Assembly: GCF_037975245.1 (NCBI RefSeq)
Contig: NC_092561.1
Span: 372,001 to 436,000, forward strand
DNA: 64,000 nt
Source: Apostichopus japonicus
Lineage: Eukaryota > Echinodermata > Holothuroidea > Aspidochirotida > Stichopodidae
Direction: 5' to 3'
The notes under the pieces were generated by a model, which saw only the letters and a list, made by a program, of their open reading frames with translations, made no database searches and was not told the origin of the DNA. Position numbers and translations under genes: made by a program. Of the stretch, positions 1 to 64,000 are shown in pieces. The number at the start of each line of letters is the position of its first letter. Positions within the stretch are counted from its first letter, which is position 1.

Positions 1-555
1 AGAGGTCCAATCAATAAAACTCCATATTACTACTCTGACGTATTCTTATGTGGTGACCTTTGCAGCATTTGAGCCTTACATTTTGGTCAACACGAGGAGG
101 CGTCGAATAATCATCAGAAGCAATAGGTAACCAATTTACTTTACTGACACTCCACTTTGTCAAGTTTATGACCAGTGTCTGCATCTGACAGTACCTTATA
201 CTGATCAATTCTGAGCACGTTATATAAAGACGTTATACGTATGGCACTTACGTAGATAAATGTTATGTGTTTCCGCCGTCCGAGCCATATAGAATTCCAG
301 TCATACGACTTCCAGCGCATGTCCTGTTGTACGGTATACCGGCAGGAACTTGCAAGCAAGTCTCTCAACAACTTTACGAAGTAGTTACTTGATTGCGTGA
401 GCCAATATTATTTCATCAAGGATATAACAGATCAATAAATAATAACTCTCACGTTCTCAAGAAATTCTCGTACTAGTTAAATACAAGTTTTACTTGCGAA
501 ACCACTGATTCATGTTGCTTATTTTGCAAGAATTACAAATAAAATCATCAAGATA

Positions 556-601
556 TAATATATAATATATATATATATATATATAACTATATATATAACT
601 A

Positions 602-640
<39 letters not shown>

Positions 641-693
641 TTACATAACTATATATATATATATATACATACATATAGGCCTATATATATATA
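556..693. repeat. (TA)n microsatellite
   Basis: Nearly pure TA dinucleotide repeat, interrupted by short ACTA and ACATACA units. It has no coding content. Confidence 0.9.
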
Positions 694-3600
694 TATTAAT
701 AAAGATCAACACGCCCAAAAAATCCCACTTCACCGAAAAGGTTGAAAAATAATAATTCGTTCTTTATTTTCCGTTATTTCCATATATGTTGCCATTAATC
801 GTCTAAGACGTTCAACTGATGTTGATATTTTATCTAGTGATCAAGACAAATAAGATGTAAAAAGAATGAATGAATTCTTACTTTCTTCCCTTTCCCATCC
901 TCTTCTTCCCTCATCGGCCTCCGCCGCCCCACCCCCCCCCCCACCCCCCTACCGTCTTATAACAGATGTATCTTCGAACCTCATATAGCAGGTCTGTCAT
1001 AATAAACAATAATAAACGAAATGATTGAACACGTTATTATATAGAATGTCATTTATACAATAACTTCTTATATATAATCTTCGACGTTAATGTCGAATAC
1101 CTTTGAGTGATTGATGTGATATGTCACTAAATGATGATTGGGGTACAAAAAAAAATGTTCCTTTTTTATTTGCACCGATCACGCATGTTCAGTAACTTTG
1201 AAAGCATGATAACATAGTTATCATACAATACATTCTTGAAATACTTAATAACATAGGGAACAAAACTGATAACCTGATGATTAAGTTTTCTGGATATGAA
1301 GATGATATTCAATTCCGTAAAAATAAGTCCTAAGGATGCATATATTACAACATTAAGTAATTAGTTGTAGTAAATCTATATTTAGCAATTTCCCTTCAGA
1401 CTTTTGACATAAAAAAACAGCATATGCTGCCGAACGAAGTACAATGTAGATTTAGAATATATCGCTATTAATTTGGAAATTACGGAAGCCATTTCGAGGA
1501 AAAAGGTACGAAGCTACACTAAATACATCTGATATCTGGAAATGTGACGAAAACTGGAAGATAATATTAGAGTTGTTGATCATCTTAACACGAGTAACTT
1601 CATCTCTATTGAAACAGCTGACACTTTTGCAGCCTATATTCTAAAACAATTAGTTATACCGACATATCACGTCAAAATTTGACCCAAAATAAACATGAAA
1701 AGCACAAAATACAAATAAAGATATGAAATGATTTTTTTTTGCCATATTTTATTTTTCATGACACTATGGTAAACACATATCGAATGTTCGACATAGCTCA
1801 AACCTGTCTTTGCTTATCAATTTTCAACTGAGAATAGTTAATTGATTGTAGCAATTAACAGAATTGCCAGTTCAGAAGGGCACGTTTATACCAATTTTTT
1901 ATTGTTTTGTTAGAAAAGATGCGTATAACGTGGGCTTGACATATACTTGACCTTTTACCAGGCTTGTAAACTACGACTGGTTATCTTACTAATTGATAAG
2001 AAATATTATTAATTGATAAAGAAATATGATCTAAACGCTTAATAGTTTCTTGGCTACAATTTGATTCATCGCTTGTTGTTAACTATTCCACGGAGTCCAC
2101 CTGCAACATTACCGCGCGCAACATGCGTTCATGTGGGCGTACAATTCACATGCGATATATATGCAGCTTCGTTATAGTGATTGAGCTAGATATATTAATT
2201 AAATGTGTATTCTGCACACAAAGGCGGTATAAGTTGACATAAGTGTATAATAACTTTGACGTCGAAACCTATCTTATTATTGAGAAATTGCTATGGGCAT
2301 ATAAGATGACGTAATCAAAGTTTTCACCGATATCAGCTGCATCCGTAGTCAAGAGACAGCTGATATAATGGAACGCTTTTGACTATAAAAACGATGGGGG
2401 GAAAAAACTTTGCCCTTTTCAGACAAGATGCGTGTTTGATGTCAAATTATGTCTCAAGATTTCATATAGCCAAAAAAATGACACCTTTTTCTTAGCAGAT
2501 GTTATTAAATGATATAAATATTAAACAAGATAATGATGCATTAATATATCCCGGTCGGCTGACATCATTTCAAATATTCTTAGATGAAAGGTTACTCGCC
2601 TTGAAATAAGTCAGGCCTTCCTTGGCGTCTTAACTGTATGACAATGACCAATAGCTTTTCCATCTTGCCGCCTCCAACATTCTCCACCTCCCCTCCCCCA
2701 TCCCGCATTATCGTCTCTCAAATTTAAGATGAAAAAAAAGTTATTTTTTTTACCGAAATGAAGCATTATTATTTATGAGCAAAATTTCTATACGACTTCT
2801 TTAAACTTGCCCTGTATAATCAGGGAAGATTAGTCGGTGCAAAGGGAACATACCCCTCCTGCACCCCTCCTGCACCCATCACAACAATCTGTTGTCTGGA
2901 TCGCCACCATAGGTCTGCCCTTTCTTCTGCTGCCTACACCCAGCTATTTAGCTGTTAACAAATAAGCAAAAAAAGGAAAAGGAGGGGGGGGGACTGAAAA
3001 AAAATGGTTAGTTTGTAGCATAAGGTTACATGTGTGTCAAACACAGACTTTAGAAGGTTCGTTACTATTGCAAATTAAATATGATTGATCTGCTTGAACA
3101 CTGGATCCAATAAACGTACAGTATCCTATACTTTACATGTTAATCAGGAGAGATGCTAGATTAATAGTAAGGGAGAGAAGAATAACTAGCCAGCTTATTC
3201 TTTTCAAGAGAAAGATACATTGACTTGACATAGCACATTGTATGAATTTGGAGAGGAGTAAGAAACCTTTATGAAGAATTGTAGGGAAATGATAAAGTCA
3301 ATTATAACAAGGGGTCAATATCCAGGATCAAATGATATTTTATTTTCTTCATATAGCGATAGATATTGGATATTGAGCATCACTTATCGGTAAGATATCT
3401 CTAGAGTGTGAAGAAATTGATAAATCTTGACTGGTATATCAACAATGTTCTCTACGTTATTCATTTAAAAACCAAGCGGGAAAACAATTAGTCATCGGGT
3501 GACCAATTTCCGATAAACTGCTATTTCGATATAGTGTGTGTTCAACCTTTGGACTGGAGGAAAGCTGTACAACCCAATGGTCTGATGACATCATATCATC

Positions 3601-3740
3601 ATGACATTAGTTGGTTTTTGTCAAAATGATAGTATTTACAGAACTTGTGTTGAAGATCACCTTGACAAACAATATATAACTATATACATGCTTTACAATT
3701 CAATTTGTCTCCAAAACCACAGATATCTTGATATCTTAAT

Positions 3741-3964
3741 GTATCTATATATATATATAGCTTTATATAGCTATATATATATCTATATATATCTCTATAC
3801 ATCTATCTATCTTTATATTAACATATTCGAATGCCAAGTATTGCTGACGAAGGGGGACCGAAAATTATATTTTCTAAAACATTACTCCTTATTTGTCAGA
3901 TATGTGTCATATCTTATTTCTCTGGTTTTCGCTAATAATATATATATATATATATATATACATA

Positions 3965-4030
<66 letters not shown>

Positions 4031-4036
4031 AATATA
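3741..4036. repeat. (TA)n tracts flanking a short dispersed repeat
   Basis: TA-rich tracts lie at about 3741-3810 and 3938-4036. Between them, at 3863-3937, is a unique-looking segment of about 75 bp that recurs in inverted orientation at about 33093-33175, again beside (TA)n. The open frames of 160 and 78 codons here are only the TA repeat read as Ile-Tyr repeats. Confidence 0.8.
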
Positions 4037-4400
4037 AGTCATACCACTTGCTACACATTCATTTCATATATATTAGAAAATAGTATAAGATTTCCATTAC
4101 TCTCTGTCCTTAACCATTTTAGATTGTAATGTTTTTACAAAAGGTCTGCATGCTTTTAGGAAAATGCTCGCATCACGATGACATATGACGCTCGTTTCAT
4201 CAATTATAATCCTAAATTTATAAAGCTATATATTTTATAAAAGGAACTTAATTATTATTTGTTTTGGCCACCAAGGACGTACGTAATGTACCATAAATTT
4301 AACAAAGAAACACTAGAAACATCGTATTCCTACCGATGCATGTTATGAATGGAAAAAAGATTTAACGCCGCGACGATCAATCTTTTTGTTTTCGTCCTAG

Positions 4401-7400
4401 AATCACTGTGCACAATAGTCTCGAACATAGATGGACAAGATGTAACCATGGAGATTCTAGATACTGCTGGTGAGGTAAGTTGAATAGAATGCAAAGGATG
4501 GCGCTATGTTTAATTGATGAGAATGAAATTAGAGCACATAACATGAACGTCAAGTCTTCCTCTGTTAGAACTTTGGTAAATTACAACACTTGTTTACAAA
4601 CACATCAATTTATCTTTCGCATTACTTTCATTTGTAAACTTAAATGTTTTTCAATCAGGTACATTTCGTAAATTTCATTTATCCTGTTCGCGTTTTGAGA
4701 AATTACCCACCAAAAAATGAGAACCAAACATAATAAAGTCAACAGAGTTGAAAAGGAAAAGGACATTACACTGAGTACACAATCTGAAAGGTGCATTACT
4801 CATCCAAATTAATAGTTCATTCAAGAACAACTGTATATATTATAGAAATAAACATTTAGAGTTGAAACACTTAACCGCTTAATAGCTACCATTGGTTTCA
4901 ATGTTGTTTTATGTCAATAAGTTGAACTCTAACGTGCTCCTCTTGTAAAACTGATCTCTTTGTGTCATCTTTCAATAATAATCTTTTCCAAAAAATCTTA
5001 CTCCGTGTGCTTTAATCCATTCTAAGAAGAATTAAGCCATATCTTATAAATAACTATATAATACAGGTTTATCGGTCAATAAAAAGCAATTTTCACGTCA
5101 GCACTTTCAAAGAACAAAAAACCAACAAATGACGTAATGGCACACATCCGGGTCAATTAACCTTATCCCGTCCAATTAACCATGAAGTCATACGGTTACG
5201 ATGTTACGATTGTAAGGGAATTCGAGAATGATATAAAGAGTCTTGCAGCTTTTTAGAAAGCGTTAATTATAATATTAACAATGGATTTTAAATTCTTCAA
5301 GTGCAAATGGTGTCAAATGTCACACAAGTTAATGTCAAATCTGAAGAATATGTTTTGTTAGAGCTAAGAACAGAATTTGTAAACCAAATGATCAACATTA
5401 ACATTCAGGCCAGCACCGTTGAGCGGACTTAAGCATCAATTTAGCCTTTAAGGATCATTCCAGAGATTATCAAGTGGGATACTTTTAATACCAGCAGATC
5501 TATTAAAACATTACTAATTAGCATTAAATTATAGGTGTTTATCTTTCTTGTGAGCTGTATCGTAAAACTATGACTAACACTGTATCTAGCAAGTCATCCG
5601 ATAAGCAAAAATATAGCAAGGTAAAGCTCAATTAGAAAACAACTGACGTCTGTGATTATTTCTTTTTGACAATAACCTTTCTCAATCAATAACATCACTT
5701 CTTGAAAGAAGATTTGCTGTATTAGTTTTAGAGGTCTGTAGGTAGCTTGTGGATGAACGTATCATAGCCTAGATTTGCTAAATATTTGATATAAAGAGAC
5801 ACAAAGTCATTTTTCAGTTAAATCATCCATTCTGCTATTGCCAGATGCATTTACAAAATGTCACTAAATTTAAAGTGGATTGAAGTTTATAAGGTTATAA
5901 CAAAAATGTCAGCAATTTTGCTAAGAAATCACCTTGAGCCACCAAAATATCCTTCTAACTAAGATATTAAAGGCTCTCGAATCTTGAGACAAGTCCAACC
6001 ATTTTGATGAACTTACTGTCTGGCAGACCTGTTACCCAACTTTGTAAATCTAAATAATAAATATAAAGATATTAATCTCTAGACAGACCTTTCGTTACTT
6101 TTTTTTCTTCTTGTGTCATTGGATAAAACAGAATCATGCCATATTTACAACTTTCGGCATCGTGTAAATGGTTCAACGTAATCTTTGAACTTAAGTCAGC
6201 ACCCTCGTTCTTGTTTTTAGCATTTGTTTTACATTCCAACCACATTATAATCCACACGATGGTAGGATTAGAAATGTGAACTTGATTACATCACATCCTT
6301 TACTTTTTAATTGAACACGGCAAAATAATATCAGCATTGAGACCAGTCCCTAGCCTAGACGATAAAGATTAACTCCATCCGTCATAGGTATGCTTTACTT
6401 AAACGCTTGGTTCGTGCATATCTTATTCATATCTTAAATATGCAACTAAGTAGGTGTTTATGACAGAATTTTGTTCCCCTGTACATTCGAAGACCTTTCT
6501 GCCGGTTCATTCAGCTCTCATGTGAGTTAGCCAGATAAAATGTGAGTCCTTTTTAAGTTTCTACTAACTCGAAAGCTCTTGAAGTATCCTATAGAATATA
6601 CACGACTATAGAAATTACTTTTGATAATACCCATAAAATGGAATATGATATATTTCAAGTTTTACACAATTTTAGAGTCACTTCTTTTTATATCTTTTAC
6701 AAAAGTTACTTATAAAAATCTCCAAATGCTACAGCTTCCTGCAGGAGCATACCCCTCAGTATACTCAACGTAGTTTTTAGATGTATTCCAAACAAAATAT
6801 AAGTCTGCTTTCTGACGCTTTACGGTTTTGTGTTCTAAAGTATCATTACAACGAGGGGGGAAATTAACTCAAAATACTTCAGCTTCCAGGCGTTTCGCCC
6901 CCCCCCTGGATCCCCGCCGGAACTTTAACATACATTACAGACCAAAAAAATCAATTCCTGACTGGATTAGAAATTGTGGTGCTTTAATAGTCGCTATGAA
7001 AGAAGCAGGAACATTAAAAAAACACTCAAGCTTCCGGGGACGCCCACTAGAATGCTCTGAGATACAATTTAGGTCAATTTTTTTTTAAATGTTCATTTCA
7101 CTATTTTGCGACTGGTCCGTAGTATACTGCAAAATCACTACGAGAGTAAAAGAATTATCTTAAAATTTCTGAAGCTTCCGGGGGGCGTCGCCCCCCCCCC
7201 CCCAACCATCCCAAACCAATAACAGTGTACTCAATCGAGTGTACTCGAGTGTGATCTGAGCAAACAGTTGCAATTATTAGACAAACTGCCTCTGTTCGTG
7301 GTTTATGTTTTGAAACGTTCATCCGCCAGTCACCGCAGTCGGTCTCAAAGCTCTGTCTTTAAGTCAATCTATACACCCTCTTCCTTGAAAGAAAGAGAAA

Positions 7401-8735
7401 AGATGAAATAATCTTACTAATATCGTTCAAAGACTGCTCAAATTGACTTCTTTGAAAAACACCGGTTTAAAGGACCCATTTTAACACCTCCGGCGTTTCT
7501 ACCCCTTGGCTTCTACTCTTTATGGAAGCTTCCCACGATATGCACCAACGTAACATGTTATTTACGGAACTTAAAAGGAAAAACGATATAACTATAGGAG
7601 TAACTAATGAGAGGCGCGAGAACTCAATTACTCAAAAATTGTTTACACTTTGTTGCTATGATTGTATACGTCGGTTAGAAAGGGACCAGAGAGTTAGACT
7701 CGAGGCAATATCGTCATGATCAGGTGGTTACAGTCTCGATATTCATCAGACTGGGGGTTGAGAGAGGGTTAAATTGTTTGGGGTTTTTTTTGTGCCAAAG
7801 CTCTTTCTTGCATGGGTGAAGCTTCTTAAGAAAGTAACGATTTATATCTTAGTGACTTTTGCACGTTATAATATCGAAGAAAGATAATTTAACTAACTAC
7901 AAGCACATCTCAATTTGTGCAAGTTCCCCCGTGATTTAGAATCTCGATTTTTACGACCTTTTTTATATATCTGAAGATGTTTGAAGATCTAAATGATCTA
8001 AATGATATGAAAACAAAATCATGTCGCAGTGAATTGTTAAACAATCCATCTTTTCTCCACTTTTACGTCTATGCTTGATTGTCGTCAAATAAATCTCATT
8101 CCACTCGTGGGTGTGATCCCATCGTAGCTGTAAGCATTTTCATAGTTTTTGATTTTTCTATATATATATGTATATTTGTTTTTGCTTAAATTTGTTTTCT
8201 GTAGATGGAAGTTTGTCACCGGACAGCTTACGCTCTTTGGGGAGACACATTTCTTTATCTATATTCCATCTCTGACCGAAGGAGCTTCGAAATTATTTCG
8301 GAAATGAAAGGATATATTGAATCTTCCCAAAGTAAAACATCTTCGACCGGAATTCTGGTAGGAAATAAGAATGACCTCTTGGCAGATCGCTTAGTGTCGT
8401 ATGAAGAAGCTTACTTACTAGCAGAAAGCCTGCAACTGCCTTTTTGTGAAATATCAGTCAAGGATGGTGAACAGCTAGAGAACGTGGCAGAAATTTTCAG
8501 AATTCTTTATCGATTTTGGAAAGAAAGTTCATTGTGTAAAACAGTGAAAGTAGGTCAAACATTGCCTCTTCTTGACGAAGAAGAAAGAAGAACAATAGAA
8601 ACAAATAAAACAATGACAGAGGGAAACTTGACAAAACAGACCGAGAATATGAAAGAGTCAGTGACGTCACCGATGAAGAAAATGAAATTGATATTATTTC
8701 AACGTTTCACCAGACCACGGTTAACTAGTTTCTGA
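4401..8735 (+). CDS. RERG/RASL12-like Ras-family small GTPase (two 3' exons)
   Basis: Small GTP-binding protein of the Ras superfamily, closest to the RERG/RASL12 group by eye. Exons are 4401-4474 (after TCCTAG, before GTAAGT) and 8205-8735 (after CTGTAG, ending in TGA). They join in phase 0, and the first exon begins with the last two bases of a codon, so a 5' exon with the P-loop is missing. The first exon gives the switch I/II region with MEILDTAGE (G3). The second gives [17 protein letters not shown], then GNKNDL (G4) and EISVKDG in the G5 position. Aligned with RERG, spacing from DTAG to the WG pair is exact. The position of catalytic Gln61 is Glu. The tail is basic and ends in TSF without a CAAX box, as in RERG, so membrane lipidation is not expected. 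The ATG at 8205 is an internal Met, not the start. RERG versus RASL11/12 is not settled. Confidence 0.85.
6835..7210. repeat. GC-rich hairpin repeats in the GTPase intron
   Basis: Three copies of a motif like AGCTTCCGGGGGGCG, with or without its C-run complement, occur at about 6887-6916, 7029-7048 and 7171-7203. The last can fold as a G-run/C-run hairpin around GCGTCG. The copies sit in the 3.7-kb intron (4475-8204) of the GTPase gene. The rest of that intron shows no recognisable feature, only scattered AT-rich sequence. Confidence 0.6.
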
Positions 8736-8745
8736 GAATCTCACT

Positions 8746-8747
8746 CC

Positions 8748-8843
<96 letters not shown>

Positions 8844-8845
8844 AT
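8746..8845. repeat. (TA)n microsatellite after the GTPase stop
   Basis: An uninterrupted TA tract begins about ten bases after the TGA of the GTPase gene, so it probably lies in the 3' UTR or just beyond it. Confidence 0.9.
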
Positions 8846-9762
8846 ATAAATAGATATATTTTTAGGGGGGTTGTCTTGTCGGAAGTTGTATTTTTACTCC
8901 ATGGTTGTTTTCAATTTTATGACTTTATTAAAGCTTACAAAATGATAGGTAAATATAAGTTAATAAGTTGGGTGTAACGATATTGGTCAAAATTGTTTTA
9001 GCATTGAGCAGCCGGTCAAAGATGACAGGGCATGCAAGTAACATTTTAAACGAACTACCACTTTCATTTTTTCTTCTTTTATTGTGAAATTTGTTTTTAT
9101 CTTCTTTCCTTATTTATTTTCTCTTTTTCTCTCCCCTCCTCCCAATATGAATGCATTTATATAATGGTATTGAAAAGGTATTTTTCATGTAACGACGAAT
9201 GTCTTTTTAAGGAAGAAAGTACTCTCTTGTTTAGTGAAGTGGTTGGTGATTGTGTGAAGTTGTTGTTGTTTTTTGGTTACGAAATGTGCATGGTCAGTTT
9301 ATTCTAGTTCTAAGTTAACATAAAACTTCAATGTTAGAGATAAGATGTTCAAAGACAAAAAAAATGGAATATTAAAAATGCCAGCCATTCGATTTATGTA
9401 ATTCAAATACGTCTTTATTGCAACTTGAAAAATGTAAATGAAATTGTTAAAGCAATTTGTTATCTACTGTGCTTTGTGATTATTTTTCTTAGCAGAAATG
9501 CTAAACTGGTCGTGTGTGCAGTTTATCTGGCGGTATGGAGCTGAAAAAGATGCTAGACAAAAACTGACTTGGTAAACTAAGAAAATAAAAGTAAAGACAT
9601 TTCGCATTCTTATATAGATTGTATTGTGTATGTATCTATTATCTGCTTAATACAATAGTCGAGACGAGAATTGGTAACTGCAAAACTGTAGCCAAAACTC
9701 AGTGAGCGGTCAAAGCACTTGCTTGTGCGTGTGTAACAAATATATATATATATATAACCATT

Positions 9763-9823
9763 CACGGATGGGGATGGGGATGGGGGTGGGGTGGGGTGGG
9801 GTGGGGCGGGGTGGGGTGGGGGT
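9763..9823 (+). repeat. G-rich tract with quadruplex potential
   Basis: Successive runs of four to five G separated by single T, C or AT form a (GGGGT)n-like tract. It has at least ten G-runs on the plus strand, well above the four needed for an intramolecular quadruplex. Confidence 0.75.
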
Positions 9824-11684
9824 AATATCTGTCACTACATCGGAGTTCATTATATGTAGAATTATTAGACGAACTAGCAAGATTGAAACGTCTACTTTTT
9901 TATTGAAAACTACAACGTAGTATCGCGAAGATGAAAAACACGTCTTGTTTTGCAAACTCTAAGTAATCACTGCCCACTTGAACCAACACACGCAAGACGC
10001 ACAATAAATACCGTTCACATCCCAAGCAATACGCACCACCGACAAACGCGTACAATAATCACATCATCGTTGCAGCGGTACATGTGTCTGTGTGGTGGGG
10101 AGGGGCGTCGATACCGAATGTTAAGTGATGTTGTTCACCACAACTCCCACAACCCCATTTTTGGGTGATTAGCCTCAAAATTGTCTCTCTTTTATGGATA
10201 AGAAGTGCCCCCTTTGTTCATAATGTGCTCTTTTCCCTTTTTGTTTTGTAATTATTGGAAATCTGCCATGTAATCTATTACCAATCAACACCGGATTTCA
10301 AACATTGCCAATCTACAAAAACCGCAAGATGATGCAAATTTAATTAACTAGGTAACAAAACTGAACAAAAAAATGGTAGGTATTCTTGTCTTTATTCACA
10401 GATGTTTTCTATAAATTATCGAACAAAACTTCCCAAGAAGTACCTTGGTTTTATATGGCATACAAATTAACTTCATTTACCAAGTAAGATTAACAGTTAT
10501 AACAAAGGGCGCACGCTAGCATTAACTGGTAGGGATTTACATTAATTACGAATAGTTGTGATATATATTGATGAATAGCGCCGTCACCCTGGTGTCTTCC
10601 GCGGTCTCCTTGGTGTATGCATATAAGTTTAACTAGAGGTATATATCGGTTTTCTGCATCGTTACGGATGTCTGATTATTTCGTCTTTCCTGCATGCACT
10701 GGGAGGATGAGGTCCCATTTAAAGGTATTCTTTCAGCAAATCTGGTCTCAACGTATTCCCCGATTTAAAAATAAAAACAATGTCGCCCTCTACTATAGCG
10801 ACAACAGATTGTGACATTCTCATGCATCCTTAGCCATAAACAGGATATGGATCTGGGCACTGCTACCGCAGAGTTCTTAGGCGTCCGAAATTCCAATCAG
10901 TATCTCAGTTCTGCGTACCCTATTCCCGAGTAGCGAGTCTCGGGATGTCACCCATGGTCAGATGTCTATATCTGATTGAGGGGGGGGGGGCGGTGGGGGT
11001 TCAAAAGGTGTCGTTTTGTGTGTGTCTTTGAAACGTGCAAGTGTTCTGTTAGATCTGCATTTTTTTGTTGACAAAACACTCCTTCGTAAGCTTCTCGACC
11101 GATTTGTTTTCAAACTTGGTAGGAAGGTGCCACACGATGGGAACATTGAGAAAGAATGGACAAATGCCAATGGTCAAAGTGGAAAATTATATTATTTATT
11201 ATTCCGTAACTCGAAGGGAGATAATAAATGTATCATTTATTTAAAACTAAACAACCCTATATGTTTGATTCTGCTAAGGTTCACCACGTGCTGACCGTGT
11301 CAAACTCATTATGTTGTAAGGGAGGGGCGGGGTGTGGGGGGGGGGGTGGTCAGCCTTCTTGATGTATATCGTAATTATCACCCCTGATCATTGACTGATG
11401 AAAGAAGTGGCGAAAGGGAGACTAAGTCAGCTTCAAGATCATAACTTTGTCTCAACACTATTAAAAAGAAAATATTATTTTGAATTATCGCTGCTATTTT
11501 GTAGGCACCTGAGTCTAACGTGCAATTTGCATGAGAAGAACACATGGTCTCTATACCTCTCTGTCTAAGCTATAACCTATACAAATGCATATCATATCAT
11601 ATCTAAAATTCCACCCTGTTCCCTAAGAAATCCTCTGTTGAAGGCACGGAAGAAAGACCGGAACAGACAAAAGCAACAAGTTGC

Positions 11685-12060
11685 ATTAATAATTAATACC
11701 TTACCGTTGAATTGAAACGTTTATTATATGAAATGTAAACAAAAATGTTTGTTCTTAAGTTTGATATGAAAATAGAGTAGCCTCCCTTTTTTCATTTACT
11801 AAAACCAACACCTAGCAAGAAGTCCTCTGTTGAAGGCAGGGAGACATGACAAGATCAGAAAAAACAACAAACTGCATTCATAATTAATACCTTACCGCTG
11901 AATTGAAATGTTTATTATATGAAAAGTAAACAAAAAGTCATGCATAATTAATACCTTACCGCTGAATTGAAACGTTTATTATATGAAATGTAAACAAAAC
12001 GTCATGCATAATTAATACCTTACCATTGAAATGAAACATTTATTACTTGATAGATTTTAA
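11685..12060. repeat. Minisatellite of about 62 bp, four copies
   Basis: The core 'taataccttaccgctgaattgaaacg...tatatgaaatgtaaacaaaa' style unit appears at about 11690, 11885, 11948 and 12011. The last three are in tandem and the first is separated by about 195 bp. The sequence around the separated copy, including a segment beginning CCTCTGTTGAAGGCA, is itself duplicated at about 11630 and 11824. Confidence 0.75.
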
Positions 12061-12689
12061 AAATTATGTGTATATTTTTCTTATAAAAATAAAGTAGTAC
12101 TGTTTTTTGTTATTTTTTTTTTCATTGACTAAACCGTCACCACAAATATATAACATTCAGCGTTACCATATGTAACACATAGATGAATAGACAAAAAACA
12201 TGAATGTAAAATACTTTACACGTATATATATATAACAATAGTATTTACTAGAAGACACAACAATTAAGCATGAGTAATTGCATTATTCGACATAATTGTC
12301 AACGTGAACATCAAAGATTAAAAAATGACCTAAATACGGGGGCACCTCAATGAAAGTCGCCTCCATATTGTATGACAACTTTGAAATCAGTGGGGCATAC
12401 GTTCCGTACATTCCTATGTCGGTCGACATATGAACGACTACCCGGGTTATAGGTGTCAGTTATCGATTTTAGCTGGAATTACTGACAATTGTGAATGATT
12501 TACATCAATTAGTTGTCAATGAAAGGACATTGTAACGTATGAGTCCTACCCAACAGATTTCAGGTTGTCGAACACGCCGCTATATGTGAATTTGCCATAG
12601 AAAGAATATGCTGTAACTTTTATGAAACGCAATCAAGTTGGTAGCGTCATTAACATATGTCAGAGACAACAACGATCTTGGCAATAACA

Positions 12690-12875
12690 ACTTATACATA
12701 TAAAAACTACCTATAATACTACCTATCATAACTACATATACTACTACCTATATTAACTACCTATAATACTACCTATAATACCACCTATAATACTATTTAT
12801 AATACTAACTATCATACCTATCATAACAAGGCCTACCTATAATACTACCTATAATACTACCTATAATAACTAATG
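12690..12875. repeat. CTACCTATAATA minisatellite
   Basis: Degenerate tandem repeats of about 12-15 bp built on CTACCTATAATA, roughly a dozen copies. Confidence 0.8.
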
Positions 12876-13941
12876 ACAACTTAGTGCTAGTAATGTTCCT
12901 GCATGATGACACATTCTCCTTACCATACAGCCAATTATTGTGAATTTCAAATACCCTTTTTGGTAACTTTATAAATTTTATGAACCACAAAAAATGTTAA
13001 CACGGCTGTCAAGGACGATTTTCAATGCCATTTAGTCTATGTTAAAATCTGTTCATAATCGTAAACATGTTATTTGAGGTCAAACTGTCACTAAAGTTCA
13101 GTTTATTCTTTGATTTTACACACTTCTAAAACACTGTATAGTATAGGCTATAAGAGTTTCCCCAGCTTATACAATGCCACTAAGTTATCGCACACGGTTT
13201 CCATTTTCTATTGAGAATAATGAAATATCTCTTATCGCAACACGATCTGGAAACTAACCTGTGTCAAACGTGGAATGGATATCATGTTTGATATCAAACT
13301 TAGCAATATCCAAGACATTCTATTGAATACAACCAAACCCCCTTTTTTAAGTACAAGGACCATACGAGCAACACGAATGTGAAAAGGTGTGAAGACTCGC
13401 GCATAAAAAAAACGTCTCATGCCGGTAATCTGACCTAGTTTCGAATGAGGTGTAACACAAGTGTTCGACACCACCATCGATCCCAGAAAATACACACACA
13501 GCTTGCTACCGTCGGTAATGAGACACTAGTGTACAGTCAATACATACAGCTACGGTCGATACCCACAACACAGTGTTCATAGCAGCGATGGACATCTCAG
13601 GTCTAGTTAAAAGATAACAAGGTATCATATTTCATTACTGTCTGCATTTTGTAGCGACAAGAAGAAAATGTCACTTGCAAACAACGGAAAGTTAACTTTT
13701 TCAGAGGGCGGCACGCGTTTTGGGGCGAGTCTTTAATGCCTTTAATACATGGTTAGGGGAGGTGTGGGCTGGACAGAAGGAAAATGCTGATTTAGTTGCG
13801 TTCAAAAAAAGTGTAGGAATTATTGCTGAAAGTGACTGCCGGTAGACAAGTTTCAGAGTAGAAATGTCAATATTTTAAGACGCCCTTCTTATGCTTCAGA
13901 TATGTTGCGATAGTTTTCTTAAACGATATATTGGAGTTGAT

Positions 13942-16900
13942 TCAGGTGGAGGTTGAGTTTATAGAAACAACAGATGCATCGTAATTGGCTTCATCATAGA
14001 GTAGTCCTGAAGTAAACAAAGAAAAGACGACATTGGGCGAAATATACAAACGAGGAGAGTAAAATTAATGGAACAAAAGCAAAATTTACATGTAAATTAC
14101 AAAGTAATCAGATCATGATTGGTCAATGCAGTAGAATGACGATCATGATTGGTCAATGCAGTAGAATGACTGTGTTTTTTTTTTCAGAACAACTTAGAAA
14201 AGGCCTTATCCATTTGGAAGATATCACAGGTTCTGCTTCTTCTACTCACAGGTGCAAAATGCACACCAATTTTTATATGTTTGCTTTATTTATTACAATG
14301 TTTTACTTTTTGTAACTGAGAATGTCTTTGCACATGCTGAATTTAAAATATAGCGTTGACATAGGATGCAGTATCAACATTGCTACCGTTCTACCCCGAA
14401 ATATTAACAGAAAGACAAAGATATGATTTTTTCAGATGCTAGAGGCACTATGACGTCACACATTAACAAAGTAACATCCTATCCCCTCCTCCCCACCTAG
14501 GAGACTTTTAAAGTAGCATATCTCCCAAATGGAGAAACGATTTTCTTTGCTCTCTAAGGGCGTCTTTCATGACCGTGATATCATATAAGACAAAGATGAT
14601 AATGTTAAATTTGTGTCTCCTCTAAATATCTTCAGAAGAAATGTGTATGTATATGAATGTGAATGTGAATATGAATGTGAATATGAATATGTATGTCAAT
14701 GTCAATGTCACTGTCAATGTGAATATGAATATGAATATGAATTTCAATGTCAATGTGAATATGAATATGGATATGTATGTGAATGTGAATATGAATATGA
14801 ATATGTATGTGTATGTGTATGTGAAAGTGAATGTGAATATGAATATGAGCTTGTTTGCATACCTGCAATACATGCAGTCGTGAAGCACGCAATTGAACCA
14901 GCGATCAATGCGCGTAGAGCAACTGATGCCAGATCTCCAGCTCGAGATGGCGCCATCGGCGTCAGCCCTCCAAGTTGGATACCAATCGAGCCAACATTGG
15001 AAAACCCACACAGAGCGTACGTTGCGATTATTTCAGACCGGACCTAATGGAAACAAGACGCTAGTTGAACGTTTGGAAGTGCAGCGAACATGAACGTAAT
15101 CATATGAAAATGTTACTTCGGCCAAGTAAAACAACACCATATTCAAAGTTGCCTATAACTTCAGTGGACATAGTTATATTGTGACAAAACTTCAAAAGTA
15201 TTTGCAAGCACAATTCGTTTATTCCTATTTCCTAATTTGTAGTCTAACTAAAACTCAGAAATAAAATACACCATTTGAAGTATAGAAAAGAACTCAGACC
15301 CCCTACAATCGGCTTTATCTATGGTCCATTTGGTCACACCCTCTCACCTCGTGTAAAATCCTGGATCCACCGCTGCTTCTGCAGCATGCAAAACATATTA
15401 GTCAAAATGGGGGACTTGTGTACGTGCAGGACTCGTTCGGTTAATAGTTCAGTCATAACTTCCCCAATAAATGATTTAATGTTTATTTGAGCTTTTCAGT
15501 GGTCAAGACAACCAAGTTTTCTACAGCAAAAGGGGCAGTGGAATAAGAGTGCTTTCAAGTGAAAATAAACGCTTAAGCAGATGACTGATACATACATACA
15601 TACACACACGCATACATACATACATACATACACACACATATAATATATATATATGTATAAATATGTATATAGGTATATATGTATATAATGGTCTACACTG
15701 GATGTGTAGAAACGTGAACGGGGCAGCCTCTATCAAGTCAGGGGGACATTTGAAGATATGTTATATAGACACTTTCACGTTGGACTATATAGACTTGCTT
15801 CTGTTAGCCAATGAGATATCAACATTGCAAATATGAAGTAAGATCATCCGATAATTATTACTAACCGACATGTATTGTCCAGTACCCATCTGTCGGTTTC
15901 CGATGAATCCCGCCAACCTTTCATAGGCGACAAACTCGTTCAAGAAAGTTTTTATGCCAATCAACTCCGCGACGAGACGGCAGTCCTTTGGCTCAACACC
16001 CATGAGGAAAGGAATCGGAACGAAAACGTAGGAACAAATGAACTGCAACAAAGAATGGAAAACTTCATAGGCATGTTTGAAAAAAATGAGTGATACCTTT
16101 ATAAATGATTTTTTTTGGGGGGGGGGGTCGTCGGAAAAGCTAGTCGTCATTGTGCGACCATTTCAGAAAACCACAGTAAAGAAACCGAAACTTTTCATCG
16201 ATTTTGGAGGAAGATCTGTAGTAAAATGTAGAGTTGTTATTACTTTATTATCGTGAATTCACTAAGTAAGAGTTCATTTAAGTAAAAATATACTTGACTG
16301 AAATCGAACCTTTTGGGTCAAATTTCATGATCATATATCTTATTCGTTTTACCGGTTGACTGACCTACGCCGTGCTGTTTTTCAAAATTGCGAATTTGTC
16401 CTTTTCGTGTCTGTGTTGCTATTTTTGCAACCATTTCAGGTTTTTGTTATTATGCAGTTTGTGTCAATTTGTAACAACTGATATCTGAATCAAAACTTTG
16501 CAAGATCTTCAACATACTTAATATTTAACCTACACGTGCTATCACTACAACCATATATATATATTGCTACAGCTGTGACTAGTAAGGGAACATATGAAAT
16601 ACGAATATTAATCATCTTAAGATTAAAGGATGATAATCTAATCTAAAAAGGTGAGATAAGCCCAGAGAAAGCAAAATAAAAACAAATTATAAACAATCAA
16701 AAACCTTACTTCAAATGATAATTCATCCCATCCAAGAAGAGCACCGATATATCCAAGGACTCCATTTAGTAAGGCGAGTAAGGAGATGAACGCGATCAGA
16801 TTGCCAGCGATGTTGAGAACTAAGGGAATAGAGGTGCTTGCTCCATGAGATGCAGCTTCTATGAAGTTACGGTGATCACTTGAAAAGGGAGAAAGAGAGA

Positions 16901-19900
16901 GCGAGAAAGGTGCAAGAACGTAAAAATCTGAAACAGCTCAATTTGGCGTCAATTTGGTCAATTATCGATATTATTCAATAGTATTACAATTCACATCAAC
17001 GCAGTTCATCGGCGTGGCTATGTTGACTAAGTTTCATTTCATGTATTTGGATTCATTAATAGAATTGATAATGCGCGTTGTTTTTAGTTCTGTTAGGACA
17101 TGGTCTGCTAATGGTTTTGCTAAATAACCCGTACAGTAGCCCTCGATCAGGGCAAACCACACATGGTGGAGTATAATTGTTCAAGATCCCGTCTGGCCAT
17201 TAACGTATTTTTGGTAGAGTTGAGCAATTGTGCACAGTTTACAACCTATGGTGGCATTCTCCTATAAGCGTCTATACCAGTCCGCCCGTATGGAAAGCCC
17301 TTTTAACATTTAATCGGGAAATTTAGATATCTGAAATGGTTTATTTTTTTTTTAGATATCTAAAATTTTATTTCAGATATCTGAAATTCTATTTGAGATA
17401 TCTAAAATTGAATTTGAGATATCTAAACTTGAGTTCGAGATATCTGAAATTAAATTCGAGCTATCTGAAATTGAATTTCAGATATCTGAAATTGAATTTC
17501 ACATATCTGAAATTGAATTTTAGATATCTGAAATAGAATTTCGGATTTCTGAAATTCTCTGGTATTTCGAGACATATGAAATTGATTTTAGGATATCTAC
17601 AATGATTTGTAGATATCGTTAATAAATTTGAGATATCTGAAATTTAATCTGAAATATCTGAAATTATTTCGAGATATCTCAAATTCCTGATTAAATGTTA
17701 AAACGGCTTTCCATAAGCCCGAGTGTTCTCTCATGGAAACGTGCCAAAAAAAAGGAGCAGGAGAACATTTTTCTTGGTATGTTATCAATGGATTTGGTTT
17801 TTTTTTATTGTGGCTGGCACGTTGAAGAGCATGAATGAGAGTACTTGTGGTGTTTACAATTGTGGGTCAATTCATGTAGCATTAGATCCCCTTTAGGCCT
17901 CCAAAGAAGCAGTGTACGAAAAGGATTTACTATTGAGTAAAGACCCGTCAGCTATCCAGTGATGGGTTAGCGTTTAGCTAGTGAGAACTTCTATCTAGAC
18001 CTAGAGACCACAGCTCTTTTATAATGTAGTGTGTATAAGGCAATGGGGCTTTTAATAGGCGTATGCTACCCTATGGTATAACTCACAGTTGAGAGATTTG
18101 GGCCAATTGTTCACAAATAAACGTGATACGCTGATAATGCAAACACACACACAAGTCTATACTTAATTTATCCAGTATCCGTAATTTATCCAGTGATGGG
18201 TTAGCGTTTAGCTAGTGCGAACTTCAGCTATAGACTAAGATATCACAGCTCTTTTATAATGTAGTGTGTATAAGGCAATGGGGCTTTTAATAGGCGTATG
18301 CTACCCTATGGTATAACTCACAGTTGAGAGATTTGGGCCAACTGTGCACAAATAAACGTGATACACTGATAATGCAAACACACACACACAAGTCTATACT
18401 CAAATATTATGTTATTGGCATTGCGTGTTTGTTTTTTCTTTGTTCTTTTCCTCTATTGTTGTATTGTGTTTATCTGTACTGTATATCTTGTTTAAAGGGG
18501 ACTGTTCGTACAAGCTAATGCTTTTTCAGTCCTCCTCCACCATATTGTTTTATCTTGACTTTGTACTACTCCTCTCTTCATTCTTGTGGGAAGATACTCA
18601 AACTCAAACTCTAAATAAACTTCTCCTCACCCTTTTGGTAGGTTAATGTTGTCTATATCGACATGTTTTGATTCTTCCGTTTCAGGATAAAATAATTTAG
18701 CAATTGCAAGAGCCGCCGGAGCCGACATCACAGATGCGGATAAGAGATGAGAGGCACTGATTCCAAAAAAGATGTAAGCTCCTAGAACACTACCAGCTAT
18801 CGTTGCAAAACCTCCCGTCATGACAGCGTGGAGCTCTGATTTGGTCATGTCTTTAATCATGGGTCGAATCATAAGAGGAGCTTCCGTCTAATATAACAAA
18901 AGTACAATAAACCAATATGAATGCATACGGCAGGAACATGGAAAATATGAGAAACAAACTTAGCCCAAGTGTGCATGGTTCTATACAGAGCTGAAGAAGC
19001 TGAATAGCTAATTGACCGATGTTTCAATCGTGGTCTAGACATTTCCTTGATTAGTGGTTCTACAATGAAACAAGGCGGGTTTTTTCTAAAAAGGGTTCAT
19101 AACAACGACAAGTACTCTTGCAGACGTAACTGATGTGTTTCTGGTCTCTTAGTTCATAGCTACCCCATTCACACGACGAGCTATCTTGTGTTAATCTATT
19201 AATCATAGCAGCAGAAAAAGTCCTTGTCGAAAGAGTTGCTATTAATCACAAGGTAACGAATGAATGTGACCTTTCACATGGTATATGAATATGTATGAAT
19301 TTGACAAAATGAACTCCGCAGCATTACCTGTCCGATGAAGATATTTCCTGCTGCATTTAGTGACTCGGAGGCCGAGGTCTGCATGGTCTTCTGCATCAAC
19401 CAAGCTATCTTCTTGATGATAACTTGCATGATACCCCAATGATATAGAACAGAGATGACAGTGCTAAAGTATATGACAACAGGCAGGACCTATCAAAGCA
19501 TAAATAGTATATGACGTAGTGATATCTTAGAGTTCAATCATGGGTATGATATCATATAAACATGACGGACGGCAGAGGAGGGGACCGAGGGGGTTAGACT
19601 GAAAGCGGGTAGGTTACGTTCGTCCTCATGAAAGGAGTTACCCAAGAGAAGCCGTCGTGTATGATATACAAGACACCAAAAACTTATCTGGTTTTGATAT
19701 TTATGAATGATGATACTTTACATGTCGCCATAGATATACACTTCCATCTACCTTCTACTACTTAAATTGGTAACATTTCTAGCAGAGCGCCCACCGTTAA
19801 ATCAACTTTCCATTGCAAAGCCTGATTACTGTTCTTTCCTAATCTACCAATCACAGAGAATGCGCAACGTAGATGAAGTTCGGGGAAGTAGAAACGTGTT

Positions 19901-22900
19901 GATATTCGTCACGTTTAACTATCCACCTAGCTTCCATATTATGTAATTGTGTTTAAATTCTGTCATATCGTACCATGAGGTTAAAGATCTTCTTTATTGG
20001 CTCCAATTATAGCACTCTATAGCTAGGAAAGTTTTGTGATTACGTAATCGATCTGCTACGGTCGTAACTCGACCTCAGGCTTTACAATTAGCCTGCATAG
20101 CTTCTTAACACCATTAGGCTCTTTGTGTAAAACACTGTGTAGAAATGTGTTTCATGTCTACAGTGTAGTTAGTCATACAGCGTTCACACAAAGACTGATT
20201 GGTAAAAAGAGGTCATTTTACGACCAAGGCAGGTTAATTAATCTCAAGAAACTTTTCCACGACAGCGTGCTTTAGTTGGGGTCTATACAGCAGACCTTTA
20301 AAATTAGAAAAAAAAATCTTTCAATAAGTTAACAGTATAGTATTGCGAATGGTATTTGCAAACTCTAATCCTTCTACAGGTGTAATATTCTAGTCGCGAA
20401 CGACATTGTTAACGAAAATGACAAAGGGCGGCCATTCTCGCACCTTTGAGAGTAAATTTTCTGTATACGGAGACATGTAAGTTGTATTTGTTCAAAGAAA
20501 GATTGTAACTAAGGTAACTGTGTATTACTTCACTTGAGTAATTCCAAATGTATGTGCTTTTGTTTCTTAGCAAGCAATACTCCCACTTGCAGCTGAAAAA
20601 AAAAGAACTAATGTGAACGTATAGAAAACTGTAAAACAAGTTTATAACAATAAACCACACACTGCTCGGTGTATTGTTAACTATTTATTCATGAAGGCAA
20701 GCGTGACACTAAAAAAAGAGGTTTTTCGTCCGTTCAAATCAAGTGAAGTGAATACGACTTTAAATCATGTGGTTGTGATTTAGCGTAATCTAGTTCAGAG
20801 ATATCTTCTGCGCATGCGTTGTTCCTGTCTATTTGACTTGCTGTATACTGGTCGATTGGCAACCATTCACAACATGTTTACACTACGACACACTACCTAC
20901 AGTATCGTAAGTCAAGTGTGATGACTTTTTGTCGTGATCCCGCTTCCGTACAGGGTGAGACAAAATAATAAAACACATTACGCGTAGGTGAGATTATACT
21001 TCTCCTCTATTCGGTGGTTCGTGTATAACTGATATGACAAAGGTGACCTCGGGGTAGATATATCTTACGGAATATATATACAAGTGACCTTTTAGAGTAT
21101 AGAATATATGCCAGTCGTTTAGTTAATCTATTACAAAGTGGATGTTTTTGGTTTCTATATGAACACAAAACAATATCTATTTAGCCTTTGGAAAGAAAAA
21201 GTGCTTTTATACGATCCTCTTGCCCCAGGAAACACGTTGACTTCTATTAAGTATAAACGTATGCTATCGATTGTTAGTGGTATGAAATCCCCCCCCCCCC
21301 CCCTTCTCCACCTTGCTAACTATCTATCGTTTACATCACATAAAAACTTGCCAAAATATACAAATTTACTGGCGTGGGGGTGTTTTACACTCGTGAAAGT
21401 TTTCCAACCGTGATTTTGCACTTGAGCACACTTTTGCACACTAGTTTAGAATGCCCCTCGTACCAGGTTAAAATATTCATGAGAATATTCTACACTCTCA
21501 CACCGATGTACAAAAAGTATTTACTAACGTGGGAAAAACAGTAATCTAAAAAGTTACCTTCTTACAATTATGGCACTAACTCTGACTCATTCAAAATAGC
21601 TCTAAAAGTAAGGAAATTTCTTTTCCCCTGCAACTCTGAAAATTTAGAGCTGTTAAGCTGTGAGAGAAATTATATGAGTTTTGTTGTCTCGTATACATTT
21701 TATTTGGTCACAATGGTATATCTTTCTGGTTTTACAGAAGAGAATTGGCTTTCGTCGAGGAAGGCCTTCAAAGACTTTCGATAAGAAGGAAAGCGGGAGA
21801 GATACAAAATGAAGGCAGCTTACCTTGAATGCGAAGAAATGGTCAAGATAACTTGGGTCACCAAACAAAAACTTGGCACCAGCGTCAGAAAAATCGAGGA
21901 AGCTTTGAACGACATCACCCAACCAACGGAATGCTTTAAAGCCAATATCGGTCCGAAGGATAAACAAACCAAAGATAAACTGTAGAGCAAATCCCCATAA
22001 GACTGGCCTCCACTTCACCTGTTAAATCAAAAGTATTCTGGTTCATCATTTACCGTAAACATGTATTCTTGAAATCAGACTTTTTTACATACTTGTCAAA
22101 ACAGGTTCCCTTGTACATAGTCATTCATTCATGTTACTGTAGACCCGGCATATCGAAGTGACCAATTTGTTTTTCTTTGATGTTTAATAGCGTTATACAT
22201 TTGTCAAGATATCGATGTACATCTAACATGCTGATGGTCAGATATGACCAAATCAGGCATCTCGCAAAACTTTGAAAATGATATTAGAATATGGAGTATT
22301 TTTTAGCCGCAAAGATGGGGCGTGTGAGAAAATTATGTCTTTTTCATACAGATTATAGTCATACATGATTTACTTTAGGTTAATCTGGCTAATATTACGG
22401 AGTTCTGTTAATACCAGACTTCAAGCATAACCTTCTCGTGGACGTACAAGTAAGTACCCATACAAAGGTACTCAGGAGTTGGTACTCGCATCAATGAAAA
22501 TGTCGTATGTTACTCAAAATGAGTCGTTATACAAAATCCTATTCTTCTGTACTTTTGTAACGAGTCAGTTTGAGTACTTTCACCCACCAGGGTTTCTGAG
22601 AGAGTACTCATCATTTTGTATAAGTACTCGCACTGTGTGCACTTCTCGAGAAAATTGTACTCACACAACATGTCAGCTGTTCAATATTGATCTGTGTTCA
22701 TTAACATTTAAAGCTCTTTGAACTACTTAATGTTTAAACATGAATATTATCACTTCAAGAAAAGCCTCTGTGCTGTTATAGATTCACTTATTCCTATAGT
22801 GTTAGATGAAGTTACATGTGTATGTTAGTGTGTAAACTTGTGTTGCATTCCGACTGAGGCCCTGAACATATGAATTTCAGGTCCTCATATATGTCATTTG

Positions 22901-25900
22901 AAAAGGATCACTATATACTCACATATCGAGGGTACTTGGAGAAGATGTAGGTTACTATGATGAACACAACTAGACCAGCAGCAGAAGTCAATTGTTGGGG
23001 ATTATCCCAGCAAAGGAAAATCACCAATGCGATGGCAAGGAGCAACAACACGAGGAACACAATCCTAAGGATAAGAAAACAAACACAGTGTGTATTGCTA
23101 TTACATACATGTAAAATTTAAACATATAGCATATATATGGACGGAGACCAATAAGAATATTGTAAAACAGTTTTCTGACAGCATGTGAATGAAAAATGAG
23201 GCACTTGGTGGACACAAATAACAGTTGTCAACTGTGTTATCAAACATAGATACTCTGCATGGTAATTTTGAATACGTAAAATCGGAGATACCAAATCAGT
23301 ACATTGTGGTAAAAGGCTGCATGTATGAAGGCTGTATACAATGTCTTACCAGTTAAATATCTTTCCGCATGAGTTGAGAAAGTTGATTGGAGGCAAGCAA
23401 AGCTTGTTCCAAATCGTTTCACCAAACGCGTCTCTTATGAGTGTATACACCGCAATACAGACTGCTAGAGCAGTCAGCACCAGCAAAACGGTGGCATCTT
23501 GCAAATTACGAACGGATGCGAAGACAAGCCCAATCAGGAAAATTATTAATAATAGCAATAAAACTCCCCATATGAGGTATGTTTTGTTGTCCTTGACTTC
23601 TGATTTGATTGGATCTATCACCACGTCGATACGCTGAAATAAAATTTAAAAAATAGCAAAATATTGGAACGAAATAAGTTATTAACCAAAATAAAGAAAA
23701 GTATAGTAATTACTACAAAACAAGACAAGTAACACATGCATGGCATTATTGATACATATACAACTTGGATTATCTTAACCTCCGATATTCATCCATTCAT
23801 AATTACACAGTGGTGGTCCCCCTGCCACCAGTCTTGTTTAGGATCTCAAATATGGCCTTTTTTGCATACATTACAAGTTCCCCATTTGCTGAAAAAAAAG
23901 TATGTTTTCTACATTTTGTCTGTGAACTAAAGGTCCCTTTTGTTATATAGAAAGTGCAGACCTTTTGTTGAGGAATTCAAAAAGTTAATCAAAAAGTGAG
24001 TTTCCAAGTTTTTTTGAAATACAACAGTTAGAATATGTGGTACGGAATTCAGTTAGGATCAATTTGTCGGAAAGATTGAGGTAACAATTTTTTGTCTCCC
24101 CTCCCACTCCCCTTCCCTTTCCCGGTGATTGAGCGCTCTTCGGCAGCTCAGACTGACCGTACATCATGATTGCATGCAATGCGAGGTATTTGTCCAGTAT
24201 ATTCCATTTCGCAAATACATATTTTACCGAAGCTCAAAGTTTAAACTCAGTTTAGCTGACGTGAATAGAAATACCTGAAAAAGAAGCTTTCTGATTGGTT
24301 GTGGACCCAACGTGTATAAAGTTACCAAACTAACGGGGGGGGGCAGGTTGGGCAACATTTCGTTGTAAAACCTAAGTGTTAGACAAATATGTCACACTCT
24401 ATGTGCAAAAGGGTTTGCCCAGTCCGTCAGAGATTCCTCAATGGAATCCTCAGTGATTCTAAAGACTGCAACTTAGATTGGACCGATATCGCAGCGCCCT
24501 ATACGTTGATTTAGTGTGCGGCTGGAGATCCCCGTTACAGTTAAACATAAAAGAGACTGCAGAGTGAATAACTTTTCTTTAAAACACACTTTACATGCAG
24601 TAAAAATAAAAGCTTCACAATTGTATTTTTAATGACAAGAAACTAGTCGACTAATATTTTATTGAAACACACTTTACATGCAGTAAAAATAAAAGCTTCA
24701 CAATTGTATTTTTAATGACAAGAAACTAGTCGACTAATATTTTATTTTATTGATTTATTGTTTGAGTGGGAAGATTTTGTTCATATTGGGATAATGAAAT
24801 CTTACTGTAATATCACTACTAACTACTTGTTTTGGCTTCCTTTTCTCGTGACTCACTCATGCAATTACAGGTGCACCAATTCCCTTAAATAAATTTAGTT
24901 CAACACTATTAAATTGAATCAATTCCTATCGAATCTAACCGAACCGAACAATAATAGACTTGACAATAGTTCATTATCACTGCCATTCAATCGTTTCATT
25001 AGTGATTTTTTTTAATTTCTAAAAGAAGGAGAAACTAATATTAAAATAAGCCTTCCCTAAGGGCCTAATACTTACCTTCCATGCGCGATACTGAAGGTTT
25101 TGTTCTTGAGTATTGGTTGAGTCCCCATGAGCAGGGTCACCTGCTTCCATGGCAACCTCATGTTTATTGTCGACAGCAACAGCTTCCCCAAAGCTGTCGG
25201 GATTCCCATTAGCAAGATCATCCTCAAAACCAGGATTTTTGAATCCCCTTTCCTTGAAATTAAAACAAAAAGGATAAACAATTATTGCTAGGTCATTTGC
25301 AAATTTACTCGTGATTATTCAATACTGATACAGATTTGTAGTCTAGCAGGCAGGCCTAGTTTCAGTTACATTGTCATTTATTGTTTTTTATCACAAAGTA
25401 CATAATATATGGAACACGTATAGATTAATTGGTAAATGCTGACGTACATTGCCAATTAAGAGACCTAGAAACCTATGTAGGCTTATTCATGAGTTGGTCA
25501 CACCCCGTATAACACAGTTAAACTATAGAGCATATCGACAAAAAATATATGATACAAAGAACAATAACAAAACATAACAAAGCATTAAAAAACAATAAAT
25601 AATTAAAGCAATGCAAAAAAGAGGGAAATGTGGTAATAGTCCGTACTTATCTCAAATAGCTATTTATTCATTATTTTCTGAAAGAAGAAGCAGTGCTAAA
25701 CGTAAACTGTGTGAAAGCGACCAGCTGACCTAGTGTTATAATTTTGAATTTCGTTATTGTAGATAATTCCATTTGTGAAATTTGCTGGGAGTAGATTATG
25801 AACAATGCGGTAAGCAAATGTATATATTGACATGCATGTTTGAGATCAACAAGTTTGAGAACATATATAATGGAAAACAACTTATTAGTATGATCAGTGT

Positions 25901-27781
25901 ATGTTTAGTGTGTGATATGTGACGAATTGCATTCTCTTCTGAAAGTTTGAATTTGTTGAGGTGAACATTGTATGCACCAGACCAGACATGTTAGGCAGTA
26001 TGTCAAATGTGGTAAAACTAATGTAAGATACAAAAATTGAAGAATAGCTTTTGGAAGGAAATGCTTGAACTTTGAGAAATACCCGTTCCACTTAGCAAAC
26101 TTAGTGGAAATAGTGAGATTTTTACGAGTTAATCTTGAATCAATAATGACACCAAGAAATTTTGTATGATCTATCTTGTGAACGCAAATGTTATTTAGTG
26201 TTTAAATAAGGTGAACAGTATCATATTACTACATTGTTACTAACAAATAATGTAATTGGTTTTGCTCTTATTTTTTGACAATTTGTGGCCAATCATGATA
26301 AGCTTGTAATTGTGTCCTCCATTCAGGTCAAGTCATTCCCTGTAAAAAATAAATATGTCTGTATCATCTGCAAAGGGAATGTTACAACTTATAATACAAT
26401 TTTGAGACATTTACAAATATCATTTACGTTAAAAAAAATGGACCTTCAACATAGAACCTTGGGGAACACCTCAAAAGATATTCTGAGAGTGAGAATAAGT
26501 ACCGTTAGAAGATGTAAATTGTTACCTGTTACAGAGGTAGCTACTGATCCACTTTAGTAAAGAAATCAATGTCAGCATTCGCAAGGATATTTGTGTGAAA
26601 ACTACGTAACTCACACGTCCACGAGTTTGTTACATTTCTATATAAAAACAGTGGTTATGATAATGAGCATTGCAACATTGACAGCTATTGTATAACTAAC
26701 TATCGTCAGAAGTATACTACAGTCGATATTTCTTTTATGCTTTCTTGTCAATTTACAAACATGAAAAGTACAAATTACAGAAAAACAAAAAGGTTAAACA
26801 TATACATATAGTTTGTACATAATGTGTATAGTAATATGTACATGACACACTACCAATCTATCCACGGCATCGCTCTCTAAGATCCATAGCAAACAATTCT
26901 GTTTAGAAGGATGAGGCTATATCCAGGCCCGCCGTGGCCCATAGCAGAAACTCAAATACCCGTTGTCCTGTAATACGAGACGTTTTGCTACACATGGTAG
27001 CATAGCCTATGTCGAGAGTATAGGGGAACAGTATAGTCTACAATTAGTAGCACTGTATCTCGGTGCCACTGCCAGTTCTACGGGCAGGGACATATAGGAA
27101 GGAAGTTTATTGTGCTTGGAAGTTCATTTTCTTTCTCGGATGTAGCCTTAATTTGTATGTCGATCACTGTTGTAACAAGTTGGAATGCGCCATTTTGGAC
27201 TATTCAGTATTTATTAGAAATGACTGGAAAGACTGTTACCCTTGGTATACGTGCACATGGATTGTCGTTAAATAAGAGGCAAACTAAACGCAGGGAGATG
27301 AGTTAACCTTTAGTACATATTGTGTCGTCATTAAGTATAATTCACTTTATAACAATCTGGAATGAATTGACGAAACTAAACATTCATCTTGAAGTTTGTA
27401 ATACTATAATAGTTTTAAGTGAGGTTCATCAATTAAAGCGATCAAATGGCATGTTTACAGTATATTATACAACTATGGCATAGGCTTATGGTGTTGAATG
27501 TCTTTTCAAGGGTTCTTTGTTATTAATAGGGTTTCCGTCCATCGAACAAGGAATGTTATTAAGACCCTATTGTGCAAAAAACTGACTTGTCTAAGTCGTC
27601 TAAGTAGAGGTGCGGTCAAATCAAAGCCCTGAACAGTTGTCGACAATGAAATAGGCTACTGTAGACTTCGAGTTGTCAGTTTGTTAGTGACGTTATCAAA
27701 GAAAATGTATTGAGTCGGTGTCGTCTGGTTCCTTACCTGAGGTTTCTCTTCAGTTACTCTGTAAGTACCTTCAACACTCAT
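13942..27781 (-). CDS. Concentrative nucleoside transporter A (CNT/SLC28 family)
   Basis: Cation-coupled nucleoside importer of the plasma membrane, about 617 residues. Coding exons in gene order: 27737-27781, 25076-25252, 23350-23633, 22923-23064, 21824-22018, 19328-19489, 18631-18887, 16710-16878, 15866-16042, 14863-15043, 13942-14006. All junctions are GT-AG and phases match copies B and C. Landmarks: polar N-tail with [10 protein letters not shown]; first membrane segments at about 90-150; FSKYPRY with VKWRPVLWG at about 210-225; [13 protein letters not shown] spanning exons 6-7 (Gln335, Thr336, Glu337); the CNT signature G-x-K-x3-NEFVAY (Asn512, Glu513); CGFSNVGS (Asn552, Ser555). The C-tail ends in INSTST, a possible glycosylation sequon. 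Gln, Glu and the N-x-x-S residues expected for nucleoside binding are all present, so this is the copy with a conventional site. The start Met at 27781 is chosen for N-tail length; the frame is open upstream to the acceptor at 27879, so a longer N-terminus is possible. Confidence 0.93.
14111..14170. repeat. Perfect 30-bp tandem duplication
   Basis: Two identical 30-bp units (14111-14140, 14141-14170) lie in the last intron of transporter A, about 105 bp upstream (in gene sense) of the final exon. Confidence 0.9.
14640..14850. repeat. GTGAAT/ATGAAT microsatellite beside exon 10 of A
   Basis: Hexanucleotide-type repeats (GAATGT, GAATAT, CAATGT variants) start about 13 bases past the exon 10 donor of transporter A. 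In gene sense the tract is CATATTCACATT-like and rich in UCAU and UCAC. The open frames of 60-145 codons over this region are repeat artefacts that run into exon 10. Confidence 0.9.
15595..15690. repeat. CATA/TA microsatellite
   Basis: Tandem CATA and CACA units followed by TA and TATG units, inside intron 9 of transporter A. Confidence 0.85.
17289..17715. mobile_element. Fold-back MITE filled with 21-bp palindromic satellite
   Basis: The left end (17289-17318) and right end (17686-17715) are inverted repeats matching at 28 of 30 positions, beginning TATGGAAAGCC. If the outer TA is the target duplication, the element is 17291-17713. The interior is a tandem array of about 21 bp per unit centred on the palindrome AGATATCT or close variants, with about 12 intact GATATC sites. 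It lies in the intron between exons 8 and 7 (genomic order) of transporter A. A TA target duplication would suggest Tc1/mariner-type mobilisation, but this is inference. Confidence 0.8.
17953..18402. repeat. Direct duplication, period about 234 bp
   Basis: A segment starting TATCCAGTGATGGG at 17953 recurs at 18187 with only small differences, including the stretches TTTTATAATGTAGTGTGT and the CA-repeat end. Both copies lie in the intron upstream of exon 8 of transporter A (gene sense), close to exon 7. Confidence 0.85.
22440..22645. repeat. GTACTC-rich segment
   Basis: GTACTC or its complement GAGTAC occurs many times in about 200 bp, including the perfect palindrome GAGTACTC near 22602. It lies in intron 4 of transporter A. 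A similar GAGTAC-rich segment lies in intron 3 of transporter C at about 50600-50770. Confidence 0.55.
24582..24747. repeat. Perfect 83-bp tandem duplication
   Basis: Two essentially identical units begin AAACACACTTTACATGCAG at 24582 and 24665. They lie in intron 2 of transporter A. Confidence 0.9.
25640..26535 (-). mobile_element. Degenerate LINE reverse-transcriptase fragment
   Basis: Read on the minus strand in shifting frames, this segment shows LINE reverse-transcriptase hallmarks in the right order: GVPQGS near 26460, VNDI then the catalytic FADDT near 26375, KFLGVIID near 26160, FLPKAIL then LPHLTYC near 26000-26050, and the thumb/C-terminal region to about 25650. Frameshifts and stops show it is dead. 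The type is a non-LTR retrotransposon, probably of the CR1/Jockey group. It lies in intron 1 of transporter A in the same orientation as the gene. Open frames at 25671-25880 and 25894-26091 are pieces of it. Confidence 0.8.
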
Positions 27782-27878
27782 CTCTGGTAATGTATCCACA
27801 ACAAATATGGGTTTGAACGTTGTATAACTGTTTCTTATGACAGCCTGTGTAGTCCTGTACTTATTTTGTGAACAACGC
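27782..27878 (-). other. Probable 5' UTR part of transporter A exon 1
   Basis: The exon carrying the chosen start codon begins at 27878 after TTATTTCAG on the minus strand, so at least one further exon lies upstream. The 97 bases before the ATG are open in frame and could instead be coding. No second upstream Met is seen in this exon. Confidence 0.55.
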
Positions 27879-28258
27879 CTGAAATAAAACACACTTCAGT
27901 GGGTTTCTCTATATATTGTACGTGGAGTATCCTTTCCACTTGTACACGCTTTGCTGACTTTGGCAGACTACAGTGTACGTTCTTAATAGATAGTGAAAAC
28001 GTAAAACAAGGTACCAGCCTACTTCAGAATGATCGGTAACGAAACTTGAATGAATATTCAATGAAGACAAAAATCCTCTTTGTTCTGTGTTCCCGACTGC
28101 ATGACGGATAATAAGAATAGGTGTAATACAAGTTATAACCCAAATCGAGTAAACAAAATTCGACGTGACTTAAAACCGCCCTCCACGACTGGCAATGTCC
28201 CGAATCAACTCGGCGTTCTCGGCTGAAGGTTCAATGGAACTGACTCGCGGACACTCAC

Positions 28259-28520
28259 CGACTGGTGGGCGCACACAAAAGCTAGTTTTCTTGTTAACGA
28301 CAGGGTCTCGTTTAGGTCACATGTAAATTTACTTTCCCATGATTAGCTACAAGATTTGTTAAAACTGTACGATTTTAGTAGTGAACAACCGCACACTGCC
28401 GACTACCAGTCGGTGGGAAACGTAATTGCTCAGTTTTCCCGACAGACAGTCGAAGCGAATTTAAACCTAGCAAACTCTTGAAAAACCACAGTCTACACAC
28501 TGCCCGACCGACCACGATCC
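28259..28520 (-). promoter_or_regulatory. Candidate noncoding first exon/promoter of transporter A
   Basis: On the minus strand a strong donor CG|GTGAGT sits at 28259/28258, preceded by a comparatively CpG-rich stretch that also holds an inverted repeat CCGACT-ACC-AGTCGG near 28398. This would supply the 5' exon implied by the acceptor at 27879. There is no direct proof of transcription. Confidence 0.35.
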
Positions 28521-29487
28521 AAGACAGCTTGACCGTTGTATGTTACCATAGTTTTAAAGGCTTTTGGTATGTTACTGTAGCCCTATGACTTCATGGCTCA
28601 TCTGTCTACGCCACAACATGATATTCACATTCAAGTTTTTAGATGATGAAACCCCCTTGTTACTGAACTGGGTTCTTTTGGGGGAGGGGAGAACGAGGGA
28701 TAGGGGGTATAGCTGACCGCGTAACACATGATACAGCCTCGTTAAACTTAGTCTGTGCCTGTGTGTGTACACAATGTTATATCTTGCGATGAGAGTTTGA
28801 TATCCTTGTACGGATGTTAAGTTGTTTGTACGACGTTGTCCGTAAGTTGTGTGGCCGTTTTGCAATTAAATAAACAAAGAAGGCGTTAATGTTTACTTTT
28901 ATGTTGCTTTTATTTATTTTAGATACATTCTTTGGTATAGTAAGAAACAAACGGAAAAAAGAATAGGCTGCGTCATTTATAATGTATACACTTTAATCCA
29001 ATATGGATCTTCATTTACTTCGTTCCAATTCCGTTTTATATTTGCGAAGTTATTCTAACGTAGTTAGGATATAGTTAGTTCTGATCGAAAACGATTTCTG
29101 TGTAATATTGCGGTAAAATATAACTGCGTGCAAAAGGGGAACATTTGAAACTCCATACCCCATAGTTCTTTCCAATCAATCTGTAAATATCCAACTACAT
29201 GTCCAAATTATAACCGCGTTCTATTGGTTTAAAGTTTTAATATATATATATATATATACGTTGCCCCCCAAAAATGTTGTTACTCTCCTACTGAACACTA
29301 TATATATATCCATCAAATTAACAACTCGGCGGTTGATTAAAATTCCTAATCATCTAGTCGTACACGTTGATATGTATCGAGAACAGACACATACCTATCA
29401 GAAATGCTATAAAAAAGGCAAAACGAATATACTACAACGATCTCTTTAATACAACTCATAAAACCAAAAGTAAGCTTGAAAAGCCAG

Positions 29488-30556
29488 TGAGCTGTTACGA
29501 TGCAAAGATAATGTACATAGCCGCCTTCTCAATAACCAACCCGCTCTGTTAAGATGCAAAGATAATGTACATAGCCGCCTCTCAATAACCAACCCGCTCT
29601 GTTACTATGCTATGAATTTACATAGCCGCCTCTCAATAACCAACCCTCTCTGTTACTATGCTATGAATTTACATAGCCGCCTCTCAATAACCAACCCGCT
29701 CTGTTACTATGCTATGAATTTACATAGCCGCCTTCTCAATAACCAACCCTCTCTGTTACTATGCTATGAATTTACATAGCCGCCTCTCAATAACCAACCC
29801 TCTCTGTTACTATGCTATGAATTTACATAGCCGCCTTCTCAATAACCAACCCTCTCTGTTACTATGCTATGAATTTACATAGCCGCCTTCTCAATAACCA
29901 ACCCTCTCTGTTACTATGCTATGAATTTACATAGCCGCCTTCTCAATAACCAACCCTCTCTGTTACTATGCTATGAATTTACATAGCCGCCTTCTCAATA
30001 ACCAACCCTCTCTGTTACTATGCTATGAATTTACATAGCCGCCTTCTCAATAACCAACCCTCTCTGTTACTATGCTATGAATTTACATAGCCGCCTTCTC
30101 AATAACCAACCCTCTCTGTTACTATGCTATGAATTTACATAGCCGCCTCCTCAATAACCAACCCTCTCTGTTACTATGCTATGAATTTACATAGCCGCCT
30201 TCTCAATAACCAACCCGCTCTGTTACTATGCTATGAATTTACATAGCCGCCTTCTCAATAACCAACCCGCTCTGTTACTATGCTATGAATTTACATAGCC
30301 GCCTTCTCAATAACCAACCCGCTCTGTTACTATGCTATGAATTTACATAGCCGCCTTCTCAATAACCAACCCGCTCTGTTACTATGCTATGAATTTACAT
30401 AGCCGCCTTCTCAATAACCAACCCGCTCTGTTACTATGCTATGAATTTACATAGCCGCCTTCTCAATAACCCGCAACCCGCTCTGTTACTATGCTATGAA
30501 TTTACATAGCCGCCTTCTCAATAACCAACCCTCTTTGTTATACTATGCTATGAATT
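29488..30556. repeat. 52-bp tandem satellite, about 20 copies
   Basis: Unit of 51-52 bp running TTACTATGCTATGAATTTAC then ATAGCCGCCTTCTCAATAAC then CAACCCTCTCTG. It contains the small inverted repeat CTATG-aattta-CATAG. Units alternate between CAACCCTCTCTG and CAACCCGCTCTG in blocks, and between CCTTCTC and CCTCTC. The first two units carry GATGCAAAGATAATGTACATAG, a likely older variant at the array edge. It lies between transporters A and B. Confidence 0.95.
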
Positions 30557-30990
30557 TGTTAAGTTTTTTACAGAGGAGATCAATAATATCTGGTCTAAGC
30601 TGGATCAAGCTGCGCAAGCAACGGACCATTTGTGGGTTACAACAGAAGACCATATCACTGAAGCCACAGCGTATATTCACAATTCCCCTGCTTGATTAGT
30701 AACTTGGAACATAAGCCCCATACCCTACCAACTTCACTGGTTGCCTATAGAGTAGAGAGCCATTTTGAAGGTACTTCTTATTATTTACTGTTCCCTTGCT
30801 ACGGGCCATCCTTCTTTTATTATATAGCTCTTGCTTTAAACACTGGACTGAGATCCTACGGCTAATACAGTCATGTTCATTGGAACTCGCTCCCTCTACC
30901 TATTAGAAATTCGACTTCGTTTTATGATAGCCAGATATGTCTGAAACCATGGAGGTGGCAATAAAATGTTTCTTGAAGTTTGAACATGAA
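30553..30990 (+). mobile_element. Internally deleted LINE 3' remnant
   Basis: The plus strand first gives FFTEEINNIWSKLDQ, which resembles the segment before the RT domain of CR1/Jockey-type LINEs. It then jumps to the C-terminal signature LHWLPIE near 30732, followed by VHWNSLPLPIRNSTSFY near 30875-30925 after a frame change. Most of the reverse transcriptase is missing. An AT-rich tail follows at about 30985-31020. The remnant directly abuts the 52-bp satellite. Confidence 0.7.
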
Positions 30991-31431
30991 TGATATCTTT
31001 ATTTATTTATTTTTACTTCCTAGCATATATTCGATTATACTGTTTAACAATGGTTACCTCTGTTAACTCCTACCTCGAACTCAAAGCCATGAATTATGTC
31101 AAAACCATGACCATTCCTAGCATATTTGCAATAATACTGGTTAACTCTAACAACTCCATTTGACCCCGGGTCTCAACAACGAGTAAGTAAACTGTTCACC
31201 GTATAACGAACGTTAAAAATATTGATTTACCAAGACGACCAACAGTGTTTGTAAATTCACTCAACTTTCTATTCAATCGGTACAAAAGAGTTTGGTTCTT
31301 AAATTGCGGTTGGATTGACGATAGCTCTGAAGTGGTCAGTCAACTAATTTGTTTTTTTTTATTATCCAAGATCAGAAGGATTGTAATGATGGGAGTGAAT
31401 AGACTTTCACGAACCCAGTTAATGAGGTTAC

Positions 31432-31437
31432 TTTATT
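31432..31437 (-). terminator. Polyadenylation signal of transporter B
   Basis: AATAAA on the minus strand, 38 bases after the TAG stop of transporter B (31475). Confidence 0.5.
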
Positions 31438-31474
31438 CGCTTGCTACTGCGTAAGGCCTTATTATTCCGCGTAG

Positions 31475-42278
<10,804 letters not shown>

Positions 42279-43542
42279 ATTACTTTATTTCACAGGTATC
42301 TGCAAAAAGATATATTCTCGAAAAACGAAGTCTCCGTCCACTTCTGTGTTGATGACACTGTTGTGTAAACTATATTGTTTCCCGCCCACAACCTCAGTAG
42401 CATATACACGAAATCGCATAAAGTGGTGCCTGTAGGTTTATGGTAAGCTAAATTAAACAAGAAATTGGCCTTTGTTTGAATGTCGTATCAACGAAGGACA
42501 AAGTCCTGAAATTCTTTATCAACATGTGTCACACGGTCTATTCTTTAATCCTTGATAACACTCACAGGGGAAGGTGGTCGTAAAAGTTCTTTGTTTTTAG
42601 GGATGGTATACCTGCCACCTTATCAAAAACTGCAAACATTTGATAGGCCTAATCAATTACCATGAAATTGACGTTTTTTAACAATTAATTTACTGAAAAT
42701 AGGTTGTTCTGATTGATCACTCGTCTACTTCTTTTCATCAATTTCTAGATTCTCGTTCCAAATCGTGACATACATTGGCAATATCTTTCAGGATTCAATG
42801 GAATCTTAATTATATGTATAATTCAGGCCATATAGGCTAGGTTCGTGCATTTAAATACTATGCACTGTATAGTAGGCAATACCTGTTTTCTTAAAGTGAA
42901 CCCGTGTTTGTGTGAGTTTTTGCATCTGTGATCGTTGTGGTCAAGTAGATGGCTACCAGTCTGCGTCCACGTGTATCATCATTATGTATGATTTGTTGTT
43001 TTTTTTGTCTAATATATTCCATTCAGCTGTTATTTTCGTATCTATGCGAACTGTAAACTTTCTTTGCTTCGAAAAGCTTCAGAGGTATATGGGGGAAAGC
43101 CTGCCTACACCCCACCTACGGCCACGCTTAAAGGAAACCAGAAATGTATAAGGAAAAAAAAAACAAAAGTACAGAGGAATTCAGCAAATAAGAAAATCGA
43201 GTGTAGGTTTACATATTGTTGAATCATAATAATCATTTGTATTACTTCAGAACTATTGCATTAACAAATTTGCATACAACTTCTAGAAAATACTTGAGTG
43301 GATATTATATAGGCTATAATTCTCCAATTGATTCAAAGATAATGGGAAGAATCAATAAGGTACACGGTTAAACAGGACCACGTGACTTAACGTAGTCAGT
43401 GAGATACAAGTGAGATACAACAACAAAATAGTTCAAATGTCTGTTTATTTGGTAATAAGTCCCGCAAGAGAAATACCACCATTTCATGATTTCATATCAA
43501 ACACAGTTTTTCAAATCATAGACATGTATTATATATATTATA

Positions 43543-44026
43543 CAGGGATGTGCCCACGCTGGGCGGCACTGGGCGGCCCGCCCAGCACTAAAAATTACCG
43601 CGCAGCACTGTCTTACAAATCGTGAATCCCGACCAGCACTATTTTCATCTAAAATCCCGACATTTCTAACAATATATTCAACATAAATTGGGCCTAGCCT
43701 ATGCCAAAATCAGACAGACTAATAATGTCTCAGTTACGCATGCGAGAAACATAATTTACTATGAACTTACTTTGCAACAAACTAATAACTTTTACCAGGT
43801 ACGTACTATATTTCACTAAAAAAAAAATTAAAAATGTAAATTGTTAGCAAAACTAGTACTTGTGTATGTGCTTAAAAAGCTACACAAGTGCCAGCATTTG
43901 GCATCTGAGCACCTTTAAAAATCGAAATTTCTCAAAGGGGAGGCGGACACCCCCTCCCTCTTAGACCCCTGCCCCAAGACGGCGATCGGTATAACCGGCA
44001 CTCAGGAAATCCTGGGCACATCCCTG
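43543..44026. mobile_element. hAT-like nonautonomous element, 484 bp
   Basis: Perfect 14-bp terminal inverted repeats, CAGGGATGTGCCCA at 43543-43556 and its complement at 44013-44026. The CAGGG start is typical of hAT elements. The 8-bp flanks (ATATTATA left, ATTCTATG right) match at 5 of 8 positions, so the target duplication is degraded or coincidental. No transposase reading frame is present. The inner left end is GC-rich (GGGCGGC repeats). Confidence 0.8.
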
Positions 44027-44420
44027 ATTCTATGTAGCCGCGTACAAATCACCTCGGGACGACATTCTTTGTGCTTTATGCATAGTATTAGTTGAATTCG
44101 ATACAATATTAATAGGTCTATGAAGATGACATTGGAATCAATAAAGAAGCAGCTTTTTTTCTTTCTTTAAAAAAAAACAGTATTCCTCAAACTTTTAGAT
44201 TGCAATTGATCACGCTAAGACAACCTTCTTCTTCTTTTTTTTCACTAAGTGAACAAATAAATTTTATTTAATGAATTTGTATCCATCTTCAACTTTTAGC
44301 TTATCTGACTCTTTTCATAGAATAGCATAGTAATGGGACTTCATTCGATCAGTCAATTACAGTTTACGTACTCATAACTTCATCGCCTTGGTGAGCTCGG
44401 GAAAACGATAAAGTTATTGA

Positions 44421-44426
44421 TTTATT
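44421..44426 (-). terminator. Polyadenylation signal of transporter C
   Basis: AATAAA on the minus strand, about 110 bases after the TGA stop of transporter C (44537). Confidence 0.45.
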
Positions 44427-44536
44427 TGCCTTATACTTCAGATAACTGTTGGATCTCGTATTAAGCAACTGTGGCAAGTTTTCCACACTAAATAAGGCTT
44501 TCCCAAAACTGAGTATTGATGTCTCCCAACAAGTTG

Positions 44537-46014
44537 TCAACTTCGTGAAGTCAAATCGGAAATATATGTAGTCGGGAGAGCTGTGCTAGTTGCATTGATT
44601 TCCATAGTTGTCTCATAATCGGAAGCATCGTATAAAATACCTGAGCAAAGACGGAAGAAAATAAAAAGCCACTCTTTAATACCTCCGAATGTACTCTTGT
44701 CAATGTAATATGAGAGTTCAGATCTTAATATTGGGTGGTTGAAAGATGAAAATGAATATGACGGATAGTGATAACGTAAAATACAGGTGCTTTCGGGAGT
44801 CCATTTTGGAGTAACCCTTTGACAGTGTAAGCCTTTACTGGGAAAACTATAGCACTGGTATTGTCAGAAAGTTTCCACTGCAACAGGAATGTGGTAATGC
44901 TGGTTTATGGAAGCACCCACGTAAACGGGGATCCCCCCCCCCCCCATAATAAGATCAACGGGATCCACCTATTGACAGGCAGAATATTATAGATAAAAAT
45001 CCTAGTCTACGGTACATAAATATGTCATATATATATGTGCGGTAAAATCTTAAAAGTCGAAAATTCTTCAACATTATTTCAAAAGTTGCAAAATATATAT
45101 ATCGCCATTTGCGATTTGCACCCAAGCACCCTCCATAAGACCAACATGTCTCAAAGGGGAGGGGACCATCCCTCCGAGTCCATTTTACGACTTGGTATAT
45201 TATCCCTTCCCAGGCTGCCCCTCCCCCAGTACAAACTAGCTGGTTGAGCAGGCAATGCTGATTCCTTGTAATCCGTTCATATTATTCAAATAACTTTCTG
45301 TCATAAAATCCAACCTGCAGGGCGCCTCCTATTCAAAATACAAGTTGCCCTACAGTGTTGGGCAGCGGAATTATCATAAATTGTTACAGATTACATATTT
45401 ACTCGTCTTTAAAATATGCCTAAACGACTTCCAGAAATGTCTTTTGATCATATCCTGTTACATAACCTATAAAGTGGCATACAAAGATGGTTTATTGAAA
45501 GACTGTGTAATATTTTATTCGTTTGTTACCTGCCACGCATGCAGTCATAAAACAGGCTGTAGTTCCACCAATGAAGGCCCGTATTGCTACTTCAGCGAGA
45601 TCAGACCCTCGAGAAGGGGCAATCGAAGTGAGCGCTCCAAGTTGGATACCTATTGTTCCAACATTAGAGAAACCAGAGAGGGCATATGTTGCAATCACTT
45701 CCGATCTTATCTGTGATACAAATGAAAAATGACAGATCTTATTATGAATAATTACAAGGCCATTTTTTTTAAACCAAATTTGTACGCATGCGTACTAAAT
45801 ATTGGACTTGATTAGGAGGCTATAGAAACCAGAATGCAACATTTGCAATCGGAAATGTTTACTGTTTTTAAATAGTAACTATAGTAAGGCTAAATCTGAT
45901 CATTCTCCTAATTTGTTAGTACAATTATTTTTCTCAAGGGGAGTGGTTGTAGTAATCTAAGATGGGATTTCCCTACTCACACAGCCCCTCCTTCAGCCCG
46001 TCTCTGATGATTAT

Positions 46015-46097
<83 letters not shown>

Positions 46098-46261
46098 CTA
46101 TATATGCTATATAAATAGGCTATATATAGGCTTTATATATAAGCTATATTTATATAGGCTATAAGTATATATATATAGACTATATATAGGCTATATATGC
46201 TATATAAATAGGCTATACATATAGGCTTTATACATAGGCTATATATATATATAGGCTATAA

Positions 46262-46331
<70 letters not shown>

Positions 46332-49300
46332 TTATATTTATATAGGCATATACATATACATATATATGTACAGATGATTCACATCATAACCTACCGAGAT
46401 TGTAGGTCCTCCTCCTGTTATCCTGTTGTTGATTATTTCAGCTAATCTCTCGAAAGCAACAAACTCATTGAGAAAAGTCTTTAGACCGATTAGTTCTGCA
46501 ACAATACGACAATCCTCCCACTGGACCCCCATCAAAAATGCGAAAGGTGCAAATACATAGGAACAGATAAACTGAAAATTACAAAATCAAAATTGATTAA
46601 ATATCAAGAACTTCGCATTTTTTTTTTGCACAGACAACTTAAATATCATTGAAATGTAATTATGTTAATTTATTCCAAAAAATAGGTGATGTCAAACAGT
46701 TAAATGATACACTTATCGTTTTGGCAACGTTGACACATTTTAGCCGAATTCCTTAAAATATAAGTACAACCTACTAATATGCTGTGGTTCGTTATTCACA
46801 GAGTTTACAGGTAACAAGCTTCTTATATAAAGTTCTTCATATCAAGTACACAAATAGTAAATTTGAAATATGAAACTTTAGTACAGAAAGAATAAAAGAC
46901 AATATGCTACTATCACTAACTTCGAAACTTAGTTCTTCGACTCCCACCAAGCTTCCGAGGTATCCCAGAATTCCGTTTAATAACGCCAACACGGCAATGA
47001 ATGCAATCAAGTTACCGGCGATATTAAGAGTTAGGGGTATGGCGGTGATGGCGCCACGTGATATTGCCTCCGTAAGGTTCTTCTGGTCACTACAATGAAG
47101 GTTACATTCATCATTATTGAATAATATATCTCAGTTGAGAGGAACATAGCCTACTATATACTATTCTCTCCCTCGAGTAAAGTTCTAAAATGATATAGAA
47201 TCAGATAAAAATCAACTGTGCGAAATAGGTAGCTTGTTATTGACATATATAAACATGTCCAAGTTATACCCGTCACAGTATATCTCAAGTAATATGGTAA
47301 GAACGACTTTCTTTAAACCCTGAATAAGTGCCATACAATTTGTGTAGAGTTCTACTATTTATTTCTCTGACTCTTCAAGTAAATCAATTTCGTCGTTGTT
47401 CTTTTTTTAACACTGTTGTAACTCTTCCGTATCCGAATCAGAAATATTCGCATGTTATATAACCGCATGTAATCTTTACTTTCCGGTTCATCCCCCCCCC
47501 ACCCACCACTCCGCCCCTCTCTCTCACACCTCTTTCTATGCCTCTGTCTTCACCCCCCTCCCCACTCTTTCTCACCTTCGTAGTCATGCAGTGCAAACGA
47601 AACACGTACCGTTGGTTAAATGACTTATCTTACAGTTTAAGGGTTGCACAGATAGAGCGATGTCGTCTTTAACTAATCTTTAACATTGAACCTTTTAATG
47701 TATAGCTGATAAAGTGGTGAAATTAATACGACCAGCGAATCTCGTATTAACCATATAAAGCCTACACATTACAAATAAAAATAATAAAATAAAAATTGGT
47801 GCTAGTTATACCACAATAAAATATTCCTTATCTTACCCTTTGGGTAAATTAATCTCTTCCACCTTCTGAAATTTGGACTTTTCCGTCTCCGGGTAGAAAA
47901 GTTTCGCAATCGCAAGAGCTGCCGGAGCGGACATGACGGAAGCCGATAATAGATGTGACGCACTTATTCCAAATGCGATGTAAGCTCCAAGAACACTCCC
48001 AGCGAGTGTTGCAAAGGCTCCTGTCATAACAGCATGGAGTTCGGATTTAGTCATGTCCTTTAAGATCGGTTTGATCAGCAATGGTGCTTCGGTCTGTAAC
48101 ATTACAAGAAAAGCCATATGTCATTGACTCATAAAGGAATATTTGAAACCCCACTATTACTTATAAGTGGATGTGCTGAAATGGCCGCTATGATTTTAAA
48201 AGTCCAAGACTTTCTTGCGGTGACGGTTCTGAAATAGGTTCCATGGTACCCGTATTTTTCAAGTATGATTGTTAAAGTCATCATATGCGTCAAAAGGGCA
48301 GCATTTCAATATCATTTGTTGACAAGGAAGACTAGCGTCCCCTCAGTTAATACACGGTATTGTTTAACTCCCTTATTAACCCCCCCCCCCCCCTCCACCT
48401 TTTACCACATCCACCAACATACAAATATGGCATATGATATATAGTTGTCAATGTAAAAGACGAATATGACTAGCCAACTGCCAAATCTCTTTCTCTATCG
48501 ACTACCTCTCCACACCCCACCCCACACGACGCCCGCCCCACAACCCGATTGAAAAGGTTGGTTATGCCACTGCAGTACTGTTTGATTTCGTCTAAGATTT
48601 GTATTCCATTAAATTTAATTATTTTTGTTTGTTTAAAGCTTAAATATTTCACATCGAAATATTTCTTGTAACGTCGCGAATATTTATTGGAAAGTATCAT
48701 TATTGACGACCTTAGTCAAAAATCTCTTTATTTGAATTATCATAACTTACCGGGCCAACAAATATATTTCCTGCTACGTTTAATGATTCGGCAGCTGATA
48801 TCTTCATGGTCCTTTCCATCAACCAGGCTATCTTCTTTATGGCATATTGCATGGCTCCCCAGTAGTACAGTACGGAGATACAGGTGCTGAAATATATGAC
48901 CGAAGGAAGGACCTATAAATTAACGACAATAAAGTATATTGGTTTAGTAATGTCCATAAATTTCAATTCATGATCAATTTTTAGTACAATCGATGTTTGA
49001 CTTCATTTCAACGATACTATTCATCTGTGTGACAATTAAATAGAAAAGAAATTTAAAAGACAAAGGAAATTTGTTTTTATGAAGATATATTTCAAATCAT
49101 GATGATTAATCTGGTGTAGATAATGCCGAAATATCTGAAACAATTCGAGAGTGAAATATGAAAACCGTCGCCGTAGTTCGATCCTAGTAAAACAAAGGTG
49201 ATCTTAACAGACAAACTTGTCGAAAGACATTTGAACAGACAGAACTGTACAAGCTGGATTATAACTTCATAATTGTGAAAAACAGTGCCCGATTAACCAA

Positions 49301-50387
49301 CCACCTGTACGGAGCCCCAATGCATCACATGCTTGCCAGAGGAGGGCCCTTAGGCTGCCCAACTTTATAAGTGCATAGAGGGGAGGTATTAATTCTGGCA
49401 AGCGCAACCGGACAAATGAACATCTGTCCTCGGAGTGTACACGGGGCCCCTTGACATTAGCAGTCTTTTGATTGTTTCACCTGTCGCGTTAATCCGACAT
49501 TGCGGAGGGGGGGGGGGGGGGTAGGTGTGTTCGGGTGTCATGGAAGAGGAAAGACACTCACTTTGAAGGCAAATAAATGGTCGAGATACTGTGGATCTCC
49601 GAACACAAATTTAGCTCCTTCGTCAGAGTAGCCAAGGAATGTTTGAATAACATCGCCTAACCAATTAAATGTTATGTATCCGAGTTTGGTCTTGAGTACA
49701 AACAGAGCCAGGAGGAATTGAAGTACCAAACCCCAAATAACAGGACGCCACTTCACCTGCATATCAAGAAGAATATGAGATTATTATTATTTTCAGAATT
49801 TGACAACACGAAATATTAATTATCGTTAATAATGTTAATTATCGTTGGAACATTTAGAAGGTTCGTGATATACATGGAATTGATACAGACCCGTAGCCAG
49901 GAATTCAAGGAGGGGACACCAACAATGTAAGAAGGGTCACAATACTCGTGTCCTGTATATATGTCCACCCCTAGTCTCTCAAGTTTGTGACATCGCCTTC
50001 CCACCCCCCCCCCCCCACACCTACCCAACTTTAAGGATAAGTAAACCGTCGACTACTATACGGATGAATGTGAGTGGGTGAAGATGTGAAACAAATTTGC
50101 TTTCCGAGTACATACAATGCTAAAAATCACCATATTGCGTCTTACCGACGAGACAAAAGTATGTATCTAATGATGATATAGACCTTAATACACTAACCTT
50201 TCTTGGATATTCCGAAAAGATGTAGGTTACAAACACGAAAAATAACAGACCAACTCCTGAGATGAGTTGTTCTGGATTTTCACGAGACAGGAAGTAAATT
50301 CCTACTCCAATACCAGCTAATATCACCAAGGTAATAAACCTAAAAGGAAAAATAAAGAAATGTTTGTATAATATATATATAAATATA

Positions 50388-50432
<45 letters not shown>

Positions 50433-52155
50433 ATGGTTATAGTATAATTATTCAATTTGCCATATGCCATAACTTATCGACAAGTATAGCCTATACATAT
50501 TTCAACATTCAGTGATTGTCCAAATTATAATTTTAGCGATCCAATATATAACGCCAAATTATTTTCAATTTACAACTTAGTAATGTATTTTTTATCCAGG
50601 TTAGTGCTGCGAGTACAACAAAATGAAAACGCGAGTACAAGAAGAAGTCCCATTGGTATATGAGTACGTCGAGTACAAGGCTCTCAGCATGAGTACGAAT
50701 AACCAACTGCGTACTAGTAGCTAAACCAGGTTTCCAGACTATCACTTAGTACAGGATTGCGAGTACAACTTCACGAACACCCGATACACACAGAGAACAC
50801 AGTTACTACTGTAAATGTTAGTTTTGTGCCAAAGTAAATATTGGATCGCACTATAAATCGTAGCATGTGCTATTATGATGATATGTGTAATCCCGACAAA
50901 TCCAGTTGTTAGGATATGTTGGAATTACACATATCCTCAGTCCTTACTGTAATCCTAATAACACACACATGCTACCGATTTATCAAATTTGTCTGCACAA
51001 TCCAGTTTTAACTGTGGTACAAAACTTTAAGATTTACATTAGTTACTACATGTAATCTCTGTGTGAATCGGCTGCCACGAAGGTGAAAACATGTACTTAC
51101 TACACTAAGTCTGGCATTACCTATATAGGTAACATTTTCAATACAGTGTAACATAACCATTTTTACCTAAAAAGAGTAATCCAGTATACTCTTGGATATA
51201 TAATAAACTTACCGTTTTCCCATTTTCCATATTTTCTCTATGATATCCACAGCAGGGGAGAGACAATTATGCCAGATTTGATCACCAAAATGGTCTCGAA
51301 GAAATGAGTAAATATAAAGGATGAGAACAAGACCAGTAAGGGATAATAGAAACATTGCATTGTCTATGCTTAGATAGCAGGCATATGTGAGGTAGCCGGT
51401 GTAGCAGATAAGCAATATGACCAACATGACTTGTTTCAGTAACTTCTTGTTCTCTTTTCTAAATGCTGAGATCTTTGCTGTGATCGCATCGATGGTCTGC
51501 GGATATTACAACAAGAAAGGATTTATAAATATGATATCGGTTACGCTCCTCTCCTCTAATTTATTGTGTTTTCTTAATGTACTGAATTATTTTCATATTT
51601 TCATTTTATTTTATGTCTGTTTTTCATCATAGCCATTATATGCCACTTATCAGATCATGAACACGAATATAAAATATTGACAGTTTACAGGCATTAATGT
51701 CGTAAGAGATAACTCCAGAATTATAATCTGTACATAAATGTTCTATTGAACTGTATCCGATAAGTGCATATGAGTGCACGAGTCTTACATGTATTGCACT
51801 ATTTAGCAGTTCTTCGTTTTTAGATGGTTACGTTATTACGGGTAAGCAACAAATAGAAAGTTATATCTATAACCCCTCGTTAACTATTAAACAATGCTAT
51901 TGTAAAGCTAAACTATGAAAACATTTTGGTATACATTAAAACAGAAAACATTACCGTCCAAATTTTTGTTTGAAAATCATTATTATCTTCTGCATTGTCA
52001 ACAATTCCCGATTCCTCTTTGGTGTAAACATTTCTTGAGTCCATCTCTCTATCTTTAGCAGGGATGGCATTCGAAGACTTATCGAGGGGATTCAGACTAA
52101 TCTTTTCATATTCGTATTCAAGCTTGAGGAAAGAGAGAAGAAAACGTTGAACAAG

Positions 52156-52186
<31 letters not shown>

Positions 52187-53139
52187 GAAAATCGTAATGA
52201 GTTGGAAAATCAAGAACAGTGAAAAAACTTTCAGCCTCCACCGGGATTCGAACCACGGGCCTCCCCGCTCTGTACGCGGACACCCTAACCACTAGGCTAT
52301 GGACGCTGATTGTATGTCCAGAGGTTCGAAACCGGTAAGGAAGATCGTAATTCCACTGTAGGCGTTTGTCACCTATATCGAACAATACTAGTTCTGTTTT
52401 TGGTGACATATTTTGCCCTACTCTAGAGATCAAACATGATGCTATCCAACTCGAAATCATTTGTGATTCCTAAAGCCGGATCTCGAAAGAGATACTTTGA
52501 ACAGACTTTATGTTAATGCAATGGAGGTAAACGACAAAGGCAAATGAATATATATAAATGAAAATCGTAATGAGTTGGAAAATCAAGAACAGTGAAAAAA
52601 CTTTCAGCCTCCACCGGGATTCGAACCACGTGCCTCCCCGCTCTGTACGCGGACACCCTAACCACTAGGCTATGGACGCTGATTGTATGTCCAGAGGTTC
52701 GAAACCGGTAAGGAAGATCGTAATTCCACTGTAGGCGTTTGTCACCTATATCGAACAATACTAGTTCTGTTTTTGGTGACATATTTTGCCCTACTCTAGA
52801 GATCAAACATGATGCTATCCAACTCGAAATCATTTGTGATTCCTAAAGCCGGATCTCGAAAGAGATACTTTGAACAGACTTTATGTTAATGCAATGGAGG
52901 TAAACGACAAAGGCAAATGAATATATATAAATGAAAATCGTAATGAGTTGGAAAATCAAGAACAGTGAAAAAACTTTCAGCCTCCACCGGGATTCGAACC
53001 ACGGGCCTCCCGCTCTGTACGCGGACACCCTAACCACTAGGCTATGGACTCTGATTGTATGTCCAGAGGTTCGAAACCGGTAAGGAAGATCGTAATTCCA
53101 CTGTAGGCGTTTGTCACCTATATCGAACAATACTAGTTC

Positions 53140-53226
<87 letters not shown>

Positions 53227-54620
53227 CTTCTGTCTGCTCGCTACTATAACACAGGTATCCAGCAATTCTGAGTTAGAGGGGACCCAAACAATATAAGGAT
53301 TTATACAGTAGGCGTGTCCAGTAACTTGTGAAGGTGGCTGCAGATGGGGGAGGGGGAATTAGTCTGCACAGCGGGCGAGGTGGGATGCACGGGGGGGGGG
53401 GGGATTGGGAGGCACATGAACCCCTGTTTCATCCCTCAAATCAAAGTCTCATATTCTACTGCCCTTCGAAGGTTTGTTACGGGCCGGGCGGCGAATATTT
53501 TTTCCCAGACTAAACTGACGCTGAAATTATTTCCTCGATTCTGATTGGTTATCAGCGAGCACGTGATATACTTTAGTTTTCAACATGGATCCTCCATAAT
53601 CTGTCGATATCAGTATGATCAACACGAACAAATTCAAAATATTCACATTAGCAACTTTACAGAACTTTCGGTAGGTATATATGAACGAAAGTATATAGTG
53701 CTCTTAACACAATGAAGCAACTATTCCCAACTACTGCGCCCATTATAGGCAGTTCTCGATCGTTTGTTTACTCGCTTGACTCCGCTCTACACAGCACATA
53801 CATGTAATGTAGCCAATTGTACTGTGTATAGTATACAACACAATAAAACACAGTGTATTTGTAATTGTAAACATGTAGCCGATGTACATATGTACGAGGT
53901 GTTTGTGTACATTCGGGGTTGCGATACTTTTAGTTTTATAATCATAAATTCAAAATGTATTCAGTCAATGAATCATGATAGGCCTAGTCGAATATGCAGT
54001 GGCAATGAAGACGCGCGAGCGAGTGTGTGCCAGCCAGTGAGTGTACACAAACATGGCATTTGACGATATGTCTGTGTCTTTTGACTTGTCAACTAGTTGT
54101 ATATAGCCTTATAATCTATACGTACGGAACCACATATGTTTACCTGCACAATTAGAAGTTCTTATACATGGTGACATACCGTAGTAGGCCTGCATTAACC
54201 GTATATACGTATTCGTACTAGTTCGAAATCTCAAATTCACTAATATAGGCCCTACCGCCCTTTCAGTAGCTCTTGATAACTGGAAGCCTTACATTGTATC
54301 TACATGTAGGCACACTTAGGTCTACAGTCTTTAACTTAGCCTGTATACGGCGTACACACGTATTTTTGACATGATGCGGCCCATGAGGATTGGTATGATC
54401 AACACTAACAGTGTCACATACATTCATTGATAAACGCCGACTACTATTCCGGTTTTGATCAGCCAATCAGAATCGAGGAAATAATTTCAGTGTCAGTTCA
54501 GTTTGGGAAAAAAATATTCACGGCCGGGCTAGTATATAACCTTTTACAAAATAATAATACAAAATAATGAAATAAACTTACCATACTCATATGAGGGTCG
54601 GTTTTTGCATTAGATTCCAT
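44537..54620 (-). CDS. Concentrative nucleoside transporter C (CNT/SLC28 family)
   Basis: Third paralogue, about 625 residues. Coding exons in gene order: 54582-54620, 51955-52122, 51213-51496, 50198-50339, 49562-49756, 48751-48912, 47837-48093, 46921-47089, 46395-46571, 45530-45710, 44537-44640. Phases are identical to A and B. The protein starts MESNAKTD. Landmarks: FSEYPRK and VKWRPVIWG at about 206-219; [14 protein letters not shown], where the highly conserved Gln of GQTE is Pro330 (codon CCG against CAG in B); G-x-K-x3-NEFVAF (Glu508); SGFSNVGT (Asn547, Thr550), with Thr in place of the ribose-contacting Ser. The residue split between exons 3 and 4 is Arg where A and B have Trp. The C-tail holds NATST. 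No stop or frameshift is seen, so the gene looks intact but with a remodelled substrate site. Intron 1 contains a tandem tRNA-derived repeat and a long-TIR element. Confidence 0.92.
46018..46375. repeat. TATAGGCTATATA minisatellite within (TA)n
   Basis: Pure TA tracts enclose about 170 bp of degenerate TATAGGCTATA units. It lies in intron 9 of transporter C, homologous in position to the (TA)n tract of transporter B. Confidence 0.9.
50371..50430. repeat. (TA)n microsatellite
   Basis: A TA tract about 30 bases upstream of the exon 4 acceptor of transporter C. The 116-codon minus-strand open frame here is exon 4 extended into this repeat. Confidence 0.9.
50600..50770. repeat. GAGTAC-rich segment
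   Basis: GAGTAC recurs about seven times in 170 bp inside intron 3 of transporter C, like the GTACTC-rich segment of transporter A at 22440-22645. Confidence 0.5.
52234..52306 (-). other. tRNA-like sequence (SINE head or tRNA pseudogene), copy 1
   Basis: 73 nt. It can fold with 6 of 7 acceptor pairs, a D-stem with G-U pairs, and a 5-bp anticodon stem with loop GTACAGA that reads as anticodon ACA. The T-stem has two mismatches. The A box TAGCCTAGTGG and B box GGTTCGAATCC are intact. The weak T-stem, the odd anticodon and the tandem context argue for a tRNA-derived repeat and not a working tRNA. Confidence 0.65.
52607..52679 (-). other. tRNA-like sequence, copy 2
   Basis: Identical to copy 1 except one base beside the T-stem (ACGTGG in place of CCGTGG). 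Confidence 0.65.
52980..53051 (-). other. tRNA-like sequence, copy 3
   Basis: 72 nt. One base is lost in the anticodon-stem/variable region and the acceptor 5' side is changed, so it is more decayed than copies 1 and 2. Confidence 0.6.
53143..53224. repeat. (TA)n microsatellite
   Basis: TA tract that truncates the third 373-bp unit. Confidence 0.9.
53469..54543. mobile_element. Element with terminal inverted repeats of about 80 bp
   Basis: The left end (about 53469-53552) and right end (about 54460-54543) are inverted copies of each other with a few mismatches. They share GAATATTTTTTTCCCA and GAAATTATTTCCTCGATTCT segments in the same order. The 0.9-kb interior has no transposase-like frame. 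The right end stops about 39 bases from the exon 1 donor of transporter C. The superfamily is undetermined; no clear target duplication was seen. Confidence 0.75.
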
Positions 54621-55740
54621 GTTTTTTTTTCAAAATCCTTTTGTCTGACACCAGAATTTCGACTTTTTGCCGATATTGGCATATATTAACGTTTACCGTC
54701 ACTGTGTCAGTAATATACGGTATCTCGCTCAGACGCAAAGTTAATGGAGACGTGATTCTTCCTTATGTGAAACAATAACATTTGGATTCTTAATAACAGT
54801 AGTAATTATCAGTACCAACTCCTCAATTACGTGGCAATCGTTGTCTTTGAATCTTCTTATAGTAACATTCTGATAAGAACCATGTTTCTCTTCGCGATCT
54901 GTAAATAGCTGAAAGCCGAGTGTCATGTATACTTATTCCAAAGTCCATTTGTTATCCGTATATCCATGATATATATAGATATAAAATGTTGTAATGGTAT
55001 ACCCGTATATACGAACTCCACTGTATTATATTTAATTGCATGTACGTTATGAATACTGCAACGTTGTTAGCGTCATTCACAACCAGAATTTGTCAGCGAT
55101 TGATTCCAAAGGATATATATGCCATCAAAAATACACAGTAACTTAGTGGCTGTTGCAGATGTCAGGATTATAAGAGCACAATATCGTATATGAATACTTG
55201 TTGACTTGTTTAACACTAATCATGGTCAACTTCCGAAAAACATATCAGTCAATCGGTCTATATATAGAAATATGTACATTCCCCAAACAGAAATAAGAGG
55301 TCGAAGGTTAAAACTTCACTGATGAGCCTTAATCGGTGATTAATACAACAGTGTTAGCGCCAGGTACTATACCTACAAGCTGAACGGTATTTCTGCAACG
55401 ACTCTTGCATGTTTAGCCGTTCAGTTTAAGCCGTATATAGCATATAGTCATCAACGATCAGATGTAGCCTATGCTAATCATTAAGTCAAGATGTGACATC
55501 ATTTGACACAGCGAAGTGCTGGTAGTTATTTTTTGAGCAGTGAGTACATGAATATACCTATAGTATGTATGTATGTATGTATATTAGATCCTCCTGCAAG
55601 CAGGAACTCGCGAAGAAGCCGCATTGGCTTATCAAAGCCGCAAGCTGACCGAAGTCAGTCTCTTACATTCATATTTAACGTCCATGATTATGAATTGTTA
55701 ATTGTCAACAACTCTGTAACTGGACGACATACATTAATCT

Positions 55741-55807
55741 GGGAGTGACTCGAACCGGGGACCTTATGATTGAAAGGCACCGGCGTTAACCACTGAGCTA
55801 ACACTCC
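55741..55807 (-). other. tRNA-like sequence (degenerate)
   Basis: On the minus strand it starts GGAGTGTTAGCTCAGTGG, an A-box match, and has a B-box-like GGTTCGAGTCA. Six acceptor pairs can form, but the 3' side of the T-stem is missing. It looks like a truncated tRNA-derived repeat head. Confidence 0.6.
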
Positions 55808-55811
55808 TTCT

Positions 55812-56166
55812 AACACTCCTATAGTGAACACTCCTATAGGAGCTAACACTCCTATAGGAGCTAACACTCCTATAGGAGCTAACACTCCTATAGGAGCTAA
55901 CACTCCTATAGGAGCTAACACTCCTATAGGAGCTAACACTCCTATAGGAGCTAACACTCCTATAGGAGCTAACACTCCTATAGGAGCTAACACTCCTATA
56001 GGAGCTAACACTCCTATAGGAGCTAACACTCCTATAGGAGCTAACACTCCTATAGGAGCTAACACTCCTATAGGAGCTAACACTCCTATAGGAGCTAACA
56101 CTCCTATAGGAGCTAACACTCCTATAGGAGCTAACACTCCTATAGGAGCTAACACTCCTATAGTGA
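55812..56166. repeat. 18-bp minisatellite, about 18 copies
   Basis: Almost perfect tandem copies of CTAACACTCCTATAGGAG. Because 18 is a multiple of three and the unit has no stop, several frames stay open on both strands (117, 187 and 206 codons), giving hexapeptide repeats such as NTPIGA. These are not taken as genes. The unit contains the palindrome TCCTATAGGA. Confidence 0.95.
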
Positions 56167-56714
56167 AACGGCGATGAGTTGGAAAATCCAGAACAACCAC
56201 TCCTCCCTCCCCCCCCCGGCATTGCAAAATGCAGTGCGATGCAAAAATGAAAAATGAAATGCAAAATATACACAGTATACAATATAGAACACGATGCGAT
56301 ACGACCATTCAATGAACGCACCTGCATTTGACACAGCGACTGAGGTGCTGGTATGTATTTGAGTACATCTATAGACCTATACTTAAACGGCTATGAGTTG
56401 GAAAATCCAGAACAGTGAAGTCCCAGCAACCACTACCCCCCCCCCCTCCCCCACGGCATTGCAATTGTATGCAATGCAAAATTCACAGGACAATATACAA
56501 CACGATGCGAGACTATGCAATGAACAATAGAGTACGAACGACACAATACAGTGCAATACAATGCAATACAGTGAAAATACTAAACAATGAATACAATTTA
56601 ATTAAAAATACCACACAACACAATACAATGCGATATCGTACGATACGATGTGATACACAAGCAACTCAGTATCTTTAAACAAGATTTCCATACCAACTTG
56701 AGTTCTCTAATCGG

Positions 56715-56830
56715 AGCTGAAAGACCTTTGGAAAATAATAATAATGATAATAATCAATAAATTAATATAGCATTTGATCCAGAAAAAAATCTGCTCTAGG
56801 CGCTTTACAAAGCAAAGATGAAGAATGAAA
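56715..56830. repeat. SINE-like dispersed repeat fragment
   Basis: ATA-repeat stretch followed by GCTCTAGGCGCTTTACAAAG, a form I recognise as a common dispersed repeat end in marine invertebrate genomes. Identification is from memory only. Confidence 0.4.
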
Positions 56831-58124
56831 AATACATACAAATATACAACAAACAAAAATTAATTATCGAAATGTAAATTGAAAGAATCAACAGATGGGG
56901 ACTGTTTTAGATGAATGGTTATAGAGAGAGTTCCATGGTTTCGGCGCCGATGAAGAGAAGGAAATATCGTCATAATGGGATCTTGTCATCGCTTGGAATC
57001 CTTTGCTCGTAACTGCTCCAGGGACTTACAACATTTTAAAACCTGCTCCCCTTATCTTGCAATTGAGCTAACCAAAATCGTTCCTTTCTTCGCCTGATAT
57101 TTTCTCTCGAAGGTTTATCCCACCCAAAACTCAACCTCTACCCCCACCCACCCCATCGCACCCCACCCCATCCCCATCCCCACCGACTCCCACCGGCGCC
57201 ACCTTCTTCGCCCTCTTCTGCCTTTGCTCTGTTCGTTTACATCACGTGTACTAGGCCTTCCTCATAATGTTCATGGCATACGTGTCGAAAGCCATGCACA
57301 CAGCACGAAACATTGAAAAAAAAACAGTCTTACAACGCCTAAGGATGTTTCGAAAAGATTTTCCTCCAGTAATAACAAAGTCATAATAGAATTGAAAATA
57401 GTTTCCACAATTGTATCTATTGCCACGACGTTGTTGACAGTTTGTGTGGGTGTTTTCTTGTTAAGTAAATAAATCGAGACAGGTGCACATACTCCGCACA
57501 GAACAGTGTAATATGCGTTCGTATCTACGTAGTGGTAGTACTATGCATGCCTGGTGCGAAATGCATCCACTGTATCGACGGTTCGTATGTCCTGCATGCA
57601 GAGAAAAAAACACAGTTAAGTCATACGTTTACACACGATGGAAGCACTGTTTTAATTTGTTTTGATAAATCGACTACCTTAATGCATTGTATTTACATAT
57701 GCAGATATGAGTGCATTTTGAGGCTTTTCGTAGGATTCTACAGGTCAATTGAGTAAGTGAGTTGATGTTCAAGCGAGGCGCTGTACACTGATACGGAACA
57801 ACGCCGAGTATAATATACACACAGCCGCGAAGCTTGAATATGTGGGTTTAACCTAGCCTTCGTATGAACGTGACCGTGAATACTGTTATATGTTGCGTTG
57901 AAGCTAGGAAAGTCGATTCGTGTAACGACGTACGGAGGCAGTGGAAATAAATCCAAAATTTCAGGGAGGAATACTTGGATTTGATGATATATTGAATCGA
58001 CTCCACTCCCGACCTGAGGCCACAGCGTGTGTTACGTGGCAATCTCGGTAGCATATCAAACGTGCTTACACAGAGTTACAGATTCTTATTTGGACTTTAG
58101 TCAATATTAGTATCAGCAATTGGA

Positions 58125-58528
58125 ATGGCTCACTTAGATACTGATGACAACGCGGTAAGTATATAAGACGGTATTAAGTGTAACCATCCAATTTATTATG
58201 ATATATATCAATAAATCGCATCATTTTAGCAACATAGGCCTACAGGGATTACCCTCTGGCACTGTATAATGAGGTATTTTATGTGCAGTTGGGGTTCGTG
58301 CGACCGAGCGGTATAAATCGGCTTGGCGGGGAAGAGGGTTGTGGGGGGGGGGGGGTTGGTTGTCAGGTGGGGTGAGGGCCCTTAAAGAAACTTCACTCTC
58401 ATTATCGTAATCACTAAACTAACCTGTTTATGTCCCATATGACCCTATTATTGGCGTAGGTATGTGATGAGCTTAGCGTTACTGTCTGAATGGTACGTTT
58501 ATATATTGGAGTAAACGTGGATTTTCGT

Positions 58529-58573
<45 letters not shown>

Positions 58574-58614
58574 ATTTATATATATATATATATTTATTAT
58601 TATATATATTATAT

Positions 58615-58658
<44 letters not shown>

Positions 58659-61600
58659 ATATATATATTTATTTATTTATTTGAGGTGAGGGGGGAAGCA
58701 AGCACACAACTTAAAGATACCTGATTTGTTCAACTCCGGAGCTTTATAAAGTTTTCATATTCAATTTGTACCATTGGGTTTTACTTTCAGTTACAAAATT
58801 GATTCGATGATGACGTCATATATAGTGAATTCTAACGTAAAGATTCGCTTCCGTGTTTGTCGAGTAGAGTCATTAACTAGTAGGCCTATAAAAGTATTTT
58901 TGTTTTGTCTGACTCGGTCGAGTCGATTTCCATTGACTTGTGTCAAGGTGAAAGTTATTAGAAGGAAAATGCGTGATTGCTGTAACAATATACCTCTAGC
59001 TGCATGCTGCAGAACGAGATGACAATAAATTACAAATGCTTGTCATTAAATCCTCAATGGTGCATGACTGCTATAAATAACCTATAGCATGAGAACTTAT
59101 ATTAATTTGAGGAAGTAAATCAATGTATATCATATATATACGTCATGACTGCGACTTTCTTAATGGTATGTATTTAGAATTAATAGTTAAGAACGAACTA
59201 AATGAACTTTTTCTGTTTGATTTAAAATGTCAAATTCAACATTTGCTAAACTTTATATATATATAGCGCATATATTTTTATTTATTTTACACTCAGAATG
59301 TTGGAGTCAATATACCGACGGTATCATTTACCCTGTTGTATGATAAGACGGATGAGGTTTTGAGTGTACAGACAGTCAAGATTAATAACCTTCATCAAGA
59401 GAGGTAAATACCTATAGTTGGGGTCACCGAGAGCCCCACCCCTCCTCACCCACTCCCCCCCCCCTCAACCCCTCTTCTTGTCAGTCCTACCTGCAGTCCT
59501 AACAATTAGGGACTGTAACGATAGTTCTTTCAGTTTCAGTTTATTTCACTCTTTTCATCCTTCCAGGAACCACATTACAAAGGAAGCAATTATCCTTATT
59601 TACATATGTAAATGAAAAGAAAGAAAGGGGTAAAAGTAGTTCCCGGCCTAGCCCTGTATAAATGCAACATAATAGTTACTTATGTTCAAATTCCTTTTTG
59701 TTTTAGGTGGGGTGCTTTATGTCACAATGTCTCAGTAAATGAATATACATCCGTCCAATATAGGTTATTCATTGTCTATAGTATAACCTATAGTCTATTT
59801 ATAGAAGATATTTTTATCAGGTTGTTGCACCCAATGCAGAACAGACACTTTACTACGTTCAGGTAAATGTACACAATAGTGATGCCCTCAATCAAAGGGA
59901 CATGGCATTATGACACATTTCTCTTATTCCACACTTCACCAAGACTTTGCAGATAATCGCAGATAGCAACACCATCTCCAAAGCAAACACTTAGTTTAGT
60001 ATTGTTATGTTTAGCTATGTTTGTTTAGTTATGTTTAGTTATATTATGTTAAATGTTTAGCGTATTAGTTATGTTTAGTTATATTATGTTAAATGTTTAG
60101 CGTATTGTATACCCTCATTTGGATGTCAGCATCGTTGTGAGTGGTAACATATCAAAGGCGGCGGAACCGGGGGGGGGGCACAGGGGGCACGTGCCCCCCC
60201 ACTTTTCCTCAGGTTAAAAATGTGCCCTTTTTCTACATAAAAATTTCAAAATAAAAAAAGAGTTTACAAAGCGAAACCCACGTCGAATGAAATATTTCGG
60301 GAAGTTTTAAATGTTTACTACCACAGGCGTAGGAGCCCAATTTGATTTGGGGGGGGGGGCTGTAACGACTTGCCCGAAAAATAGTACCAACATTTTTCAA
60401 GCGCTACGCGCGCGTCCAACATGTTAATGTGCATATCATATAGGCATGCGTTGGTTATTACATCACATGCCAATAGCATACAATCATTTGCCGTGTTATA
60501 ACCCTTCCAAATTGGTTAGAATTATTGGCAAAGTCGTTACAAAAATAATGATCATAATAATATCACTTTAACCATTGAAAAACACATAGAAAATTATTTT
60601 TCTTTCAGTATTTTGACATATTTCATTTGCTTTCATGCATGTATCGATCGCGTGTGCAGGGACTTGGACTTTATAATGATTTCACCTCATTTTGTCTTTT
60701 TCCTTGTTTCCCAATTTGCACATTACATATTGTAGTGCTAGTATGCATTGTTTCCTTGAGGGGTGGGGGGTGGCGATGATGGAGTGATGTGTATATGCAA
60801 ATAAGGTAATACAATAAGAGTTATAAAAGGTACTAAATATCAGGCTGCATCAGTCCAATCGAATTTCTGCAAAGTGCCCTTCGACGTTGGTGCCCCCCCC
60901 CCCCAGATTAAAAGTGCTTCCGCCGCCCTTGTAACATATACATACGTTTCACGTGGCCATAGGGCTATACTTACATCCTTCAAGGAATGAGCCGTAAAAT
61001 TAAAGCCTATGCATATTTAAATTAAATTTTGACAACAATTTAGTTATATAAAGACAACACATCAATTCCAACTTAGGGGAAGATATTTAAGATCAAAGAT
61101 TTGAGCGTAGTGAATTAAAATTTAAAAAAAAACGGTGGTTAACTTTTGTTTTCATTTTAACTTTTTTTCTTCTATTTTGCATGCGAGCTCTTAACACTGC
61201 AGCAATATTTTCTTCTTCTTCAATTTTAAGACGAAACGAAGACATTGCTGTGCATTTTAAAGCCAAAGATTGGAGCGGTGAGACGCAGCCAAAAACAGCA
61301 CGTACCGCTGATATCATTTGGAACGAAAAGTTGGCTGGAAAATGTGAGTAATATGGATCATTGTCTCGTTCTTATTCTATCGTGTTGACTTTTAAACGTT
61401 TAATTCACTTGGTAAATCATATTGCGTGACAGAATTCATAATGTTAACAATATGCAAATTGCAAGTTGCTATGGTTACAGGTTGTATCTACAGCCATCCA
61501 TGGTATGTAACTCTTATCATGCAAATCAGTCCGCTTGCCTTTGTATTATATGCATAATTTAAATATCTCTTTATTATCTTAGGTATCTATTTCATTTATC

Positions 61601-63466
61601 TGCCGCTTAAATGTTTAATAAAAAATGCGGGGAGGCGAAAGGTGGTGGTTGTAAAGGGAAGACTGAACTGTAAGAAAACGGATAGTTGGACTGAACTCAT
61701 TTTTCATCTATAAGAAATTTCTAATCTTCTCGTATATCCCCGTATGCTTGGCACTATACAATAGTTAAACATAAAACATACGTTGCTTATCTTGATCTTA
61801 TCTTATGCAGATTGATTCAGTTAGTTGCTACGCAACAGCAAGGACGTCACATATTTTGACTACTTCATCATGCATTTCTTATTTTTATCTTGATGCTAAG
61901 TATGCATACTGACCAATCACTGTACTATAAATCACATGTTTTGAGTAATTTATACCAGACCCGCCTGTATATGATATATGCTTATAACATGTTAGCCTGC
62001 AAAATTGACGAAGTTGTTACATGATAGCAAAAACGTAATGCAGACGAATTTTGTAACAGATATATATATGTTAACCTGCTGGCTTAACCATATATAGCAA
62101 ATATTTTACATACTGCATTACAATTGACATACAGTACATTTTAATTTAGCAATATTTTAAACAAATTTGCCACACATGTTCACACGTTAAATAAAATATT
62201 ATGCGAATTGAACAAGTGTCTACCCTAATAGCAAAATGGACGTGCCATCCATCAACTAATTAAGAGGTTTTTGCGTACTATATGAAAATTGGCTCCATGA
62301 TTGAGTATACAGAACCGTCTAGTCTTCTTACCAATTCATGATTCACCAGACATGTCAATAATGTTATGTATTGAACGCCGTATGATAGTTTGTAATAATT
62401 ACAACAACCAAAAAGCGTTAAGACAAAAGTCATCCGGAAACATGGAACAACTAAGTAAACATGAATATTTGTTTGATTTAAGTGTCATGTAAACAAACTT
62501 CAAGCACTTTATGTTCTTTCATTTGTCTGACTGTGGATTAATTGCATTGTTCCTAAACGACGAACAGACATTGAACGATTGTATGGGCATTTATACGGGC
62601 ATTTCCTGGAGTGTATATCACACCTGAGTAATTCAGCTAACATCATTTACCTTTGTTCTTCCCTCTCAGTAAAACATAAACATATCGCAGAGGAAAATGT
62701 TCATGTTAAAGTCACTAATGGAGAATCGTTAGAAATCGGCGCAGTTTCAGTCAGTTTAAAGGACGTGAATGTTGACGAGAAGACTGTTTGTTCACTTCAC
62801 TTGGATATGGTGAGCAGTTCACACATATATACTGTATTCACACACTCACACACACGCATGAAGATATATATATAACTTGCAAGAAAACACTCTCAATATA
62901 TAATAACCATGAAGTACCGGTATGATGTCTTTCACAAGTTGACAAGGCCCCACCCCCTCCCCCACCTCCCACCCCCCCCAAAAAAGATTCTCAAACATGA
63001 TATTATAGAAAGACAATTTAAAACTTTACCTTAACTGTTTATAGGAATTCCAGTGAATTCAACCAGTAATTGCTTCGTATAACTCAACTATCGCACTTTC
63101 CCATCTGTCGAGCCTATAAACTGGTACCCTTTTTTAGCAGTGTGTTCTCGCTGACCCACTTCCTGGTCAAACATCCTTATTTTGTCAATTTTGATACCCG
63201 AAGATGACAGAAAACTATCAGGCAAACACTTTTCTGTAGCTCCCATTAAAACCGAAATTACAAGACAATGTGTGTTTTATGGATAACACCAATTGCTGTT
63301 AGCGAGGACGATAACTCGAACACTTCTCAGTCAATATACAATTGAATAACTACTGACCATTTTACATTTTACAGAACCAAGTCAACAGAGGAGAGCTCGT
63401 ATTTTCGATACGTCCGACGAATGATGGAGTGAATCTGACCATTTCTAAAGCCAGAAACTTGCCAAG
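58125..63466 (+). CDS. Synaptotagmin-like double C2-domain protein (5' part)
   Basis: Exons 58125-58154, 59297-59403, 61231-61343, 62670-62809 and 63375-63466 join in matching phases (0, 2, 1, 0, 2) into about 160 residues. The gene continues past the right edge. It starts MAHLDTDDNA. Residues 11-140 look like a C2 domain of synaptotagmin topology: VSFTLLYD near the first strand, then KINNLHQE, VHFKAKDW, TARTADIIWNEKLAGK (the P-x-WNE-type turn) and SVSLKDV. The last exon gives GELVFSIRP...LTISKARNLP, a typical start of a second C2 domain. C2 domains bind membranes or proteins, often with calcium. The loop aspartates usual for calcium binding in the first domain are not evident (RNEDIAV and AKDWSGE in their place), so it may be calcium-independent. 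Start chosen as the first ATG before GTAAGT; a different first exon is possible. Confidence 0.75.
58536..58680. repeat. (TA)n/(TTA) microsatellite
   Basis: TA tract with interspersed TATT units in intron 1 of the C2 gene. Confidence 0.9.
60026..60105. repeat. 40-bp tandem duplication
   Basis: Two identical 40-bp units starting TAGTTATGTTTAGTTATATT at 60026 and 60066, in intron 2 of the C2 gene. Confidence 0.9.
60153..60931. mobile_element. hAT-like nonautonomous element, 779 bp
   Basis: Terminal inverted repeats CAAAGGCGGCGGAA (60153-60166) and CAAGGGCGGCGGAA (complement, 60918-60931) match at 13 of 14. They are flanked by a perfect 8-bp target duplication TAACATAT (60145-60152 and 60932-60939). 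The 8-bp duplication and CA...TG ends fit the hAT superfamily. G-runs and C-runs just inside the ends could pair. No transposase frame is present. It lies in intron 2 of the C2 gene (59404-61230). Confidence 0.85.
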
Positions 63467-64000
63467 GTATATGAAATGGTTTTGTACACAACCTGTTAGT
63501 ACTCAAAACTGCCAGATGTGTAATTAGGTCAATATGTTTAATCACAGGTCTTAAGTAGTTGAAAACTGCCTCAATTTCCCCAATCTGTGCACCTCATGTA
63601 TTTTCATGACCTTTTTCAACATCCAAGTCACATCCTATTCCTTTTCGGCACTTTTACTGAAGGAGAAAACTTGATCGGATTGATACAAAGTTTATATGAA
63701 GTATGCCACTATATTAATGTGTACGAAAGTGTATACCCTTGTCACGCCTGCAGTGTATTTTCATGACTAAAAATGGCGAGCAACTGCGTTCAAATGCATA
63801 GGTCCAGGTATACTTATCTTTGTATCTTTGTATAAATTATATGAATTGTGATTAAATTTGACAACATTATGACGGTGGTGACATATTTAAGGTGATTAAA
63901 CTAATTAATTTGTTTTTTAAGGGTTAATATAATATAAGTGATTCCAGTCGATAAATTACTCGTGAACGAATTCGGACTGTCACAAGTTTTCGAGATGGAT
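63467..64000. other. Intron of the C2 gene, running off the window
   Basis: After the donor at 63467 no further exon was recognised before the window ends. The sequence is AT-rich and unremarkable. Confidence 0.6.

Follow-up and report, generated by a model that had tools for sequence, protein, structure and literature searches.

In the concentrative nucleoside transporters (CNTs, SLC28), few residues are known to decide between purines and pyrimidines, and the HP1 glutamine is among them; these proteins also carry nucleoside drugs. Human CNT2 (SLC28A2), which is purine-selective, has Met at that position. In vcCNT the uracil base touches the residue, Gln154, directly (available text of PMC4139061), and the corresponding residue of human CNT3 (hCNT3, SLC28A3) is Gln341 (Table 3 of PMC5465479). 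Section 11 of PMC5465479 reports that changing this glutamine alters selectivity, and that hCNT3 Q341C stays active but takes up less cytidine and thymidine in Na+ medium and, in acid Na+-free medium, less uridine, cytidine, thymidine and adenosine. The available text of the same source describes normal activity for hCNT1 Q320C, low activity for NupC Q147C, and an inactive hCNT3 S568C. That of PMC7440666 adds that hCNT3 S568P lost uridine binding, that hCNT1 S319G/Q320M becomes broad, and that the further changes S353T/L354V make it hCNT2-like; it follows from these conversion mutants that purine-selective hCNT2 should carry Met in place of the HP1 Gln. A Pro substitution at hCNT3 Gln341 was not found in the available parts of the cited CNT mutant literature, and a literature search with few subscription papers within reach found no title on a Pro-type CNT or on an invertebrate CNT expansion.

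Gene C and known transporters

Gene C lies on the minus strand of the window (the whole stretch of DNA analysed, 64,000 nucleotides long, positions 372001-436000 of contig 1 in a genome of 671.6 Mb in 35 contigs) and is an intact SLC28/CNT gene. The Pfam domains Nucleos_tra2_N, Gate and Nucleos_tra2_C match it in this order (99.7, 64.2 and 257.8 bits, all above the cut-off), and all three also match its neighbour B; C and B were the genes scanned. The best alignment was with bovine CNT3 (C residues 41-578, E 3.2e-159), human CNT3 aligns over C residues 65-578 (E 1.4e-152), and the core of vcCNT (3TIJ) aligns as well (E 3e-82). C has the extra N-terminal membrane helices of animal transporters: its phmmer alignment starts at residue 65 with hCNT3 and only at residue 177 with vcCNT, and the solved bacterial CNTs have no counterpart of its first 176 residues.

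Like CNT3, C keeps six of the seven substrate residues other than Gln341 (Thr342, Glu343, Val375, Glu519, Phe563 and Asn565; hCNT3 numbering is used for contacts throughout, with the contact list from the available text of PMC7440666), keeps Ser374, and keeps Asn336, Val339 and Thr370 of the Na1 site. Unlike CNT3, it has Pro for Gln341, Thr for Ser568, Ser for Cys561 and, in the Na1 site, Leu for Ile371. Most binding residues are likewise shared with vcCNT, whose Gln154 and Ser371 are replaced in C. The resemblance to human CNT2 is the lack of Gln at the HP1 position, but the residue in C is Pro and not Met, and C retains Ser374, for which the hCNT2-like conversion needed Thr. The CNT2-type signature of Gly-Met in HP1 and Thr-Val in TM7 (available text of PMC7440666) is absent from C, which reads Gly-Pro and Ser-Val. 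Certain bacterial CNTs, from Bacillales, Cyanobacteria and one Gemmatimonadetes MAG, share GPTE[AS]P in HP1 with C, and unlike C they have no introns.

Gene models and the proline codon

Splice sites of C and of its two tandem neighbours, A and B, were set by eye and by script, and the 5' ends are not established. The features are as follows.

48751..48753, minus strand: Pro codon CCG of gene C, at the hCNT3 Gln341 / vcCNT Gln154 position, the last codon of the HP1 exon, adjoining the GTAAGT donor
51955..52122, minus strand: gene C exon 1 as modelled; true start codon and 5' end not established
51213..51496, minus strand: gene C exon 2, N-terminal membrane helices
50198..50339, minus strand: gene C exon 3
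49562..49756, minus strand: gene C exon 4
48751..48912, minus strand: gene C exon 5 (HP1 exon), 162 nt, ending AGNIFVGP
47837..48093, minus strand: gene C exon 6, opening TEAPLL, TM7 with the LAGSVLGAY segment; likely a gene-conversion tract with B
46921..47089, minus strand: gene C exon 7
46395..46571, minus strand: gene C exon 8, HP2, NEFVAFE, with the equivalent of Glu519 kept
45530..45710, minus strand: gene C exon 9, TM10, SGFSNVGT, with Thr at the Ser568 position (codon 45654-45656)
44537..44640, minus strand: gene C exon 10, C-terminal tail and stop
32679..38765, minus strand: gene B, nearest paralogue of C, nine modelled exons, Gln at 35486-35488, Ala at the Ser568 position
14863..25252, minus strand: gene A, nine modelled exons, Gln at 19328-19330, all eight contact residues as in hCNT3

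The interval 48751-48912 is exactly one exon of gene C, translated VLPSVIYF...AGNIFVGP. It is exon 5 in the present model and was exon 6 in the original prediction, the first exon or exons of C not being fixed. It ends GGC-CCG followed by the donor, and the next exon opens ACC GAA GCA CCA (TEAP), so the joined reading is VG-P-TEAPLL, with Gly-Pro-Thr-Glu in place of the HP1 motif Gly-Gln-Thr-Glu. Genes A and B read xG-Q-TEAPL here, their HP1 exons ending GGA CAG before GTAATG (A) and GGC CAG before GTCAGA (B). The original prediction, that C has Pro where A and B have Gln through a single change from CAG to CCG, is thus borne out by the exon ends and splice joins of all three genes, and one base separates B's codon from C's. 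It had also named this glutamine as a nucleobase contact, which agrees with the phmmer alignment of the Pro codon to hCNT3 Gln341 and vcCNT Gln154 and with the contact described in the available text of PMC4139061 and PMC7440666.

The frame of C is otherwise intact, as had been claimed. All nine exons modelled at first are open and, exon 1 excepted, have the lengths and phases of those of A and B; the tenth joins in frame and has a stop at its end. A TGA inside one family match over exon 8 is intronic, just before the acceptor, and the exon itself is free of it. The donor of the HP1 exon ranks second among the 27 donors of A, B and C under a simple matrix built from those same donors.

An assembly base error, with CAG as the true codon, is suggested by the single base between the codons of C and B, but we consider it very improbable: C also departs from A and B elsewhere among functional residues, with Thr for Ser568, Ser for Cys561 and Leu for Ile371; a full-consensus GTAAGT stands on the adjoining intron side; and three more genes of the genome have lost the Gln here, one of them through two base changes. 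A second allele copy of the HP1 exon was not found in the assembly, which holds only one exon identical to C's. The original prediction had allowed for A-to-I editing that restores Gln in transcripts, and this is impossible because CCG has no A. Alternative splicing as a way to restore Gln was also rejected, as the HP1 exon of C, used as query against the genome, matched ten exons, each in a different CNT gene, and no alternative Gln exon for C turned up.

Directly upstream of the first modelled exon of C, at 52175-53145, are 2.6 copies of a 373-bp tandem repeat, which holds a stretch that is tRNA-like by eye (GATTCGAACC).

The HP1 position in ten genes of one genome

The last codon and splice site were read in all ten HP1 exons; A, B and C were modelled over nine or ten exons, the other CNT genes in part. 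Gln is present in six of the ten: A, B and the genes at 8.77, 9.81, 13.40 and 13.51 Mb of contig 1. The other four have Pro (C), Gly (9.84 Mb of contig 1, GGG before GTAAAC), Met (2.41 Mb of contig 5, ATG before GTCAGT) and Cys (15.78 Mb of contig 5, TGT before GTGAGT). The 13.51-Mb gene (locus L133) is an apparently broken near-copy of the 13.40-Mb gene, with stops inside family matches and one exon split between frames, and both contig 5 genes have a stop codon, in exon or intron, within some family matches.

With the 13.51-Mb gene left out, the HP1 Gln column changed four times on a tree of the nine genes with hCNT3, bovine CNT3 and vcCNT. Of the 129 columns in which the three references agree and none of the nine genes has a gap, 5 have at least four changes. 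Other contacts vary too. At the Ser568 position B and the 13.40-Mb gene have Ala and C has Thr; at Val375 the 9.84-Mb gene has Leu and the 13.40-Mb gene Ile; neither contig 5 gene retains Glu343; and the 15.78-Mb gene departs from hCNT3 at Thr342 and Asn565. All eight hCNT3 contacts are found in only three of the nine genes: A, the 8.77-Mb gene (with its exon 9a) and the 9.81-Mb gene. Gene B, proposed at first as a clean comparison for C, does not serve as one, having Ala at the ribose contact Ser568, and the earlier comparison of C with A and B alone understated the variation.

The glutamine had been described as conserved. It is replaced in four of the ten HP1 exons of this genome, in hCNT2 (by Met) and in bacteria (by Pro, Met, Val, Leu and others), and because so many members deviate it is not taken here as family-defining. 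The Pro of C belongs to a kind of change that is ordinary in itself but affects unusually many gene copies, and the idea that pockets are retuned repeatedly draws more on all ten genes than on C by itself. A wider reading is that the last HP1-exon codon acts as a repeated switch point for substrate choice after duplication, giving a graded repertoire of pockets in which C is the Pro type; we regard this as unlikely, though worth stating. If it were true, C would have a selectivity not yet described in an animal. The reading draws on the four different replacements of the HP1 Gln, on the changes at the contacts Thr342, Glu343, Val375, Asn565 and Ser568, and on the alternative TM10 exons of one gene, which would swap Ser568 for Ala.

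That gene, at 8.77 Mb, has two tandem TM10 exons of 181 nt each, 49 nt apart and 64% alike, reading CGFANIGS and CGFSNVSA (about 467-876 of locus L129, minus strand; G000:C1:8766464-8766879). A transcript holding both would be thrown out of frame, so the two are probably mutually exclusive, and the choice between them would swap the contact Ser568 for Ala. The young pair at 9.81 and 9.84 Mb (loci L130 and L131) differs at ten of 379 amino acids, and two of these changes affect contacts: Gln341 became Gly, by two base changes, and Val375 became Leu. The contig 5 genes at 2.41 and 15.78 Mb (loci L134 and L135) read TIVP and STAP at HP1, so they are without Glu343 and Gln, and one has His for Asn565; from these residues, the substrate of the two divergent genes may not be an ordinary nucleoside.

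In A, B, C and the paralogues the HP1 selectivity codon is the exon side of the splice donor (CAG before GT), with a full-consensus GTAAGT on the intron side in C. Since the codon adjoins the donor, the choice of residue may also be under splicing constraint.

Proline at the same position in bacteria

Bacterial and archaeal genomes were scanned with the pattern [AG]NIFxG-X-TE[AS]P, where X stands for codons without A in the second place, which excludes Gln by design. Among the 120 stretches listed, X was Met in 51, Pro in 30, Val in 15, Leu in 12, Ser in 5, Ile in 4, Thr in 2 and Gly in 1; the sample is not random, and the counts are not whole-family frequencies. By record title, the 30 Pro cases among the matches listed come from Bacillales (14), Cyanobacteria (15) and one Gemmatimonadetes MAG. 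Two Pro-type bacterial CNTs were tested, and both belong to the TIGR00804 nupC subfamily.

A FastTree of 140 sequences was built from 96 full-length members of the 120, 32 CNTs from Bacillales genomes (a few of them repeats of loci already in), the nine genes and the three references. Pro appears on it in three bacterial clades and separately in C, and the HP1 position undergoes 28 Fitch changes over the 140 leaves. Common descent of C with the bacterial Pro-type genes is not seen on this tree, and because C groups with B, at 100% support among the genome's CNTs, Pro arose separately in C. The Pro cases and clades among the sampled bacterial CNTs show that Pro at this position is a stable natural state. 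The change at Ser568 also has parallels: 13 of the 28 full-length Pro-type bacterial CNTs among the matches listed have Ala or Thr there, and 2 of the 28 combine Pro at 341 with Thr at 568.

AlphaFold2 was used to predict the structure of a Pro-type CNT from Sporosarcina, from a 63-row alignment and without substrate (mean pLDDT 91.4, pTM 0.91). The HP1 helices span residues 134-142 and 151-159, and Pro148 sits in the unwound linker between them. Pro as a helix breaker was therefore rejected, as the model, which is of a bacterial relative and not of C, places Pro in the linker with no helix broken. The original prediction had expected that a rigid Pro might abolish transport. This part is not supported: Pro forms clades in the sampled bacterial CNTs, it is predicted to sit in the linker of a confident model, and hCNT3 Q341C transports.

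Constraint on gene C

Between B and C, the 1567 nt that begin with exon 2 give dS 1.07 and dN 0.142, a ratio of 0.133 (Nei-Gojobori); silent sites between A and either B or C are saturated overall. With such a ratio at a dS of about 1.07, C has long stayed coding, and it is under purifying selection. Exon 6 of B and C (34820-35076 and 47837-48093) has a dS of only 0.24, against 1.0-1.3 or saturation in the other exons, so gene conversion of this exon is likely. The Pro codon is in exon 5, outside the converted-looking exon.

With A as outgroup, 41 amino acids changed in C alone and 20 in B alone (Tajima P 0.007), while changed silent third positions number 48 in C and 33 in B, and the protein/silent ratios are not significantly different (Fisher P 0.38). 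Of the 60 differences between B and C, 2 fall on the eight contact residues, which is no enrichment (P 0.37). Together with a protein acceleration not significantly above the silent one, this gives no support for positive selection on the pocket of C. Contact enrichment was found only in the young 9.81/9.84-Mb pair (dS 0.10; 2 among 10, P 0.016, uncorrected and one of six paralogue pairs).

These numbers bear on whether C has lost nucleoside transport and is heading to a pseudogene or serves in another role. Its amino-acid branch is long, at 0.186 where B has 0.031; of 152 reference-invariant columns it has changed 34 and B 26; and the hCNT3 mutant S568C is inactive (available text of PMC5465479). 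However, C has ten open exons with usable splice sites, a dN/dS of 0.13 against B and an exon 6 that looks converted with B, and intact bacterial CNT genes contain Pro at 341 as well as Thr at 568, together in the two cases given above. A pseudogene was judged unlikely on the intact exons and dN/dS, and loss of transport as a whole is quite improbable.

Operon context and the selectivity of gene C

The surroundings of Bacillales CNT genes were also examined. In a first look at 8-kb loci, a purine riboswitch was found in 4 of the 14 Bacillales Pro-type loci, and in three of the four the order was riboswitch, hydrolase, CNT. A search of 19 Bacillales genomes, 14 chosen for a Pro-type CNT and 5 for another non-Gln CNT, gave 50 CNT matches, two of them fragments of a single gene that looks broken. 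After 49 stretches had been taken, each with 4 kb upstream, and this gene dropped, 48 were left. By HP1 residue these are Gln 21, Pro 16, Met 4, Leu 2, Val 2, Ile 1, Asn 1 and Asp 1.

Purine riboswitches (RF00167, gathering score) precede 5/16 Pro, 1/2 Leu, 1/1 Ile and 1/2 Val genes on the same strand; within 4 kb upstream there is none in 21 Gln, 4 Met and 2 other genes, nor in 11 of the 16 Pro-type genes. Pooling Pro, Leu, Ile, Val and Met gives 8/25 against 0/23 for the rest (Fisher P 0.004), a pooling made after the counts were seen and with kinship ignored. A hydrolase-like ORF, recognised by motif, lies upstream on the same strand in 12/16 Pro, 2/2 Leu, 1/1 Ile, 1/2 Val, 1/4 Met, 1/21 Gln and 0/2 other genes, and the two ORFs that were scanned are both PF01156, inosine-uridine preferring nucleoside hydrolases. 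Because the genomes were picked for non-Gln CNTs and the Pro-type genes are close relatives, the riboswitch and hydrolase associations do not represent many independent events. Pro-type CNTs are tied to purine-responsive nucleoside salvage in this one bacterial group. In B. subtilis a guanine riboswitch controls the nucleoside transporter gene yxjA/nupG (available text of PMC9756952). A purine riboswitch upstream does not prove purine selectivity: one of the guanine type in B. thuringiensis controls a regulator that affects pyrimidine nucleoside use as well (available text of PMC9430930).

With the HP1 position changing often in the family and Pro present in some bacteria, we infer that C is most likely a working importer: a functional Na+-coupled concentrative nucleoside transporter with a re-tuned nucleobase pocket and altered selectivity. 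Judging from its residues, a changed base selectivity is likely and abolished transport unlikely. From the solved structures of the family, the change of Gln to Pro would take away one polar side-chain contact with the base; from the Sporosarcina model of a Pro-type relative, the Pro would fit the unwound HP1 linker; and Thr at 568 would make the ribose end of the pocket slightly bulkier. Since Thr342, Glu343, Glu519, Phe563, Asn565, Val375 and most of the Na+ site are kept, C should still bind Na+ and a ribose-bearing substrate.

The same evidence can be read as a near-neutral change, in which C is still a broad CNT3-like transporter and Pro matters little to the substrates carried. The site tolerates many residues, as the 28 changes on the tree indicate, hCNT1 Q320C has normal activity (available text of PMC5465479), TM7 keeps Ser374 and Val375, and contacts are not enriched among the B-C differences. 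Yet in vcCNT the Gln side chain touches the base, and it is known to help determine selectivity, C also has Thr at Ser568, and operon context differs between Pro-type and Gln-type CNTs in the Bacillales set, which makes a near-neutral change improbable next to altered selectivity.

The direction of the altered selectivity is more tentative. By analogy with hCNT2, with hCNT3 Q341C and with the Pro-type Bacillales operons, pyrimidine handling might be weaker, with purine nucleosides left or favoured. A shift of C toward purine nucleosides has, in our judgement, slightly less than an even chance, and one point against it is that C keeps Ser374, where the full hCNT1 to hCNT2-like conversion needed Thr. 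A natural animal Pro transporter beside tandem Gln sisters, with Pro-type bacterial relatives in purine-regulated operons, is a ready-made comparison for how much this single contact governs selectivity.

Two tandem arrays of 20 copies each are also present in the window, one with a 52-bp unit at 29510-30557 and one with an 18-bp unit at 55810-56163.
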